Assembly: GCA_024401555.1 (NCBI GenBank)
Contig: JAKSKV010000006.1
Span: 1 to 64,000, forward strand
Source: Paludibacteraceae bacterium
GTDB taxonomy: Bacteria; Bacteroidota; Bacteroidia; Bacteroidales; Paludibacteraceae
DNA length: 64,000 bases
Direction: 5' to 3'
Positions within the stretch are counted from its first letter, which is position 1. Every line of letters begins with the position of its first letter. Position numbers and translations under genes: made by a program. Positions 1 through 64,000 of the stretch are shown here, piece after piece. The notes beneath the pieces are model-generated. The model was not told where the DNA came from. It searched no databases and saw only the letters and a program-made list of their open reading frames with translations.

Positions 1-143
1 AAATCATCACATTTTATAAAATTTTACTTTGAAAATTCATAAGAATAGATATAAAATTTTATCGTATCAATGTGGTTATTGGCAACGAGTTAGGGGCGAA
101 GAGTTAACAAATCTGAATATTATGGCTTGATGCGGCAATGGTA

Positions 144-174
144 TTGCTATTTCAAAGGAATAACATTATATTTG
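144..174 (+). promoter_or_regulatory. Bacteroidota-type promoter for the PHP gene
   Basis: A TTG at 144-146 lies 20 nt upstream of TATATTTG (167-174), matching the Bacteroidota -33/-7 consensus TTG-N20-TAnnTTTG. Transcription would begin near 181. This places the ATG at 192 just inside the transcript and argues against an in-frame ATG at 138, which would lie upstream of the promoter. Confidence 0.7.
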
Positions 175-191
175 TCTTAAAAGTGAAATCC

Positions 192-902
192 ATGAAAATA
201 GCGTTAGATGTACATACCCATACCATCGTGAGTGGACATGCGTACAGCACCATGCAGGAGATGGCGAAGGCGGCTTCCGAAAAGGGTCTGCAAGTGCTTG
301 GTATGGCCGAACATGGTCCTACCATCAAGGGTGCGTGCGATGACGCCTATTTCAACAATTTGAGTGTCATTCCAGAGGAGATCTACGGTGTGAAAATTCT
401 ACCAGGAGCGGAGATCAATATCCTCGACACATCGGGCAAGTTGGATTTGCCTGAAAAGACTATCCGAAAATTAAAAATAAGAATTGCGGGTATCCACCAC
501 TCTTGCTATCATCCGGGTACCAGGGAAGAGAATACCGATGCGGTGATCAAGGTGATGCGCAATCCCATGATCGACATCATCAGCCACCCGGCGGACGGAA
601 CGGCGCAGTTGGATTTTGAACGTCTGGTTCAGACGGCGAAGGAGACACGTGCTTTGTTGGAGATCAACAATAGTTCGTTGAGTCCAAGCCGAGGCAAAGA
701 GCATGCGTGGGATTGTCACCGGGAGATGATTCGTCTGTGCAAGAAATATGAACTGATGGTGATAATGGGAAGCGACGCGCACATCTCTTTCGATGTGGCG
801 CGCTATGATCATGTCTTCCGATTGATTCAGGAGGAGGAGTTCCCGGAGTCGCTCATCATCAACGACAAACCAGACCTGTTTTGGAAACGCCTTGAAAGGT
901 AG
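192..902 (+). CDS. PHP-domain phosphoesterase, YcdX-like
   Basis: The protein (236 aa from ATG 192) matches the PHP-domain YcdX family, trinuclear-metal phosphoesterases of about 245 aa. Visible metal-site motifs in order are HTHT with a following GHAYS (residues 8-19), AEHGP (about 40), HHS..HPG (mid), SHPAD, LEINNSS and GSDAH near the C terminus; all are diagnostic of the family. No signal peptide, so cytoplasmic. The true substrate is not known for this subfamily; YcdX itself is linked to swarming in E. coli. It is monocistronic, with its own promoter and a convergent neighbour. Confidence 0.88.
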   Translation: MKIALDVHTHTIVSGHAYSTMQEMAKAASEKGLQVLGMAEHGPTIKGACDDAYFNNLSVIPEEIYGVKILPGAEINILDTSGKLDLPEKTIRKLKIRIAGIHHSCYHPGTREENTDAVIKVMRNPMIDIISHPADGTAQLDFERLVQTAKETRALLEINNSSLSPSRGKEHAWDCHREMIRLCKKYELMVIMGSDAHISFDVARYDHVFRLIQEEEFPESLIINDKPDLFWKRLER

Positions 903-994
903 AAGGGGCGTATTGAAACTAACGGGATGATTTACACCTACGCCTTTAGGCGTTAAATGTGGGTAGAAAATCATGATTCCCGCCTAATTACCTT

Positions 995-2107
995 TTAATT
1001 CATGTAGTGCCGCATCCAGATGTATGGAAGGTCACCCTCGCAGGCTGACCGATAGTCGGCTTCGTTGCAGGCATATATCTTATCCCCTGATTGGGTTGGA
1101 ATTTTGATCCACCATCTTCCATTGCTTCTGTTGACAAAAAAGTGGATATTCTCCTCTTGTTCGGCAGGAAAGATAGCGACCCTCTCTTGGTATCTCTTGA
1201 TGTCCTTGACAGGATAATCTCCGTAACGGTTGTCCACGCCCTCGATAAAATGCCAGATGATCTGCGCCGCAAGGGATGCGGTCTGGTCACTGTTGTCGAA
1301 GGTGGGATTGGCTTCGAAAAGGCCGAAGGCGGATATGCTGTCGCTTAAACCCGCATAATGGGCGATTTGGCAGATCTCCTCTCCGCTCAATCCGTTGGAT
1401 ATGGCTCTCGCGTAACCGGGAGAGTCGGCGTGTCGGATGGCGGACATATCGATGCTAAGCAGATCGGTGTCTCTCAAAAGAGGCTCTACCGACATGATGT
1501 TTCTGAAAAGCGCTCCGGCGCGGACTAGTAGGCAGCGGTGTCCCTCCAACTTATCGATATAGGGTTGCGGACAGAAATAACCTTGGTAGCCCAATAGCTT
1601 GAACTCTTCTGTCTGTTTGTCGTCGATGATTCTCTTTGCGAAGGTATTCCCCTCGAAGACATCGGTGGTGCTGTATGGGTAGTCCAATTTGCAATCGACC
1701 ATTGTGGTGCGGATATGTTGGATCTTCTCTTTCATCCCCTCGAAGATAGGGTAGGTGAGTTCGTGGCTGCCGCCGATGACGATCGGAATGATCTTCTGGT
1801 CAAGAAGATCTCCTACGACGCATTTCAATGCAGAGTAGGTGTCGGAGAGGCTTTTCCCTAATTTGAGATTGCCTAAATCGGCGATCTTTGTCTGCTTGAA
1901 ACCACCGCGAAGCGCATAGAGTTGCTGGCGGATGGCGTCTGGGGCCGATTCGCTACCTGGGTTGCCTGCGTTCATTTCGCTCTTTACGCCAATGAGGGCG
2001 ATGTTGTAGCCCTCTTCCACCAATTGATTACCCAAGGAATATTGGGCTGGAAAAAAACTGTAGGCGAGTGGCGCCCCGATGTATTTGTCGAAATATAGAT
2101 TTACCAT
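995..2107 (-). CDS. Arginase/formiminoglutamase-family protein with incomplete metal site
   Basis: A 370-aa protein of the ureohydrolase fold. The GGSHE segment corresponds to the GG(D/H)HS metal motif, but the usual DAHxD motif reads DCKLD and the usual SxDxDxxDP motif reads SIDMSAIRHADSPG. Several Mn ligands of true arginases are therefore replaced. I chose ATG at 2107 because a perfect -7 element (2128-2135) lies just upstream; an extended reading to 2215 would start upstream of this promoter. Family members of this Bacteroidota type are usually labelled formimidoylglutamase-like, but catalysis is doubtful here. Convergent with the PHP gene. Confidence 0.75.
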   Translation of the reverse strand: MVNLYFDKYIGAPLAYSFFPAQYSLGNQLVEEGYNIALIGVKSEMNAGNPGSESAPDAIRQQLYALRGGFKQTKIADLGNLKLGKSLSDTYSALKCVVGDLLDQKIIPIVIGGSHELTYPIFEGMKEKIQHIRTTMVDCKLDYPYSTTDVFEGNTFAKRIIDDKQTEEFKLLGYQGYFCPQPYIDKLEGHRCLLVRAGALFRNIMSVEPLLRDTDLLSIDMSAIRHADSPGYARAISNGLSGEEICQIAHYAGLSDSISAFGLFEANPTFDNSDQTASLAAQIIWHFIEGVDNRYGDYPVKDIKRYQERVAIFPAEQEENIHFFVNRSNGRWWIKIPTQSGDKIYACNEADYRSACEGDLPYIWMRHYMN

Positions 2108-2127
2108 CTTCGTGATTTTACGTGATA

Positions 2128-2159
2128 CAAATTTAGGCAAACAAAACAGATTATCCCAA
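2128..2159 (-). promoter_or_regulatory. Promoter for the arginase-like gene
   Basis: Read on the minus strand, TTG (2157-2159) is followed after 21 nt by TAAATTTG (2128-2135), a perfect TAnnTTTG -7 box. Start of transcription would be near 2120, giving a leader of about 13 nt before the ATG at 2107. Confidence 0.7.
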
Positions 2160-2247
2160 GTGGCGGGAAGATTTTGAGATTTGTTCGTATCTTTGTGGAA
2201 TATAAAAGTCATCAAATGAAGCGCTTATCAAATGAAATAATTGCCCA

Positions 2248-2694
2248 ATGAAACAATTATATTTTATCCTAACGCTATTTGTCTTATCAGTGATCTCCTT
2301 CTCTTGTAGAGATGACGAGTCGTTGATCCCCAATAGCGAGGTCTATGTGAAGACCTATACGCATGAGTACACTGAATTGATGGTGTCGAACCACGCCATT
2401 ACCTACACCTATTCGCAAATCTATCCCTCCAACTATAAATTGGGTTATGGCGGCATCGCTATCTTCCGGGATTTGGATGGGAAGTTGGGTTGTTGCGATT
2501 TGGCCTGTCCATACGATCGGTCGAGGACCAATCCCATGGTAGTCTCCATGCCTTTCGCCGTCTGTCCGATGTGTAAGTCTAAATTCGACCTCTCCTATGG
2601 CATCGGTAACCGTGTGGAGGGGCCTGCGATGTCGGGGCTCAGGATGTATCGAAACATTCGTGATAATGGTGATTATATTGTTGTAGCGGAGTGA
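2248..2694 (+). CDS. Rieske-like lipoprotein with cysteine-only ligand motifs
   Basis: 148 aa with a lipoprotein signal (hydrophobic stretch ending SFSC, Cys20). The C-terminal half has the shape of a Rieske-type domain: a CCDLACPYD segment followed by CPMCKSKFDLSYG and an EGPA turn. Canonical Rieske proteins use CxH...CxxH to hold a 2Fe-2S cluster; here the positions expected to be His are occupied by Cys or other residues, giving a C..C....CxxC pattern. It could hold a different Fe-S cluster or zinc, or be structural. Likely tethered in the periplasm or outer membrane. The stop overlaps the next start (TGATG), so the two are translationally coupled. Confidence 0.7.
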   Translation: MKQLYFILTLFVLSVISFSCRDDESLIPNSEVYVKTYTHEYTELMVSNHAITYTYSQIYPSNYKLGYGGIAIFRDLDGKLGCCDLACPYDRSRTNPMVVSMPFAVCPMCKSKFDLSYGIGNRVEGPAMSGLRMYRNIRDNGDYIVVAE

Positions 2695-3572
2695 TGAAAG
2701 GGTTGTGTAGAGGCGTGTGGCATCTGTTGGCCATCCTGACGGTGACCTTTTGGGGAACGAGTTTTGTTTCCACGAAGGTGCTGTTGTCCTACGGCTTCTC
2801 CGTGATTTTCATCTTTTTTGTCCGTTTTGTGACCACTTATTTGTTGCTGTTGTTGTGTAGTCACCAACGAATGAGGGCGGAAAGTTGGCGGGATGAGTTG
2901 AGGCTCTTGGTTGGTGGAATGGCGGGTGGAACCCTCTATTTCTGGCTGGAAAATACGGCGCTTACTATCTCTCCCTCCTCTAATGTCTCCCTGATTGTCT
3001 GCACCAATCCTTTGATGATTCTTGTTGTGGTCAGCCTTTTATACAGGAAGGAGCGTTTGGGTGTACGCCAAGTCATAGGGTCTCTGATCACTTTTATCGG
3101 CATGGTGCTGGTAGTTTTGAATGGTCAGTTGTTAGGGCTCTCTCCTGTGGGGGATCTGATGGCTTTGGGCGCTGCTGTGGTCTGGACGGTCTATTCTGTG
3201 ATTATCAGGGATTTATACGACCATTATTCCACGCTGTTCATCACCCGGAAAGTCTTTTTCTACAGTTGTCTGACTACTATACCGATTCTTCTGTACGACG
3301 GCTCCGCTGTGCCTTGGGAGAATTTTTCGGAACCTGCGGTGATTCTCAACTTTCTGTTGTTGACGATGTTCTCCTCTTTGTTCGGTTATTTGGTCTGGAA
3401 TAAGGTATTGAAACAGTTGGGAACTGTTTTGGCCTCGAATTATATTTATGTTGTCCCTTTGGTCACGATGATTACCGCTGTGATTGTGTTGGATGAGCGG
3501 ATAACTGGAGTCGCCATAGCGGGTGCGGCGGCCATTGTGGTGGGTATGGTGATGGCGGAGTACAAGGCGTGA
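2694..3572 (+). CDS. EamA-family drug/metabolite transporter
   Basis: 292 aa from the ATG at 2694, with about ten hydrophobic segments arranged as two EamA repeats, typical of the DMT superfamily of inner-membrane exporters. The first helix region carries TFWGTSFVSTKV, and the second half has ALGAAVVWTVYSVIIRDLY, the usual start of repeat two. Substrate cannot be told from sequence. An in-frame GTG one codon earlier is possible; ATG is preferred because it forms a TGATG overlap with the upstream stop. Confidence 0.88.
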   Translation: MKGLCRGVWHLLAILTVTFWGTSFVSTKVLLSYGFSVIFIFFVRFVTTYLLLLLCSHQRMRAESWRDELRLLVGGMAGGTLYFWLENTALTISPSSNVSLIVCTNPLMILVVVSLLYRKERLGVRQVIGSLITFIGMVLVVLNGQLLGLSPVGDLMALGAAVVWTVYSVIIRDLYDHYSTLFITRKVFFYSCLTTIPILLYDGSAVPWENFSEPAVILNFLLLTMFSSLFGYLVWNKVLKQLGTVLASNYIYVVPLVTMITAVIVLDERITGVAIAGAAAIVVGMVMAEYKA

Positions 3573-3643
3573 GCCTGATGCTCGACGATGTTCTAGGTTT
3601 GAGGTAATCTATTTTATGTATCTCTTTTCATAAAGCAAAAAAA

Positions 3644-3665
3644 AGGGTTGTCCTAAGACAACCCT
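3644..3665 (-). terminator. Intrinsic terminator of the nine-gene minus operon
   Basis: A 9-bp stem (AGGGTTGTC / GACAACCCT) with a CTAA loop, followed on the minus strand by a run of T (the A8 tract at 3636-3644 on plus). It sits about 30 nt beyond the SRPBCC stop and closes the operon; it may also slow transcription coming from the EamA gene. Confidence 0.85.
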
Positions 3666-3691
3666 CTCATCCGTAATTTTCTATTCTTATT

Positions 3692-4117
3692 TTACATCTC
3701 TCCGTAAGGCAATGCAGCCAACATCTCAGCGGCCTTGTCCAAGCCTTGCTTCAATGGTTTCTCCACCATCATTTTGATCATCATATTGAGTTCTGCCTTG
3801 ATGGTCACCTTTATTCTGGTGTCATTCTCCCCAACGGATTTCAATTGGATCCATACATTGAACGGAATCGGTGATTGGTCGGAACCGAATTTTATGGTCT
3901 TGTTAGGCTCACGCTCAACGATTCGGATTGTCACAGGACCAAGGGGTGCATTGGCGATCTCGAATGTGCATGAGTCTCTGTCGAAACTCATGTTTTTCAC
4001 CTTGTCTTGGGGAATTCTATCCTTGATGCGCTCCAAGTTGGAGAGGTCGGAAAGAATGCAGAAAATCTTTTCGTCGCTATAAATCGACTTGGTGATGTTG
4101 CTCTCGATTGTCGTCAT
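3692..4117 (-). CDS. SRPBCC (START-like) domain protein
   Basis: 141 aa from ATG 4117, 23 nt after pyrE. The pattern of a short helix, an antiparallel sheet and a long C-terminal helix (ending MMVEKPLKQGLDKAAEMLAALPYGEM-type amphipathic helix) fits the SRPBCC helix-grip fold, which binds hydrophobic ligands. The starting segment ESNITKSIYSDEKIFCILSD is typical of polyketide-cyclase/dehydrase-like members. Next to pyrE in an operon; function unknown. An in-frame start 12 codons upstream would fall across the pyrE stop and looks less likely. Confidence 0.75.
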   Translation of the reverse strand: MTTIESNITKSIYSDEKIFCILSDLSNLERIKDRIPQDKVKNMSFDRDSCTFEIANAPLGPVTIRIVEREPNKTIKFGSDQSPIPFNVWIQLKSVGENDTRIKVTIKAELNMMIKMMVEKPLKQGLDKAAEMLAALPYGEM

Positions 4118-4140
4118 ACTCTCTTGTATTATTTGCTGTA

Positions 4141-4773
4141 TTATTTGCCCCAAGTCTCTGGGCTCTTACGCCACTCCTTCAATGTAGCCAACTCGCTCTC
4201 TCCGATGACCTTCTTCTCCAAAAGGTGTTGAAGAACTGCCTCGTAGTTGGAAAGGGTAGTCAACTCCACCTTTGCGGCAGCGAATTGATCAGCAGCCAAA
4301 GGGAATCCGTAGGTGAAGATGGCTACCATACCCATCACCTCAGCGCCAGCCTCACGAAGTGCGTTGACCGCCTTCAAGCTACTACCGCCGGTAGAGATCA
4401 AATCCTCTACCACCACTACCTTTTGTCCTGCCTTCAACTCGCCCTCGATCAAGTTACCCATACCGTGGTCCTTCGCTGCTGAACGTACATAGACGAATGG
4501 TTTGCCAAGCAAATCCGCTACAAGCGCGCCTTGAGCGATCGCTCCTGTCGCAACACCTGCCACAACGTCTGCGTCGTTGTACTTCTCACGGATAATATTT
4601 GCTAATTCCTCCTTGATGAGGGTACGAATCTCTGGATAAGCCAATGTCTTGCGGTTGTCGCAATAGATTGGAGATTTCCATCCTGATGCCCAAGTGAATG
4701 GGTTCGATGGTTGAAGCTTTACGGCTTGGATGCTGAGTAATTTTTCAGCTACTTGATTTTGAACATTGCTCAT
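4141..4773 (-). CDS. pyrE: Orotate phosphoribosyltransferase
   Basis: 210 aa, full length. Transfers phosphoribose from PRPP to orotate to make OMP in pyrimidine synthesis. The PRPP-binding signature VVVVEDLISTGGSSLKAV is intact (about residues 120-137) and the N-terminal FTWASGWKSPIYCDNR segment is the orotate-binding loop. Lies between a PfkB kinase and the SRPBCC gene in a tight minus-strand run. Confidence 0.96.
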   Translation of the reverse strand: MSNVQNQVAEKLLSIQAVKLQPSNPFTWASGWKSPIYCDNRKTLAYPEIRTLIKEELANIIREKYNDADVVAGVATGAIAQGALVADLLGKPFVYVRSAAKDHGMGNLIEGELKAGQKVVVVEDLISTGGSSLKAVNALREAGAEVMGMVAIFTYGFPLAADQFAAAKVELTTLSNYEAVLQHLLEKKVIGESELATLKEWRKSPETWGK

Positions 4774-4798
4774 AATCGTATCTATTAATTTATTGTTT

Positions 4799-5734
4799 TT
4801 ATTTCTTCAAATATTCTTGCGCGAATTCTGGTGAGATGTAGTTATCCACAGTGGTGCAAACGAATGAGGAGAAGTCGATCGCGCAGCGGGCGATGCTATT
4901 CCATTTCTCCTCGGAGACACCCTCTTTGAGTTCATCCAAAGTGACATTCTCTTTGATCAAACCATAAATTACACCCGCATTGAAATTGTCGCCCGCGCCT
5001 ACGGTGCTGACTGGGGTGATGACATTGCCTTGGTATTGCTTGCTGAACTTGTTGCCGAATATATGAGCTCCCTTCGCGCCTTCAGTGTAGATGAAGTTCT
5101 TGGAGTAGAAGCTGATGTGGTCGTGGTAAATCTGCTCGGCGCCCTCCTCGCCATAGATGTTCAAGAAGTCCTCGTCAGAGCCCTTGATGATATCCGCATA
5201 CTCGAAGTTGTCCAAGATGGTAGGCATCAGGTGTCGCACATCGTTGATGTGTGATTTGCGGAAGTTCACATCGTAGTAGATGATCGCCTTCTTCTCTTGC
5301 GCGTAATCCAAAAGATCGACCAACTTATCGTGGAGCACTGGATTCAGGGCGTAGTAGGAACCGATCACCAAGATGTCGTCCGCCTTGATCTCTGGCATGA
5401 TATAGTCCAAACGGTCGGATGGATAATCTTTGTAGAAGAGATAATCCGCATTTTGTTTCTCATCCAAAAAGGCTAATGCCAAAGGGGTCTTTCCTTTGTC
5501 GAAAGAGTAGATGTAATCTGTCTTCACATGGTTGGCGTCCAAGAAATCCTTGATGATCGTGCCAATCTTGTCATTTCCGATTTCGCTGATGAAGGCGGGC
5601 TCCAAACCCAATCTACCCAAGGAGATCAATGCGTTGTAAACAGATCCACCCGGCTTCGCACCGATGGGTTGGTTATCTTTAAAGAGAATGTCGAAGACAG
5701 TCTCGCCAATGCCTAAAATCCTTCTCATTGTCAT
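4799..5734 (-). CDS. PfkB-family sugar kinase (fructokinase-like)
   Basis: 311 aa of the ribokinase/PfkB superfamily. N-terminal GETVFDILF and GGSVYNALISLGRLG form the sugar-binding region; the C-terminal GAGDNFNAG carries the catalytic Asp and anion hole. Similar proteins phosphorylate fructose or another ketose; substrate is not determined. The ATG at 5734 overlaps the upstream stop (TAATG); a second ATG two codons on (5728) is an alternative. 25 nt before pyrE, so co-transcribed. Confidence 0.88.
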   Translation of the reverse strand: MTMRRILGIGETVFDILFKDNQPIGAKPGGSVYNALISLGRLGLEPAFISEIGNDKIGTIIKDFLDANHVKTDYIYSFDKGKTPLALAFLDEKQNADYLFYKDYPSDRLDYIMPEIKADDILVIGSYYALNPVLHDKLVDLLDYAQEKKAIIYYDVNFRKSHINDVRHLMPTILDNFEYADIIKGSDEDFLNIYGEEGAEQIYHDHISFYSKNFIYTEGAKGAHIFGNKFSKQYQGNVITPVSTVGAGDNFNAGVIYGLIKENVTLDELKEGVSEEKWNSIARCAIDFSSFVCTTVDNYISPEFAQEYLKK

Positions 5735-7032
5735 TAGTTTTGATAGTTCAAATCATCTGCTGTCAACTTGTTGAGCACACCCTTCCAGACGATGTTGGAG
5801 GCGCCGCTTTGTGTGTTTCCACCGACAAATATAATCTCACCCTCTTGTGAGAGAACGAAAGTTCCCGGATGGGTGAGGGTAGCGCTCTCTCCGTTCAAGT
5901 CTTTGTGCCAATCGTGGCTCCAAGTGGCTCCACAATCTTGTGAAGAGTAGCATTTCGTTGATCGGGTGCCATCCGCCAATTCGCCGCCGACGATTCCTAA
6001 TAGGTTCTCGTATTGGAACAAAATAGGGTTCTTTAAGGCTGGAATAGTACCGTTAGGTTGTTGGAGCACACGGGCGTGTCCCTTGCTGTCGATTGTCCAT
6101 ACGGTGCCGTTCCCGTTTTGGGTGGCGTAGATATAACCGAGTGAAGTATAACCTGAGGCGGAGGTGAAGGTCACCACATTTTCGGAAGGGAAATCCGAAG
6201 AGAGAGTGGAATTCATCTGGAAATCGCCAGTGGTTCGTTCGTAGAGGGCGTAACCTTCTCCCTCTTGCGCGATGGCCCAAATCTTATTGCCGATAGCGAA
6301 AAGAATCTTGTCCAGTTTTACGCTGGAGGAGAGCTGACTGAATGTGAGTGTGTTGATTTCAGCGGCGTAGATCTCGCCTGTCGTGCTTTGTACGAAAATG
6401 GAGTCGCCCACCAAGGCGGAAGAGAACCAGTTGGCGTTTTCGACTGAGATGGTTCGGTCGCTCCACTGCTTTCCGTCGATGGAGGTGGCAAGATGGCTCA
6501 CTCCTGTTTCATCCGAGTAGAACCAATACTTTTGTTTGCCTTTGCTGTACGACTGTTGGGTAGCAACCTTCTCCTTGAGGTCGATGGTGCCGAATGGGTG
6601 CCATGTGATGGCGGAGATGTCGTAGTTGTGGGTACGAAGGGCGATGGTATATTTCTTTTGGTTTTTACCATCTTGTGATGTGCTGATGATTTCGACTGGT
6701 TCGGTCAAGTTCAATTGCGAACCGTTTTTGAACGCAACCCATTCGTTCCCTATTTTCACTTGTACGGTAGGTTGTGAAGTATAGCCGTAGAAGTAGGTGA
6801 AGATATTGCTTACATTTGTTCCGACATTCAATGAGTCGTAGTTGAAGATCAGTTGGTCCAAATCATTCACCACGAAGTCAACTGTGATGTTACTCAACTT
6901 CATGCTGCGAATGCGGGGGTCACTTAAATTCTTATAATCCAATGTTGTATCCTCGTCATCTCCACAGGAAGCGAACAACGCCGTCATAGCGAACAGGGCG
7001 AATATTATCGGTCTGAATACTTTGTGTCTCAT
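5734..7032 (-). CDS. DUF6242-type lipoprotein with beta-propeller-like repeats
   Basis: 432 aa. Signal peptide with lipobox ALFASC (Cys23). The N-terminal 110 residues (SDPRIRSMKLSNITVDFVV...) match what is known as DUF6242 in Bacteroidales, an Ig-like domain. The rest repeats blade-like units ending in W/Y-rich turns (for example WSDRTI, CGATWSHDW), as in BNR/sialidase-type propellers. Likely an outer-membrane surface or periplasmic lipoprotein. Function unknown. Sits inside the operon between YqaA-like and PfkB genes. Confidence 0.75.
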   Translation of the reverse strand: MRHKVFRPIIFALFAMTALFASCGDDEDTTLDYKNLSDPRIRSMKLSNITVDFVVNDLDQLIFNYDSLNVGTNVSNIFTYFYGYTSQPTVQVKIGNEWVAFKNGSQLNLTEPVEIISTSQDGKNQKKYTIALRTHNYDISAITWHPFGTIDLKEKVATQQSYSKGKQKYWFYSDETGVSHLATSIDGKQWSDRTISVENANWFSSALVGDSIFVQSTTGEIYAAEINTLTFSQLSSSVKLDKILFAIGNKIWAIAQEGEGYALYERTTGDFQMNSTLSSDFPSENVVTFTSASGYTSLGYIYATQNGNGTVWTIDSKGHARVLQQPNGTIPALKNPILFQYENLLGIVGGELADGTRSTKCYSSQDCGATWSHDWHKDLNGESATLTHPGTFVLSQEGEIIFVGGNTQSGASNIVWKGVLNKLTADDLNYQN

Positions 7033-7078
7033 ACTAATCTTCTTTTGAATGCAAATTTAAAAAAAATATGCGAAAAAA

Positions 7079-7537
7079 TTATCCTACAATGTAATTGTGA
7101 GCGGTCATCCAGATGAAGTATCTGCAGAATTTTCCCATTATCATGAAGAGACATACCAGCCATGGATTGCTTCTTAGGTAGCCCAAGGTGACCACGATGA
7201 CGCTGCCGATGATGGGAACGAAAGCGAAAAATGCGAAGATGGAGCCCTTGTGGCGGAGTTTTTCGCTCCATAGCATGACCTTCTCTTGTTTGATGTTGAA
7301 GCGTCGTTCCAACAGATCCATTTTGCCCATCCTGCCCAACCAGTAGCAAGTCATGCCTCCTAAGACATTTCCGAGGGTAGCCGCTATCAGACACTGCAAT
7401 GGATTGGCTCCCGCCACCAGCAGTCCGGAAAGGACGGCCTCTGAGCTGAAGGGTATGATGGATCCTGCCAGGAATGCCATCAAGAACATCCCCCAATAAC
7501 CATAATCGACGAGAAAGTTAACGAGCGTCTCTACCAT
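7079..7537 (-). CDS. YqaA/DedA-like membrane protein
   Basis: 152 aa from ATG 7537, two nucleotides after the upstream stop. It has the YqaA layout: an N-terminal re-entrant region (GYWGMFLMAFLAGSIIPFSSEAVL), GNVLGGMTCYWLGRMG, then FFAFVPIIGSVIVVTLGYLRS and a terminal helix. YqaA belongs to the SNARE-associated/DedA (VTT) superfamily, whose members move or scramble lipids in the inner membrane. An in-frame ATG 44 codons upstream lies inside the neighbouring gene and is not used. Confidence 0.85.
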   Translation of the reverse strand: MVETLVNFLVDYGYWGMFLMAFLAGSIIPFSSEAVLSGLLVAGANPLQCLIAATLGNVLGGMTCYWLGRMGKMDLLERRFNIKQEKVMLWSEKLRHKGSIFAFFAFVPIIGSVIVVTLGYLRSNPWLVCLFMIMGKFCRYFIWMTAHNYIVG

Positions 7538-7539
7538 CG

Positions 7540-8550
7540 CTATACGAAATTGGGTTGCACAAAAAATAGGATGGAACTCAGCGCGAATATGATGAGAAGA
7601 ATCTTGGATAGTCTGGACCATTCCAAGGTGAAATATTGTCCGATGATGAAGGAAACGAAGAAGATGCAAGTGGGCAGTATGATGTGCGCCTCACTTAAGT
7701 TCATCAGCATGATGACGATGGTTGTGAAAAAGCAACTGATCAGGAACACGACCTCCTCACGGCTTCGGATGTTTTGGCTGGAACGCGTGTGAAGAAAGTG
7801 TTGGAATGCGAAAATGAAAAGTAGGCAGATGATGCCCATATAGATTATATTGTCCAATCCGTTTGCCGTGATCGGCGTGCCGTCGAAATGGAACCACTCT
7901 CTCCAATAGTTGGTCCACGGTTCTATGTCGCCTATGCCGAGCGTGATCAGGATACAGTAGAAATAGGGAAGTACCCAACCTGTGAGAAACGCGAAGAACA
8001 ATTTGAGGTTCAGCGTGTTGCATCGGTATTGAAGGACGAAGAACGGAATCGCCAAAATGGCGGTATGCATGGCGAATAGGGTGGACAACGAGAGCACTAA
8101 TCCTGCATCGAAAGCCCTAAGGATAAATTTTTCGGGATTACCCTCGACCAGCTTGAAAGTGCTGTTCACGAAGAGTACGGTGCATAGGGTGGTGATCCAG
8201 GCCGTCGAGAAAACGTGTGGTCGCATCAAAAGGGAGACGATGACGATAAACACCAATCCGGGAAGAACCGTTCGGACACTGATGAAACCGAAAGTGTCGT
8301 TCAAACCGGTGATACAGAAGGCTGTGATGATGAGGCATAAAAGCGCGATGACACGCCCCCAAAGGCTATCAAAAGGGAGGTAGCCATTCAATAAATGAGC
8401 GAGTGGGGAGTCTCCCACAATGGTAGCTCCTCCACTCGCTGTAAAGTCTGGTAGGAAAATGTCGTACCACAATACAAGTGTGATAAGGAGGGAGATCAAG
8501 AAGGTTGATACTCCTGGCAGAATATTGTCTTTGTATTGTAGGTATTGCAT
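7540..8550 (-). CDS. DUF6427-type polytopic membrane protein
   Basis: 336 aa with about ten predicted transmembrane helices and few charged loops. It resembles the Bacteroidota DUF6427 family of unknown function, whose architecture recalls O-antigen polymerase or glycosyltransferase-C membrane enzymes. 8 nt downstream of purD and 2 nt upstream of the YqaA-like gene, so in the same transcript. No catalytic motif that I can name. Confidence 0.7.
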   Translation of the reverse strand: MQYLQYKDNILPGVSTFLISLLITLVLWYDIFLPDFTASGGATIVGDSPLAHLLNGYLPFDSLWGRVIALLCLIITAFCITGLNDTFGFISVRTVLPGLVFIVIVSLLMRPHVFSTAWITTLCTVLFVNSTFKLVEGNPEKFILRAFDAGLVLSLSTLFAMHTAILAIPFFVLQYRCNTLNLKLFFAFLTGWVLPYFYCILITLGIGDIEPWTNYWREWFHFDGTPITANGLDNIIYMGIICLLFIFAFQHFLHTRSSQNIRSREEVVFLISCFFTTIVIMLMNLSEAHIILPTCIFFVSFIIGQYFTLEWSRLSKILLIIFALSSILFFVQPNFV

Positions 8551-8558
8551 CTCCTATC

Positions 8559-9833
8559 TTATTTTAAGTCCTTTCCGATGTCGGAACGGAAATATTTCTT
8601 GTCAAATGCGATCTTTTGCGCATTCTTGAAAGAGATTGCCAAGGCATCCTCTTTGGTCTTTCCGTAAGAGCTGATAGACATCACACGGCCGCCGCTGGTG
8701 AGCAATTGGCCATCCTTCATGGTGGTTCCGGCGTGGAATACGATGCTATCCTCCACAGCGTCCAAACCAGTGATCACTTTACCCTTCTCGTATGCCTCAG
8801 GGTATCCGCCTGATACAAGCATGACGGTTACAGCGGCACGCTCGTCCTCCTCCAAGGTCTTGCTGGCAAGGTTGCCTGCAGCGACGCCTTCGAATAGATC
8901 AACGAGGTCGGATTTGATACGAAGCATCACAGCTTCAGTCTCTGGATCGCCCATACGGACGTTGTATTCGATCACCATAGGCTCGTTCTTCACGTTGATC
9001 AAACCAAGGAAAATAAAACCTTTGTAGGTGATGTTCTCTTTCTTCAATCCTTCAATGGTAGGGATGACGATTCTCTTCTCCACCTTCTCCATGAATACCT
9101 TATCGGCGAATGGAACTGGTGAAACGGCACCCATACCGCCTGTGTTGAGGCCTGTATCGCCTTCGCCGATTCTTTTGTAGTCTTTCGCTACCGGAAGGAT
9201 CTTGTAACCGCCATTTCCATCTGACAAAACGAATACGGAACATTCGATTCCGGAGAGGAACTCCTCGATGACTACTGTTGAGCTTGCCTCGCCGAACTTT
9301 CCGTCCAACATATTGCGCAACTCTTGCTTAGCCTCTGCCAAATCAGGGATGATCAATACGCCCTTGCCGGCAGCCAAACCGTCCGCCTTCAATACGTAAG
9401 GCGCCTCCAACTCCTCCAAGAATTTGCAACCCTCCTCAAGGGTTTGGGAGGTGAAGCTCTTGTAGCGAGCGGTTGGAATGTTGTGACGCATCATGAATGC
9501 CTTCGCGAAGTCTTTGCTACCCTCCAACTGTGCACCCTCTTTGGATGGACCGATGACAGGGATTTGCTTCAACTCAGGATCACCTGCGAAGAAATCGTAA
9601 ACACCCTTCACCAATGGGTCTTCGGGGCCTACAACCACCATGTTCACACCGTTGTTCAAAACGAATTGTTTGATGGCAGGGAAGTCTGTCGCCGCGATGT
9701 TCACGTTCTCGCCAACGGTAAGTGTTCCACCATTACCTGGTGCGATGAAAAGTTTCTCCACCTTTTTGCTTTGAGCGATCTTCCACGCCAATGCGTGCTC
9801 TCTACCGCCTGATCCTAACAATAGTACATTCAT
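8559..9833 (-). CDS. purD: Phosphoribosylamine-glycine ligase
   Basis: 424 aa, the usual size. ATP-grasp enzyme for the second step of purine synthesis: phosphoribosylamine plus glycine and ATP to GAR. Starts [18 protein letters not shown], has the [21 protein letters not shown]-binding segment and [10 protein letters not shown] near residue 215, and [14 protein letters not shown] as the Mg-binding motif. Its ATG overlaps the deacetylase stop by 4 nt (ATGA). Confidence 0.97.
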
Positions 9834-10465
9834 ATTCCGTCTTTTATGTTTTCTTCGGTTAATACTTCAAATTTATATCCTTCCGCCCTGAGGTACGCGA
9901 TCGCCCTGGGCAAAGCGTAACGGATATTCTTTTCCGCTTTCAATGAGTCGTGGAAGACGATGATCGAACCATTTCTGGTATATTTCTTGACGATATCCAT
10001 CACCTCTTCGCCGGATAGTTTTTGGTTGTAGTCCCTAGTGACCACGTCCCAGAAAACGATCTTGAATTTTCGGCGGAGCGTCACGAACTGCAAATATCTG
10101 AGAATGCCGTGTGGTGGTCTGAATAGTTTGCTATGTATCAATTCGTCCGCCTTGCCGACATTTTTGATGTAGTTCCTCGACCAGGTATATAATCCTTGGA
10201 GATGGTTGAAAGTGTGGTTGCCCACAAGGTGCCCCTCGTCCAATACCTGTTGGAATACATCGGGATGTTTTCTCACATTGTCGCCCACGCAAAAGAATGT
10301 GGCTTTGATGCCCTCTTTCCGCAGTAGCTCAAGGACAAACGGCGTCACTTCCGGAATGGGGCCGTCGTCAAAGGTGAGATATACGGTTTTCTCTTTGCGA
10401 GGTATTCGCCAAATTGTGCCAGGAAATAGTTTCCTGTACACAATCGGCAATTGTTCGATAAACAT
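9830..10465 (-). CDS. NodB-like polysaccharide deacetylase
   Basis: 211 aa carbohydrate esterase 4 / NodB-homology domain, no signal peptide. Motif 1 TFDDGP (catalytic base and metal Asp), motif 2 HTFNH (metal His pair) and motif 3 RPPHG are all present, so active metal-dependent deacetylation of an N-acetyl sugar is expected. Linked by a 1-nt gap to DUF2723 upstream and a 4-nt overlap to purD downstream, suggesting a role in cell-envelope glycan processing. Confidence 0.9.
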
Positions 10466-10466
10466 T

Positions 10467-13400
10467 TTAATTCATCATTTTTTGGTAAATCGGATAGTAT
10501 TTATCCAGCAATTTATCATCCTCCTCGGCGTATGGCTCATTGTGGGCCTTCTCGATCGAAATGATTTCGTGGAGGATTCTGAAATGCTCTGTGAATACTT
10601 CCGACTCGCTTGTTTTGCGTTGGCGTTGCGGATCCATGCCGCTGATCCAAGCCAAATGTTGGAGAGCGCTCTTCTTCATCGCCTCAAGCGTTGGTTTCGC
10701 CTTCTCGTATTGGCCAAGTTCATCGTATTGTTTAGCCATCATCAAAGAGATGGTGGTCAATGGAACTTGTGGTGCTGGCAATACCTTATGCGCATAGTCC
10801 AATACCTCGATGGCGCGTTGCTTACGCTCGTTGGCGAATGTTCTCGCCTTGCTGGTGTCGATGGCGTTTCCATAGCTTCTGATAGCTACTGCCAACTCCT
10901 CGTTGCTCTTCAATCGACTTTCTTGTCCAAGAATCTCGATGGCGCTTGTCCGCGCGTTGCTGATCAACATGGAGTCTGAATACCGTTGAGGACTTGTGAT
11001 CATGCTATTGTTGAAATACATAGCCGAGTAGTTCCTGAAGGTATTCATGTATCTGTTGTCGCGGTTATCGTGCAATGCCCATGACAACAATTCGCAGTAG
11101 TCACGCTTGGTAGTGGCTTGTGTGGCCTCCAAAAGGAGTCCGTCCACCAGTCTGAGGAACATCAATCTAAGTGTGGAGGTCATACGAAGGTTGTTCTCCT
11201 CCAAATAGATATCAGGATTCTCCGCGATGCCACCCCACTTGAACTTGTGGAGCATGTTGTCGTACATCTTCTCCGTGTTGATGATCTCACCGCTGATCAA
11301 TGGATTTTTCTTCACTGGAACGATACGGTATGCCATACCCTCCAATTGAAGGTAGTCGTTCAACCCGGTGAAGCTCTCTTTACCGACGGTTGTCGCGAAG
11401 TAGAGCGGTCTCTCCCAGTTGTTGTTGGCGAGAAGGTCGAGAATGAAGATCTCTTGCTTGCCAAGGTATCTCTTGCTGGAAGGGAATCCGATGTGCATGG
11501 TAGGAACGATGTTCGGAATATCCTTCGGTTCTACCGCATTGTATTTGATAACATCTTTCGTATTGACATCCAATGTCAGGTTTCTTGCCGGATAGAACCA
11601 GAACTTTTGATCTGGATTCCTTAGGATTTTCCTTCTAAGGTTGATGTCGTTGTCCACCAAGATCTGGTTGGCCTTCTTCAAATCGATGGCCTCTCCGCCG
11701 ACAAGGTCGACGATCTCGGCGTAATCCATTCTACCGTTCATGTAGTCTTTCGGATGAAGCGAGATTGGCAATGCCTTGGAAGCGTAAGCGTCGCGCTTCA
11801 TTTGATCAACATACCAGCCCATTTGGAGGTAGCTGAGGTTAGCCACCCTCGCGTCCTCACCGACGCCCTCCACCTCCTGGTTGTACCACAATGGGAAGGT
11901 GTCGTTATCTCCGTTGGTGAAAATCACGCCGTTAGGAGCCATGGTGAGCAGATAGTTTTGTCCGAAATCACGGCAAGTGTATCTGCCAGAACGATCGTGG
12001 TCGTCCCAGTTTTGGGAAGCCATCAATGTTGGTGCACCCAACAATCCGATCAATGTGGCTATTATGGCGCTGATATTCGTGTTGATCTTGCGGAGGAACA
12101 ACTCCATGATGGCAGGGACGCTGAGTCCGATCCAGATACAGAACGCATAGAATGATCCCGCATAAGCGTAGTCACGTTCACGAGGCTGGAGCGGAGTTTG
12201 GTTTAGATACAATACAATGGCGAGACCTGTCATGAAGAAGAGGGTGAAGGTCACGACAAAACTTTGGACGCCCGCTGAAGGGTTCTCCTTTTTCTTTCTG
12301 CTGTATTGGTAAACCAATCCCAAGATACCCAACAAAAGCGGAATGCCATAATAGGTGTTGCGGCCCTTGTTGTTCTTCATGTCGTCCGGCAAATTGTCTT
12401 GGTTGCCCAACATGAGGGAATCGATGAAGTTGATACCTGTGATCCAGTTACCGTAAACATCGCCACCGTCTGCTTGTATGTCGTTCTGGCGACCTACGAA
12501 GTTCCATAAGAAGTAGCGCCAGTACATAAAGTTGACCTGATAGTTGAAGAAGTAGGTCAAGTTCTCGCCGAAGGTAGGAACTACCTTTGTTTTTCTCTCA
12601 CCCTCTCGGTTGAGGTAGGTGGCCTTCTTTCCCTTGATCTTACCCCACATTTTGTATCCCGCGATATGGTGGGCTTGGGTACTGTACATACGAGGGAAGA
12701 GCATATTGAGTTGGTGCTTGTAGTTCTTCTTTGTATCGTAATCCTCGTACTCGTCCTTTTGGTTAGGGTTGGTCTTTACCTTCTTGGCGTATTGTGTCTC
12801 TCCCTCAGTGAAATCAGGGTTTCCGTTTTTGTCCCACTTATACTCCGAAGCGTAGGTTTCACCGTAAAGGAGAGGCGTGTCACCATATTGCTCACGGTTC
12901 AAGTAGCTCTTCAAAGCGAACACGTCGTCTGGAGAGTTTTGATCCATTGGCGTATTGGCTGCCGAACGGATGATGATAGCCGCATAAGATGAGTAACCCA
13001 AAAGGATCACTGTGCAGCAAATCAAAATCGTGTTGAGCACTGATTTGTCGTAGAGTTTCTTGCCGTATATCAGGAAGAGTGTTACTGCAGCAGTGATCAA
13101 CAACCCGACGAAGATGTTGATGCGGCCACCCAAGAACGGAATACCCAACAAAAGAATGGATAGGGTAAAGGCGGTGATATAGAACGCGTCTCTGTTCTTC
13201 CAGGTGTATGGTCTGAACATTGTCTCCCAGATACCCCAAATAAGGCATCCGATCAATAGAACCGCATAGATGATGGTACCTGTGTTGAAGCTGAAGCCCA
13301 ATACATTGACGAAGAATAGCTCAAACCATCCTGCCACCTCCACGAAACCAGGAATGATACCGTAGAGCACCATTACCAAAATCACCACGGAAACGCCCAA

Positions 13401-14063
13401 TGCAAAGAATGTTCCTTTGACAGTCGCTTTGTTTTTCTTGAAGTAATAAACGAAAACCAAGGCTGGAATGGTCAGCAAGTTCAACAAGTGAACACCGATG
13501 GACAATCCCATCAAGTAGGCGATCAGTACCAACCAACGGTTGGCGAATGGCTTATCCGCAACGTCTTCCCATTTCAGGATGGCCCAGAATACAACGGCTG
13601 TGAAGAGGGATGAATAGGCGTAAACCTCACCCTCCACTGCGGAGAACCAGAAGGTATCCGAGAAGGTGTAGGCAAGCGCACCTACGGCACCCGCACCCAA
13701 GATTGTGATGAGTTGAGCGTTCGAGACCTCCTGGTCTTCGCTCTCCAACACCAATTTGCGCGCTATGTGCGTGATGGTCCAGAAAAGGAACAAGATACAA
13801 AAGGCGCTACACAATGCGGAGAACGCGTTCACCATCATGGCGACGTGTTGTTGGTCAGAAGCAAACAAGGTGAATATTCTTGCCGTCAACATGAAGAAAG
13901 GTGCGCCCGGTGGGTGTCCTACCTCCAATTTATTGGCTGTTGAGATAAACTCGCCACAGTCCCAGAAACTGGCTGTTGGCTCTATCGTCATCAAGTACGT
14001 TACCGCTGCGATGGCGAAGACCACCCAGCCGGCAATGTTGTTATATAACTTGAATCGCTTCAT
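10467..14063 (-). CDS. DUF2723 membrane glycosyltransferase with TPR-like C terminus
   Basis: 1198 aa. The N terminus shows YLMTIEPTASFWDCGEFISTANKLEVGHPPGAPFF, the hallmark of DUF2723; the acidic DCGE is the likely catalytic site. About a dozen transmembrane helices fill residues 1-690, followed by a large soluble region and a helical TPR-like tail (about 1050-1198). DUF2723 proteins are GT-C fold enzymes, related to the eukaryotic protein O-mannosyltransferase TMEM260, and are thought to glycosylate exported proteins in Bacteroidota. First gene of the nine-gene run; 83 nt after glnS. Confidence 0.88.
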   Translation of the reverse strand: MKRFKLYNNIAGWVVFAIAAVTYLMTIEPTASFWDCGEFISTANKLEVGHPPGAPFFMLTARIFTLFASDQQHVAMMVNAFSALCSAFCILFLFWTITHIARKLVLESEDQEVSNAQLITILGAGAVGALAYTFSDTFWFSAVEGEVYAYSSLFTAVVFWAILKWEDVADKPFANRWLVLIAYLMGLSIGVHLLNLLTIPALVFVYYFKKNKATVKGTFFALGVSVVILVMVLYGIIPGFVEVAGWFELFFVNVLGFSFNTGTIIYAVLLIGCLIWGIWETMFRPYTWKNRDAFYITAFTLSILLLGIPFLGGRINIFVGLLITAAVTLFLIYGKKLYDKSVLNTILICCTVILLGYSSYAAIIIRSAANTPMDQNSPDDVFALKSYLNREQYGDTPLLYGETYASEYKWDKNGNPDFTEGETQYAKKVKTNPNQKDEYEDYDTKKNYKHQLNMLFPRMYSTQAHHIAGYKMWGKIKGKKATYLNREGERKTKVVPTFGENLTYFFNYQVNFMYWRYFLWNFVGRQNDIQADGGDVYGNWITGINFIDSLMLGNQDNLPDDMKNNKGRNTYYGIPLLLGILGLVYQYSRKKKENPSAGVQSFVVTFTLFFMTGLAIVLYLNQTPLQPRERDYAYAGSFYAFCIWIGLSVPAIMELFLRKINTNISAIIATLIGLLGAPTLMASQNWDDHDRSGRYTCRDFGQNYLLTMAPNGVIFTNGDNDTFPLWYNQEVEGVGEDARVANLSYLQMGWYVDQMKRDAYASKALPISLHPKDYMNGRMDYAEIVDLVGGEAIDLKKANQILVDNDINLRRKILRNPDQKFWFYPARNLTLDVNTKDVIKYNAVEPKDIPNIVPTMHIGFPSSKRYLGKQEIFILDLLANNNWERPLYFATTVGKESFTGLNDYLQLEGMAYRIVPVKKNPLISGEIINTEKMYDNMLHKFKWGGIAENPDIYLEENNLRMTSTLRLMFLRLVDGLLLEATQATTKRDYCELLSWALHDNRDNRYMNTFRNYSAMYFNNSMITSPQRYSDSMLISNARTSAIEILGQESRLKSNEELAVAIRSYGNAIDTSKARTFANERKQRAIEVLDYAHKVLPAPQVPLTTISLMMAKQYDELGQYEKAKPTLEAMKKSALQHLAWISGMDPQRQRKTSESEVFTEHFRILHEIISIEKAHNEPYAEEDDKLLDKYYPIYQKMMN

Positions 14064-14101
14064 TATTATTGAATTGAATTAATTTTTATCTATTAGTCAT
14101 T

Positions 14102-14143
14102 AAGGGTGCGTATCGTTTTTGGGGGTGTATGCAATACGCCCTT
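14102..14143. repeat. Hairpin with dispersed GGGCGTATTGCAT motif
   Basis: AAGG-GCGTAT (14102-14113, with a 2-nt bulge) pairs with ATACGC-CCTT (14134-14143). The minus-strand core GGGCGTATTGCAT recurs at about 23522-23535 (minus), and a related GGGGCGTATTGAA occurs at 905-918 (plus). It lies between glnS and the DUF2723 gene and lacks a T run, so it is more likely a dispersed repeat than a strong terminator. Confidence 0.5.
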
Positions 14144-14146
14144 ACA

Positions 14147-15838
14147 TTATTTGGCGATTTTAGCCCAGCTGTCCTTCAAAGCGACGGTACGATTGAACAC
14201 CAAGTGGTCTGGTGTGGAATCCGGATCGACGTTGAAATATCCGATTCTTTGGAATTGGAAGTTCTGCAAAGCCTTCACATCCTTCAACCATGGCTCCACG
14301 AAGGCGTTGGCGATGGTGAGTGAATTTGGATTCAGCAATTCGCGGAAATCCTTCTCCTTCTCGTCGCCTGGGTTCTCCACGTTGAACAATCTGTCGTAGA
14401 GACGAACCTCGGCAGGAACCGCATGTGCCACAGATACCCAGTGGATGGTTCCCTTCACCTTACGGTCGCTACCTGGCATACCGCTACGAGTCTCTGGATC
14501 GTACTCGGCGTAAACCTCGACAACCTTGCCGTTCTCGTCCTTCTTGCAACCCGTGCACTTCACGATGTAGGCGCTCTTCAAACGAACTTCGTTTCCTGGT
14601 GTCATACGGAAATATTTCTTTGGCGCATCCTCCATGAAGTCATCGCTTTCGATGTAAAGTTCTTTGGTGAACGGTACCTCGTGGCTGCCCATTGACTCAT
14701 CTTCTGGATTGTTGATGGCAACAAGATTCTCCACTTGTCCCTCAGGATAGTTGGTGATGATCAACTTGATAGGGTTGATGACTGCGCTCGCACGCATTGC
14801 TGTGGTGTTCAACTCCTCGCGGATAGTTGCCTCCAACAATGAGACGTCGATCACGCCGTCATATTTTGTGTAGCCGATACGGTTGACGAAGTTGCGGATA
14901 GAGGATGGTGTGTAACCCCTACGACGCAAACCGCAGATGGTCGGCATACGTGGATCGTCCCATCCGCGTACCAATCCCTCTTGAACGAGTTGCAACATCT
15001 TACGCTTACTCATCACGGTGTAGGTGATGTTCAAACGGTTGAACTCACGCTGCTTTGGACGGTAATCGCTGTCGGCGAATTGGTCAATGAAATAGTCGTA
15101 TAGCGGACGGTGTACCTCGAACTCCAATGTACAGAGTGAGTGGGTTACACCCTCGAAATAGTCTGATTGGCCGTGTGCGAAATCGTACATCGGATAAACC
15201 TTCCACTTGTTGCCGGTGCGGTGGTGTGGATGGGTGGTGATGATACGGTAGATGATTGGATCACGGAAGTGCATATTAGGGTTGGCCATATCGATCTTGG
15301 CGCGGAGCACCATTTTTCCATCCTCAATCTTACCTTCTGACATCTCCATGAAGAGGCGAAGGTTCTCCTCGATAGGACGGTTGCGGTACGGACTCTCGGT
15401 TCCAGGAGTGGTAGGAGTACCCTTTTGCTTGGCAATCTCCTCGGCGGTTTGCTCATCTACATAAGCCTTACCCTCCTTGATGAAACGGACAGCCAAGTCC
15501 CAAAGTTGCTGAAAATAGTCGGACGCGTAGTAAACGTTCGCCCATTGGAATCCCAACCATTGGATATCCTCTTGGATGGAATCAACATACTCCACATCCT
15601 CCTTGACAGGGTTGGTGTCGTCGAAACGCAAGTTACAAGTACCATTGTATTTCTTTGCGATACCGAAGTCCATGCAAATAGCTTTCGCATGACCGATATG
15701 GAGATATCCGTTAGGCTCTGGCGGGAAACGAGTCTGAATTCTTCCCCCGTTGCGACCCTCTTTCAAATCCTCTTCTACGATTTCCTCAATGAAGTTCAAA
15801 TTTTTTTTCTCTTCATTCTCCTGAATATTCTCAGCCAT
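14147..15838 (-). CDS. glnS: Glutaminyl-tRNA synthetase
   Basis: 563 aa class I synthetase, full length. The HIGH motif appears as HIGHAKAI after RFPPEPNGYLHIG, and the KMSKS loop as VMSKRKML. The anticodon-binding beta-barrels follow. Charges tRNA-Gln directly with glutamine. Own promoter at 15870-15900. Confidence 0.97.
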   Translation of the reverse strand: MAENIQENEEKKNLNFIEEIVEEDLKEGRNGGRIQTRFPPEPNGYLHIGHAKAICMDFGIAKKYNGTCNLRFDDTNPVKEDVEYVDSIQEDIQWLGFQWANVYYASDYFQQLWDLAVRFIKEGKAYVDEQTAEEIAKQKGTPTTPGTESPYRNRPIEENLRLFMEMSEGKIEDGKMVLRAKIDMANPNMHFRDPIIYRIITTHPHHRTGNKWKVYPMYDFAHGQSDYFEGVTHSLCTLEFEVHRPLYDYFIDQFADSDYRPKQREFNRLNITYTVMSKRKMLQLVQEGLVRGWDDPRMPTICGLRRRGYTPSSIRNFVNRIGYTKYDGVIDVSLLEATIREELNTTAMRASAVINPIKLIITNYPEGQVENLVAINNPEDESMGSHEVPFTKELYIESDDFMEDAPKKYFRMTPGNEVRLKSAYIVKCTGCKKDENGKVVEVYAEYDPETRSGMPGSDRKVKGTIHWVSVAHAVPAEVRLYDRLFNVENPGDEKEKDFRELLNPNSLTIANAFVEPWLKDVKALQNFQFQRIGYFNVDPDSTPDHLVFNRTVALKDSWAKIAK

Positions 15839-15869
15839 TGAATTAAAAATTTTTAGACATTTTAGGTCA

Positions 15870-15900
15870 CAAAGTTAATTCTTTCATGTGAGATTTTCAA
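15870..15900 (-). promoter_or_regulatory. Promoter of glnS
   Basis: Minus strand TTG (15898-15900), 20 nt spacer, TAACTTTG (15870-15877). Both boxes and the spacing fit the Bacteroidota consensus; start would fall near 15862, giving a leader of about 24 nt. Confidence 0.75.
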
Positions 15901-16034
15901 TTTTAGGTAATTAATAAGTGTAAATAAAAGGAAAAATCGACTCTTTATTTGGATGATTGTGATGGATTGACTAACTTAATGGAACGAAAACATAAGGGAG
16001 TTTTGAACAGTTGTTGAATCTAAATGGTGGGTAT

Positions 16035-17216
16035 ATGAAATCAGGATGGCAGATAATGGGAGGCATCGCATGGGCCTTGTTGTTTCTCTCAGCCTCGTCA
16101 GTTGGGGCAGAGAAGGTGGAGATTGCGGGAATCTATTACCATTTGAACGGAGATGGATTCGCCGAGGTGACTTGTCGTGGAGACGAGGAGGATGGGTGGA
16201 TGTATTATCCAGCCGATGAATTGTATGTGGGGGATCTTACCGTACCCGGTGAAGTGGAATATGAAGGGAAAACCTATGTGGTGAAGGCCTTGGGTGATGA
16301 TGCCTTTGCGGGAAGTAAATATCTGACATCCATATCGTTACCACTCTCTCTGACCTCTGTCGGATCGGGTGTGTTCACGCTTTGCAATGGACTGGAATAT
16401 ATCTCGGTGGATGATATGAATCCCACCTTCATCAGTCAGGACGGCGTATTGTACAAACGCAACCCGCTCTCCATCTTTTTTGTGCCAAGAAACATCACTG
16501 GCGACATCGCATTGTTGGATGATGTGCGTGAGATTCCAAGCGCGGCCTTTCAAAATTGTGTGAATCTAACCACCATTACCCTCCCAGAGGAGGTGACTAC
16601 CATTGCGGATGGAGCCTTCAATAATTGCAAGAATCTACAGGAGATCTTTATGGGAGATAAGTTGGAGAGCATTGGCGAGTATGCCTTCTCCAAGTGTTCC
16701 TCGTTGACGATTGTTAACTTTCCCACCAGTGTGAAAAGCATTAAGGCGGCTGCCTTCGCGGATTGTGAAAATTTATCCTATGCGCTCTTCCATGAAGGGG
16801 TGGAGTCTATCGGGAAGATGGCCTTTTATAATTGTGGCCATCTCATGGGCGTGCAGTTGCCCAGCACCCTCCGATCGATTGGCGAGAGTGCGTTCAAAGA
16901 GTGCGTCAGCCTCGATGTGGTGAAGAACGATAGTCCATTGGCGATCGAGTTGGGATCCACTGATTATGGGTATGTCGCCTATTACGCCTCAAAGATTATC
17001 CCCGAACCACAAGGTTCTGCTTGTACGAAAAATCTATCCGACCAACTCACGCTCTTGCGGGAGGAGGGACGATGGGTGATTTTGAATGGGTCTGGCCGGT
17101 GGGTTTCCATTTATACGCTTAACGGAAAACTCCTTTGTCACCTCTTCTGCACCAACGAAAAAGAGGAGATCCCAGTGGAATCTCCTCGTATTATCGTCGT
17201 TACAGAAGAACGATAG
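16035..17216 (+). CDS. Secreted leucine-rich-repeat protein (BspA/LRR_5 type)
   Basis: 393 aa from ATG 16035 with a signal peptide (hydrophobic to SSVGA). Contains at least five LRR_5 units of the form I..G.F..C..L..I.LP..V..IG..AF, between about residues 85 and 300 (for example ADGAFNNCKNLQEI, GEYAFSKCSSLTIV). BspA-like proteins of this kind act as surface adhesins. The C-terminal 60 residues lack repeats and do not show a clear T9SS sorting signal. An in-frame ATG at 16011 would shift the signal peptide inward by 8 residues. Convergent with the PL11 gene. Confidence 0.82.
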   Translation: MKSGWQIMGGIAWALLFLSASSVGAEKVEIAGIYYHLNGDGFAEVTCRGDEEDGWMYYPADELYVGDLTVPGEVEYEGKTYVVKALGDDAFAGSKYLTSISLPLSLTSVGSGVFTLCNGLEYISVDDMNPTFISQDGVLYKRNPLSIFFVPRNITGDIALLDDVREIPSAAFQNCVNLTTITLPEEVTTIADGAFNNCKNLQEIFMGDKLESIGEYAFSKCSSLTIVNFPTSVKSIKAAAFADCENLSYALFHEGVESIGKMAFYNCGHLMGVQLPSTLRSIGESAFKECVSLDVVKNDSPLAIELGSTDYGYVAYYASKIIPEPQGSACTKNLSDQLTLLREEGRWVILNGSGRWVSIYTLNGKLLCHLFCTNEKEEIPVESPRIIVVTEER

Positions 17217-17228
17217 TTGTTAAAAACA

Positions 17229-19682
17229 TTATTTCACCATCAACACTTTCTGGTATCGATTCTTTCCTATTTGAACTAGGAGAAGATATGCGCCATCTTC
17301 CAACGTCGAACGGTCCAATGTGAATTGGGCTGTTCCATTGGTTGTGGTGGAGAATGCTCCATTGGCTCTTCCTACACCGGCAAGGTCAACCAACTGCCAT
17401 TGAATCTCTTGACCAGCTGTTGATTCCACAGATACAGTGGAGAAATCCTTCATTGGGTTAGGATAGATTTGTACAACCTCTGCGGCGATCTCCCGCATAC
17501 CTGTGTCATCCACTTTGAGGATGGTGATTTTTCCTGATTTGGTGGCGTCCCCTCCTTCGCTTCTGACAAGGACGTGGAATTCATACTCGCCAGGCTCGTC
17601 GTCAGCCGTTCCGCTGATGTAGATATTGTTGTTGTCCACTTTGTAGGTGATGCCGTTAGGCAATCCTGTTACAGAGGCACTGTATCCGTTCTCGAATGAG
17701 TAAGAGAAATCTACGATAGCCTCGCCTGGATTCACCTCCTGAACGCTTGGTCCAGCACCGTGTTTGGTGAGGGTGGCAGGTGTTTGCATCTTGTCTAGGT
17801 CCTTGTAGTATTGAACGGCGCTGAAACCAATGTGAGGCGGCTGGTTGTAGCCGCAGTTTTGCCATGCGATCGCCATGTCATAGACGTGGTCGTCTCGCAA
17901 CCAAGGCAATTTGTATTGGCTCTCCATGGTGGTGGAGTAGATGGTCAAGTAGTAGTGTCCGTTGACCACCGTCCAGAAGATGGACTCCTCACGCCAGTCA
18001 CCGAGGATATCGGCTTGTAAGCAAGGATTGTATTTGGTCGCATTGTTCGTATTGGCACCCCATTGCAATTTTTGGCCCTCCACAACGATGTTATAACCGA
18101 AGGTATAGACACGATCCCAAGTCTTGGTGGAGGTGTTCCATTTGTCCACGTGACCACGGTCGGTGTACTCCTCTAATAGGTCACCGTCCCAGAAGATACG
18201 TCCATTGATGGAACTGCTGTTGGTACTACCAGTGTGCCAATCCGCAAACTCATATCCTTTGCAAGTGAAGATCTTCGCATTACTCCATTCAAAGCACTCC
18301 GCACCCTCAAATTGGTCATCACAATCAAGAATCAATCCACGACCCGTATCTCCACCAGTCTGGTTCTTGCTCATCAAGACTCTACCAGTTCTGGCGTCCA
18401 ACAACGCGCAGTCGTATTTCGCTGTGTTTTCCTCAGTGATCATAAAGTATTCCAAGCCTGGATTGCTTGGGTCAAACTCACCCAAGTGGGTAGCGTCGCC
18501 GTGTCCTAGACCTGAATTCCACAACACATTACCGTTGTGGTCCAAACAAGCTGCACCCACAATGATCTCATCAAATCCATCGCCATCGACATCACCGCAA
18601 GTGATGCTGTGCGCACCCTGTCCGTAGATGCCTTGACCAGGTCTATCGGAAGTATGCTTCCAAAGATTAGATAGGGTACGACCATCCCAAGTCCATGCTG
18701 CCGCATAAGAGTAGGTGTAAATTCCACGGGTTGTAACGGCGCAAGGTTTAGCGGCTCCGTTCACTGGAAGGAATGCCACGCAGCCCTTCATCCAGTTTCC
18801 ACGGTGTCCGTAAGTGTTGCCGTCGCTCTTTCCGCTACGGTCGTCCCAATTGCTCCTGATGTTGAAGTAAGGCCAATAGTCGATGGTGGCCAACTCTTTA
18901 CCGTCTCTACCGCTGAAGCAGGTGATCCACTCTTTGCCGCCGTCGGTAATCACACCTGAACCGTTGATGGATGAGGCATAGTGGTTGGCACCGGCTGCGG
19001 CTCCCTTGGAAAGAAAGTTGCCTGTGGCGTCCTTGGAACCTTGCGCAGTCTTGGCGATCAACTCACCGTAACCATCGCCATCAAAGTCGTAGCAAAGGAA
19101 GGTGAAACGGCAACCTGCCAAAACGTTAGGTCCTAAATTGATACGCCATAGAAGCGTACCGTCCAATTTCAAGCAATCCAAAATCGGAGGTGCGGTCGCA
19201 GCGGCTGTCGCACCAGTACCACCCTCCCAGCACATAATGATCTCCTGCTCACCGTCGCCATCCATATCATAGGCGGAACAATCGTATGGAGAATAGGTGA
19301 CCACATCGCCAGTAGGCAACTTATAGGTGCCTGGATGATTCAACAACAAATTACGGTAGGAGGTTCCATCACACTTAACACCCTTTTGGGTATCAATGAC
19401 CTCTCCCTCCTTATTGAGCACCTCCAAAGACAAGGTGGCGTTCGCATAATTACCTGAAATAGAAAGATTTGTCTTGGTGGTAGTGGTTCCCACTAGATTA
19501 CCGTCCGCATACAATTTGTATGTGGTGCTCTTTGGCGCATCGCTTTGCCTCATACGCCAACTCACGTAGACATTGTTGCCTGATTTGCAGGCCCACAATC
19601 CTCTGGATCCATCTGCCGTCGCATCCAAACTAGTGACAGCCATCACGGCCCCTAATATAAAAGATGATAGTGTGTTTCTCAT
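17229..19682 (-). CDS. Rhamnogalacturonan lyase (PL11-like) with T9SS sorting domain
   Basis: 817 aa. Signal peptide (about 23 residues), an Ig-like N domain (GSRGLWACKSGNNVYVSWR), then a PL11-type eight-bladed propeller catalytic domain with calcium loops YDMDGDGEQEI (about 137), DFDGDGYGEL (about 199) and GDVDGDGFDEI. The segments HGDATHLGEFDP and DILGDWREES are typical of the family, which cleaves the rhamnogalacturonan I backbone of pectin. A C-terminal Ig-like domain is followed by VVQIYPNPMKDFSTVS...QKVLMVK, a type A T9SS sorting domain, so the enzyme is exported to the surface or medium. Confidence 0.9.
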   Translation of the reverse strand: MRNTLSSFILGAVMAVTSLDATADGSRGLWACKSGNNVYVSWRMRQSDAPKSTTYKLYADGNLVGTTTTKTNLSISGNYANATLSLEVLNKEGEVIDTQKGVKCDGTSYRNLLLNHPGTYKLPTGDVVTYSPYDCSAYDMDGDGEQEIIMCWEGGTGATAAATAPPILDCLKLDGTLLWRINLGPNVLAGCRFTFLCYDFDGDGYGELIAKTAQGSKDATGNFLSKGAAAGANHYASSINGSGVITDGGKEWITCFSGRDGKELATIDYWPYFNIRSNWDDRSGKSDGNTYGHRGNWMKGCVAFLPVNGAAKPCAVTTRGIYTYSYAAAWTWDGRTLSNLWKHTSDRPGQGIYGQGAHSITCGDVDGDGFDEIIVGAACLDHNGNVLWNSGLGHGDATHLGEFDPSNPGLEYFMITEENTAKYDCALLDARTGRVLMSKNQTGGDTGRGLILDCDDQFEGAECFEWSNAKIFTCKGYEFADWHTGSTNSSSINGRIFWDGDLLEEYTDRGHVDKWNTSTKTWDRVYTFGYNIVVEGQKLQWGANTNNATKYNPCLQADILGDWREESIFWTVVNGHYYLTIYSTTMESQYKLPWLRDDHVYDMAIAWQNCGYNQPPHIGFSAVQYYKDLDKMQTPATLTKHGAGPSVQEVNPGEAIVDFSYSFENGYSASVTGLPNGITYKVDNNNIYISGTADDEPGEYEFHVLVRSEGGDATKSGKITILKVDDTGMREIAAEVVQIYPNPMKDFSTVSVESTAGQEIQWQLVDLAGVGRANGAFSTTTNGTAQFTLDRSTLEDGAYLLLVQIGKNRYQKVLMVK

Positions 19683-19709
19683 ATTTCAAGTGTAATATTT
19701 CTTATGTCG

Positions 19710-19717
19710 CAAATATA
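19710..19717 (-). promoter_or_regulatory. -7 box upstream of the PL11 lyase gene
   Basis: TATATTTG on the minus strand, 28 nt ahead of the ATG at 19682. No clear TTG at the -33 position, so the promoter may need an activator, as expected for a polysaccharide-use gene. Confidence 0.5.
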
Positions 19718-19791
19718 GACATAATCTGTTACAGGGAAATATGAATTTATGCTAATTGCTATGAATTTTGTGTCAAGGTAATGATGCAACC

Positions 19792-19863
19792 CTCTTTTTC
19801 GTCCGAAGGACGATACCTCTGTAACCATGTACGTCGTAGCGACAGCGGAGACGTGCGTGGTGG
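19792..19863. repeat. Direct repeat A, copy 1 (72 bp)
   Basis: 72 bp identical to 23335-23406, same orientation. Contains two small palindromes, CGTCCGAAGGACG and GTCGTAGCGAC. The 350-nt gap between the PL11 and DUF805 genes (19683-20032) is made of the PL11 promoter, this repeat, about 90 nt of unrecognised sequence (19864-19954) and repeat B. Confidence 0.9.
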
Positions 19864-19954
19864 ATAGGAGTGATATGCACGGTGGAGTATGAGGTGAGAT
19901 GTGGATAGTGTGGTGTACTGCGTGATAGATATATAGCAGACTATACGTCAAAAA

Positions 19955-20018
19955 CCCCGCACATCTCGCTTTGCTCTGATGTACGGGGTTATGGATGTAG
20001 CGTCCTTCGGACGCAGGG
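19955..20018. repeat. Direct repeat B, copy 1 (64 bp), possible terminator
   Basis: 64 bp identical to 23710-23773. It holds two hairpins: CCCCGCACAT/ATGTACGGGG and GCGTCCTTCGGACGC. Read as minus-strand RNA the first stem is complete with one G-U pair, while on plus it has an A-C mismatch, so the minus strand is probably the functional one. It lies 14 nt beyond the DUF805 stop, where it could terminate the cassette transcript. Its GTCC-TTC-GGAC core is the reverse complement of the palindrome in repeat A. Confidence 0.85.
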
Positions 20019-20032
20019 GTGTGATCTATAAA

Positions 20033-21547
20033 TCAAAAGACGGATTTGGGCTCTTCTCCATATTCATTTTCTCCTTTAGTACCTGGCAATACAAGAGTCA
20101 AACCAAATACGATGAAGACAAGATAGGGAATCACTATCACAGCAATCAGTTTGGCTGAATAGCCAATATCATGAACACGACGAGCCATAGTTGGGAGTAT
20201 CGCTACATAAGTTAGTATGGCCACAATTTCTGCATTGACACCTAACAACAAGAAAAAAAACATTAGCAAGATGTTGGCCGCAATAAAAATCGCATATCTA
20301 CTTCTATTTTCACGACCACGATACGTGAACATATTCATAAAATCCGTCACAACCACTTTCATGATACAGTTGAAATAATACCGCCTTGATCCTTTCTCAA
20401 CTCCAACATTATCAAAAAGAGTAATTCTTGATCGTATCTTCTCTGTCTGTTTGATAAATTTTTTGCTCTTGAAATAATTATAATAGAGTCCGTTTGCAGT
20501 CAATACCAAGATCGCCAACGAGGAACAATATACAATAAGAATCAACCCAAATAAAACAAATATCCAACCCGGATTGTGTCGGGTCGTCTGCGTGCTTCCG
20601 TCTGAATACTGTGTGGTTTGGACAATAGTAGCAGTACCTGCGGCGAAAGCGATAACTCCAGTTCCACATGTGCAGACACTATGCACACACTCCCTAAAAT
20701 GGATGAATCTGCTAATGTTGAATCCATATTGGAAACAAGAAAGCAAATAAAGAGGAAGCAGGCATAGCAATAAAAAATACAAGATCTGATAATGCCGTGT
20801 TATTGAATTCTGAACATCAATGTCGGCTTGGAATTCGTCGATCATTTGTTCCTTTAGCTCCTTTGTGGAGAGGGCATTTCTACGGTCAAATTCTTTTAGA
20901 TTCTCCTCCAACTCCCGCTTTGCTTTAGCCACCTCTTTTTCGTCTTTGGAAAATTCAATGATACTCCTATTATCCCGTATCAACATACCTATGTCATGTA
21001 AATAGTAGAACTTGAAGATAGTAGGACTGGTAAAACGATCAAAATAATCACCTTTAATGTAGTAAGTCTCCTCTGTCGTATAGGTTGTATCCTTGTCGAT
21101 AGCCCATGTCTTAATGCCGGCTAACGCACTATCTAACTCCTTTGTTTCACCCTTAGGAAGAACCAATAATATGAAGGCAAGAAATACGGTAAAAGCAATC
21201 AACGCCACTTCAGAAAAACAGAAATGTCTTTCCTTGGACCAGTAAACTATAGACTTCATCTCCTTTAGTATGGAACCGAATCTTTCATCCTCCACCTTCA
21301 GGGATTGCTCGGCTAATGTCAAATGTCTTTCCATCTCTTCAGTTTCCGCCAGCGAGATCGGATAAAGCATATCCTTATACGGACCATCCCTAAGACATTC
21401 TCCAAGAGAATATGCTGGTGTACACATTGAGTTATAAAGATGGCACCACGCCTCCTGATTAGGATGATCAGGATTATTACAATTATCAGAAACTTCACTT
21501 ATGTCGAAGTTGCAACTTGCGGAAAATCGTCTCTCTCTTTCGTTCAT
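20033..21547 (-). CDS. Multi-pass membrane protein with C-terminal DUF805 domain
   Basis: 504 aa. The last 110 residues (FTYRGRENRSRYAIF...ARRVHDIGYS...LPGTKGENEYGEEP) match DUF805, a small polytopic membrane domain of unknown function. Before this are about four hydrophobic segments (near 112-132, 252-272, 300-315 and 335-357) and a charged helical stretch (205-245, likely coiled coil). The N-terminal 100 residues are soluble and Cys-rich (six Cys by residue 50) with no family I recognise. Last gene of a three-gene cassette bracketed by repeats A/B. Confidence 0.7.
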   Translation of the reverse strand: MNERERRFSASCNFDISEVSDNCNNPDHPNQEAWCHLYNSMCTPAYSLGECLRDGPYKDMLYPISLAETEEMERHLTLAEQSLKVEDERFGSILKEMKSIVYWSKERHFCFSEVALIAFTVFLAFILLVLPKGETKELDSALAGIKTWAIDKDTTYTTEETYYIKGDYFDRFTSPTIFKFYYLHDIGMLIRDNRSIIEFSKDEKEVAKAKRELEENLKEFDRRNALSTKELKEQMIDEFQADIDVQNSITRHYQILYFLLLCLLPLYLLSCFQYGFNISRFIHFRECVHSVCTCGTGVIAFAAGTATIVQTTQYSDGSTQTTRHNPGWIFVLFGLILIVYCSSLAILVLTANGLYYNYFKSKKFIKQTEKIRSRITLFDNVGVEKGSRRYYFNCIMKVVVTDFMNMFTYRGRENRSRYAIFIAANILLMFFFLLLGVNAEIVAILTYVAILPTMARRVHDIGYSAKLIAVIVIPYLVFIVFGLTLVLPGTKGENEYGEEPKSVF

Positions 21548-21564
21548 AGTTATATTAAATTTTA

Positions 21565-21594
21565 CATGTGTCCACTCTTATCAGCGGACACATG
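21565..21594 (-). promoter_or_regulatory. Intergenic hairpin ahead of the DUF805 gene
   Basis: A perfect 9-bp stem (CATGTGTCC / GGACACATG) with a 12-nt loop, in the 59-nt gap between the coiled-coil gene and the DUF805 gene. There is no T run on the minus strand, so it is more likely an RNA-processing or attenuation structure than an intrinsic terminator. Confidence 0.5.
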
Positions 21595-21606
21595 CAACAA
21601 TATCAT

Positions 21607-22206
21607 TTATTGAATTGCCTTTTGCAAAAGTTGGATTTTCAGACGCAACTCCTCGTCCACCTCATCCAAAGAGCTTTCAATATCCTTAATGGTTTCATCA
21701 TGCTTGGCAAGTTCTTTCTTTTGGAGTTTCTTGTCCATGGTCAAATCGTTCTCTGTCTTCGCACGGGCTTTTTTCTCCTTCTCCATTTTGTAAATCTTTT
21801 GAGCCAATGGCTGGGTAACAGATTTCGAACCTATACCCTTCACCGTCTCGCCAAACTGGATATTGTCGAATCGAAGAATCAAAAGGTTGTTTTTCAATGT
21901 GATCGTGCCAACGAATGTGATATAGTCAGAATAGGAAGTACGAATAATAGGATTGTAACGGGCTTTTGTCACCATATTGACATCAAATTCAAATCCCTCT
22001 CCTAAGGAGTCTTTTGTGACATTAGCTGTCCATTTTTGTTCCACCATCCATACTTTCGCATCACGGTAAACTTCAATCTGAGGGCCATCGAATTTAATCG
22101 TGTCCACTACAGAAGTGATGAATTTTTCATCAGCAGTAAAAATGTAATCCTTTGACCACAAATTTGTTGAAACCAACAACAATAAAAATAAACTTGTTTT
22201 TTTCAT
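21607..22206 (-). CDS. Secreted protein with C-terminal coiled coil, unknown function
   Basis: 199 aa with a signal peptide (MKKTSLFLLLLVSTNLWS). Residues 20-130 form an alternating beta-rich domain whose layout (Y+DAKVWM..., GFEFDVNM, YSDYITFVGTITLKNNLLILRFDNI) loosely recalls DUF4468 TBP-like domains common in Bacteroidota; this is a weak match. Residues 138-199 are Lys/Glu-rich and heptad-like, a likely coiled coil. 17 nt downstream of the lipoprotein gene, so co-transcribed. Confidence 0.6.
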   Translation of the reverse strand: MKKTSLFLLLLVSTNLWSKDYIFTADEKFITSVVDTIKFDGPQIEVYRDAKVWMVEQKWTANVTKDSLGEGFEFDVNMVTKARYNPIIRTSYSDYITFVGTITLKNNLLILRFDNIQFGETVKGIGSKSVTQPLAQKIYKMEKEKKARAKTENDLTMDKKLQKKELAKHDETIKDIESSLDEVDEELRLKIQLLQKAIQ

Positions 22207-22223
22207 ATTTTTGGATATTTATA

Positions 22224-22946
22224 TTAGTGTCGCAAAAAATTAAACTGATTTATGAATTGTTTCTGTCTCTTTGCCTTTTCCAATTCTTCGTTATAGTTAA
22301 TCCAACCAAATTGCATATTACTTTGTTCCTTAAACGTCGTTTCCCCATCATCTTTGATGTTTAATCTTCCCAGTGGAATAGTGATTTTCGTATATCGATA
22401 AAGGGTATCGGTAACAAAGACGCAGGAATCCCTAGCCTCATTACACTTGAGCGGTATGAAACATTCCCGAAGAAAAGTTTTCTCTTCGAAATCACTTATA
22501 GTACTGCTTTTAAAAACCACTTTGTCGAAATCAAAATTTCTCCTATGAAATTTATATTGTTTTTTACTTGTGATTTGTCCTTTCAGGTCGAATGTCTCGA
22601 ATATTATCTCATCCCCAATCGCATATTTGTTATTGTTAACCTCAATAGTAATATCCTTATTCTCCAAATCATAGGTTAGTGTCAGCTGCCTCTCCCAAAT
22701 TTCCCTTCCGCCAAGGTATGTCTCCAGATATCTTCTTTTACTCTCTCCGGACCACTGGTCCTTTTCCACTTTCCAATCAAGAATGTGTGCCTTCTTGATT
22801 ATAATACTATCCGTGTAAGACTCAAATGGTAAATCAGTGATTCGTGGGTCAGACTCTTTCTTCGCTTCTGACGAACAACTTGAAAAACCACCACAACACA
22901 ACGCCATAACAGGCAAAGCAACAAATAACAATTTCTTTAGTTTCAT
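22224..22946 (-). CDS. Lipoprotein of unknown function
   Basis: 240 aa from ATG 22946. Lipoprotein signal with candidate lipobox GGFSSC. The mature part is beta-rich and strongly charged with no recognised domain. An in-frame GTG five codons upstream overlaps the stop of an unassigned reading frame (GAGTGA), so 22961 is an alternative start. First clear gene of the cassette; the following genes for a secreted protein and a DUF805 membrane protein suggest an envelope-spanning set. Confidence 0.6.
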   Translation of the reverse strand: MKLKKLLFVALPVMALCCGGFSSCSSEAKKESDPRITDLPFESYTDSIIIKKAHILDWKVEKDQWSGESKRRYLETYLGGREIWERQLTLTYDLENKDITIEVNNNKYAIGDEIIFETFDLKGQITSKKQYKFHRRNFDFDKVVFKSSTISDFEEKTFLRECFIPLKCNEARDSCVFVTDTLYRYTKITIPLGRLNIKDDGETTFKEQSNMQFGWINYNEELEKAKRQKQFINQFNFLRH

Positions 22947-22961
22947 TGTATAAAATTTCAC

Positions 22962-23260
22962 TCCCTATAAGCCTCCCAATTCAGGAACATAATAAAAAAC
23001 GAAAAGGACGTGAGACTTGTTTCATCATACGTCCACGACCTAAAGGTATCGCCAAACACCTCACTCCAATGAACATAGAACATAGAAACACCCCACGCCC
23101 AGTTGGATATGCATAAAGGATTGACAATCCCCTTCACATACACAAAGGGAGTGAGGCATATTACTATTTCTAAGCCCTGAAGTAAAATTTGGCGAATTTT
23201 ATAGGTTCGGACTACAGAAAGAAATATGCCTTCTCGGTCTCCGAATTTCTCCCCGGAGAA
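22962..23260 (-). other. Leader or gene remnant upstream of the cassette
   Basis: About 300 nt between the putative promoter (23266-23294) and the lipoprotein gene. The minus-strand frame stays open and ends in TGA at 22958-22960, touching the GTG of the lipoprotein gene. Its residues near the end are hydrophobic and aromatic (for example NPLCISNWAWGVSMFYVHW), but it has no ATG before the final 40 codons. It may be a long leader, a truncated gene, or a short peptide of about 40 aa; I cannot decide. Confidence 0.25.
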
Positions 23261-23265
23261 CGGTG

Positions 23266-23294
23266 CAAATTTAATGATTCTAAATCTTAGACAA
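23266..23294 (-). promoter_or_regulatory. Possible promoter of the repeat-bracketed cassette
   Basis: Minus strand TAAATTTG (23266-23273) with TTG (23292-23294) 18 nt upstream. The spacing is slightly short. Transcription would start near 23259 and run through the three cassette genes to repeat B copy 1. Confidence 0.45.
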
Positions 23295-23334
23295 AAAGAT
23301 ATTCGGGAAATTTCCCAAAACAGATTTGCAATGT

Positions 23335-23406
23335 CTCTTTTTCGTCCGAAGGACGATACCTCTGTAACCATGTACGTCGTAGCGACAGCGGAGACGTGCG
23401 TGGTGG
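23335..23406. repeat. Direct repeat A, copy 2 (72 bp)
   Basis: Identical to 19792-19863 over 72 bp, same orientation. Together with repeat B copy 2 it marks the upstream border of the cassette. Confidence 0.9.
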
Positions 23407-23709
23407 GGGAGAACGGAGACATGGATGGATGCTAAAGGCAGAGGCTACGCATATCACCGCCCACACCGGGGCGTATGCTGTGCGTTAAACGAGTGCATCA
23501 CCGACCACACCAGGGCGCATGCAATACGCCCCTACCGATGCGTCACTGATTATTATCACACCAATGTTGTGCATTGCGTTGTAGGGGCATTTTGAAAACG
23601 ACCTCATGGGGCGCTCCAACGTCCTGGCCCTTCGGCTCCTCTCAGGGAGCACAGGGATCGAAGCGTTGGCTGAGCGGAGTCGAAGCCAACAACCTCCCTC
23701 ATGCAACAC
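23407..23709. repeat. Mosaic of short dispersed motifs between repeats A and B
   Basis: No gene is seen. The stretch contains GGGCGCATGCAATACGCCCC (about 23515-23534), the dispersed motif also found near 14126-14142; a second GTAGGGGCATTTTGAAAACG form near 23581; and GGCTGAGCGGAGTCGAAGCC (about 23669-23688), a short sequence found scattered through many Bacteroidota genomes. It looks like an accumulation of non-coding repeat elements. Confidence 0.5.
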
Positions 23710-23773
23710 CCCCGCACATCTCGCTTTGCTCTGATGTACGGGGTTATGGATGTAGCGTCCTTCGGACGCAGGG
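23710..23773. repeat. Direct repeat B, copy 2 (64 bp)
   Basis: Identical to 19955-20018 over 64 bp, carrying the same two hairpins. It ends about 45 nt upstream of the M13 peptidase promoter. Confidence 0.9.
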
Positions 23774-23819
23774 ATTAAGGTAGTATGGGGATTTATATAC
23801 ATCCTTGTTGTTTTTTCTC

Positions 23820-23827
23820 TATTTTTG
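23820..23827 (+). promoter_or_regulatory. -7 box of the M13 peptidase gene
   Basis: TATTTTTG matches TAnnTTTG; start near 23834 and ATG at 23850. This supports 23850 over an in-frame ATG at 23805, which lies upstream of the box. No convincing -33 TTG at the normal spacing. Confidence 0.5.
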
Positions 23828-23849
23828 CATAAACATAAGATATTTATAT

Positions 23850-25886
23850 ATGGTAAAGCGAATGCTTCTTATGGGATGTGTCTCATCCCTTTTGCTCTCA
23901 TCCTGTGGGGATAAGTGCGGTAGTGCCGATGGTGTGGCACATTTCAATGAGTTTGATACAACGATGGCGCCAGGTGCCGATTTCTTCCAGTACGCCAACT
24001 GCGGATGGTTGCAGAGCCACCCGATTCCAGGTGAGAAATCCAGGTACAATACCTTCGATGTATTGAATGATGAAAATTTGGAACGCTTGAAGGGAATTGT
24101 CGAGACCTCTATGCAGCGCAAATCCAAGGCGGGAAGCAACGCCCAAAAGATTGGTGACTACTATGCCTTGGCGATGGATACGCTTCGCCGCGATAGGGAG
24201 GGCATCCAACCAATCCAACCTATTATCGACCAAATCAAATCAATGCGTTTCGATGTGAAGGACTCCGCCTTTGCGGCTGACTTGGCCTACATCCACATGC
24301 ATTTGGGCAATCCATTTTTCGCCTTTGGATCCACACCAGATTCGAAGAACAGCACCATGAACATCGCCATTCTCTGGCAAGACGGTATCGGACTACCTAA
24401 CCGCGACTACTATTTCGACGAGTCTGAGAAGGGCAAAGAGATCATACAAGGCTATAAAAAAATGGTGGCTGGATTCCTTCTGCTTTTAGGGGAGGAGAAT
24501 TGTGAACAACGTGCCGAGGAGATCTATAACTTCGAAAAGAAGATGGCGGAGGCCATGAATACCAAAGTGCAAAACCGTGATCCGCAAGCTACCTATAATA
24601 AGGTCTCCTGTGACGAGTTGAAAAACAAATATCCTGACTTTAATTGGGACGCCTATTTCGCGGAGATTTCAGTCGTACCTGCGGAGATAAATGTGGGACA
24701 GCCCCGCTTCTTTGACAACATCTTCGCGTTGATCTCTAAGACCTCTGCCAGTACGTTGCGTGATTATATGATGGTGAACTGTGTCAATCACCTCTCTTCT
24801 TACCTCTCCAGCGAATTCATGATGAATCATTTTGACTTTTACTCCAAGCAGTTGAGCGGAGTGGAGGAGATCAAACCTTTGTGGAAACGATCGTTGGATA
24901 TGGTGCAATCTCGTTTGGGCCAACCGTTGGGCCAATTGTTTGTGGAGAAATACTTCACATCGTCTGCGAAGAGCAGAATGGAGGTGCTCATAGAGAATCT
25001 TCGCACCGCTTTCGGCCAACGAATCGAGCAACTCTCTTGGATGTCTGATAGCACCAAATGTTCCGCGAAGGATAAGCTCTCCGCCATCACGGTCAAGGTG
25101 GGGTATCCAGACAAGTGGGAGGATTATTCGGAGGCGAAGGTGGATCCATCTTTGAGCCTTGTGGAGAACTATATCAACCTTACCTACTTTGATGCGCTTA
25201 GGGATGTGCGTGAAATCGGACAACCTGTTGATCTCGACAAGTGGTATATGACGCCACAGACGGTGAACGCCTACTACAATCCATCTGCCAATGAGATTGT
25301 CTTCCCAGCGGGAATCCTTCAACCGCCATTCTTCTATGCGGAGGGTGACGATGCGGTGAACTATGGCGCCATTGGTGTGGTGATAGGCCATGAGATGACG
25401 CATGGATTTGATGACCAAGGCCGTCAATTCGACAAGACCGGTAACTTGGCCGACTGGTGGACCGAGAGCGATGCGGCCGCATTCAAGCAGGCAGCTGAAA
25501 AAATGGAGAACCGTTTCTCAAATGTGGTGGTGATTGACGACATCAAGTGTAATGGCGCCTTGACGTTGGGAGAGAACATTGCCGACCTTGGTGGATTGAA
25601 CATCGCCCATCAAGCGTTCCTTAATACATTAAAAGACAATCAAATAGATCCAATGGTGGATGGCCAAAGCTTCGACCAGCGTTTCTTGTTCGCCTATGCG
25701 AGAATATGGGCTGGAAATTATCGGGAGGAGTATCTTCGCCAACAAGTGATCACCGATCCTCACGCCAACGGAAAGTACCGTGTAAACGTGCAATTGCCTA
25801 TGCTGGACTTCTTCTACGAGGCCTTCGGCGTGGCTGAAAGTGACTCGATGTATGTACGTCCGGAGGAGCGTATCGTCATCTGGTAG
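23850..25886 (+). CDS. M13 (neprilysin/PepO) family zinc endopeptidase, lipoprotein
   Basis: 678 aa from ATG 23850. Lipobox LLLSSC gives an exported lipoprotein. The N-terminal M13 domain starts DTTMAPGADFFQYANCGW; the catalytic core has NPSANEIVFPAGILQPPF, the zinc motif HEMTH at 514-518 and the third ligand in GENIADLGG (Glu575). The C terminus has FAYARIWAGNYREE and HANGKYRVN, typical substrate-binding segments. It degrades oligopeptides in the periplasm. Monocistronic by context. Confidence 0.95.
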   Translation: MVKRMLLMGCVSSLLLSSCGDKCGSADGVAHFNEFDTTMAPGADFFQYANCGWLQSHPIPGEKSRYNTFDVLNDENLERLKGIVETSMQRKSKAGSNAQKIGDYYALAMDTLRRDREGIQPIQPIIDQIKSMRFDVKDSAFAADLAYIHMHLGNPFFAFGSTPDSKNSTMNIAILWQDGIGLPNRDYYFDESEKGKEIIQGYKKMVAGFLLLLGEENCEQRAEEIYNFEKKMAEAMNTKVQNRDPQATYNKVSCDELKNKYPDFNWDAYFAEISVVPAEINVGQPRFFDNIFALISKTSASTLRDYMMVNCVNHLSSYLSSEFMMNHFDFYSKQLSGVEEIKPLWKRSLDMVQSRLGQPLGQLFVEKYFTSSAKSRMEVLIENLRTAFGQRIEQLSWMSDSTKCSAKDKLSAITVKVGYPDKWEDYSEAKVDPSLSLVENYINLTYFDALRDVREIGQPVDLDKWYMTPQTVNAYYNPSANEIVFPAGILQPPFFYAEGDDAVNYGAIGVVIGHEMTHGFDDQGRQFDKTGNLADWWTESDAAAFKQAAEKMENRFSNVVVIDDIKCNGALTLGENIADLGGLNIAHQAFLNTLKDNQIDPMVDGQSFDQRFLFAYARIWAGNYREEYLRQQVITDPHANGKYRVNVQLPMLDFFYEAFGVAESDSMYVRPEERIVIW

Positions 25887-25916
25887 TTGACGCCGAATAG
25901 GCATTTCGAAAAAAAA

Positions 25917-25950
25917 TTGTGGCTAAATCGTTGTTTTTCCGTTATTTTTG
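25917..25950 (+). promoter_or_regulatory. Promoter of purH-mre operon
   Basis: TTG (25917-25919), 23-nt spacer, TATTTTTG (25943-25950). A second -7 match TAATTTTG occurs at 25986-25993, closer to the ATG at 26021, without a clear -33 partner. Either could drive purH. Confidence 0.5.
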
Positions 25951-26020
25951 CTTACAAAATGCTTTAAAATAACGAGTATATTTTCTAATTTTGCAAAAGG
26001 AATATTAATATTTTTCATAA

Positions 26021-27544
26021 ATGGCTGATAGTAAGAAAATTAAGACGGCATTGGTCTCTGTTTTCCATAAGGACAAATTGGACGAGATCATCCGCGCTTT
26101 GCACGCAGACGGTGTACAATTCATTTCAACAGGTGGAACACAAACATTCATTGAGTCTCTTGGCATTCCTTGCCAAGCGGTAGAGTCTCTTACCACTTAC
26201 CCTTCCATCTTGGGTGGTCGTGTGAAGACTTTGCACCCAAAGATCTTCGGAGGTATCTTGGGTCGTCGTGGTTTGGCAGAGGATATCGCGCAAATGGAGC
26301 AGTTCCAAATTCCTGAAATCGACTTGGTGATTGTTGACCTTTATCCGTTCGAGGATACTGTCGCTTCTGGTGCTGAGGAGTCTGCTATCATCGAGAAGAT
26401 CGATATCGGTGGAATCTCTTTGATTCGTGCCGCCGCAAAGAACTACAAGGATGTTGTGATCGTTGCTTCACAAGCGCAATACGAGCCATTCTTGAACCAT
26501 TTGAAGGAGCATGGCGCCACTACGACTTTGGAGACTCGTCGTTGGTTCGCTAAAGAGGCATTCGGTGTGTCTTCACACTACGATTCAGCCATTTTCAATT
26601 ATTTCGATGGAGAGGCAAATTCAGCGTTCCGCTATACCGCGAACAACTCGAAGATGCTTCGCTACGGCGAGAATCCTCACCAAAAGGGTGTATTCTACGG
26701 AAACTTCGATCAACTTTTCGAGCAATTGCAAGGAAAGGAGATTTCATACAACAACTTGCTTGACATCGACGCTGCCGTTAATTTGATGGCTGATTTCGAC
26801 GATGTCACTTTCGCTATCTTGAAGCACAACAACGCTTGTGGTGTCGCTTCCCGTCCAACTGTCTTGGAGGCTTGGAAGGATGCTCTCGCAGGTGATCCTG
26901 TTTCCGCTTTCGGTGGCGTGCTCATCACCAACGCTATCGTTGATAAGGCTACCGCAGAGGAGATCAACAAGATCTTCTTCGAGGTGATCATCGCTCCGGA
27001 TTACGATACAGACGCTTTGGAGATTCTTGCCCAAAAGAAGAACCGTATCATCTTGGTTCAAAAGGATGTGAAGTTGCCTACGAAGCAAGTGCGTTCCGTT
27101 TTGAACGGCGTATTGGTGCAAGACAAGGATACCAAGGTTGAGAGCGCTGAGGATATGAAGGTAGTCACTACCAAGGCTCCTTCCGAGAGCGAAATCGCCG
27201 ATATGATTTTTGCGAACAAGATCGTTAAGCACTCAAAGTCCAACTCAATCGTTTTGGCGAAGAACAGACAATTGTGCGCAAGCGGTGTGGGACAAACCTC
27301 CCGTGTGGATGCTTTGAAGCAGGCTGTCGAGAAGGCTGGAACTTTCAATTTCGATTTGAATGGAGCTGTGATGGCATCCGACGCATTCTTCCCATTCCCT
27401 GATTGCGTGGAGATCGCGAAGAACGCAGGTGTTACCGCTGTGGTACAACCTGGTGGATCTATCAAGGACCAAGAGTCTGTTGACTACTGCAACAACAATG
27501 GTGTAGCCATGGTGATGACTGGTATCAGACACTTCAAACACTAA
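26021..27544 (+). CDS. purH: Bifunctional AICAR transformylase/IMP cyclohydrolase
   Basis: 507 aa, full length. N-terminal MGS-like cyclohydrolase domain (STGGTQTFIESLGIP, LGGRVKTLHPKIFGGIL) and C-terminal AICAR formyltransferase domain (RYGENPHQKG, LKHNNACGVA, ASDAFFPFPD). Catalyses the last two steps of IMP synthesis. Followed 37 nt later by mreB, an arrangement common in Bacteroidales. Confidence 0.97.
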   Translation: MADSKKIKTALVSVFHKDKLDEIIRALHADGVQFISTGGTQTFIESLGIPCQAVESLTTYPSILGGRVKTLHPKIFGGILGRRGLAEDIAQMEQFQIPEIDLVIVDLYPFEDTVASGAEESAIIEKIDIGGISLIRAAAKNYKDVVIVASQAQYEPFLNHLKEHGATTTLETRRWFAKEAFGVSSHYDSAIFNYFDGEANSAFRYTANNSKMLRYGENPHQKGVFYGNFDQLFEQLQGKEISYNNLLDIDAAVNLMADFDDVTFAILKHNNACGVASRPTVLEAWKDALAGDPVSAFGGVLITNAIVDKATAEEINKIFFEVIIAPDYDTDALEILAQKKNRIILVQKDVKLPTKQVRSVLNGVLVQDKDTKVESAEDMKVVTTKAPSESEIADMIFANKIVKHSKSNSIVLAKNRQLCASGVGQTSRVDALKQAVEKAGTFNFDLNGAVMASDAFFPFPDCVEIAKNAGVTAVVQPGGSIKDQESVDYCNNNGVAMVMTGIRHFKH

Positions 27545-27581
27545 TTCGGAAATTAGTAAACCTAAAAAGATATAGAGAAAC

Positions 27582-28601
27582 ATGGGATTGTTTTCTTTCA
27601 CACAGGAAATTGCGATTGACCTCGGAACGGCCAATACGATTATCATCCACAATGGAAAGATAGTCGTTGACGAGCCCTCTATCGTGGCGTTGGATCGCAA
27701 GACAGACAAATTGATGGCGATTGGAGAGAAGGCGCGCCAAATGCATGGAAAGACTCACGAGAACATCTATACGGTTCGTCCATTGCGTGATGGCGTGATC
27801 GCTAACTTTAACGCTGCGGAGCAGATGATCCGCGGTATGATTAAGATGGCCTTCCCTAACAATCGTTTCTTCGATCCTTCCTTGAAGATGGTGGTTTGTA
27901 TCCCTTCAGGAAGTACCGAGGTGGAGATGCGTGCGGTGCGTGACTCTTCCGAGCATGCGCAAGGACGCGAGGTATACATGATCTATGAGCCAATGGCTGC
28001 CGCTATCGGTATCGGTATCGATGTTGAGGCGCCAGAGGGTAACATGATCGTCGATATCGGTGGAGGTACTACTGAGATCGCTGTGATCTCATTGGGTGGT
28101 ATTGTGACCAACAAGTCTATCCGTATCGCCGGTGATGATTTGACAGAGGATGTGATCGACTACATGCGTCGTCAACACAATATCAAGGTGGGCGAGCCTA
28201 CTGCCGAGCAAATCAAGATCAATGTAGGTTCTGCGTTGACCAGCTTGGATGAGCCGCCTGAGGACTTCTTGGTGAAGGGTCCTAACCAAATGACCGCATT
28301 GCCAATGGAGGTGCCAGTCTCTTACCAAGAGATCGCACACTGTATGGAGAAGTCCATTTCCAAGATCGAGGCTGCTGTCTTGAACGCATTGGAGCAGACA
28401 CCTCCTGAGTTGTATGCTGATATTGTGAACAACGGTATTTGGTTGACTGGTGGTGGCGCTTTGTTGCGTGGTTTGAACAAGCGTTTGACCGCTAAGATCG
28501 GTATTCCTTTCCATGTAGCTGAGGATCCATTGCATGCAGTGGCTCGTGGTACAGGTAAGGCCTTGAAGAATGCGGGTAAACTCCCATTCTTGATGAGATA
28601 A
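27582..28601 (+). CDS. mreB: Rod-shape actin homologue MreB
   Basis: 339 aa, full length. Phosphate-1 motif IDLGTANTIIIH, phosphate-2 IVDIGGGTTEIAVISLGG and adenosine motif WLTGGGALLRGL are intact. Forms membrane-bound filaments that organise lateral wall synthesis with MreC/MreD, PBP2 and RodA encoded just downstream. Confidence 0.98.
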   Translation: MGLFSFTQEIAIDLGTANTIIIHNGKIVVDEPSIVALDRKTDKLMAIGEKARQMHGKTHENIYTVRPLRDGVIANFNAAEQMIRGMIKMAFPNNRFFDPSLKMVVCIPSGSTEVEMRAVRDSSEHAQGREVYMIYEPMAAAIGIGIDVEAPEGNMIVDIGGGTTEIAVISLGGIVTNKSIRIAGDDLTEDVIDYMRRQHNIKVGEPTAEQIKINVGSALTSLDEPPEDFLVKGPNQMTALPMEVPVSYQEIAHCMEKSISKIEAAVLNALEQTPPELYADIVNNGIWLTGGGALLRGLNKRLTAKIGIPFHVAEDPLHAVARGTGKALKNAGKLPFLMR

Positions 28602-28635
28602 GTCGGGACTGTCAGTCCTTTCTGATATAGCAAGC

Positions 28636-28659
28636 CACTAGGCGTCTTTTCGCCTAGTG
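28636..28659 (+). terminator. Hairpin between mreB and mreC
   Basis: Stem CACTAGGCG / CGCCTAGTG (9 bp), TCTTTT loop, with TGCTTTGTGTTTTT after it. Likely a partial terminator or RNA-processing site that sets mreB expression above that of mreCD-mrdA-rodA. No separate promoter for mreC is evident in the 93-nt gap. Confidence 0.65.
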
Positions 28660-28694
28660 TGCTTTGTGTTTTTAATCCATGATGCTCCGTTGAT

Positions 28695-29546
28695 ATGAGG
28701 ACGCTGATTCTCTTTCTGCTAAAATTCAAGACGCTCTTCCTTTTCTTGGGCTTGGAATTGATATCGTTTTTGCTGATTGTGAACAACAACCAGTTTCAAC
28801 GCAACCATTTTCTGAGTTCGAGCAATAGGGTAGTGGGCACGCTTTATAACTTGTCGAATGGGGTGAACAAGTATTTCAGTCTGGACGAGGTGAATGAGTC
28901 GCTTGCCCGTGAGAATGAGGCGTTGAATACGGAGGTGGTCCAATTGCGGGAGCAGTTGGCTTTTTTTCGGCAAGACACCTCCTATAAGGGAAGACGTTAC
29001 CGTGCGGCGGAGAAATCCTACGACTTCTCTACCGCTAAAATCATCTATTTCTCGACCGTTCGCCAAAAAAACATCTTTACGATCAATAAGGGTCTGTCCG
29101 AGGGCGTGAAGGTCGGTATGGGTGTCGTCAGCGAGAAGGGTGTCATCGGAATCATCAGCAATGCCTCCAGCCACTTCGCCACGGTGATGCCGATTGTCAG
29201 CACACTCTCCAAAACCAGTGCCACTGTAAAGGGTAAGACGCAGTTGGGACAATTGGTCTGGAAGGGCGGTGACATACGCTATGCGAATCTTGAGGAGGTG
29301 CCTCTTTATATTCCTGTGGCGGTTGGAGATACCGTGGTGACCAGTGGATACTCGTCCACTTTCCCTGAGGGGTATCCGATTGGAAAAGTGCTCTCCTTCA
29401 GTGAGCGAAACGACAACCTTTATGACATAAAGGTGGAACTCTCTGTTGACTTTGATAAATTGTCTTATGTGGATGTGATTGAATTGAAAGGCTCCGAAGA
29501 GAAGGAGGAGTTAGAGAAGAAGGAGACCGCGAAGTTTGAAAAATAA
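28695..29546 (+). CDS. mreC: Rod-shape protein MreC
   Basis: 283 aa. One N-terminal transmembrane helix (about 10-30), a coiled coil (about 65-90, LNTEVVQLREQLAFFR) and the periplasmic double beta-barrel (GLSEGVKVGMGVVSEKGVIGIIS, AVGDTVVTSGYSSTFPEGYPIGKV). The C-terminal tail is Glu/Lys-rich. Activates PBP2-RodA in the elongation complex. Confidence 0.95.
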   Translation: MRTLILFLLKFKTLFLFLGLELISFLLIVNNNQFQRNHFLSSSNRVVGTLYNLSNGVNKYFSLDEVNESLARENEALNTEVVQLREQLAFFRQDTSYKGRRYRAAEKSYDFSTAKIIYFSTVRQKNIFTINKGLSEGVKVGMGVVSEKGVIGIISNASSHFATVMPIVSTLSKTSATVKGKTQLGQLVWKGGDIRYANLEEVPLYIPVAVGDTVVTSGYSSTFPEGYPIGKVLSFSERNDNLYDIKVELSVDFDKLSYVDVIELKGSEEKEELEKKETAKFEK

Positions 29547-29567
29547 TAGATTAGAAAGGGAACTGGG

Positions 29568-30074
29568 ATGATTGATGTTACGTTAAAGAGGATCTTATCG
29601 TTTGTGGTTTTGGTGTTGGTTCAGATTCTGTTGCTGAACAACGTCAAATTCCTTGGATTCATCACCCCCTACCTTTACATCTACTTCGTTCTTTCGTTGC
29701 CCTCTTCCGTTTCGAAGGAGATGACCCTGTTTTGGGGATTTCTGCTTGGCTTGACGATTGATATCTTTTGCGGTAGTCTGGGATGCAATGCCTTGGCCAC
29801 CACGTTGATCGCCTATTTAAAACCCTATTTCCAGAGTTTCTTTGGCCCCAAGGATGACTATGATGAGGTGAAACCCTCCACGGCCACATTCGGTTTTGAG
29901 ATGTATCTCCAGTACGTCGCTTATCTGACGATCATCCACCATTTGGTCTTCTTCTTTGTTGAGGCCTTTACCCTAAGTCGATTCTGGTCTGTGTTGTTCA
30001 GCGCATTTTGCTGCACGCTCTTCACGCTCCTTATGATTCTTAGTTTGGAATACTTTAAACACCGCCGCAGATGA
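29568..30074 (+). CDS. mreD: Rod-shape protein MreD
   Basis: 168 aa, five or six transmembrane helices, small and hydrophobic, in the conserved position between mreC and mrdA. Its stop overlaps the next start by 4 nt (ATGA). Confidence 0.9.
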   Translation: MIDVTLKRILSFVVLVLVQILLLNNVKFLGFITPYLYIYFVLSLPSSVSKEMTLFWGFLLGLTIDIFCGSLGCNALATTLIAYLKPYFQSFFGPKDDYDEVKPSTATFGFEMYLQYVAYLTIIHHLVFFFVEAFTLSRFWSVLFSAFCCTLFTLLMILSLEYFKHRRR

Positions 30075-31930
30075 CGAACGATATCTATGCGAATAGAAGG
30101 TTTGTGATCGGGGGACTGATGTTGACCGTGGTATTGATTTACCTTCTCAGGTTAATCAATCTTCAATTGGTGGACGACTCCTATTCTGATCAGGCGGAGA
30201 GCAATGCCTACCTGAAGAAGGTGCAGTTCCCGGCCCGTGGAATTATCCGTGACAGAAACGGAAAGGTTTTGGTATTCAATAAGCTCTCTTACGATGTTAT
30301 GGTCGTGCCGCGTGAGATGAAGGACTTCGACACGCTCGAATTTTGTAACGCTGTCCGGATCGACAAACAAGATTTCAAGGAGAAGATGCGCGAGATGCGC
30401 AGTAAGCCGTGGTACTCCCCTTATCAGCCCCAACTTTTGATTTCTCAACTCAATGCGCATGACTATGGTGTCTTGCAGGAGAAGGCTTTCCTTTATCCAG
30501 GTATGTACCTCCAAAGACGTACTTTGCGCGAGTATAATTATCCGAATGCCGCATTGCTTTTGGGAAGCATCGGTGAGGTGGGACGAAGGACATTGAAGGC
30601 CGATACCATCGACCATTTCTACGTCCCAGGTGATTATGCCGGACAAAACGGTGTGGAGTTGACCTACGAGAAGGATCTGCGCGGCGAGAAGGGTGAAGAG
30701 ATTTTCCTTCGGGATGCCCATGGTAGGATCCAGGGTAAATACGAGGATGGCAAATATGATAAGAGCTCTAAGCCGGGCAGGGATCTGCAGCTCTCCATTG
30801 ACATAGATCTGCAGGCTTATGGCGAACAGTTGATGAAGAACAAGGTGGGAAGTGTCGCTGCCATCGATCCTGCTACGGGTGAGATCCTGGCGTTGGTTTC
30901 CAGCCCCACTTATGATCCTTCGTTGTTGGTGGGAAGAAGTCGTTCGGAGAATTACGAGAAGTTGGTCAACGATCCGTTGAAGCCTCTTTTCGACCGTCCG
31001 ATGATGGCGTGTTATCCGCCTGGTTCCACCTTCAAGACAGTGAACGCATTGATTTTTGAGCAAGAGAATATCATCTCTCCTTGGACGGCTTTCCCTTGTA
31101 CGCAAGGATACCATGTGGGAAGTTTCACGGTGGGTTGCCACGCGCACTCTTCCCCTTTGACGCTGATCCCATCCATTCAGCACTCCTGCAATGCCTACTA
31201 CTGTGCGGGTTTCCGTAATATGATGGATCATAAGAAATACAAGAATATCTCCGAGGCTTTCGAGGTGTGGAAAAAACATGTCGTTTCGTTGGGATTTGGC
31301 TACAAGTTGGGTGCGGATGTGCCAAACGAGAAGCGTGGTTATATTCCTAATTCCGGTGTGTATGATAAGATATATGGCGAAAATCGATGGAAATCCTTGA
31401 TGATCGTATCCAACTCCATCGGACAGGGAGAAATCCTCGCCACGCCGCTCCAAATCGCTAATTTGGCGGCTACAATCGCTAACAGAGGTTACTATACGGT
31501 GCCTCACCTCGTAAAAAATATAGAGGGAAGGTCCATTGACTCCTGCTATTTGCAGCGTCGCTACACGACCATCGATTCCGCCTATTACGAACCGGTTGTC
31601 GAAGGTATGGACTTGGTAATGAAGAATGGTACCGGTTGGGGTGCCAGAATCGATAGTATAGAGGTCTGCGGAAAGACGGGTACGGCCCAAAACCCACACG
31701 GAGAGGACCACTCCATCTTTATGGCCTTCGCACCGAAGGACCATCCTAAGATCGCGATTTGTGTAGTGGTGGAGAACAGTGGTTTCGGTGCCACTTGGGC
31801 GGCGCCTATCGCCACTTTGATGATTGAGAAATACCTCAAGGGTTATATCCCTAAGCGTCGCTTGTGGATGGAGGAGAGAATGTTAAACGCTAACCTTTTG
31901 CCTAAACAAAATGGAGTCACGAAGAAATAG
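30071..31930 (+). CDS. mrdA: Penicillin-binding protein 2 (elongation transpeptidase)
   Basis: 619 aa. N-terminal transmembrane helix, pedestal domain (ARGIIRDRNGKVLVFN) and transpeptidase domain with SxxK in GSTFKTVNAL, SxN as SCN in QHSCNAYYCAG and KTG in CGKTGTAQNPHG. Cross-links lateral-wall peptidoglycan with RodA. Overlaps mreD by 4 nt and rodA by 20 nt. Confidence 0.96.
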   Translation: MTNDIYANRRFVIGGLMLTVVLIYLLRLINLQLVDDSYSDQAESNAYLKKVQFPARGIIRDRNGKVLVFNKLSYDVMVVPREMKDFDTLEFCNAVRIDKQDFKEKMREMRSKPWYSPYQPQLLISQLNAHDYGVLQEKAFLYPGMYLQRRTLREYNYPNAALLLGSIGEVGRRTLKADTIDHFYVPGDYAGQNGVELTYEKDLRGEKGEEIFLRDAHGRIQGKYEDGKYDKSSKPGRDLQLSIDIDLQAYGEQLMKNKVGSVAAIDPATGEILALVSSPTYDPSLLVGRSRSENYEKLVNDPLKPLFDRPMMACYPPGSTFKTVNALIFEQENIISPWTAFPCTQGYHVGSFTVGCHAHSSPLTLIPSIQHSCNAYYCAGFRNMMDHKKYKNISEAFEVWKKHVVSLGFGYKLGADVPNEKRGYIPNSGVYDKIYGENRWKSLMIVSNSIGQGEILATPLQIANLAATIANRGYYTVPHLVKNIEGRSIDSCYLQRRYTTIDSAYYEPVVEGMDLVMKNGTGWGARIDSIEVCGKTGTAQNPHGEDHSIFMAFAPKDHPKIAICVVVENSGFGATWAAPIATLMIEKYLKGYIPKRRLWMEERMLNANLLPKQNGVTKK

Positions 31931-33401
31931 TATATTGAGCAATTTGGATTGGGTGACCATTGGCATCTATATGCTCCTCGTCGTTCTTGGGTGGTTCAGC
32001 ATCTATGGCGCTGTCTATAATTTCGAGGAGGCCTCCTTCTTTGATTTCTCCTATCGTTACGGTAAGCAGTTGGTCTGGATAGCGTGTGCGTTGGTGATTG
32101 CGGCGGTCCTTCTGATGTTGGATAGCCGTATCTATACTTTGCTGGCCTATGTCATATTCCCGATCATGATGCTGGTGCTGCTGGCGATGGTGGTTTTCGC
32201 CGCCCTTAATTTGCCCTTCGTTCCTGATATCAAAGGATCCCACTCTTGGTTGGTGTTGGGCCCCGTAAGTATCCAGCCTGCCGAATTCGCGAAGACGGCG
32301 ACCAGCCTGATGTTGGCGAAATTGATGAGCGAATATGGCTTTAGCTTGTCGCGTACAAAGCATTTGGGAATGGCCCTTGCAGTCATTTTTTTGCCCGTCG
32401 TGCTGATTGTCGCCCAACATGAGACGGGATCGGCGTTGGTCTATTTCGCGCTGACGTTGGTGCTCTATCGAGAGGGTATGTCGGGTATCTATCTCTTCTT
32501 GGGATTCTTCGCTGTTGTGGTCTTTATCCTCTCCATCCGTTTTGGTGAGGTCCCTATTATCTCGATGCTTCCGGATGAATCTTATGGTCTCTTCCTGGTG
32601 ATGGGACTCACGATTCTTGTCCAGATGGGCTTCTTGAAGGTCTTTATGCAGGATGGAAATTCATCTTTGATTGTGGGAGGTGTCTCATTGGCTCTCTTCT
32701 TGTTGGGTTATGCGATCTATAAGCTTTTGGACTATCCTATCCATTTCACCTACATTGGTATGGCCGCCCTTGTATTTACCCTCTGTTATTGCATCGTCAT
32801 GCGGGTCAAGGCGAGGTTATGGGGATATCTGTTGGTCGGTCTCTTCGGATTTGTCAGCATCGGATTCTCCAATGTGGCGGATAAGGCTTTCGACCATTTG
32901 ATGCCTCACCAGCAGACTCGTATCAAAGTGACATTGGGTATGGAGAATGATCCGAAGAAGGCGGGGTATAATGTGAACCAATCCATGATCGCTATCGGTT
33001 CAGGCGGATGGGCTGGCAAAGGTTTCTTGAACGGAACACAGACGAAGTTGAAATATGTTCCTGAGCAGGATACCGATTTTATCTTCTGTACGGTGGGTGA
33101 GGAGCATGGCTTTATCGGTAGCGCCGTCGTCTTGGGACTATTCGCATTCTTGCTATTGAGGTTGGTTTATTTGGCGGAGCGTCAGCGCTCTCTATTTAGC
33201 CGTATTTACGGTTATTGTGTCGCCTCCATATTCTTCTTCCACCTCTTTATCAATATTGGCATGGTGACGGGCTTAACGCCTGTTATCGGTATCCCATTGC
33301 CCTTCTTTAGTTATGGAGGATCCTCTCTTTGGAGTTTCACCATCCTGCTCTTCATCTTCCTGCGATTGGATGCGAGCAGAACTGAGTACTTCGGACAATA
33401 A
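31911..33401 (+). CDS. rodA: SEDS peptidoglycan glycosyltransferase RodA
   Basis: 496 aa with about ten to twelve helices. Shows the SEDS signatures GSHSWLVLGPVSIQPAEFAK, IAIGSGGWAGKGFLNGTQTKLKYVPEQDTDFIF-type loop and GLTPVIGIPLPFFSYGGSSLW. Somewhat longer than E. coli RodA because of extra helices in the middle (about 225-300), as seen in other Bacteroidota. Partner of PBP2; the start lies inside the end of mrdA. Confidence 0.95.
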   Translation: MESRRNSILSNLDWVTIGIYMLLVVLGWFSIYGAVYNFEEASFFDFSYRYGKQLVWIACALVIAAVLLMLDSRIYTLLAYVIFPIMMLVLLAMVVFAALNLPFVPDIKGSHSWLVLGPVSIQPAEFAKTATSLMLAKLMSEYGFSLSRTKHLGMALAVIFLPVVLIVAQHETGSALVYFALTLVLYREGMSGIYLFLGFFAVVVFILSIRFGEVPIISMLPDESYGLFLVMGLTILVQMGFLKVFMQDGNSSLIVGGVSLALFLLGYAIYKLLDYPIHFTYIGMAALVFTLCYCIVMRVKARLWGYLLVGLFGFVSIGFSNVADKAFDHLMPHQQTRIKVTLGMENDPKKAGYNVNQSMIAIGSGGWAGKGFLNGTQTKLKYVPEQDTDFIFCTVGEEHGFIGSAVVLGLFAFLLLRLVYLAERQRSLFSRIYGYCVASIFFFHLFINIGMVTGLTPVIGIPLPFFSYGGSSLWSFTILLFIFLRLDASRTEYFGQ

Positions 33402-33422
33402 TTCGAACTATCAATAAAAAAG

Positions 33423-33458
33423 AACGCCAGCGAATTGAAAACACAATTCGCTGGCGTT
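33423..33458. terminator. Bidirectional terminator between rodA and cellulase genes
   Basis: A perfect 15-bp stem (AACGCCAGCGAATTG / CAATTCGCTGGCGTT) around a 6-nt loop, in the 78-nt gap of convergent genes. T-rich sequence follows in both directions (A-rich on the left). Confidence 0.9.
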
Positions 33459-33479
33459 TCTGTTATGGAGAATCCGCTA

Positions 33480-34958
33480 CTATCGGATCACTATTTTCTC
33501 TTTATACAGACCTTCGTTCGACTCGACTATCACAAGGTATAATCCAGCTGGTAATGAGGCGATGGAGAGGGTTCCCTCCTTATGGGTTGAGACTACCTTC
33601 AGACCTTGCAAATTGAATAACGTCACGCTGTTCACCTCTGCGGTAGCACCATCCTTCATGATGCGAATTTCGTCGGAGGTAAGTGCCAATGTCATGTTGG
33701 ATGCGATCGACTCTTTTACTCCTGTTGTGTTGAGAACTGGCGGCTCACCCATTATTTCCATGATCTTCTGTACCATTTGCGGTTGGTTCCATTGGCCTGT
33801 ACTGCGGTTCATGAATCCGTGGCACTCTCCGTTCTCGTTCGGGTTGGACCAACCCTCCTTCAATCCCTGTTGGTAGGTTGCCCAAGTGGTACCATTGTCC
33901 CACAATACGCAAGGCATCTTGTACTCCTTGGCGATTCCGTAGAATGCGTCGAACCATTGTTTGCGTGTCTCGTCACCTTGTCCCTTGTCGGAGATAGAGG
34001 TCTCGTCGATCACGACGGGGATATTTCTCGTTACGAATTTATCGTAGCAAGGGCGAAGTGTCTCGCGGATGGTCTGCTTGTCGCTCTCTTGGAAGTAGGT
34101 ACGGTTGCCCGTGAGGCAAAGCTCCGTAGGACGATAGGCGTGGATCTCGATACCAATACGGTTTTGGGAAGGGTCGTTTGGCATCTGGAACTTGTTGGTA
34201 ACAGCTCCCTCTGGGGAGGCGTCGTAACCTGGAATCAGGATCATGCGGTCGCGGTTGTTGGCGTGGCCGTTGTTACGGATCGCGTCGACAGCGGCTTGGT
34301 TCATGGCGTTGATGACACCCATTGCCTCTACGACCTTTTGTTGACTAGGATTGTCAGTTGGATAAAACCACCATTCGTTTTGGTCTCCAATCAAACGAGG
34401 CTCGTTCAGTGTCTCGAAAATCAATTTTTGGTCATACTCTTTGAAGCACTCCGCCAATTGGCTCCAGATGTCCGTCACGTATTTGATGGATTGGTTCTTG
34501 GTGTTGTTGGTAGGCCAGAAATAGGGGTGGTTCCACTGATCACCATTGTCGTGGTGAATGTTGAGGATGACAAACATATCGTTGTCGATGCCGTAGTCCA
34601 CCACTTCCTTTACACGTTTCAACCATGCGTCGTCGATCTTGAATTGGTATTGACCGTTATTGGAGGTGTGTTGTCCCCAGCTGACAGGAATACGAAGTGT
34701 CCTGAATCCGGAATTCTTGACGTTGTCGATCATACTCTTTGTGATCTTGGCATTACCCCATGCGATCTCGGTATTCACTCCTGTATAGCCTTGTTTGGCG
34801 GCATCCAGTGAGTTGCCGACGTTCCAACCGGTGTACATCAATTGGGAGATCTCCATCGCGCTCTTCCCTTGCACTGTGGCGGCGAGGGTAGTGTGTGTTG
34901 TCATAGCGAAAGCCGCTGCGGCGATGGCTGAGATCCAACTTTTAGAAAAAATAGTCAT
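33480..34958 (-). CDS. GH5 endoglucanase with T9SS sorting domain
   Basis: 492 aa. Signal peptide ending about TTLAA. GH5 catalytic domain begins MYTGWNVGNSLDA (as in subfamily 4), with RIPVSW, LNIHHD (135-136), the acid/base in LNEP (Glu186), IHAY (273) and the nucleophile in VVIDETS (Glu319). The last 70 residues (SLFNLQGLKVVSTHKEG...ASLPAGLYLVIVES) form a T9SS type A sorting domain. Secreted beta-glucanase acting on cellulose, xyloglucan or mannan; subfamily specificity not resolved. Confidence 0.93.
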   Translation of the reverse strand: MTIFSKSWISAIAAAAFAMTTHTTLAATVQGKSAMEISQLMYTGWNVGNSLDAAKQGYTGVNTEIAWGNAKITKSMIDNVKNSGFRTLRIPVSWGQHTSNNGQYQFKIDDAWLKRVKEVVDYGIDNDMFVILNIHHDNGDQWNHPYFWPTNNTKNQSIKYVTDIWSQLAECFKEYDQKLIFETLNEPRLIGDQNEWWFYPTDNPSQQKVVEAMGVINAMNQAAVDAIRNNGHANNRDRMILIPGYDASPEGAVTNKFQMPNDPSQNRIGIEIHAYRPTELCLTGNRTYFQESDKQTIRETLRPCYDKFVTRNIPVVIDETSISDKGQGDETRKQWFDAFYGIAKEYKMPCVLWDNGTTWATYQQGLKEGWSNPNENGECHGFMNRSTGQWNQPQMVQKIMEIMGEPPVLNTTGVKESIASNMTLALTSDEIRIMKDGATAEVNSVTLFNLQGLKVVSTHKEGTLSIASLPAGLYLVIVESNEGLYKEKIVIR

Positions 34959-35056
34959 ATCAATAATTGCTTTAATGGTAGTAAAAATGTTATTTGATTG
35001 CGAAAATAAAGAATCTCAGTGATATAAGCAACTCTTTCATGGTTCAAGGGAATACA

Positions 35057-35088
35057 AAAAATCCCGACTATGCGAGAGCCGGGATTTT
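35057..35088 (-). terminator. Terminator after porT
   Basis: AAAATCCCG / CGGGATTTT stem with a 13-nt loop; on the minus strand it is followed by TTTGTATT. About 20 nt beyond the porT stop. Confidence 0.8.
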
Positions 35089-35108
35089 CTATGTCGTGAA
35101 AGCCTTTT

Positions 35109-35870
35109 TTACTCGAAATTGAAGTTCAAGATAATTAATCTTGAGGTGAGTCGGGAGATGGCGTGGTTGTAGCGCATATCAGAGATGTCCGCTATCTCTG
35201 GTCTGTTCCTCTCCAAAACGTCTCCCAATCCAAAGTAGAACTTCAGCTCAGGCGCCAATTTGAAGTAGGGGAGATAGATGTCCATACCGATTCCTACCTC
35301 CACACCGTAGTCGATGGCTTTTAGTCTGATTGGTGCTTCGCTGTCACGTCCCATATCCAAGGTGAAGGCGCCACCTCCAAGGAGGTAAGGACGATAGTTG
35401 TTCTTGCGTTGTCCGCGGAATTTAAGGGTGAGCGGAAACTCCATCATGTTGGATTGGACACTTATTCTTCCTCCCTCTCTCTCCTCGCCTTTGTCGTTAC
35501 GGAAGACTAAATCCCTGGAGTTGAAGAAAAGGGTTGGGGTGAAACGTAGATCCAACCATGAGAAGATGCGTAGATCCGCGATGATACCGACAGAAAATCC
35601 CGGAGATAGTTTGGTGTCCTCTCCATACCATATTTCTCCTGGTGTCTCGTTTCCCTCTTCCCAGATCTCGCCATCTTGTGTGGTAATGATTCCAGAGTTG
35701 GATACGTTGAAATCCATGGTGTTCATGCCCAAAATGAATCCGAAATGGTACAATCTGTTGTCCGCGTTGATCAAATTGAGTGTCTTACCATGCGCATACT
35801 CCGCCCTCACGGTCGTCTGGACCATGAATAGCGCAAAGGTGCATAATATGGTTAAAAGAATCTTCTTCAT
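35109..35870 (-). CDS. porT: PorT-like outer-membrane protein of the type IX secretion system
   Basis: 253 aa with a signal peptide (to VRA) and an eight-stranded barrel pattern. The segment YHFGFILGMNTMDFNV matches the opening strand of PorT/SprT, an essential T9SS component; the length is near the 244 aa of P. gingivalis PorT. The barrel ends LIILNFNFE with the usual terminal Phe. Its presence fits the two T9SS substrates in this window. Assignment to the wider PorT-like porin family is safe; orthology to PorT itself is probable. Confidence 0.72.
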   Translation of the reverse strand: MKKILLTILCTFALFMVQTTVRAEYAHGKTLNLINADNRLYHFGFILGMNTMDFNVSNSGIITTQDGEIWEEGNETPGEIWYGEDTKLSPGFSVGIIADLRIFSWLDLRFTPTLFFNSRDLVFRNDKGEEREGGRISVQSNMMEFPLTLKFRGQRKNNYRPYLLGGGAFTLDMGRDSEAPIRLKAIDYGVEVGIGMDIYLPYFKLAPELKFYFGLGDVLERNRPEIADISDMRYNHAISRLTSRLIILNFNFE

Positions 35871-35926
35871 CTATGTATCGTTACGTTATCTAAACGCAAT
35901 TTCCTTTAAATTATTGTGTTACCCGA

Positions 35927-36697
35927 TTATTTGAACGAGTAGGTGAATCCAAGGGTAGCGTAGATCGGATAGAGGTTGAACGAGATGGTCTCGAAGTCCG
36001 AGACGAAGATATTGTTCACACCCCAGTTCAAGTCGGCGAACGCTCCGAATCTCTTGTAGAAATAGAACTCACAGCCGGCAGTTGCGCCGAAATGCAGGTT
36101 TCTCATCTCTTGGGAGAAGTCGAATGTTTGTGCTTGGTCGTCGATCTCTATCTTAGCGCCAGTAGGGTCGCCCTCTCTTAGGTATCCGTTGTAAACCTCA
36201 CCATAGAACTTGTGCTTGGTGGCGATGCCTATGAACATGCCGGCGTGTACGCGCCACTTCTCCGAGCAGTTGAACGATGCGGAAACGGGTACGGTCAATT
36301 GGATTATATCGGATGTCATGGTGACATCTCCCGTCCAACGTCCGGAAACGGTTCCTCCCTCGTCATCCGAGATGGTCATGCCGTAGTTTTTTACGGTTGC
36401 CTCCGCAGTCATGCCCTTTCTTTCCAGACGGGCACCGGTGAGGATTCCCCAACGTTCGGATAATCCGATGTTGTAGAGCACTTGCGCCGAGAAGTTGAAG
36501 AGCGGCTTGAATCCGTTGATCTTGCGCATCTCCGCAGGCAAAGGAAGCGGAGCGGTTCCGCCTAATCCGTATCCTAATTTGAGGGTGAAGAAGGAGTTGT
36601 CTATCTCTTTCGTTTGTGCTGCGTCACTCTCTGAGTTTGCGAACGCGCTTGCGCTCAATAGCAGGCATCCTGCCAATATGGTGAATATCTTTTTCAT
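35927..36697 (-). CDS. Outer-membrane beta-barrel protein
   Basis: 256 aa from ATG 36697, with signal peptide ending SASAFA. Alternating strand pattern with aromatic girdles and a terminal YATLGFTYSFK strand, typical of the OmpW/porin-like beta-barrel family of Bacteroidota. Lies between the PCMD lipoprotein and porT in the same direction (23-nt and 56-nt gaps). An upstream in-frame ATG at 36733 would overlap the previous gene and precede the signal peptide by 12 residues. Confidence 0.75.
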   Translation of the reverse strand: MKKIFTILAGCLLLSASAFANSESDAAQTKEIDNSFFTLKLGYGLGGTAPLPLPAEMRKINGFKPLFNFSAQVLYNIGLSERWGILTGARLERKGMTAEATVKNYGMTISDDEGGTVSGRWTGDVTMTSDIIQLTVPVSASFNCSEKWRVHAGMFIGIATKHKFYGEVYNGYLREGDPTGAKIEIDDQAQTFDFSQEMRNLHFGATAGCEFYFYKRFGAFADLNWGVNNIFVSDFETISFNLYPIYATLGFTYSFK

Positions 36698-36720
36698 TGC
36701 TGATGTTAGTTTTTGTTGGG

Positions 36721-37872
36721 TTACTTTTGACACGCTACAGTCACTTCGTCGATCATTAACGTGCTTCCGATTGCGCCTTGGAAGATGTCTCCGCGAAGGC
36801 TGGAAGAGAATACGACTGAGAAGTTATAACCGGAGTTCTTCAATCTCTCCGGATCGATGGTCTTGCCGTTCACTGGCTCCATCTCGAAAGAGAATTCCGT
36901 CCATTCGTCAGTCTCCTTGGCGTCCTTGATCTTTCCGTAGAGCACCATGTAAGGAGAGAACTTCTCTGGGTCGTCGATGTTGGAGGTGTTACCATCCACC
37001 ATGATGCTCTTGCCGTTCTCGTCAGTGTTCTCGTAGAACATGGCGTATGCGTTGAAGATATCCTTTCCGTCCACTGGTTTCATCTCCTTATCCGTCATTT
37101 GCTCGCCGGCCTTAAACTTGTAATAACCTTTGATGGTGGTAGGCACCTGGCGGAAAGGAAGTCCGAATCTGGTGGCTGCCAAAGGCTCTTTGAGCGCTTG
37201 GGCTACGTTGAACGATCCCAAGAAGAGGTTTCCTGGAGCGATTGGCATACCCGCTTGGGCGCCGAATGTGCCGGCTGAACGGGTTACACATTGCAGGCAG
37301 TTGCCGCTTTTGCCGCCAGGGACGATGGCGCTTGGGTACTCTTCGGGTTTAGCCGTACCGTTGGCCATGCAGAAGCCTGGGTTACCGGAACCCCACCAGT
37401 TGCTCATGATATTTCCATCCACCACTTCGGTGACGATTTGGTATTTGTCGCCGTTGGTGAGGATGAAGCTCTCGAAGTCATACTGGGTAGTCAACTCTTG
37501 GGAGACGTAGGCTACTTTGTAGTAGCGCTTCCATTGACCATCTTGCGAGGTGACGGTGTAGGTAACCGATTTTCCGTTGGAGAAATCGTGTACGGAACCG
37601 CTGGCTGGCGAGATGGTGGCTCCCTCGGTCAAGATGAACTTGGGCGCGCATTGGGTAAGATTGGATCCCAATTTGACTGGGATGTCGATGTTACTTGTGA
37701 TGCTGGTCACAGACATAGCGGTGTCGGCGGCCAAGACGAGAATCTTCTTATCGGATGAGAGGTCGCAAGCAAGGATGTCCGCCTCCGCATTGAGAGGCTC
37801 CTCTTGGATGCATGCTGATAGAATAACGGTGGCGGGAATCAGTGCCGCCATCTTGGTTAAATACTTTGACAT
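36721..37872 (-). CDS. PCMD-domain lipoprotein
   Basis: 383 aa. Lipobox VILSAC (Cys21). After an Ig-like region (about 30-125) comes a PCMD (putative carbohydrate metabolism) domain: SNWWGSGNPGFCMANG, VTRSAGTFGAQAGMPIAPGNLFLGSF, TTIKGYYKFKAG and VVFSSSLRGDIFQGAIGSTLMIDEV are the conserved blocks. A jelly-roll likely to bind glycans at the cell surface; found across Bacteroidales near outer-membrane proteins. Confidence 0.85.
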   Translation of the reverse strand: MSKYLTKMAALIPATVILSACIQEEPLNAEADILACDLSSDKKILVLAADTAMSVTSITSNIDIPVKLGSNLTQCAPKFILTEGATISPASGSVHDFSNGKSVTYTVTSQDGQWKRYYKVAYVSQELTTQYDFESFILTNGDKYQIVTEVVDGNIMSNWWGSGNPGFCMANGTAKPEEYPSAIVPGGKSGNCLQCVTRSAGTFGAQAGMPIAPGNLFLGSFNVAQALKEPLAATRFGLPFRQVPTTIKGYYKFKAGEQMTDKEMKPVDGKDIFNAYAMFYENTDENGKSIMVDGNTSNIDDPEKFSPYMVLYGKIKDAKETDEWTEFSFEMEPVNGKTIDPERLKNSGYNFSVVFSSSLRGDIFQGAIGSTLMIDEVTVACQK

Positions 37873-37932
37873 TTTCTTTTGTTTGAGTCCAATCGCAACT
37901 GGAATCTTAAGGTTAATAAATATGACGCGAAT

Positions 37933-38745
37933 CTAATCATATTTTTCGGTATTCAAAAGCGAAACGCTTCCTACACTGCGTTCAAATACAAATACTTTGT
38001 CGAAATTGCTTCTGTAGGTATGCGAAATGGCCTCGTTGGCGGTCAACGGATTGTAGGAGCTCGACATCAAGAAACTGTTTTGTATGATGATCAGCCACTG
38101 CTCGTCGCACGCTGGGTTGTACTTGCGTAGTTTGCACTCCTTGGCGATGAGACGCTGGGATACGCTTGCCACGGAGAGTGGTTTCACCTTGGTGGAGATG
38201 GCTGCGTACCAAAGCCCCTCGTACCATCTACCCGTCACGTTTTTGATGTTGATGCATTCGATTTTGTTGGGCAAGTTGTGGTATCCGTATTTGGAGGTGC
38301 GGTCGATCTTGTATTGGATGCCTGTCGCCTCCGGCAGGTTCTCCTCCACCAGTTTGACGATGGTCTCCGCGAAGTCTTGGCGGATGATGTTGCGCATATC
38401 ATCGTCGAGTGTCGAGACGGTGTCGTTCAGTTCGTTGGAGAAGTGGACATCGACCACCAGCTTGACATCGTGTTTGCGCTCGAAAATCGTTTGGGCGTCT
38501 TGCATGAGCGAGGAGAGGAAATCCTCGTGGGCGCGGAGGTTAAACTCCTTGTCCTCCCGTTCGTATTTCAGTTCGGTCAATTCAATGCCGTAGAGCCGGT
38601 TGTTGGCGTGCAATAGGAAATCAGGCGCCTCCGATTTCTCGATGTCGCCGATAGGGAAGTCCGGACAATAGGAACGGAAGGTCTGGATGATGGCCCATTC
38701 CCGCTTATCCTTCTTCTCTTGGTTATGACTGATCTCCGAACACAT
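37933..38745 (-). CDS. Uncharacterised protein, possible PD-(D/E)XK nuclease fold
   Basis: 270 aa from ATG 38745, cytoplasmic. APDFLLHANNRLYGIELTEL (about residues 47-66) resembles the PD...ExxEL strand-turn-strand of the restriction-endonuclease fold, but the expected Lys of ExK is not clear. The C-terminal half has NPACDEQWLIIIQNSFL, a strand-loop pattern also seen in predicted nucleases. No family name is justified. It borders the accessory region and is divergent from the VWA gene. Confidence 0.5.
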   Translation of the reverse strand: MCSEISHNQEKKDKREWAIIQTFRSYCPDFPIGDIEKSEAPDFLLHANNRLYGIELTELKYEREDKEFNLRAHEDFLSSLMQDAQTIFERKHDVKLVVDVHFSNELNDTVSTLDDDMRNIIRQDFAETIVKLVEENLPEATGIQYKIDRTSKYGYHNLPNKIECINIKNVTGRWYEGLWYAAISTKVKPLSVASVSQRLIAKECKLRKYNPACDEQWLIIIQNSFLMSSSYNPLTANEAISHTYRSNFDKVFVFERSVGSVSLLNTEKYD

Positions 38746-38793
38746 ATTCTCCTCATTTTGAAGGAGGGAAAATCCCTCTTTAAACAAATGTAC

Positions 38794-38801
38794 CAAAAGT
38801 A
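38794..38801 (-). promoter_or_regulatory. -7 box for the 37933-38745 gene
   Basis: TACTTTTG on the minus strand, matching TAnnTTTG, 48 nt upstream of ATG 38745. The -33 position is only T-rich. Confidence 0.45.
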
Positions 38802-38882
38802 GGCGAAATATCAAAATTTGCGAAAATAAATCCAGCTATTCTTGATTTGTCGGATTCTTGTTCTTGTCTTTTCTTCGGAAAA

Positions 38883-38914
38883 TTTGCATATTTATCATTC
38901 AATTTGTACTTTAG
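38883..38914 (+). promoter_or_regulatory. Promoter for the VWA-like gene
   Basis: TTTG (38883-38886), 20 nt, then TACTTTAG (38907-38914), a -7 box with one mismatch. Start near 38921 and ATG at 38953. Confidence 0.5.
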
Positions 38915-38952
38915 CGAAGTGAATATGCATTAAATATTTATCTAATTATATC

Positions 38953-40059
38953 ATGAAAAATGCAACTGACTTTCTTATCGATATTTCCGATAAGATGGAC
39001 AAGAAGATGTCTATTGTCCAAAATGTGGTAATTGACGGTATCATTCCCAATATGGAGTTTTCTGAGCCATTCGGTATGCGTACCTTCCTTTCCGTAGTGA
39101 AATCTCCAATCATCATCAACTCATTGGATATGGGTAAAAACTTGAGGGAGGAGTTCGTGAAGAAGATCCAAGGACTTCCTTTCCCGAATGGTGGTGCCCC
39201 TATTGCGGAGGCTTTCAAGGAGTCTGTCGCTGGATTTAAGAAGTTTGAGGCGGCAAAGGGACCTGTTGCCCGTCGTATCGTGTATGTCACCAATGGTGAG
39301 GACACCGATTCCGGCGTTTTGGACTATGAGGTGGAGAAGGTGATCAAGGATTATCCTGTTCAAGTGAATATTGTTGGTATCTGCATGTCGGAGTCCAACC
39401 AACGCACAGCCCAGAAGGTGGCCGAGATGACGGGTGGCGCCTTCTGTAATGTGGAGGCGACCATGGATGTGGCTTCTCTCCGCAGTGTTTTGTCCCCTGT
39501 CATCGACGCGATCAATAATGTGAAGCCGGCAAAGGTGGAGAATCCTGTCGTGAAGGTGGAGCCAGTCAAGGAGGAGCCTGTTAAGGTGGAGACTCCTGCC
39601 GTTCCGGTTGTAGAGGCGCCTAAGGCTGCTCCGGTTGTGGAGCCTATCGTGCGACCTGTGGTGGATGAGGCGAAGGAGCAGGCTCGCCAGCAACAAATCG
39701 CCGCTATCGCCAAGGCGCAATCCGCTAAGGTAGGCAAGGCTGATTTGAGTGTCGTTGAGGAGGCTAACGCTGCCATCATGTCGCTTTTGGAGCAGAATAA
39801 AGTCATGGTGGCTCAATTGTTGGAGGATAGCCAGGCGGATAAATCGGCTATGGATATGCTTATGGCTACGGTGAAGGAGAACGAGGATACCATCAAGGAG
39901 TTGCGTGGTGCGAACGACAAGTTGTCTTCCCAAAACCATGAGTTGCAACAACTTGTAGGCGAGCAGGCTGCGAGCATCGAGGCCTTGACCAATGAGAAGG
40001 CTGCTTTGCAAAAGGAGATCGATCGTTTGCTTGGCATCGCGAATGAGATGTTGAAGTAA
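38953..40059 (+). CDS. VWA-like domain protein with Pro/Val linker and coiled coil
   Basis: 368 aa, cytoplasmic. Residues 1-190 follow the VWA/vWFA strand order (FLIDISDKM; GGAPIAEAFKESV; ARRIVYVTNGEDTDSG; VNIVGICMSE). The MIDAS metal motif is degenerate: DxSxS reads DISDK and the usual Thr in GGTxI is Ala (GGAPI). Residues 195-240 are a Val/Pro/Glu/Lys linker (KVEPVKEEPVKVETP). Residues 270-368 are a long helical coiled coil. It resembles TerY-type cytosolic VWA scaffolds more than any enzyme. Single gene with its own terminator. Confidence 0.7.
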   Translation: MKNATDFLIDISDKMDKKMSIVQNVVIDGIIPNMEFSEPFGMRTFLSVVKSPIIINSLDMGKNLREEFVKKIQGLPFPNGGAPIAEAFKESVAGFKKFEAAKGPVARRIVYVTNGEDTDSGVLDYEVEKVIKDYPVQVNIVGICMSESNQRTAQKVAEMTGGAFCNVEATMDVASLRSVLSPVIDAINNVKPAKVENPVVKVEPVKEEPVKVETPAVPVVEAPKAAPVVEPIVRPVVDEAKEQARQQQIAAIAKAQSAKVGKADLSVVEEANAAIMSLLEQNKVMVAQLLEDSQADKSAMDMLMATVKENEDTIKELRGANDKLSSQNHELQQLVGEQAASIEALTNEKAALQKEIDRLLGIANEMLK

Positions 40060-40082
40060 TAATAATACATTATGATAGATGG

Positions 40083-40111
40083 AAAGGGGAATGCGTGCGT
40101 TCCCCTTTTTT
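40083..40111 (+). terminator. Terminator after the VWA-like gene
   Basis: AAAGGGGAA / TTCCCCTTT stem with an 8-nt loop followed by a T6 run, 23 nt beyond the stop. Confidence 0.85.
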
Positions 40112-40196
40112 GTGCCGTGAAGTGTCGGAGGTGTTTGAATTCCAATATGTTGGCAAAGGCAGGTCGTTGGTATATCTTAGGTGTAAATAATTTCAT

Positions 40197-40204
40197 TATC
40201 TTTG
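40197..40204 (+). promoter_or_regulatory. -7 box of the RhuM gene pair
   Basis: TATCTTTG, 25 nt ahead of the ATG at 40230. The nearest TTG (40167-40169) is 27 nt upstream, longer than usual. Confidence 0.45.
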
Positions 40205-40220
40205 CTGCATAAATTTAAAT

Positions 40221-40267
40221 TTACCAGTTATGTTTGAGAATCAAAACCCACAAAAAGGAGAGGTGGT
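40221..40267. repeat. 47-bp direct repeat over the start of RhuM copy 1
   Basis: Identical to 41094-41140. It spans the translation start and first codons of both RhuM genes and shows that they arose by tandem duplication. Confidence 0.9.
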
Positions 40268-41090
40268 CATGTACCAACCCAATGAGACTATTCGTATCGA
40301 AGTTCGGATGGAGAATGAGACCGTATGGTTGACGCAGGCGCAGATGGCGGAGTTGTTTGGAACACAAAGACAAGCCATTACAAAGCATATAAAAAATATT
40401 TATGACACGAAAGAATTGGAGAAGCACTCAACATGTTCCATTTTGGAACTAGTTCAGAAAGAAGGTAATCGATTGGTGCATCGAAAAGTTGAATTGTATA
40501 ATTTAGATACCATTATCTCTGTCGGTTACAGGGTAAATACACAAAGAGGAATCGAATTTAGGAAGTGGGCTAGTCAAATATTGAAAGACCATTTGTTGCG
40601 TGGCTATTCTTTCAATCGGAGAATAGAGCAGTTGGAATCTAGGGTTTCCGCTACCGAATCCAAAATCGATTTCTTCGTCCGTACTTCGCTACCGCCTGTG
40701 GAGGGTGTCTTCTCCGATGGGCAGATTTTTGATGCCTACACCTTCGCCTGTGATTTGATCCGCTCTGCAAAGAGGCGTTTGGTGTTGATTGATAATTATG
40801 TGGATGATACGGTTCTGGAGATGTTCTCCAAACGCCAGGCTGGGGTGGATGCCACGATCTATACCGCCAAGATAACGTCTGCGCTTCATCTTGACGTGGC
40901 TCGCTACAATGCACAGCATCCTCCTCTCACGATTCAGTCGTGCCGTAACTTCCACGACCGTTTCCTCTTGGTTGACGACAAGGTCTATCACATTGGTGCT
41001 TCGCTAAAAGACCTAGGCAAAAGACTCTTCGCCTTCTCGTTGTTGGCGGATTTTGAGGCAGGAGAGATATTATCTAAAATTACAATCTAA
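40230..41090 (+). CDS. RhuM-family protein with C-terminal PLD-like domain, copy 1
   Basis: 286 aa. N-terminal RhuM domain (VRMENETVWLTQAQMAELFGTQRQAITKHIKNIY; IISVGYRVNTQRGIEFRKWA), originally named from a Salmonella virulence-island protein and common in mobile regions. It contains a helix-turn-helix-like segment. The C-terminal third is a phospholipase-D-like domain with a degenerate HKD: FHDRFLLVDDKVYHIGASLKDLG, and DNYVDDTVLEMFSKRQ as a first strand. The role is unknown; DNA binding is likely. Twelve nucleotides separate it from copy 2. Confidence 0.85.
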   Translation: MFENQNPQKGEVVMYQPNETIRIEVRMENETVWLTQAQMAELFGTQRQAITKHIKNIYDTKELEKHSTCSILELVQKEGNRLVHRKVELYNLDTIISVGYRVNTQRGIEFRKWASQILKDHLLRGYSFNRRIEQLESRVSATESKIDFFVRTSLPPVEGVFSDGQIFDAYTFACDLIRSAKRRLVLIDNYVDDTVLEMFSKRQAGVDATIYTAKITSALHLDVARYNAQHPPLTIQSCRNFHDRFLLVDDKVYHIGASLKDLGKRLFAFSLLADFEAGEILSKITI

Positions 41091-41093
41091 ATT

Positions 41094-41140
41094 TTACCAG
41101 TTATGTTTGAGAATCAAAACCCACAAAAAGGAGAGGTGGT
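41094..41140. repeat. 47-bp direct repeat over the start of RhuM copy 2
   Basis: Identical to 40221-40267, see copy 1. Confidence 0.9.
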
Positions 41141-41786
41141 ATTGTACCAACCCAATGAGACCATCCGCATAGAGGTTCGGATGGAGAATGAGACTGTATG
41201 GCTTACGCAGGCGCAGATGGCGGAGCTGTTTGATAAAAGTGTATCCGTTATATCTCGTCATATCAGCAATGTGTTCGAAGAAGGTGAACTAGAAGAAGAA
41301 AGCAATTTGCATTTTTTGCAAATTGCAAATTCAGATAAACCTGTGAAATATTTTTCTCTTGATGTTATTATTTCAGTAGGTTACAGAGTGAAATCACTCA
41401 AAGGTACTATGTTCCGAAAATGGGCTAACAAAGTTCTAAAGGAACACATTTTGCATACAAATACAATTGTCAAACGTTTTGAACAACTGGAGTCTCGTGT
41501 CAATGCTACAGAATCCAAGATCGACTTCTTCGTCCGCACCTCCCTTCCTCCCGTGGAGGGAGTATTCTCTGATGGTCAGATATTCGACGCCTATACCTTC
41601 GCCTGTGATCTGATACGGTCGCTCACGCTCCAAACTTGCCGCAATTTCCACGACCGCTTCCTCCTTGTTGACGATAAGGTTTACCACATCGGAGCCTCCC
41701 TCAAAGATCTGGGCAAGAAGCTCTTCGCCTTCTCGCTGTTGGAGGATTTCAGGGTGGAGGAGATATTAGCTAAAGTTGTCATATAA
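41103..41786 (+). CDS. RhuM-family protein, copy 2, with internal deletion in PLD domain
   Basis: 227 aa. Same start as copy 1 (the first 20 or so codons nearly identical) but the middle of the RhuM domain has diverged (FDKSVSVISRHISNVFEEGELEEES is the common RhuM sequence form). In the PLD-like domain about 53 residues are missing in frame at the DLIRS/LTLQTCRNF junction (near 41621), removing the first strand-helix repeat but keeping FHDRFLLVDDKVYHIGAS. The reading frame is intact, so it may still be made as a shorter protein. Confidence 0.82.
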   Translation: MFENQNPQKGEVVLYQPNETIRIEVRMENETVWLTQAQMAELFDKSVSVISRHISNVFEEGELEEESNLHFLQIANSDKPVKYFSLDVIISVGYRVKSLKGTMFRKWANKVLKEHILHTNTIVKRFEQLESRVNATESKIDFFVRTSLPPVEGVFSDGQIFDAYTFACDLIRSLTLQTCRNFHDRFLLVDDKVYHIGASLKDLGKKLFAFSLLEDFRVEEILAKVVI

Positions 41787-41807
41787 ACTAAAATTTTTAT
41801 ATTTTTG
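41776..41807 (+). promoter_or_regulatory. Promoter of the 48-aa/177-aa gene pair
   Basis: TTG (41776-41778) inside the last codons of RhuM copy 2, 21-nt spacer, then a perfect TATTTTTG (41800-41807). Start near 41814; ATG at 41831. Confidence 0.7.
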
Positions 41808-41830
41808 CGTAAAAAATAAAATCAATAATT

Positions 41831-41977
41831 ATGGGAACTATCGTACATAACAACTTATCCTTGAAAATTTCCTCCTCTAAAAACAAGAAGGACGGGAAAC
41901 CATTCTCGCTGAAAAAAATCAGTGATAGAGACAAAGAAAAATTAAGAGTGCCAAGCTATGATTACATTATCAAATGA
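41831..41977 (+). CDS. Small basic protein, first gene of an overlapping pair
   Basis: 48 aa, rich in Lys and Ser (about 11 Lys), no signal peptide or recognised family. It starts 17 nt or so after a predicted transcription start, and its stop overlaps the ATG of the next gene by 4 nt (ATGA), which argues that it is translated. Such a small-plus-medium overlapping pair recalls toxin-antitoxin or regulator-effector modules, but that is inference. Confidence 0.6.
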   Translation: MGTIVHNNLSLKISSSKNKKDGKPFSLKKISDRDKEKLRVPSYDYIIK

Positions 41978-42507
41978 CCAATAAAATTCTGCCGCCTTAC
42001 TATTCTGCCAAGTTCATCATGAAAAGGAAACCTGTTTGCCAAGGAATGATAAGAATAGATCAATGGAGATTTCAATCAGAAAAAACAGGACGAAAATATA
42101 TAGTAGATGTTGAGGTGTACGACAAGCACATTTACTCGGTAAAATTTTATCCGAAGGAAAAAGCCAATAGTAAAAGCAGATTTAGTTGCCTCACGGGAGA
42201 TTTCGAGCCTAGAAGAATTGTCCTAACATGCATTTATATTCTAAAAATTTATATTGAATCTGATGAGCAATCATCTTTCGCTTTTGTTGGTGCTCATTCG
42301 GAAGGGGAACCTCAAGAGTCAAATAAAAGATTTAGATTTTATAGTAGGATGATGACCACATACGTGGGGGAATCGATTTTCGAACACTATTCCGATGAAG
42401 AGAAGGGTGCGTACTTACTAGCCAGGAAAAGGGAATTATCCCAAGGCAATCTTTCAGTAGAGATCATCAATAATTTTTTTCAAGACATTTATCTGTTTGA
42501 GGAATAG
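41974..42507 (+). CDS. Uncharacterised protein, partner of the 48-aa gene
   Basis: 177 aa, cytoplasmic. Pattern FAFVGAHSEGEPQESNKRFRFYSRMMTTYVGESIFEHY in the second half resembles a group of Bacteroidota hypothetical proteins (DUF6934-like) often found in pairs with a small upstream gene; I hold this as a weak similarity. No catalytic motif seen. AT-rich compared with the core genes. Confidence 0.6.
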   Translation: MTNKILPPYYSAKFIMKRKPVCQGMIRIDQWRFQSEKTGRKYIVDVEVYDKHIYSVKFYPKEKANSKSRFSCLTGDFEPRRIVLTCIYILKIYIESDEQSSFAFVGAHSEGEPQESNKRFRFYSRMMTTYVGESIFEHYSDEEKGAYLLARKRELSQGNLSVEIINNFFQDIYLFEE

Positions 42508-42511
42508 GCAT

Positions 42512-42525
42512 CGTTTCGCCCTGAA
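42512..42525. repeat. 14-bp inverted repeat, left arm
   Basis: CGTTTCGCCCTGAA, the exact reverse complement of 47405-47418. The two arms flank the region that holds the small secreted peptide and the McrB/DUF2357 operon. The motif belongs to a GCCCCTTCAGGGC-type dispersed element that is common in this phylum, so the pairing may be chance. Confidence 0.55.
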
Positions 42526-42589
42526 AAGCAAAGAGAGCGAAGGACACCGTGGGGATCAGGTGCGCTCCGTTCCCTAAGCCGTGTAATCC

Positions 42590-42823
42590 TTAACGTCTTT
42601 CTGATTGTGTCATCCGTGATTTAGAGACCATGGCAGGCGCAGTCTCCCACAACACTATGTCACTCATATTGGTCTCCACATCGATTGCCTCTTCCCTCAC
42701 TGTCTCAACTGCTGTTTGAGAAACCTGATCCCACTCATTCACGAAAGCCTCGTTTTGTGCCATTGCCAAAGCTGATGTAAGCACTGTACCAGCCGTTGCT
42801 AAAAATTTCATTGTATTATTCAT
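42590..42823 (-). CDS. Small secreted protein
   Basis: 77 aa with a good signal peptide (KFLATAGTVLTSALAMA, cleavage before QNEAF). The mature 54 residues are acidic, then basic at the end (SKSRMTQSERR). No Cys, no recognised family. It lies alone, opposite in direction to the surrounding accessory genes. Confidence 0.5.
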   Translation of the reverse strand: MNNTMKFLATAGTVLTSALAMAQNEAFVNEWDQVSQTAVETVREEAIDVETNMSDIVLWETAPAMVSKSRMTQSERR

Positions 42824-43246
42824 AATCTAAAAATTTAGTTAATAATCCATTTCATTTTTGTCGTGGAGATCGCTTGTCCCCCTGTTGACATTGCAAAATT
42901 AGGGCAGGATCATTTCGCCCGACGGACAATTCGGGAAAGGGTTTGGACAGGTAGTGAAATTCACTGTTTGTACGGGGAATTCATGGATTGGACGGTTTCA
43001 AAGAATGTGTTTGTGGGAGCATTGCATAACCCCGTAGGGAATATAGAAAATGATGTTTAGAGAGATGTGTAAAAAATCAAAATCTTTTTATATGAAATAT
43101 CTTGTTCTATAAGACTTTGTTTTTAATTTTGTTAAATTGAAGGAATACAATCGTTCCCCCAGATGTTTTTGCCTTGTAGACATTGAAAAGGGGAAACAGA
43201 AATTTGTAAGTAGTGTAAAGTTGATAACCGTTAAAGATTTATAATT
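42824..43246. other. AT-rich intergenic stretch upstream of the McrB-like gene
   Basis: 423 nt. No convincing gene: a 65-codon frame (42863-43060) has no family features. A TAAATTTTTA stretch near 42830 precedes the small secreted gene on the minus strand. The region just ahead of 43247 has GAAATTTG (about 43200), only a partial -7 match, so the operon promoter is not clear. Confidence 0.5.
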
Positions 43247-44881
43247 ATGGAATTTGAAAAACGCAACATAATCGAATTTTTGAATATTGCATTGCAGACG
43301 ACAATAGGAGAAGGTTGTGGTGATCAAATGTCTTCTGTTAAGAAATTACCTGATTCTTTTAACGGACTTAAAGTTCAAGCTAGCGTGGGAAAAGGAAGGG
43401 CTACTTCTATACCGTGGATTTCATTTTTAGGATATGGCCAACAGACTTCTAACGGTATATATCCAGTTTTACTTTACTATCGCAACCAAAATATATTAAT
43501 AGTTGCGTTTGGTGTAAGTGCGACAAATCCGCCTTCTGAATTATGGAATATTCAAGGGCTGAAAACATTGAATCAATATTTTGCTGAGCATAATATTACT
43601 TTGAAAGGAACTGAAAAGAATTATAATTCATCATTTGTTTATTCCGATTTCCAAGTCCCAGTTAAGAATGGGTCGCTTGAAGAAAAAATGTTTAAAATAG
43701 ACGAAGTGTTTGAATCCTTGTCAGATCTGTGCAAAAAATATAAGAAACGATTTGAAGTAATGGGAAATCTAGAACAAGATATGGTAGTATCTGAGGGAAA
43801 GAATTCATTTAATGTAAATACTGTGGTTGAGTGTGTCAATCAAACGGGACTCCTTTATGAGGACAGGTTAATTCAGCGGTATGTATATTCAATGATGACA
43901 AAGCCCTTTGTTATTCTAAGTGGTCTTGCTGGATCTGGAAAGACTCAGTTGGCATTGACATTCGCAAAGACTCTAGTAGAGGATGAAAAGAAACAATTGT
44001 GTGTTGTTTCTGTAGGTGCGGATTGGACTAATAGAGAGCCTCTATTAGGTTACCCTAATGCATTGAAGGAGGATTCGTATGTTAAACCTGAGAATGGTGT
44101 TTTGGATTTGTTGATTGAATGTAATAAAAAGGGAAATGAGTCAAAACCTTATTTCCTTATTCTTGATGAAATGAACCTTTCGTATGTGGAACGATACTTC
44201 GCAGATTTCCTTTCGGCAATGGAGAGCCATGAGAAAATACCCTTATGGAAAGTTGAGGATGATAATGTCCCGATGAATATTTCTTTGCCTAAGAATCTTT
44301 TTATAGTGGGAACTATTAATGTGGATGAAACAACTTATATGTTCTCGCCAAAAGTCTTGGATCGAGCAAGTGTTATTGAATTTAAGGTTAGTGAAGATGA
44401 TATGAATACTTTCTTGGAGAGTGCTCCTACTGTAAATATTCGTAAAGTGGCGGGCAGTGCATCGAAAATGTCGGCAGATTTTGTCCGAATAGCTTCCAAT
44501 ACAGTAGATATTAGTACAGAAGCAAATGGAGTCCTGAAGAAATTTTTTGCTCAGTTAAAGACTGTAAATGCGGAGTTTGGGTACAGAACAGCAACAGAAA
44601 TAGGTCGTTTTATTACTCTCTCAAAAGATGTTTTGGGCCTTGAAAATGCTATAGATGCTGCAATAGTACAGAAACTGTTACCTAAATTACATGGCTCTCG
44701 CAAAAAGATAGTTCCTGTACTTAATGAGTTATGGAAAATATGTGGTGCTGAAAATGGGTTAGATACACAGGAGTCTTCTAGTGTACCTCAAGGCATTAAA
44801 TATCCATTAACTGCAGATAAAGTATTGCGAATGTATAATTGTGCAATTGATAACGGTTTTACAAGTTTTGCTGAAGCGTAA
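43247..44881 (+). CDS. McrB-like AAA+ NTPase with MrcB N-terminal domain
   Basis: 544 aa. Residues 1-175 resemble the MrcB_N/DUF3578 domain, which in this family reads modified DNA or another ligand (IGEGCGDQMSSVKK; SIPWISFLG; GIYPVLLYYRNQN). The AAA+ core has Walker A GLAGSGKTQ (226-234), Walker B FLILDEMNLSYVERYF (Asp307-Glu308) and the McrB-type FIVGTINVDETTYMFSPKVLDRA with the arginine finger. McrB enzymes form hexamers that drive a nuclease partner; the next gene, 3 nt away, is that partner. The operon is visibly AT-richer than core genes, suggesting transfer. Confidence 0.88.
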   Translation: MEFEKRNIIEFLNIALQTTIGEGCGDQMSSVKKLPDSFNGLKVQASVGKGRATSIPWISFLGYGQQTSNGIYPVLLYYRNQNILIVAFGVSATNPPSELWNIQGLKTLNQYFAEHNITLKGTEKNYNSSFVYSDFQVPVKNGSLEEKMFKIDEVFESLSDLCKKYKKRFEVMGNLEQDMVVSEGKNSFNVNTVVECVNQTGLLYEDRLIQRYVYSMMTKPFVILSGLAGSGKTQLALTFAKTLVEDEKKQLCVVSVGADWTNREPLLGYPNALKEDSYVKPENGVLDLLIECNKKGNESKPYFLILDEMNLSYVERYFADFLSAMESHEKIPLWKVEDDNVPMNISLPKNLFIVGTINVDETTYMFSPKVLDRASVIEFKVSEDDMNTFLESAPTVNIRKVAGSASKMSADFVRIASNTVDISTEANGVLKKFFAQLKTVNAEFGYRTATEIGRFITLSKDVLGLENAIDAAIVQKLLPKLHGSRKKIVPVLNELWKICGAENGLDTQESSSVPQGIKYPLTADKVLRMYNCAIDNGFTSFAEA

Positions 44882-44884
44882 ATT

Positions 44885-47227
44885 ATGCAGAGAGAGCAAC
44901 TTGACATATTACTAACACCCAATCTAAGACTTTTAATTTATCCACATTCAAAAGAAGCAAAGTGTTTTGAAGAGGTTGATGCTGCAGACTATGGAGAGAG
45001 TCGTTGGCAGCTACAGGAGGGTCGTGAGTATGAGTATGAATTTCTTGACATAAATGGTGAAGAGGCAAAAGCTTTTTTCTATGATAAACCTGGTATAGTA
45101 ATACCTCGCAGAAAGAAGAGTGGAGGCTCAATTAAACCAGGCATATTTGTTGGTACTATGCCCTTCAAGGTATTGGATGAGGTAACAGGGCGTGATATTT
45201 CAGTTTCTTTAGAAATTCAAAGTGTTAAAACTGGATATCGAGATGATTATCGAAAGATGTTGTCTGATATTACTGAGTACTATACGGATCTTGTTATGAT
45301 GCAAGGTGCTCCAGTCAATCAAAAATTTGAAGTAGATAATGAGACTCCTCAACAGACGCTATACCAGAAGTTTGCATTTGTGAAGAGTATTGTGGACAGT
45401 GATACTTTTGAAGAAGCAATGCATAAGATTATGTTTAATCCAGTAAGGACTTGGACTGAAACAACGGTAAGTAGGCATATAGAGAATGTAAAGCGTCTGA
45501 ATAGAAGAGGTTTGCGGCAGATATCAAGTAAAACGGATAGAATTTCAAGTGGCGTTATAGATGGACTCAATTCATTGCCACGAACAGTAGAGGTTCAGTA
45601 TAAACGAGACTCAATAGATACGTCAGAAAATCAGTTTGTTAAGCATGTCTTAACTCAGTTCTATAGTTTTTGTACGGATATTGCTGCAAAAAAAAATGCG
45701 ACGGAACAATTAAAGAGAGAAGCGGATGTAGTTTGTAATATTTTGTTACGATATATTGGGTCATCATTCTTTAAAGATATTAGTAGAGCACAACATTTGA
45801 ATTTAAACAGTCCTGTCTTGCAACGAAAAGAAGGTTATCGAGAAGTTCTTCAAGGATGGCTGATTTTTGATCTTGCTGCAAAACTTAGTTGGAGTGGAGG
45901 AGACAATGTGTATGAGGCGGGAAAGAGAAATGTGGCTGCCTTGTACGAATATTGGTTGTTTTTTAAATTATTAGAAATAATAAGTAGAAAATTCCATGTT
46001 AAACCAGAGGATAAGAAGAGTCTTGTTTCATGTGATAAGGATCAGTTGAATCTAGAAATAAAACAGGGTAGAATGAAGATGATTAGTGCGGTGGATGAAA
46101 GCGATAGCCGTAGACTAAATGTCAGATTCTATTATAATCGTACATTTGGTCACAGAGAAGATATGCATAAAGCGGGATCATGGACAATGCCTATGCGTCC
46201 AGATTATACTTTATCTATCTGGCCTGGTGATATTACAGAGGAGACTGCGGAGCAAGAAGAGGTTATTGTTCATATTCATTTTGATGCGAAATATCGTGTT
46301 AATATAATCCAAATTGATGATGAAGATACTGATTTGGAGAATATTGAAGACGATGACAATCCACTTAATATAGAGTTTGCAGAAGAAAAGGAACGTGAAA
46401 ATTCTGGCGATTATGGTATAGGAATGTATAAACGTGCTGACATATTGAAAATGCATGCATATAAAGATGCAATACGTAGAACTAGTGGTGCTTATATCTT
46501 ATATCCAGGTACAGAACATAGCCGAAAAGAGGGATTTCATGAGATTATTCCTGGTCTAGGAGCATTTTGTATATCTCCTGGTAAGGAAAAAGATCAGGTG
46601 AATGAGTTGGCTAGGTTTCTTGAGGAGGTTAAACAACACATGCTAAATAGAGCTTCCCAGAGAGAGAAGATGGCGTATCAGTCGTATAATATTTACAAGG
46701 ATGAACCATCAGTTTCTTTACGGGAGAATTTGCCAGAATCTGTAGGCGAAAATCGAGACTTTTTACCTGATAAAACTTATGTGTTAATTGGATATTGTGC
46801 TTCGTACAACCAAGATTTTGTTTTGAAAAATATGATGTACAATGTTCGTACTGGCGATAAAAGAGGTGCGATAGATTTGAATATGCTGATGAAAGCTAGG
46901 TATGTACTTTTGTGGAATGAGACGGGCTGGCAATCTTTCCAAAAAATTAATAAAGGAAATTTTAAAGTTTATTCAGATAAAGACTTGGTCTCTAAAGGAT
47001 ATACTTCGTCAAAGATTAACAAAATTATGGAAATGGAAGCTTGTTCTCGAGATGAGGCTATAAAAAGAGTTTCTTTAGAAGACTACTACTGTACAATTGG
47101 TTTTAATCATCAAGGAATTGAAAGAGAATTCATAGAAAAAAAATGGAACACAAATCAATTTAAAAGAGGACCGCATTGTATTAGTCTTATTCAGTTAATG
47201 AAATATTTGAAAAAGGATGTTGATTAG
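44885..47227 (+). CDS. DUF2357 / PD-(D/E)XK nuclease partner of the McrB-like NTPase
   Basis: 780 aa. The N-terminal 300 residues fit DUF2357 (beta-rich then helical, SRHIENVKRLNRRGLRQISSKTDRI). The C-terminal part is a PDDEXK_7/DUF524-type nuclease: RPDYTLSIWPGD (Pro439-Asp440) and VHIHFDAKYRV (Asp467, Lys469) give the PD...DxK catalytic set, preceded by VAALYEYWLFFKLLEII, the usual helix. The last 150 residues hold an extra domain (YVLIGYCASYNQDF...) I do not recognise. This takes the place of McrC, so the pair is a non-canonical type IV-like restriction system. Confidence 0.85.
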   Translation: MQREQLDILLTPNLRLLIYPHSKEAKCFEEVDAADYGESRWQLQEGREYEYEFLDINGEEAKAFFYDKPGIVIPRRKKSGGSIKPGIFVGTMPFKVLDEVTGRDISVSLEIQSVKTGYRDDYRKMLSDITEYYTDLVMMQGAPVNQKFEVDNETPQQTLYQKFAFVKSIVDSDTFEEAMHKIMFNPVRTWTETTVSRHIENVKRLNRRGLRQISSKTDRISSGVIDGLNSLPRTVEVQYKRDSIDTSENQFVKHVLTQFYSFCTDIAAKKNATEQLKREADVVCNILLRYIGSSFFKDISRAQHLNLNSPVLQRKEGYREVLQGWLIFDLAAKLSWSGGDNVYEAGKRNVAALYEYWLFFKLLEIISRKFHVKPEDKKSLVSCDKDQLNLEIKQGRMKMISAVDESDSRRLNVRFYYNRTFGHREDMHKAGSWTMPMRPDYTLSIWPGDITEETAEQEEVIVHIHFDAKYRVNIIQIDDEDTDLENIEDDDNPLNIEFAEEKERENSGDYGIGMYKRADILKMHAYKDAIRRTSGAYILYPGTEHSRKEGFHEIIPGLGAFCISPGKEKDQVNELARFLEEVKQHMLNRASQREKMAYQSYNIYKDEPSVSLRENLPESVGENRDFLPDKTYVLIGYCASYNQDFVLKNMMYNVRTGDKRGAIDLNMLMKARYVLLWNETGWQSFQKINKGNFKVYSDKDLVSKGYTSSKINKIMEMEACSRDEAIKRVSLEDYYCTIGFNHQGIEREFIEKKWNTNQFKRGPHCISLIQLMKYLKKDVD

Positions 47228-47310
47228 TGTTGTTTAGATGATACTTCCCTTTCCGCCCCTCCTCTCCCTCCTCGACATATTTAGAAAAGTCTATTCCCCT
47301 GAATTGCAGT

Positions 47311-47425
47311 CGCTTTTGCCCCTTCAGGGCGAACGTCTGCGCCCGAACCGTAGCCCAAGGCGTCGCTACGCTTGCCGTTGTGCTGTGAGCCTTAGGATTG
47401 CCCCTTCAGGGCGAAACGGTAGTCG
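47311..47425. repeat. REP-like element with two GCCCCTTCAGGGCGAA copies
   Basis: TTGCCCCTTCAGGGCGAA occurs at 47316-47333 and again at 47398-47415; between them lies CCGTAGCCCAAGGCGTCGCTACG-type palindromic sequence. This resembles a non-coding dispersed element scattered through many Bacteroidota genomes. It fills most of the 306-nt gap between the nuclease gene and the DinD-like gene; no gene is supported there. Confidence 0.65.
47405..47418. repeat. 14-bp inverted repeat, right arm
   Basis: TTCAGGGCGAAACG, reverse complement of 42512-42525. Confidence 0.55.
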
Positions 47426-47468
47426 CACAAAGGTTGAAAACATTCCTCTGTATAATGCGTTGGGGAAT

Positions 47469-47499
47469 TTGCCGAAACGTCAACTATTTTGTATATTTG
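47469..47499 (+). promoter_or_regulatory. Promoter of the DinD-like gene
   Basis: TTG (47469-47471), 20 nt, TATATTTG (47492-47499); both boxes and the spacing are ideal. Start near 47506; ATG 47534. Confidence 0.75.
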
Positions 47500-47533
47500 T
47501 TGAAAATAACAATGATTAAAATATATCTGTAAA

Positions 47534-48370
47534 ATGGAAGGGAAAAAACAAGAAATTCAGCTTTTTGAAGACAAGAAAGTTCGCTCAGTTTGGGATTCTG
47601 AAACGGAGCAGTGGTACTTTGCTGTAGTGGATGTGGTGGAGGTTCTCACTGATAGTGTGAATCCTACGGATTATCTAAAGAAAATGCGCAAGCGTGATCC
47701 GGAATTAGGAGACTACATAGGGACAAATTGTCCCCAGGTAGCAATGATGACGTCCTCTGGAAAGAATAGAAAAACTTTAGCTGCAACAACAGAGCAACTC
47801 TTTCGTCTCATCCAATCCATCCCATCCCCTAAAGCCGAGCCATTCAAGCAATGGATGGCGCAAGTGGCATCCCAGCGTTTGGACCAGATGCAAGATCCGG
47901 AATTGAGCATCGACCAAGCTATTGCAGACTACAAACGTCTTGGCTATAGCGACAAATGGATCAATAGCCGCGTCAAGGGCATTGAGGTCCGAAAGGAGTT
48001 GACAGACGAATGGGAACGTTCAGGTGTCACTGGCCAACAATATGCGAGCCTGACGGATATCATCACAAGGGAATGGAGTGGTATGACCACACGCCAATAT
48101 AAAGAACACAAAGGGCTTAAAAAGGAGAATCTTCGTGATAATATGACCAATGTGGAATTAGCATTGAATATGTTGGCGGAAGCTTCCACAACTGAGATAT
48201 CCAAGCAAAAGAATCCGAAAGGATTTATGCAAAGTGCCGAGGTGGCAAAAGAGGGTGGAAGCGTTGCCAAGGCAGCCCGAAAACAGTTGGAAAGCAAAAC
48301 AGGGAAGTCTGTTATATCTACGGATAAGGCTAGCGATTATTTGTTGCCTTCAGAAAACAAAGAAGATTAG
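47534..48370 (+). CDS. BRO-N domain, DinD-like protein
   Basis: 278 aa. Residues 10-110 form a BRO-N domain (IQLFEDKKVRSVWDSETEQWYFAVVDVVEVLTDS...), the DNA-binding module of phage antirepressors. The C-terminal half (EHKGLKKENLRDNMTNVELALNMLAEASTTEI...EGGSVAKAARKQLESKTGKSVIS) resembles the C terminus of E. coli DinD, an SOS-induced inhibitor of RecA. Seen often in mobile regions; here beside ssrA. No LexA-like operator was identified. Confidence 0.8.
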   Translation: MEGKKQEIQLFEDKKVRSVWDSETEQWYFAVVDVVEVLTDSVNPTDYLKKMRKRDPELGDYIGTNCPQVAMMTSSGKNRKTLAATTEQLFRLIQSIPSPKAEPFKQWMAQVASQRLDQMQDPELSIDQAIADYKRLGYSDKWINSRVKGIEVRKELTDEWERSGVTGQQYASLTDIITREWSGMTTRQYKEHKGLKKENLRDNMTNVELALNMLAEASTTEISKQKNPKGFMQSAEVAKEGGSVAKAARKQLESKTGKSVISTDKASDYLLPSENKED

Positions 48371-48397
48371 CGGGCGCTGAAGGAGGCAAAAAATTAA

Positions 48398-48433
48398 AAC
48401 CCCCAACCTATTGTCATCAATAGATTGGGGGTT
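48398..48433 (-). terminator. Terminator of ssrA
   Basis: AACCCCCAA-C-CTATTG, loop TCAT, CAATAG-A-TTGGGGGTT: 9 bp plus 6 bp around one mismatch. On the minus strand it is followed by TTTAATTTTTT. It starts 7 nt past the tmRNA 3' end and can also stop the convergent DinD-like transcript. Confidence 0.9.
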
Positions 48434-48439
48434 ATTTTG

Positions 48440-48834
48440 TGGAGATGCAGGGATTCGAACCCTGGTCCAAACGGGGAAATCATAAGCTTTCTACATGCTT
48501 ATTCCTGCCTTAGGTTTTCGTGCGACAGCAAGACCAGGACCACCAACCGTCGCCTTATCCTCTAAAATTTCATCTGGGCAGCGAGGCATACCCAAACTAT
48601 TCCCGATTTATCTGCTCCTCCGTATCCGACCGCTTCGGGACGATAGCATCGGGGAGAAGTCTTGTCCAGACACCCGTGTCCGGATTAAGCTTGAATCTAC
48701 TATACTTCGATTAAGCAGCAAGAGCAAAGTTATTCTCGCCAGTTAAATTTTTGGTCTCCAGATTATAGTGCTAGCCACCAGCGCACTGCATGCTTACCTA
48801 CCACCTCTGCCCGCTGTCAAAACCGGTCATCCCC
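48440..48834 (-). ncRNA. ssrA: Transfer-messenger RNA
   Basis: About 395 nt. The 5' end GGGGATGACC pairs with the 3' end ...GCATCTCC-A exactly as in other tmRNAs (G3-U pair included), and the TPsiC arm GGTTCGAATCC lies at 48450-48464. The tag reading frame (48711-48740, minus) is GGC-resume codon then GENNFALAA and TAA, very near tags of other Bacteroidota. CCA is not encoded in full. Rescues stalled ribosomes and marks the products for proteolysis; the ClpAP adaptor operon is 9 kb away. Its 3' end faces the accessory region. Confidence 0.96.
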
Positions 48835-48890
48835 ATGGAACAACACCGCTTGTATGCAGGTGAAATGCGCTACTCCGCTGAGTAACGATG

Positions 48891-48922
48891 CAAAGATATA
48901 TCTCTTAGGGTGATTGAAACAA
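48891..48922 (-). promoter_or_regulatory. Promoter of ssrA
   Basis: Minus strand TTG (48920-48922), 21 nt, TATCTTTG (48891-48898). Start near 48884, about 50 nt ahead of the mature 5' end, which RNase P would then trim. Confidence 0.75.
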
Positions 48923-48964
48923 ATGTTTGTGGTTAAAAAAGTATAAAAGAGGATAGTTCCCTAA

Positions 48965-49507
48965 TCATGGTGTCATCTCGCTCTCCTCCCATGCGAATCC
49001 GTATGCGTAGAAGCCCTTCAATCGGTCGATATCCACGTTGCGGACTGCCATAGACTGAGCGCAACGCATAATGATATCCGCTTCGACCCTCACAATTTTC
49101 GAATCGATAGCCGCCACTTTGAACATTCCGTTCAGAAAGGAGACGCGACGATCGTAACTGAATTTCTTCCTGACACACTCGTAAAACGAAGGGTCAACTG
49201 CGTTGGAGGGATCCATCTCCTTGGCATAACACTTTATATGCGATAGAATCAAATTCGCCGCCTCAGGGGTAAACTCTGAGTAGAGAAAGGTCTTGCACTC
49301 GTTCAATTCCGTTTTGGTTATTTGGCCATCCACCTTCATCAAATGGCAAAAGATGATGGAGACGGAGTGGAATAGGTCGCGCTCTCCCGAAAGTAGGTTG
49401 TACCTGTGGGTAGGGAGTGTGGAGATCCTCTTTTGATCGTTGATTGGCTGCAGGAATTGAAATAGGACGACTGCGACGATGATGAGCAAGATGATGAAAA
49501 TATCCAT
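48965..49507 (-). CDS. TerB-like protein, membrane-anchored
   Basis: 180 aa. N-terminal transmembrane helix (IFIILLIIVAVVLFQFL) and a TerB/DjlA-N helical domain (HSVSIIFCHLMKVDGQITKTELNECKTFL, with the acidic metal-like site KVDGQIT). The end FYAYGFAWEESEMTP matches the corresponding end of the TerB part of the 56824 gene ([10 protein letters not shown]), but no J domain follows. Last gene of the ftsY-rimO run, one nucleotide after rimO. Confidence 0.8.
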   Translation of the reverse strand: MDIFIILLIIVAVVLFQFLQPINDQKRISTLPTHRYNLLSGERDLFHSVSIIFCHLMKVDGQITKTELNECKTFLYSEFTPEAANLILSHIKCYAKEMDPSNAVDPSFYECVRKKFSYDRRVSFLNGMFKVAAIDSKIVRVEADIIMRCAQSMAVRNVDIDRLKGFYAYGFAWEESEMTP

Positions 49508-49508
49508 A

Positions 49509-50810
49509 TTATTTTACAAGGCTACCCATTAGATCGAAATATTCGTATCCGGTGATCTTCACTTGGTAAAAATCTCCGATGGTCAGTTCACCCTCCGCCA
49601 CAGGAATCAAAACCTCTGGATCCACTTCAGGGGAGTCGAACTCGGTTCTGCCGTAGAAGTAATCCCCTTCTTGGCGGTCGATGATCACCTTGAAGGTCTT
49701 TCCGACCTTCTCTCGGTTCAAACCTTCGGCGATCTCCTCTTGGAGTGCCATGAGCAGATCGTGCCTACGCTCTTTCTCCTCCTCGCTGATATTGTCCTTT
49801 AGGTGGTCGCCCGCATAGGTTCCCTCCTCCTCGCAGTAGGAGAAGGCGCCCATTCGTTCCAACTTGGCCTCGCGGGTGAAATCCATCAATCGTTGGAATT
49901 GCTCCTCTGTCTCGCCGGGGAATCCCACCATCAAGGTGGTGCGGATATGGATGCCTGGCACCTCCTCACGGATGCGGCGGATCAACGCTTTCGTCTCCTC
50001 CGCGGTGATTGGGCGATGCATCGCCTTGAGAATATCGTCGTCGATGTGTTGAAGCGCGATGTCGATGTATTTGCATACATTGTCGCGCTCACGCATCACT
50101 TTGAGCAAATCATAAGGGAATTGGGTAGGGTAGCCGTAGTGCAGGCGGATCCACTCCACCCCTTTCACATCGGAAATCTTCTCCACCAACTCCGCGATGG
50201 CGAACTTTCCGTAAAGGTCCTTGCCATAGTAGGTGAGGTCTTGGGCGATGATCTGAAACTCCTTGACGCCCTGTGCGACCAAACCCTCCACTTCCGCTAC
50301 GATATCCTCGATAGGGCGTGACTTGTATTCACCTGTGATCAGTGGAATGGCGCAGTAGGCGCATCGGCGGTTGCAACCCTCCGAGATTTTCACATAAGCA
50401 TAGTGGGCAGGGGTGGAAAGCTTGTGCGTATGGGCGCATTGAGGGCGGTATTCGCCGCCAAGATCCGCCACCACCTCTTTCCACGAGAACTTACCGTAAT
50501 ACTTATCCACCTCTGGGATCTCTTGGGTAAGCTCCTCCTTATAACGGCCAGAAAGACAGCCCATCACGAGCAATTTGTCGATCTTCCCTTGTTTCCTTTT
50601 CTCCGCGAAAGCTAAGATTTGGTTGATGGATTCCTCTTTGGCATCGCCAATGAAACCGCATGTGTTGATGACCACGATCTTAGCGGAGGATTTTGTGGGA
50701 TCGAAATTTGTCTCAAATCCGTTCTCCTCCAACTGCTTCGCCAACAACTCCGCATCCACCAGATTTTTGGAACAACCCATGCAGATGATATCCACCCTCT
50801 TCTTTCGCAT
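49509..50810 (-). CDS. rimO: Ribosomal protein S12 methylthiotransferase
   Basis: 433 aa, full length. Radical-SAM enzyme: N-terminal MTTase domain (MGCSKNLVDAELLAKQLEENGF; TCGFIGDAKEES), CNRRCAYCAIPLITG with the SAM cluster cysteines, and a C-terminal TRAM domain. Adds a methylthio group to Asp of ribosomal protein S12. Confidence 0.96.
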   Translation of the reverse strand: MRKKRVDIICMGCSKNLVDAELLAKQLEENGFETNFDPTKSSAKIVVINTCGFIGDAKEESINQILAFAEKRKQGKIDKLLVMGCLSGRYKEELTQEIPEVDKYYGKFSWKEVVADLGGEYRPQCAHTHKLSTPAHYAYVKISEGCNRRCAYCAIPLITGEYKSRPIEDIVAEVEGLVAQGVKEFQIIAQDLTYYGKDLYGKFAIAELVEKISDVKGVEWIRLHYGYPTQFPYDLLKVMRERDNVCKYIDIALQHIDDDILKAMHRPITAEETKALIRRIREEVPGIHIRTTLMVGFPGETEEQFQRLMDFTREAKLERMGAFSYCEEEGTYAGDHLKDNISEEEKERRHDLLMALQEEIAEGLNREKVGKTFKVIIDRQEGDYFYGRTEFDSPEVDPEVLIPVAEGELTIGDFYQVKITGYEYFDLMGSLVK

Positions 50811-50838
50811 GATGATTTTCTGATTATTTAAACCCTAA

Positions 50839-51792
50839 TTATTTAAACAATGAGTCAACGAACTCACGCTTGTTGAATACTTGTAGGTGGTCGATGCCCT
50901 CGCCCACACCGATGTATCTCACTGGAATCTTGAATTGGTCGGAGATGCCGATTACGACACCACCTTTGGCGGTTCCGTCCAGTTTGGTGATGGCGAGCGA
51001 TGAGACCTCGGTCGCCTTGGTGAACTGTTTCGCCTGTTCGAAAGCGTTTTGTCCGGTGGATCCATCCAATACCAACATCACGTCGTGAGGCGCGTTTGGA
51101 ATGATTTTCTGCATCACCTGCTTGATTTTCGAGAGCTCGTTCATCAAGTTGATCTTGTTGTGCAGACGACCGGCGGTGTCGATGATGACCACGTCGGCTC
51201 CGTTCGCCTTGGCGGAGGATAGTGTGTCGAATGCCACGGATGCTGGATCCGATCCCATCTTCTGCTTGATGACAGGGCAACCTACACGTTCACCCCAAAT
51301 GCACAATTGCTCCACTGCGGCCGCACGGAAAGTGTCGGCGGCGCCGAGATAGACCTTCTTGCCGAGGCGTGTGTATTGGGCGGCCAATTTGCCGATGGTG
51401 GTGGTTTTACCCACACCGTTGACGCCCACCACCATGATGACGTAGGGGCCATCCACCTCCGGTAAGCTGAAATCCTCCGTGTCGGTGGAGTTGTTCTCTT
51501 CTAGGAGCGCCGCGATCTCATCCTTGAGGATGCCGTTCAACTCGTCGGTGCCCACATATTTGTCGCGTTCCACGCGTTCTTGAATGCGCTCGATGATTTT
51601 CAGTGTGGTGTCCACACCTACATCGGAGGTGATCAGCACCTCCTCCAGGTTGTCCAATACCTCCTCATCCACTTTCGACTTGCCGACTACGGCACGAGCC
51701 AATTTGGAGAAGATATTTTCCTTGGTTTTTTCTAGTCCTTTGTCGAGAGTCTCTTTTTTCTCTTTGGAGAAAATTTTACTAAATATACCCAT
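50839..51792 (-). CDS. ftsY: Signal recognition particle receptor FtsY
   Basis: 317 aa. Short N domain then the SRP GTPase: G1 GVNGVGKTTTIGKLA, AADTFRAAAVEQL, G3 DTAGRLHNK, G4 TKLDGTAKGG. Lacks the long acidic A domain of E. coli FtsY, as is usual in this phylum. Docks SRP-ribosome complexes at the membrane. Confidence 0.97.
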   Translation of the reverse strand: MGIFSKIFSKEKKETLDKGLEKTKENIFSKLARAVVGKSKVDEEVLDNLEEVLITSDVGVDTTLKIIERIQERVERDKYVGTDELNGILKDEIAALLEENNSTDTEDFSLPEVDGPYVIMVVGVNGVGKTTTIGKLAAQYTRLGKKVYLGAADTFRAAAVEQLCIWGERVGCPVIKQKMGSDPASVAFDTLSSAKANGADVVIIDTAGRLHNKINLMNELSKIKQVMQKIIPNAPHDVMLVLDGSTGQNAFEQAKQFTKATEVSSLAITKLDGTAKGGVVIGISDQFKIPVRYIGVGEGIDHLQVFNKREFVDSLFK

Positions 51793-51812
51793 AGATAAAA
51801 CGTTTTACACTG

Positions 51813-51820
51813 CAAATATA
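51813..51820 (-). promoter_or_regulatory. -7 box for ftsY-rimO-TerB
   Basis: TATATTTG on the minus strand, 21 nt ahead of the ATG at 51792; no matching -33 TTG. Confidence 0.5.
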
Positions 51821-51890
51821 CAAAATTAAGATTTAAGAAGTATGAATTAAGAATTATGATTGACAATATGATAAATTCACGCACTTTCCC

Positions 51891-51898
51891 TATCTTTG
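51891..51898 (+). promoter_or_regulatory. -7 box for the TPR/outer-membrane protein genes
   Basis: TATCTTTG, 97 nt ahead of the ATG at 51995, leaving a leader of about 90 nt. A -33 TTG at the usual spacing is absent. Confidence 0.45.
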
Positions 51899-51994
51899 CG
51901 ATTTAGTACATTGGGTGGAGTATTTTTGCCCATGTATGTGCGAAAAATGTGTAATATAAATTCGGGTTATAAAATCCAATAACGATAGACACCA

Positions 51995-54900
51995 ATGAGA
52001 AAAGGACTCATTTTTGTATCCATGCTGATATCGGCGCAGCTCATGTGCGCCCAGCAATCGAAGGAGTATTCCCATGCGGACAAACTATTTTACGAAGGCA
52101 AGGCTTTGTATGACTTGGGTCGATACAAGGCCGCTTACGAGCGTATGAGCGAATATGCGCAGACATTGGAGACGAATGACAGATCCCCACGCTCGGTCGA
52201 GGCGGATTATTATATCACTTGTTGCATGTATGAATTGAAGAGTAGGCAAGTGGGCAAAAAGATGGATGATTTCTGCGCGGAGAATCCGCAATCCACCTTG
52301 GTGAACCGCATCCATTTCTTGTCAGGATCCTACCTTTACGACAAGGGGCTCTACAAGGAGTCCGTTGAGGCGTTCGACAAGTGCGACATGAATTTCCTTC
52401 CCGACAGCGAGTCGGCCGATTACCTCTTCAAGGAGGGTTACGCCTTGTTACAGTGTCAGGAGGTGGAGCGTGCGAAGAACACCTTCGCGCGGTTGTTGAG
52501 CCGTCAGACCAAGTACAATGTGGCGGCCAATTACTACAAAGCCTACACCGACTATTTGACCAAGGATTACGAGAAGGCGCTTCCTGTCTTCGAGGAGTTG
52601 AAGTCCGATCCCAACTACGCGCGCATCGTCCCTTACTATATTTTCCAGATCTACTATGCGCAGAAACGCTACGATGAGGTCTTGACAACGGGTGAGGAGT
52701 TGCTTCAGAATGATACGAAGAATCCGAACAATAAGGAGATCCATAGAATTTTGGGCGAGTGCTACTATGCGAAGAAGGACTATGCGAACACGGTGAAGTA
52801 TCTCTCCGCATACCAAAAGGAGGCGGATCAGGTGGTACGCGACAACATGTATATGTTGGGTAACTCCTACTACCAAACCGGTGACTACAAAAATGCGATC
52901 GCCTGCTTGCAGACGGTGACCGCCGTCGAGGATGCCATGGGCCAAAATGCCTATCTCTATTTGGGTTCCTGCTATACGAAGGAGAAGAATATCACCAACG
53001 CCAGGTTCTGTTTCGAGTCGGCCAGCCGTATGGATTTCGACCCTAACGTCAAAGAGGAGGCCTTCTTCAACTATGCGTTGACGATCTATGAGCAGTCTTA
53101 TTCGCCTTTCAACGAGTCGATCACCGCTTTCGAACGATTCTTGGAGACCTTCCCGAATTCCCAGTACAGGGATAAGGTTTATAATTATATGACCAATCTC
53201 TACCTGACCACCAAGAATTACGCTGAGGCATACGCCTCCATCGAGAAGATCAAGGAGAAGAACATCCAACTCTATGAGGCCCGTCAACGCATCGCTTACA
53301 GCATGGGTATCGAGGAGTTTACCAATGGTAACTACGCCAAGGCGATCGACCGCTTCAACACTTCGTTGAAAGACGGACAATACAATCGTACCTTGGAGGC
53401 TTCCACCATCTTCTGGCGAGGAGAGGCTTACTACAAACTCAAGGATTTCAACAAGTCAGCCGCTGATTTCGAGACCTTCGTCAACTCCATTGGCGCAAGA
53501 AACTGCGACGAATTTGTCTTGGCCCACTACAATGTGGGTTACAGTAAGTTTACGGAGAAACGATACGCCGATGCGTTGACTTGGTTCAGAAAGTATGTGA
53601 ACATGGAGGAGAAGAATAAGACCTTAATCGCGGATGCCAACAACCGTATCGGAGACTGTTACTTCAACCAACGTGATTTCGCCAATGCGGTGAAGAGTTA
53701 CTCCCAAGTCTATTCGCTTCGTGGTCCAGGCGCCGATTACGCATGCTTCCAACAGGGATTCATCCAAGGTTTGCAGAAGGATTACAATGGTAAGATCGCC
53801 ACTTTGAACAAGTTGCAGAAGACCTTCCCTCAGTCGGAGTATTTGGCGGACGCCAAGTATGAGATCGGCCGCGCCTATATCATGATGAAGCAGAACGATA
53901 AGGCGATTAAGACCTACGATGAGTTGAGCCGCGATTATCCTCATAGCCCGTTGAGCCGCAAAGGAAAATTGCAGACTGCCATGTTGTACGATGAAATGAA
54001 CCAGACGGAGAAGTCCATCGCCGCATACAAGCAGATCGTCGATTACTTCCCAACCAGTGTGGAGGCTCATACCGCTTTGGACAATCTGAAACGCATTTAT
54101 TTCGAGCAGGATAATATCCAAGGCTATGCCGACTATGTGGGTACATTAGGCGGTTTCGTGAAATTCCAACGCTCCGAGCAGGATTCCCTTACCTATCTCT
54201 CCGCCGAGAATCTTTACGAGAAGGGACAATACGATAAATCCGCTAAGAGCTTCCGCAACTTCATCGATAAATTCCCTGAAAGCGAGTTTGTCAACAAGGC
54301 CCATTTCAATTTGGGTGACAGCTATTACCAGATCGGTGATACCGCAAAGGCGAAGGAAGAGTTTGCCATCGTATCGAAGTTGGTCGGTTCTTCCGATCGT
54401 GAGAATGCTTTGGTTTTGCTCTCAAAGATTCAATATGAGCAGAATGATTATAAGAACGCCATCGTCAGCATGACCACGTTGGATAGCATCGCCCAACACC
54501 CAGAGAACAAGTTGGCCGCCCGCTTAGGCTTGATGCGTTGCCACAACCTGTTGGGTGAGTTGGAACAGACGGTGGATGCCGCCACACTCCTCTCCAATAG
54601 CGACAAGTTGGATCCGGCGATCTATCGTGAGGCGCTCTTCACCCGTGCCCGCACATACGAGCTCTTGGGCGATTCCACATTGGCGTTAGCCGACTATACG
54701 ACGCTCTCCGGCAACTGTATGGACGCATACGGCGCCGAGTCGCAATTCATCAAGCAGGAGTATATTTTCCGTGCCGGTAAATTGGATGAGACCGAGAAGG
54801 AGATCTTCAATTTCATCGATAAGAACACACCGCACCAATATTGGTTGGCGAAGAGTTTCATTCTTCTTTCTGATGTCTATATGGCGCAGGATAGGGAGTT

Positions 54901-55030
54901 TGAGGCGAAGCAATACTTGCTCAGTGTGCGCGAGAACTATAACGGAAACGATGATATCGCCTCTGAGATCAAACTCAGATTGGCGAAGATCGAGCAGCGT
55001 GAGAACGATAAAATTGTAAATGGAAAATAA
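51995..55030 (+). CDS. Large periplasmic TPR protein
   Basis: 1011 aa with a signal peptide (to QLMCA, so exported). The whole mature protein is built of tetratricopeptide-type helical pairs, at least twenty, with the usual A..Y..LG...YA..G.Y.KA pattern (for example NVGYSKFTEKRYADALTWFRKYV, NLGDSYYQIGDTAKAKEEFAIV). No catalytic domain. The stop overlaps the ATG of an outer-membrane barrel gene (TAATG), and this pairing is conserved in Bacteroidales; a scaffold or assembly role at the outer membrane is inferred. Confidence 0.88.
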   Translation: MRKGLIFVSMLISAQLMCAQQSKEYSHADKLFYEGKALYDLGRYKAAYERMSEYAQTLETNDRSPRSVEADYYITCCMYELKSRQVGKKMDDFCAENPQSTLVNRIHFLSGSYLYDKGLYKESVEAFDKCDMNFLPDSESADYLFKEGYALLQCQEVERAKNTFARLLSRQTKYNVAANYYKAYTDYLTKDYEKALPVFEELKSDPNYARIVPYYIFQIYYAQKRYDEVLTTGEELLQNDTKNPNNKEIHRILGECYYAKKDYANTVKYLSAYQKEADQVVRDNMYMLGNSYYQTGDYKNAIACLQTVTAVEDAMGQNAYLYLGSCYTKEKNITNARFCFESASRMDFDPNVKEEAFFNYALTIYEQSYSPFNESITAFERFLETFPNSQYRDKVYNYMTNLYLTTKNYAEAYASIEKIKEKNIQLYEARQRIAYSMGIEEFTNGNYAKAIDRFNTSLKDGQYNRTLEASTIFWRGEAYYKLKDFNKSAADFETFVNSIGARNCDEFVLAHYNVGYSKFTEKRYADALTWFRKYVNMEEKNKTLIADANNRIGDCYFNQRDFANAVKSYSQVYSLRGPGADYACFQQGFIQGLQKDYNGKIATLNKLQKTFPQSEYLADAKYEIGRAYIMMKQNDKAIKTYDELSRDYPHSPLSRKGKLQTAMLYDEMNQTEKSIAAYKQIVDYFPTSVEAHTALDNLKRIYFEQDNIQGYADYVGTLGGFVKFQRSEQDSLTYLSAENLYEKGQYDKSAKSFRNFIDKFPESEFVNKAHFNLGDSYYQIGDTAKAKEEFAIVSKLVGSSDRENALVLLSKIQYEQNDYKNAIVSMTTLDSIAQHPENKLAARLGLMRCHNLLGELEQTVDAATLLSNSDKLDPAIYREALFTRARTYELLGDSTLALADYTTLSGNCMDAYGAESQFIKQEYIFRAGKLDETEKEIFNFIDKNTPHQYWLAKSFILLSDVYMAQDREFEAKQYLLSVRENYNGNDDIASEIKLRLAKIEQRENDKIVNGK

Positions 55031-56820
55031 TGAGTAAATACGATATGAGACGTTTGTTTATAATAGTTGGATTGACCTCTTTTGGTGCCATGGGAATGTT
55101 GGCGCAGGAGAGTTCTGATACCTTGATCGAACGTAATGTGGATGTGGTGAAGGAGTACAACCCGGTCATCAAGGATGCGGGTAAGATCAACACTATGCCG
55201 GAGATAAAGCCGATTGAGACCAAGAAAGCGGCGACCTCCTATTCGGTATGGACCACGCCGTATGATGTACAGGCGAGTGAGATCCAGCCTTTGGATTACG
55301 CCACAGCGCAGCCGATCGCTTCGAAGAACCACAAGCAGCACTTCGCTCGTTTGGGAGGCGGCAACTATGGGACAATATTGGGAGAGCTCTATACCCCGAT
55401 TGTCCAAAAGCAAAATTGGAACATTGACTTGGATTTGAGAAACCGTACCTCTTTGGGTAGCGTGAAGATCTCCGAGGATAATTATACCATTCCTTTGGAG
55501 GAGAGTTGTGATGGAGATCCTTTGAAATCGAAGGCATTCGACAGCGACACGAAAGGTAAGTTGGATTTTGCGACTACCATCCGTCGAAACAAGGAGCTGA
55601 GCGCATTTGTTGAGGGCGAGTATGACGCTTTCCGTTATTATGGTTATGATGATGATATGTTGGAGCATTTCAACCATTTCAGCAATTACTCCGATAATGA
55701 GGATTTCAAGCAACACCATTTGACGTTGGATGCCAATGCCCGGTTCAGGACCAAGGAGTTCGCCGGAAAATGGTTCTACGATCTCCAATCGACCTACCAA
55801 CTCTATGCCAACAGGGATGATTTGAAGGAGCATACCATCTTTACCCAATTGGGCGGACAGTTCCGTTCCGACCGTTACACCATCGGTTTGGATATCGATA
55901 TGCACAACATCTTCCTGAACATACCAGAGGAGAGCGACTATGCGTTTGACAACCGCGACAATATGAACAACTATACGATGTTGAAATTGAAGCCGCATGT
56001 GATTTTCAGTGGTGAGATCGGAAAGATGAACATTGGTATCAAAGCGGCCTTCGGTATCGGACAGGGAAAGAAGGGTGCTGTATGCCCCGATATTTCGGGA
56101 ACCATCAAGTTGAAGAAGGATGTCGCCTATCTTTACGCTTGTGTGACCGGAGATTATGAGGTGAAGAACTACCATGCGATGATGCGTGAGAATAAATATC
56201 TGGCGCCAGATGTCCGTGTGGAGGATACCTATACCCCTATTGATGTCTATGCGGGTGTCCGTGTGAAGATCGCGAAGCGTGTCGATATGGATGTCTATGG
56301 TGGCTATAAGATCATCAACAATCCTTATTTCTTCGTGAATAAGTATCGCAATAGAGTAGTGAACGGAGATACCATCTCCGTGATGACTCGTCAATTCGAC
56401 GTGGTTTATGAAAAGAACGCGGGCGTGTTCAATGCCGGAATGTCGTTGGCTTACCATTACAAGGACCGTTTGGATATGGGCTTGAATGTGGTGGTGAACA
56501 AGTGGGCATTGGAGAAGAACGACTATGCTTGGCAACGTCCTGACTGGATGGTGGATTATCATATGAACTACAATGTGACCAAGAATTTCCGACTCAATTT
56601 GGGCTACGAATTTGAGGGTGGAAGATACGCTAAGGTCGGTAAGGAGGCTGTTAAGATGAGAAACGCCCATAACATCAGTTTCGGCGCGGACTACAAGTTG
56701 CTCAACTGGTTGGATATCTTCGCAAGACTCGACAATATGATCAATCAACCTTACCAAAGTTGGTATGGATACGATTGTCATGGATTCAACTTCTTGGCTG
56801 GACTCTCATTCTTCTTCTAA
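55030..56820 (+). CDS. Outer-membrane beta-barrel protein, TonB-receptor-like
   Basis: 596 aa with a signal peptide (ending GMLAQ). A short N-terminal segment DTLIERNVDVVKEYNPVIKDAGKINTMPEI is followed by long amphipathic strands ending AGLSFFF with terminal Phe. No plug domain, so not a complete TonB-dependent transporter. ATG 55030 overlaps the TPR stop; MRRLF five codons on is an alternative start. Works presumably with the TPR protein. Confidence 0.78.
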   Translation: MSKYDMRRLFIIVGLTSFGAMGMLAQESSDTLIERNVDVVKEYNPVIKDAGKINTMPEIKPIETKKAATSYSVWTTPYDVQASEIQPLDYATAQPIASKNHKQHFARLGGGNYGTILGELYTPIVQKQNWNIDLDLRNRTSLGSVKISEDNYTIPLEESCDGDPLKSKAFDSDTKGKLDFATTIRRNKELSAFVEGEYDAFRYYGYDDDMLEHFNHFSNYSDNEDFKQHHLTLDANARFRTKEFAGKWFYDLQSTYQLYANRDDLKEHTIFTQLGGQFRSDRYTIGLDIDMHNIFLNIPEESDYAFDNRDNMNNYTMLKLKPHVIFSGEIGKMNIGIKAAFGIGQGKKGAVCPDISGTIKLKKDVAYLYACVTGDYEVKNYHAMMRENKYLAPDVRVEDTYTPIDVYAGVRVKIAKRVDMDVYGGYKIINNPYFFVNKYRNRVVNGDTISVMTRQFDVVYEKNAGVFNAGMSLAYHYKDRLDMGLNVVVNKWALEKNDYAWQRPDWMVDYHMNYNVTKNFRLNLGYEFEGGRYAKVGKEAVKMRNAHNISFGADYKLLNWLDIFARLDNMINQPYQSWYGYDCHGFNFLAGLSFFF

Positions 56821-56823
56821 GAT

Positions 56824-57645
56824 ATGTTTGAACTATTATTTACAGGTCTGGTTATTTGGGGGTTGGTCAAGTTCTTTGGCAACTTTATCGAAGGATTTTT
56901 GGGACTATTGGGAAAACCCAACTCGTTTCAAGATCTCTGGGATGATCCAGATGATCCGGATAATTCAGCCAAATCAAGATACGGCATAACCCTACCCGAA
57001 GCGTTGGGTGTGCTCTTTTCCAAGATTATGTTGGCGGATGGAAAGACGACCAAAAGCGAGTTGGCGGAGGTAAAGCGTTTCCTCACCGCGCATTTCACGG
57101 AGGAGCAAGGGAAAGAGGTGCTGAACCTGATGCGCGGTTACATCAAAGATAACCCGGCGTCTTTCAAAGACTTGCGTCCGGTATTTCTCTGCATCAACCG
57201 CTCAATGGAGTACGACTACCGCTTAGACCTTTTGAATACCTTGTTCAAGGTGTCGGTGGTGGATTCCCGAATAAATAATGATGAGGCGACCATCATAGAG
57301 ATGTATGCCCGCTTCGCCTGCATTAAGAGTGCGGACTTTGATCGTTTGAGAGGGTATTATGCGTATGGATTCGCTTGGAAGAATACTGGCAAACAACAGT
57401 CCAACTACCAACGGGAAAAGCAACAGAACGAATCATACTCTTCGGAGAGTAATAAGCACTGGGCGTACAAAGTACTGGGCCTGAAAGATGGCGCTTCCGA
57501 GAAGGAGGTGAAGTCCGCCTTCCGTAAATTGTCGATGGAGTACCATCCTGATAAACATGTAGGAGAGAGTGAAGAGATGCTGAAAATCAATACGGAAAAG
57601 TTCCAGCAGATCAACGAGGCCTATGAGTTGTTGACGGAGAAATAG
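56824..57645 (+). CDS. DjlA-like TerB/DnaJ co-chaperone
   Basis: 273 aa. N-terminal membrane helix, TerB-like domain (residues about 60-185; [20 protein letters not shown]) and a C-terminal J domain: [36 protein letters not shown] with the HPD motif intact. Same layout as E. coli DjlA, which stimulates DnaK at the membrane. Starts 3 nt after the barrel gene. Confidence 0.9.
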
Positions 57646-57709
57646 TGGATTCTCTATCTCCACTATCGAAAACTTTTACTATCTTGTCTTTGAACTAAAT
57701 TTTAATGAT

Positions 57710-58015
57710 ATGCCCAAACACCAATCCAATGTAAGGGAACGTTCCCGCACCGATATAGATGAACCTCGTTCGTATAAGGTGATATGCTACAATGATGACT
57801 TCACAACCTTCGAATTTGTGGTGAAGGTCTTGATGACCGTTTTCTTCAAGTCCCAATTCGAGGCGGAACGGTTAACTATCGAAGTGGACCAAAGGAAGAG
57901 TGCCGTGGTGGGTGTTTACTCCTACGACGTGGCGGCCTCCAAGGTGGAGAAGGCGGTAAAGATGGCTCGTGCAGAGGGATTTCCTTTGCGCTTTTCGTGT
58001 GAACCTATAAATTGA
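57710..58015 (+). CDS. clpS: ClpA adaptor ClpS
   Basis: 101 aa. YKVICYNDDFTTFEFVVKVLMTVF carries the N-degron pocket (usual NDDFT); VDQRKSAVVGVYSYDVAASKVEKAV resembles the ClpA-binding surface. Delivers proteins with N-terminal Leu, Phe, Tyr or Trp to ClpAP. Six nucleotides ahead of clpA. Confidence 0.93.
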   Translation: MPKHQSNVRERSRTDIDEPRSYKVICYNDDFTTFEFVVKVLMTVFFKSQFEAERLTIEVDQRKSAVVGVYSYDVAASKVEKAVKMARAEGFPLRFSCEPIN

Positions 58016-58020
58016 ATATT

Positions 58021-60282
58021 ATGGAAGAATTGGATTACGATAACAGAACGAAAGATATATTTGACAAGGCGAGGTGTATCGCCGAGTCGTATCGACACGA
58101 ATTTTTGATGCCGGAACACCTTATGCTTGTCTTACTGGACGAGTCGTGTTTCCGCTATGTCGCGGAGACGGATCTCAAAAGTGACGCTCTGCGGCAAGAG
58201 TTGCTGGATTATCTGGAAAAGAAGGTGGAGCGTGTGCCGGACGGAGTGGAGTATGAGTTGGAGTTGTCTGAACTTTCGGGACGGATTCTTGTCGCTTCGG
58301 AGCGTATCGCCCGTTATGCCAGACAGGAAATGATTAATTTCACCCATATCTTCAAGTGCATGTTGGATCTGAACAGCTCCATGGTGAGTTATCTGTTGAA
58401 GAAATATGCCTTGGTGGATAAAGGGATCATTATGAGCGATTTCCTCTCCTCATACGAAAGTGAAGCGGATGTGGAAATTGATTTCACCCAATATGCGGAC
58501 GATGACGAACCGGAAGAGGATGTCGCTTCCCAAAGCATGGGAGAGAAGTCTTGGAAAGGCATGGTGACCTGCATCAATGACCATATCGACGAAAGAAATC
58601 CGTTGATCGGAAGAGAGAAGGAGCTGGAACGAACCATCCAGGTCCTTTGCCGTAAGGAGAAGAATAATCCGCTCCATTTGGGTGAACCCGGTGTCGGAAA
58701 GACGGCGCTTATTTACGGATTGGCCGATCGCCTTCGTCAAGGGAAGGTGCCTAATCGTCTGAAAGATTACAAAATTTATGAATTGAATATTGGTTCATTG
58801 GTGGCGGGAACGCAGTACCGAGGAGATTTTGAGAAGAGGTTGAAGAGCATTATGGACGGTATTTCCAACGAAAGGAAGGCGATTGTCTATATCGATGAAA
58901 TCCATAACCTGGTGGGAGCGGGTAGAACGAACGATAGTTCGTTAGATGCGAGTAACCTGCTGAAACCCTTCCTGGAGGGCGGTAAGATCCGCTTCATCGG
59001 ATCGACTACCTACGATGAGTTTAATCGATTCTTTTCTCAGGATAAGGGGTTGACGCGTCGATTCCAACAGATCGATATTCTGGAACCCTCTGTGGAGGAG
59101 ACAATCCGTATCATAAAGGGGTTGCAGAGCAAATACGAGGCCTACCATGAGGTGGTTTATGGCGAGGGCGCCATTGAGTTTGCCGTGGAGAGCAGCGCTA
59201 AGTACATCGCGGATCGTTTCTTACCCGACAAGGCGATCGACTTGATCGACGAGGCGGGTGCGTACCGTCAGATCCATCCTTTGGTGGAGGGTCCGCAAGT
59301 GGTGGATAAGAGTCTGATTTCGGATGTTTTGGCCAAGGTCTGCAAGATTGACGCAGCGGCGCTGAAAGAGGAGGATAACGCCTCCTTGGAGACTTTGGAA
59401 CCCAATCTCAAACAGAAAATTTATGGCCAGGACGAGGCGATTCGTCAGGTGGTCGAGTCGGTTCAGCTCTCCAAGGCTGGATTGCTTGACGTGGATAAAC
59501 CGATTGCCAGCCTGCTCTTTGTAGGTCCAACGGGTGTTGGTAAGACTGAGTTGTGTAAGGTGTTGGCGGCGGAATTGGGCATCAGTCTGGTGCGGTTCGA
59601 TATGAGTGAATATACCGAGAAACATACAGTGGCGAAACTTATTGGTTCGCCAGCCGGATATGTGGGATATGAGGATGGTGGTCTCTTGACCGACGCTATC
59701 CGCAAGACGCCGAATTGCGTCTTGTTGTTGGATGAGATGGAGAAGGCCCATTCGGATATCTACAACATCTTGTTGCAGGTGATGGATTACGCCCGTTTGA
59801 CCGATAACAAAGGACGCAAGGCGGACTTCCGCCACGTTATTCTGGTGATGACCTCCAATGCGGGAGCGCAGTATGCACATCTCTCCAGCATTGGTTTTGG
59901 CGGAAAAGTCTCCTCTGGTTCGGCGATGTTGGCGCAAGTGAAGAAGACCTTCAAGCCGGAATTCATCAACCGTTTGAATGGAATGGTGACTTTCAATGAT
60001 ATGGACGAGGTGATGGCTTCCGCCGTGTTGGATAAGAAGTTGCGTGAATTGAACGAGAAGTTGGCCGCTAAGCAGGTCTCGTTGACGCTTTCGGATGAGG
60101 CGCGCGCGCAATTGCTGAAGGAGGGTTACTCCAAGACATACGGTGCCCGTGAGATGGATCGTGTGATCCGTAATCAATTGAGCACTTTGTTGATGCGTGA
60201 GATTCTATTTGGCCATTTGAAAGGGGGCGGCGCAGCCCGTGCGGTAGTGGAGAATGGTGTGATTAAGTTGGTACAGGCATGA
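58021..60282 (+). CDS. clpA: AAA+ unfoldase ClpA
   Basis: 753 aa from ATG 58021 (an in-frame TTG at 58012 overlaps the clpS stop). N domain (HEFLMPEHLML), D1 Walker A GEPGVGKTAL, an intact IYIDEIHNLVGAG, D2 Walker A GPTGVGKTEL and LLLDEMEKAH. The loop AHLSSIGFGG carries an IGF motif, the hook into ClpP. An acidic stretch (DDDEPEEDVA) precedes D1. Forms ClpAP with ClpP (gene not in this window). Confidence 0.96.
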   Translation: MEELDYDNRTKDIFDKARCIAESYRHEFLMPEHLMLVLLDESCFRYVAETDLKSDALRQELLDYLEKKVERVPDGVEYELELSELSGRILVASERIARYARQEMINFTHIFKCMLDLNSSMVSYLLKKYALVDKGIIMSDFLSSYESEADVEIDFTQYADDDEPEEDVASQSMGEKSWKGMVTCINDHIDERNPLIGREKELERTIQVLCRKEKNNPLHLGEPGVGKTALIYGLADRLRQGKVPNRLKDYKIYELNIGSLVAGTQYRGDFEKRLKSIMDGISNERKAIVYIDEIHNLVGAGRTNDSSLDASNLLKPFLEGGKIRFIGSTTYDEFNRFFSQDKGLTRRFQQIDILEPSVEETIRIIKGLQSKYEAYHEVVYGEGAIEFAVESSAKYIADRFLPDKAIDLIDEAGAYRQIHPLVEGPQVVDKSLISDVLAKVCKIDAAALKEEDNASLETLEPNLKQKIYGQDEAIRQVVESVQLSKAGLLDVDKPIASLLFVGPTGVGKTELCKVLAAELGISLVRFDMSEYTEKHTVAKLIGSPAGYVGYEDGGLLTDAIRKTPNCVLLLDEMEKAHSDIYNILLQVMDYARLTDNKGRKADFRHVILVMTSNAGAQYAHLSSIGFGGKVSSGSAMLAQVKKTFKPEFINRLNGMVTFNDMDEVMASAVLDKKLRELNEKLAAKQVSLTLSDEARAQLLKEGYSKTYGAREMDRVIRNQLSTLLMREILFGHLKGGGAARAVVENGVIKLVQA

Positions 60283-60923
60283 TATTCAGGTTAGCCAAGC
60301 AATTAGGTTTCCCAGATCCGAGACTAGGGGAGGAGGATGGTCTTTTGGCCATTGGTGGCGATCTTTCGATAGACCGCCTGCTTTTAGCCTACTCCAATGG
60401 CATCTTCCCTTGGTACTCTTTCCGCGATTCGGATATCCTATGGTTTTGTCCGATGCGGCGGTTCGTTATTTTCCCCAACGAGATCCACGTCTCGCACTCT
60501 ATGCGCAACGTTATGAACAAAGGGTTGTATGATGTTACTTTCAACAACGATTTCCCTGCGGTGATCGAACAGTGTGGTAAGTTGCGTTACGACCAGGAGG
60601 GTGCTTGGTTAGGGGAGGATATGACCAAGGCCTATACAGCGCTGCATGACCAGGGATTCGCCAAAAGTGTGGAAGTGTGGGATGAAGAGGGCCGTTTGGT
60701 CGGCGGATTGTATGGCGTGACATTGGGCAAGTGCTTCTTCGGTGAGAGCATGTTCTCGTTGGTGCCGAGCGCCTCGAAGTTGGCGCTGATCGCCTTGGCG
60801 GAGTTGATGAAGGATCATGGCGGTGTCATGATCGATTGCCAGTTAGAGACACCCCATTTGAAAAGCATGGGCGGTAGAAGCATTCCCTATGAGGAGTATA
60901 TGAAGTATGTGAGTATGGAGTGA
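60279..60923 (+). CDS. aat: Leucyl/phenylalanyl-tRNA-protein transferase
   Basis: 214 aa. LLAIGGDLSIDRLLLAYSNGIFPWYSFRDSDILWFCPMRRFVI is the family start, and GGLYGVTLGKCFFGESMFS and DCQLETPHLKSMGGRSIPYEEY the core. Adds Leu or Phe to proteins with N-terminal Lys or Arg, making ClpS substrates. Overlaps clpA by 4 nt (ATGA), so clpS-clpA-aat is one N-degron operon. Confidence 0.97.
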   Translation: MIFRLAKQLGFPDPRLGEEDGLLAIGGDLSIDRLLLAYSNGIFPWYSFRDSDILWFCPMRRFVIFPNEIHVSHSMRNVMNKGLYDVTFNNDFPAVIEQCGKLRYDQEGAWLGEDMTKAYTALHDQGFAKSVEVWDEEGRLVGGLYGVTLGKCFFGESMFSLVPSASKLALIALAELMKDHGGVMIDCQLETPHLKSMGGRSIPYEEYMKYVSME

Positions 60924-60962
60924 AATCTGTAAGGGAAGTTTATAATGATATTTATAAATGAC

Positions 60963-60996
60963 AAAGGGGTTGGATCAAACTTGAACCAACCCCTTT
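60963..60996. terminator. Bidirectional terminator after aat
   Basis: An 11-bp stem (AAAGGGGTTGG / CCAACCCCTTT) with a 12-nt loop, between convergent genes. Confidence 0.85.
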
Positions 60997-61016
60997 CCTT
61001 ATGTCTGAAATTCTGT

Positions 61017-62009
61017 TTAGATGTCTCTCTTCAGATACTCGTGGATTTGTTTTCTCTTATCCCAAAGCAATGCGACGATCATGAAGAGGATCAATGCCAC
61101 CAATCCCTTGTAGAGAATCAACTTCTTAAATGAGTTGACTGGGGATTTTACCGGGTGGAAATCCGAAAGGACAGTCACAACCTCCAAGTTAGCGGCCATA
61201 TCGGCTTCAATCTCGCTGGTGATTTTAGAGAGTTTTTGCAAATCCTCGTAGTACATCTGTCTTCTCGCCTTGATGAACGGAACGGAACTCTTCTTCTCAT
61301 TTACAGATGAGAACTCCAATACGTTTCCGCTTGGACTCTTGAAGAAGTCAACCTTTTGCAAACTATCCAAGTTCATCAATGCGTTATGGAACAACCACTC
61401 TTTCTCCTCCAAGGATTTAAGACGGGAGATGTTCAAAGACTCAAGATACTTGTTGTTGGCGAAGTATTTGACGAGTGCGGTTTGTACCTTATCGAACTCC
61501 TCGATGCCCTTGATTCTCGCTGAAATGACGATTTGGTCAGGAACAGCGAACTCCGTGGTGTCGCCCAATGGGGCTTGGTTCTTGTAGTCGATATAGTCGA
61601 TTGTGGTGTCGCGGTACTTGTCGATCACTGGGTGAGCGTCGAATTTCACGATCTTAACCGCTATCTCATCGTTGATGTCAAGTTGCTTGGCAAGTCCCAT
61701 AGGGTCCTCGTTGCGCGCGAATTCGTTTAGGTCATGTACCAATGTTTTGTACAAGATGGCGTCGCCGTCATTGAGTTTGAGTTGAAGGAACCCTTCGTAG
61801 GTGTGGTTGTCCTCCCTTGCTTCGTACAAACTGGATGCGATGGCGAGCGCGGCGAATATCGCGAAGACGAATATGTACTTGTAGATGGTGCGGAGGATAT
61901 AACCAAAGGCGGAAAGGATGCCCTTTATCACTCCAAAGATAGCGTTTCCGAGACGGGTGGTCATCGTAAAGATGTTCATCTCTTGATTGTTATTGTTTTC
62001 GTTCTCCAT
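61017..62009 (-). CDS. Wzz-like two-helix membrane protein
   Basis: 330 aa with a transmembrane helix near residues 42-62 and another near 300-316, a large periplasmic domain between, and the C-terminal tail in the cytoplasm (WDKRKQIHEYLKR). The topology is that of chain-length determinant (Wzz) proteins, and the domain is helical near its end (LEEKEWLFHNALMNLDSLQKV). No kinase domain and no clear Wzz proline motif, so the name is only topological. Confidence 0.6.
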   Translation of the reverse strand: MENENNNNQEMNIFTMTTRLGNAIFGVIKGILSAFGYILRTIYKYIFVFAIFAALAIASSLYEAREDNHTYEGFLQLKLNDGDAILYKTLVHDLNEFARNEDPMGLAKQLDINDEIAVKIVKFDAHPVIDKYRDTTIDYIDYKNQAPLGDTTEFAVPDQIVISARIKGIEEFDKVQTALVKYFANNKYLESLNISRLKSLEEKEWLFHNALMNLDSLQKVDFFKSPSGNVLEFSSVNEKKSSVPFIKARRQMYYEDLQKLSKITSEIEADMAANLEVVTVLSDFHPVKSPVNSFKKLILYKGLVALILFMIVALLWDKRKQIHEYLKRDI

Positions 62010-62037
62010 TTTAATGTAAATATCTTAGTCTAAATTA

Positions 62038-62045
62038 CAAATATA
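62038..62045 (-). promoter_or_regulatory. -7 box of the Wzz-like gene
   Basis: TATATTTG on the minus strand, 28 nt ahead of ATG 62009; no clear -33 TTG. Confidence 0.5.
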
Positions 62046-62082
62046 GAGGTTTGTTTCGAAACTTGAAAAAATAGATTGATTT

Positions 62083-63309
62083 TTATTTCTTTCCGTACTC
62101 CAATTTTATGGTAGAGTGGAGTTTGGCGGGGAGGTCGCATCTGATTGTAGGGGTTGTGCGGATCACCTCTTTCGAGCTTCTCAGTTCGTCGCCGGAGTAG
62201 TAAAGCCGTGCGGAATTGATCTCCACGACACCTGTCTTGGAAAGGACGAAGCCAAATGCGATATAAGATTTATCGGCTTGGTAATCGTTACGGAATACCA
62301 GCTGGTTGTTGACATAGTAGAAGAGTTCCCCCTTGCGTCTGGCAATGGCGATCGTGTTGAATTGGCCACGCTTGTAGCATCCTGTTTGCGTGATTTGGGC
62401 GATGGGAATGCCGCAGTTGGAGTTGACCAGGAAAAACATATCGCCTTCTTGGCTTGGAAAGATGTCGAGATAGTTGGCACCATCGTTGACCGGGCGCTCC
62501 CTTGTACGCTCTTTGAATTGGAATATTCCGTCGTTGTCGTAATCGTAGAAAGCCATTGGCCCAACCGGACTCATCTCGCTTGTGGGGTTATATTTCATTG
62601 AGGTCTCAAAGTAGAAATCCTCTTTGATGCGCAGGTTGTTGAAGAAGTAGATCATTCCGTAGGATCTCCCTTTGGCGGTGATGATATAGGTGTTTCCGCT
62701 GATCTGGTACGTATAGTTTTCGTCCTCGTCTATGAAGTCTTTGGAGAGGTCCGTCTCGGCGATCAATACCCCTTTCTCTCCGTCGAATTGTTGTGGTTGA
62801 CTCCAATCAGGTGCGGGCGTCTGAATATTGAAGAGCTCGTTGATGTAATACTCTTTGCGGTATCCGTTGAAATTGACGGACCAGTCGCGTCCTGGCACTT
62901 GGTCGCCGCCACACATAATGCTCTTCCACTCCGAATTGGGGAGGAGCGAGTTGTCGTGTTTGCGGTTCAGCAAGCCGTGTCCCAGTTCGTGGAATACCAC
63001 ATTCTGGCGCAAATTCTCTTGATCCTCGTATTGGGTGGTCTCTTGCCAATAGTCGGGGTCGATCTGGACCAGAAGCGGATCGACATAGGTGCATAGTCCG
63101 ATGGTGGGCGACTGCAGTTTGTGAAACTCCAAGATGAGACCGTCACGCTCCACGTTCAGGTTAACGCCTCTTTTCCTTCCCTCTTCGAGAAACATCTGTA
63201 GGTAGGGGTCCAATGTCTGGTCCACATCGTATCGCTTGAAATCATCCTTCTTGCAGGAAGAGAGGGCGACAATGGCTAAGAGAATGGCTATGATGCTTAT
63301 GTTTTTCAT
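62083..63309 (-). CDS. Zinc-metallopeptidase-like lipoprotein
   Basis: 408 aa. Lipobox ALSSC (Cys19). The sequence VVFHELGHGLLNRKHD (102-119) has HExxH at 107-111 and a further His at 118, a spacing of six residues to the third His, one more than the metzincin HExxHxxGxxH. A Met-turn-like SIMCGGD follows. Residues about 190-385 form a beta-sandwich of LamG/concanavalin type (NTYIITAKGRSYGMIYFFNNLRIKEDFYFETSM). An exported peptidase is likely; substrate unknown. Confidence 0.72.
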   Translation of the reverse strand: MKNISIIAILLAIVALSSCKKDDFKRYDVDQTLDPYLQMFLEEGRKRGVNLNVERDGLILEFHKLQSPTIGLCTYVDPLLVQIDPDYWQETTQYEDQENLRQNVVFHELGHGLLNRKHDNSLLPNSEWKSIMCGGDQVPGRDWSVNFNGYRKEYYINELFNIQTPAPDWSQPQQFDGEKGVLIAETDLSKDFIDEDENYTYQISGNTYIITAKGRSYGMIYFFNNLRIKEDFYFETSMKYNPTSEMSPVGPMAFYDYDNDGIFQFKERTRERPVNDGANYLDIFPSQEGDMFFLVNSNCGIPIAQITQTGCYKRGQFNTIAIARRKGELFYYVNNQLVFRNDYQADKSYIAFGFVLSKTGVVEINSARLYYSGDELRSSKEVIRTTPTIRCDLPAKLHSTIKLEYGKK

Positions 63310-63327
63310 CTTCTATTTACCGCAAAT

Positions 63328-63360
63328 AAAAAAACGGCAGACACTTTCGTACCCACCGTT
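63328..63360 (-). terminator. Possible terminator after tRNA-Thr
   Basis: AACGG (63333-63337) and CCGTT (63356-63360) frame an imperfect stem, and on the minus strand a T7 run follows (A tract at 63328-63334). Stem is short, so this is tentative. Confidence 0.45.
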
Positions 63361-63370
63361 CTATCGTTTG

Positions 63371-63443
<73 letters not shown>

Positions 63444-63453
63444 AATTGCAGTG

Positions 63454-63461
63454 CAAATTTA
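63454..63461 (-). promoter_or_regulatory. -7 box for tRNA-Thr
   Basis: TAAATTTG on the minus strand, 10 nt ahead of the mature tRNA 5' end. The -33 position has no clear TTG. Confidence 0.5.
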
Positions 63462-63526
63462 ATCAAAATATTGATTTGGAAAATAGATAGGAGAAAAAAT
63501 GTGGAGGATATGTTTCGGTTTGTCGG

Positions 63527-64000
63527 CTACTCCTCCTCAATTTCCTCTTTCTCTATGAAACGAAGGCGCTCCACCTTCTCCAATCTGCTCCGCATCTTCT
63601 CCTCATCCCTTTTGCGGATGGAGAGCTTCATGATGCAGTCGTTATCGAACTGCTGGTTGACGATGGTGGCGTTCTCCTCCTTGACAATGCGCATCACATC
63701 GTTGAGGAATGGGTATTCGAAGAGGATCTCACAGCGTGATTCTAAAATCTTCTCCACCACCTCGTTCTGTTCCAGAGCATCCATACTGGCCTCCCGATAG
63801 GCGTTGATCAGTCCGCTGGTACCCAATTTGGTGCCACCGAAATAGCGTACCACCACCATGAGGACATTGGTGATTCCCTTGGAAACCAAGGCGCCCAACA
63901 TCGGTTTGCCCGCTGTACCCGAAGGTTCACCGTCATCGTTGGCGCGGGTATATTCCCCCTTCTCGCCCAAGATGTAAGCGAAGCAGACGTGTCTGGCGTC
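63527..64000 (-). CDS. YigZ/IMPACT-family protein, partial (5' end outside window)
   Basis: 158 codons visible; the frame stays open to the right edge, giving DARHVCFAYILGEKGEYTR ahead of a TTG that could be mistaken for a start. NDDGEPSGTAGKPML and VVVRYFGGTKLGTSGLINAY are the family signature of YigZ/IMPACT, a UPF0029 domain often linked to translation control. The C-terminal ferredoxin-like DUF1949 domain follows. Full family members have about 200 residues, so roughly 45 N-terminal residues lie beyond 64000. Confidence 0.92.
   Translation of the reverse strand, partial: DARHVCFAYILGEKGEYTRANDDGEPSGTAGKPMLGALVSKGITNVLMVVVRYFGGTKLGTSGLINAYREASMDALEQNEVVEKILESRCEILFEYPFLNDVMRIVKEENATIVNQQFDNDCIMKLSIRKRDEEKMRSRLEKVERLRFIEKEEIEEE

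Follow-up and report, generated by a model that had tools for sequence, protein, structure and literature searches.

A likely McrBC-type restriction system of the NxD branch whose McrC homologue carries a C-terminal domain shared with DNA methyltransferases

Positions 43247–47227 of the 64,000-nucleotide Paludibacteraceae stretch analysed here (the window) hold an McrB–McrC pair that is probably (about 70%) a modification-dependent (Type IV) restriction system of the McrBC type, belonging to the NxD branch and carrying an added tail on McrC. Two ORFs lie on the forward strand with 3 nt between them, at the positions given previously: the mcrB homologue (43247–44881, 544 aa), which joins a modified-cytosine reader to an AAA+ NTPase, and the mcrC homologue (44885–47227, a 780-aa ORF with Pfam domains). 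A preliminary description of this DNA had proposed a two-gene restriction-like system, and this is borne out at the sequence level by the pairing of the two genes in 81 relatives' loci and by a nearly invariant nuclease motif. It had also stated that no McrC was present, which was wrong, as its domains mark the partner as an McrC homologue. The target, which it had called unclear, can be narrowed by a retained 5-methylcytosine pocket and by the four nearest ORFs on either side, where no methyltransferase was detected.

Most of the McrB homologue is taken up by its reader and NTPase, which together match E. coli McrB (PDB 6ut6/7vsr) with an E value of 1.2e-28. The reader core (ADAM/DUF3578, MrcB_N; residues 26–114, 43322–43588, forward strand) was delimited using phmmer and profile columns, and the reader alone matches the 5-methylcytosine domain of E. 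coli McrB (3ssc, phmmer) at E 4.5e-22. Its assignment to the MrcB/DUF3578 type agrees with a MrcB_N/DUF3578 score of 26.1 bits, against a Pfam gathering score of 25; E. coli McrB itself scores 28.8. The E. coli domain takes 5-methyl-, 5-hydroxymethyl- or 4-methylcytosine as its substrate. W57, Y72 and L76 align to W49, Y64 and L68 of the E. coli pocket, the last two of which contact the methyl group (PMC3874153). Across 40 family readers plus E. coli, with one gap in each of these columns, W49 is kept in 40/41, Y64 in 39/41 (1 Phe) and L68 in 39/41 (1 Val). The position of Y41, where substitution weakened binding by E. coli McrB (PMC3874153), is a lysine (K49) in the window's reader, and this column is variable in the family (Q in 17 and K in 10 of 41). 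The AAA+ core is intact, as had been noted, with a Walker A motif (GLAGSGKT, residues 226–233, 43922–43945) and a Walker B motif (FLILDEMN, residues 303–310, 44153–44176) recognised in the forward-strand product. Absent from the earlier account was the signature loop (GTINVDE, residues 355–361, 44309–44329, forward strand), in which N358-V-D360 forms NxD, a short form of the McrB motif, rather than NxxD. The NxD form occurs in 84/84 family NTPases. NxD, NxxD and NxxxD are the three described forms of the McrB signature (section 7 of PMC11090510), and no GTPase of the NxD branch had been characterised according to the part of Bell et al (2024; PMC11090510) considered here.

The second protein contains, as had been suggested, a DUF2357 region (residues 81–325, 45125–45859, forward strand; Pfam PF09823, E 1.2e-37), followed by a PDDEXK_7 nuclease domain (residues 353–544, 45941–46516; PF04411, E 2.3e-29). 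Both are McrC domains, DUF2357 being the one by which McrC engages McrB and stimulates it (Bell et al, 2024; PMC11090510), and this architecture identifies 43247–47227 as an McrB–McrC pair. The nuclease residues named from the letters are present and conserved among 84 sequences, the window's included: P439 and D440 (46199–46204) in 84/84 each, and D467, A468 and K469 (46283–46291) in 83/84, 84/84 and 84/84. The N-terminal region (residues 1–80, 44885–45124) may correspond to the scaffold domain of T. gammatolerans McrC, which it matches by position only in the published domain order (PMC7680126). The McrC assignment is based on Pfam together with the literature, since comparison of the family profile with the single E. 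coli McrC sequence (hhalign) was not significant, E. coli McrC belongs to another Pfam family (PF10117), and no McrC in the PDB was matched by sequence, whether the query was this McrC alone or its family profile. Remote McrC finger domains have a common structure at about 20% identity (PMC7680126), and likeness to the E. coli McrC sequence is not a defining feature of McrBC in the portions of the literature covered here.

Beyond the nuclease lies a C-terminal tail domain (residues 606–780, 46700–47224, forward strand). The last 150 or so residues had been described as unrecognised, and they indeed have no Pfam match; nor was there a convincing match in NCBIfam, in PHROGs (three tails queried) or in the PDB, where the best hit of the tail profile was a transcription regulator at E 0.3. 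The tail is also not named in the part of Bell et al (2024; PMC11090510) considered here, and we regard it as an undescribed part of the system. Elsewhere it is carried by methyltransferases that belong to DpnII-, HaeIII-, HpaII- and MjaI-type systems and by large proteins, of which one is encoded in an AAA+/methyltransferase operon. A profile built from nine methyltransferase tails matches 82/88 McrC proteins, including the window's, and none of the controls. Used separately, the N6/N4 methyltransferase tails match 82/88 and the C5 methyltransferase tails 87/88, with nothing below E 1 against McrB or shuffled McrC. Profile–profile comparison likewise gives homology at 99.8% (E 1.3e-27). In the McrBC loci, the tail profile gave 87 McrC matches and 0 on the other ORFs of 983, and 20 further regions have one tail protein apiece. 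The tail is N-terminal in two proteins (L167 and L162), C-terminal in others and stand-alone in one (L180, 164 aa). Arg655 and Tyr735 are invariant across 47 aligned tails. Net charge averages +1.8 (sd 4.2), with +3 for the window's tail; because the tail is weakly basic, DNA binding by it is weakly supported. One further match (G424, E 8.2e-4) is short, lies in a 235-aa membrane-like protein and is probably due to chance.

The relatives, mostly Bacteroidota, keep the pair together and retain the McrC tail while their readers are swapped. The pair is thus conserved elsewhere, with mcrB and mcrC no more than 60 nt apart in 61 of the 81 loci. Five McrC loci lack mcrB, and two of these lie where a contig ends; in L029, L035 and L061, about 8 kb upstream of the McrC gene contained no mcrB of this family. 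Searching viral contigs with the single protein gave no relative; the family profile brought up two distant DUF2357 proteins (23–24%), neither with a tail match. Plasmids gave ten distant DUF2357 relatives, and the three examined (L201–L203) adjoin NxD NTPases and have no tail match. In a 7.6-kb record filed as a phage from faeces, a DUF2357 protein does have the tail, at E 9.1e-21.

For the window's operon, profiles grown from four seed methyltransferases, which other types could escape, picked up no methyltransferase in the four nearest ORFs per side (ORFs of at least 90 aa). Among the relatives, one lies within four ORFs in 10/39 loci with ADAM readers and 25/42 with other readers (Fisher p 0.003, ignoring kinship among loci). 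Taking the first member per cluster gave 4/16 versus 14/22 (p 0.025). Five clusters hold mixed readers, and scoring clusters per reader gave 7/20 versus 17/23 if any member counted (p 0.015) and 7/20 versus 15/23 by majority (p 0.069). The association is therefore weaker once relatives are collapsed, with a p value that depends on how clusters are scored. A strict rule that an ADAM reader means no methyltransferase was rejected on the 10/39 exceptions, because of which ADAM systems cannot be called strictly Type IV.

These data bear on whether the operon is instead the restriction half of a PcaI/LlaJI-like system, cutting unmodified sites while a protecting methyltransferase is encoded elsewhere in the genome. 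The McrBC-like nucleases PcaIAB and LlaJI are accompanied by cognate methyltransferases (PMC8989522, PMC12707154, each as far as covered here), a methyltransferase lies close by in 25/42 relatives whose readers are of other types, and host contig C100 carries a C5 methyltransferase gene with no neighbour recognised as a nuclease. However, the window's reader is of the ADAM type with the pocket residues, and its eight flanking ORFs gave no methyltransferase, so we consider this reading quite improbable. As had been proposed, the composition is unlike the surroundings: 43247–47227 has 35.8% G+C, whereas windows of equal length outside 40–48 kb average 47.3% (sd 1.9), and only 2/300 overlapping sliding windows are lower. 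This AT-rich stretch lies near tmRNA, with partial, duplicated RhuM copies. Such features might fit a decaying island remnant rather than a working defence system, but both reading frames are uninterrupted and retain the motifs, making decay the least credible of the explanations considered.

Under the preferred reading of a modification-dependent McrBC system, the McrB reader would flip out and inspect a cytosine, accepting a modified one. The AAA+ part would then assemble into a ring, hydrolyse a nucleotide (probably GTP) and drive movement along DNA, with the DUF2357 finger of McrC inside the ring stimulating hydrolysis and the PD-DxK nuclease cutting when complexes meet. The McrC tail would most likely keep the nuclease on nucleic acid, or gate it through the invariant Arg/Tyr site, acting independently of reader type. 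A point against this reading is that the host genome encodes two C5 methyltransferases, one of them within a phage-like run, whose contexts the reader would have to ignore.

For the tail itself, the boldest reading, to which we give somewhat below even odds, is a control or DNA-engagement module of which each system has one copy and which has passed among enzymes that are otherwise unrelated: McrC nucleases, methyltransferases of the N6/N4 and C5 kinds, large proteins of other AAA+ systems and a stand-alone form. Such a module would sense one common thing through the invariant Arg and Tyr, perhaps a DNA structure, hemimodified DNA, a nucleotide, or a phage or host protein, and thereby time enzyme action whatever the sequence specificity. 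Sequence-specific recognition is unlikely because the tail occurs with the DpnII, HaeIII, HpaII and MjaI families (Pfam). These families have different recognition sites. Somewhat less favoured, but a real possibility, is a regulatory switch that binds a protein or small molecule rather than DNA; the single copy per locus, the placement at either protein end or alone and the weakly basic charge all suit a switch, but no match points to a ligand or partner and most identifiable tail hosts are DNA-acting enzymes. We think it unlikely that the tail itself reads modified or hemimethylated bases, as a second reader by which the nuclease would have a check independent of McrB. The invariant Arg and Tyr and the presence on nucleases and methyltransferases of unrelated systems would fit, and fusions of ASCH/PUA and RAMA readers to other defence proteins exist (PMC12839542, as far as covered here); however, the tail is kept alongside ADAM and other readers alike, and its identification as EVE, ASCH or RAMA was rejected at hhalign probabilities of 0.1–4.5% (small alignments of 4–6 rows, with which EVE versus ASCH nonetheless reached 45%).

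The window thus offers a compact, intact McrBC of the NxD branch with the best understood reader, whose known ligand would allow the effect of NxD on nucleotide hydrolysis to be probed. Restriction and modification enzymes share the tail, a conserved domain with no entry in the family libraries searched, and the tail's ligand, once found, would inform the control of restriction systems of many specificities.

Among known systems, E. coli K-12 McrBC (Type IV) shares the ADAM/DUF3578 reader, the pocket residues, the AAA+ core and an adjacent PD-DxK nuclease subunit. It differs in having NxxD rather than NxD and a 348-aa McrC of PF10117 rather than a 780-aa one with DUF2357/PDDEXK_7 and a tail; in addition, no Type I hsd match was found among the seven window proteins scanned with Pfam. 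The NxD-branch systems of Bell et al (2024; PMC11090510, in the part considered) have the same NxD form and a DUF2357-PD-DxK McrC with extra domains, but many are methyltransferase-associated, a subject deferred there to a later publication, in contrast to the window's ADAM reader with no methyltransferase nearby. PcaI (Pectobacterium) and LlaJI, as described in the portions covered, are likewise McrB-like and McrC-like pairs, and PcaIB has a C-terminal extension, but they act on unmodified sites and have cognate methyltransferases, unlike the window's operon within its four-ORF flanks. CoCoNuT systems frequently, if not universally, have a missing or inactivated McrC nuclease together with HEPN or another nuclease, whereas the window's PD-DxK is intact and its seven scanned proteins gave no HEPN match. 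A long coiled coil fused to McrB is another CoCoNuT feature; in the window's McrB homologue, reader and NTPase occupy most of the 544 residues. RAMA, EVE and ASCH/PUA accessory readers are attached to restriction and modification enzymes in a comparable way, with no profile similarity to the tail in these small sets. The DpnII-, HaeIII-, HpaII- and MjaI-type systems, in which the tail was not found on the nuclease, carry it on the methyltransferase, joining to unrelated catalytic domains the same tail that ends the window's McrC.

We file the pair as a McrBC system of the NxD branch (NxD being the short form of the McrB signature NxxD), which most likely works like McrBC and acts on modified cytosine. 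Both genes are intact and on the same strand, with the mcrB homologue at 43247–44881 (+, 544 aa) and the mcrC homologue at 44885–47227 (+, 780 aa), 3 nt apart. The G+C content of this stretch is 35.8%, whereas sequence outside 40–48 kb averages 47.3% (sd 1.9); when windows of the same length were slid along with overlap, 2 of 300 were lower. The assembly amounts to 3.52 Mb in 159 contigs. A second AT-rich stretch (20001–23000, 35–40% G+C) has minus-strand ORFs of 504, 199 and 245 aa.

The preliminary description had seen no McrC here; the second protein is McrC. Pfam places DUF2357 at residues 81–325 and PDDEXK_7 at 353–544, which excerpts of PMC11090510 equate with the McrC finger and the McrC nuclease domain, respectively. 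With about 80 residues preceding DUF2357, the protein resembles T. gammatolerans McrC in its scaffold-finger-nuclease order (excerpts of PMC7680126), by position only. The nuclease motif residues P439, D440, A468 and K469 are conserved in 84/84 sequences and D467 in 83/84. That E. coli McrC belongs to PF10117 was counted against this identity, and the McrC family profile gave no significant match to the single E. coli McrC sequence.

For the first protein, the Pfam MrcB_N model gave 26.1 bits (gathering score 25), and E. coli McrB itself scores just 28.8. Residues 26–364 matched E. coli McrB (phmmer against the PDB, E 1.2e-28), and the N-terminal reader alone matched the E. coli reader (ADAM, the MrcB_N/DUF3578-type reader of modified cytosine) at E 4.5e-22. 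In the same alignment, E. coli W49, Y64 and L68 correspond to W57, Y72 and L76, while Y41 is replaced by K49. Among 40 family readers plus E. coli, the Y41 column varies, W49 is kept in 40/41, and Y64, L68 and Y117 in 39/41 each. An iterated profile found the ADAM reader in 40 of 82 family McrB N-termini; Pfam alone, applied to 78, assigned MrcB_N to 37, EVE to 2 and DUF4357 to 1.

Of 295 genomes sampled from the order, 10, including the pair's own, gave a match to McrC (E ≤ 1e-10). Relatives were the best 80 of 285 from one scan of GTDB contigs, plus ten further regions; these best 80 were labelled mostly Bacteroidota, with a few Lachnospiraceae, Lentisphaeria, Oceanicaulis and Balneolaceae. 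We used 88 of the 90 loci (L016–L103), leaving out L014 and L015 as duplicates of L062 and L065. L018 has an McrC fragment only, and L082, which duplicates L067 within one MAG, was excluded from pair and methyltransferase counts. Within this set, mcrB and mcrC occur together in 81 loci, with a gap of ≤60 nt in 61 and >300 nt in 20. Five loci have McrC without an mcrB belonging to this family: L017 and L044 are cut off by contig ends, and L029, L035 and L061 have ~8 kb upstream. The relatives' match to the window's NTPase often starts near residue 188, and therefore readers swap while the NTPase and McrC remain.

The wide gaps (20/81 loci, within L036–L102) form a passenger slot, filled by a same-strand ORF in 19 of the 20 (none was picked in L038). 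Pfam on ten slot ORFs found RhuM in two (one with Bro-N), DUF1016/YhcG nuclease in four (one limited to its N-terminal part), SLFN_AlbA_2 with HATPase_c_4 in three, and nothing in one. L029 has two nuclease-position genes on one contig (2199–4496 and 8001–10334); a pair that by likeness we take to be LlaJI-like lies upstream of its McrC, which has no mcrB of its own within 8 kb. In the window, RhuM and Bro-N genes flank the pair instead of occupying the gap. Two tandem RhuM-like genes at 40230–41786, the second shorter, have 143 nt in common at 92% and other blocks at 74–79%, and both match PADLOC PDC-S05. At 47534–48834, a Bro-N protein (PADLOC PDC-S13, E 1.1e-127; weak DdrC similarity) adjoins a tmRNA (48437–48834, minus strand) that may be the border of an island holding the pair. 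Immediately 3' of mcrC, the 18-nt direct repeat TTGCCCCTTCAGGGCGAA lies at 47315–47333 and 47397–47415 (spacing 82), its only near-copies in the window. A 293-aa ORF at 37933–38814 (−) had no Pfam or PADLOC match; by eye, a stretch in its N-terminal half (APDFLL...GIELTELK) may resemble a PD-(D/E)XK nuclease.

Methyltransferase neighbours, whose counts are headed by METHYLTRANSFERASES, were sought among four ORFs on either side (L031 and L082 dropped) using profiles grown from four seeds, which may miss some types (xPPY-motif genes in L070 and L072 went unscored). They were present at 10/39 ADAM loci, among which the window counts as one without any, versus 25/42 other loci (Fisher p 0.003, kinship ignored). 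For loci with ≥3 kb upstream, the counts were 10/29 versus 23/33 (p 0.010, kinship ignored). Collapsing at 80% McrC identity gave 4/16 versus 14/22 by first member (p 0.025), 7/20 versus 17/23 by any member (p 0.015) and 7/20 versus 15/23 by majority (p 0.069). Elsewhere, the host genome has two C5 methyltransferase genes, one amid a run of small phage-like genes, and no N6_N4 match above cut-off.

The C-terminal tail of McrC (residues 606–780) is conserved in the family, with column identity averaging 38% over the 83 rows of alignment A3. No Pfam family matched a consistent share of tails (the most frequent reached 8/83, with E 0.06 at best, and no single match went below E 0.0093), the best PDB match had E 0.3, PHROGs had no match to three tails, and NCBIfam gave nothing for the window's McrC and only the catalytic parts of five tail-bearing methyltransferases. 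Among 983 ORFs of McrBC loci, 87 McrC genes and no other gene carry the tail, the sole McrC without it (L069) being truncated by the contig end; it was not found in the three DUF2357 proteins examined from other phyla.

Run on 395 genomes of the phylum, a McrC-only tail profile matched in 16. In 12 of these the match falls in an open frame of 765–813 aa, assigned to McrC from its length; two of the 12, the window's and L110, were read. A further match is in an McrC broken into two frames (L122, L130), the one in G424 is probably due to chance, and the remaining two are at methyltransferase C-termini (E 2.5e-21 and 3.1e-11). Pfam confirms both enzymes: one is a C5 methyltransferase adjoining another C5 enzyme and RE_HaeIII, the other an N6_N4 methyltransferase adjoining another and two RE_MjaI genes. 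Searched against 393 genomes of the order, the A5 profile (16 McrC tails plus these two) matched in 35, and 20 regions around its matches (L161–L180, chosen mostly as non-McrC) had one tail protein each. Nine are N6_N4-type methyltransferases (L168–L176; L169 by Pfam, others by likeness). L169 lies beside MethyltransfD12 and DpnII (Pfam) and, with L172 and L174 (by likeness), represents DpnII-type operons with the tail on the second methyltransferase, which we take to be DpnA-like. C5 methyltransferases have the tail C-terminally in L163, L177 and L179, and N-terminally and weakly (E 1e-5) in L167, beside RE_HpaII. Four tail proteins (L161, L164, L165 and L166) are ~590–780 aa long, the L161 frame having an open 5' end; L164, itself without a Pfam match, has genes for an AAA_5 NTPase and for a C5 methyltransferase as neighbours in what, by position, is presumably a LlaJI-like operon. 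The others are a 507-aa protein with an N-terminal tail adjoining an Eco57I/ResIII protein (L162), a 415-aa protein whose first 280 residues have no assigned family (L178) and a stand-alone tail of 164 aa (L180).

McrC-free profiles, whose tail stretches were found with A5 and hence with McrC tails included (two methyltransferase tails first with McrC tails alone), recovered the McrC tails in turn: 82/88 from nine N6_N4 tails (window's E 2.9e-6), 87/88 from three C5 tails (2.5e-9), 74/88 from four large-protein tails (the window's not among them) and 87/88 from all 16 (1.2e-12). Neither shuffled McrC sequences nor McrB proteins gave an E below 1. Profile-profile comparison supported homology at 99.8% (E 1.3e-27). 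On small sets, the tail as EVE, ASCH or RAMA reached 0.1–4.5%, and EVE versus ASCH 45%. When 47 tails were aligned together (28 drawn from the 83 of McrC, plus 19 others), R655 and Y735 were invariant, L676 was kept in 44/47 and G661 in 43/47; the window's tail differs from the consensus in having F instead of W at 645, W instead of H at 677 and N instead of G at 692.

As the tail is retained with any reader, occurs once per locus, sits on the catalytic subunit wherever its host is identifiable and spans different families of systems, it is unlikely to have a sequence-specific role. A common role fits, such as holding on to nucleic acid or gating that depends on a ligand or partner. We do not strongly claim DNA binding because net charge is just slightly positive (+1.8, sd 4.2). 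The literature searched had no description of the tail, which has no name to search by. PcaIB bears a C-terminal extension of unknown function (excerpts of PMC8989522), making it a candidate relative.

Compared with the E. coli McrB signature NTAD, the window's NxD (loop GTINVDE, N358-V-D360) is one residue shorter. NxD occurs in 84/84 NTPases examined, the window's counted, and in plasmid NTPases adjoining DUF2357 proteins (Sinorhizobium, Thermococcus, Kurthia). The branch was defined by Bell et al, 2024 (PMC11090510), excerpts of which state that no NxD GTPase is characterised and reserve those of its members that are associated with methyltransferases for a later publication. For the sister group CoCoPALM, our search found nothing relevant beyond that paper and its preprint, and later work is possible. 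Within McrBC systems, the pair is set apart as a new variant by its combination of ADAM, NxD and the tail.
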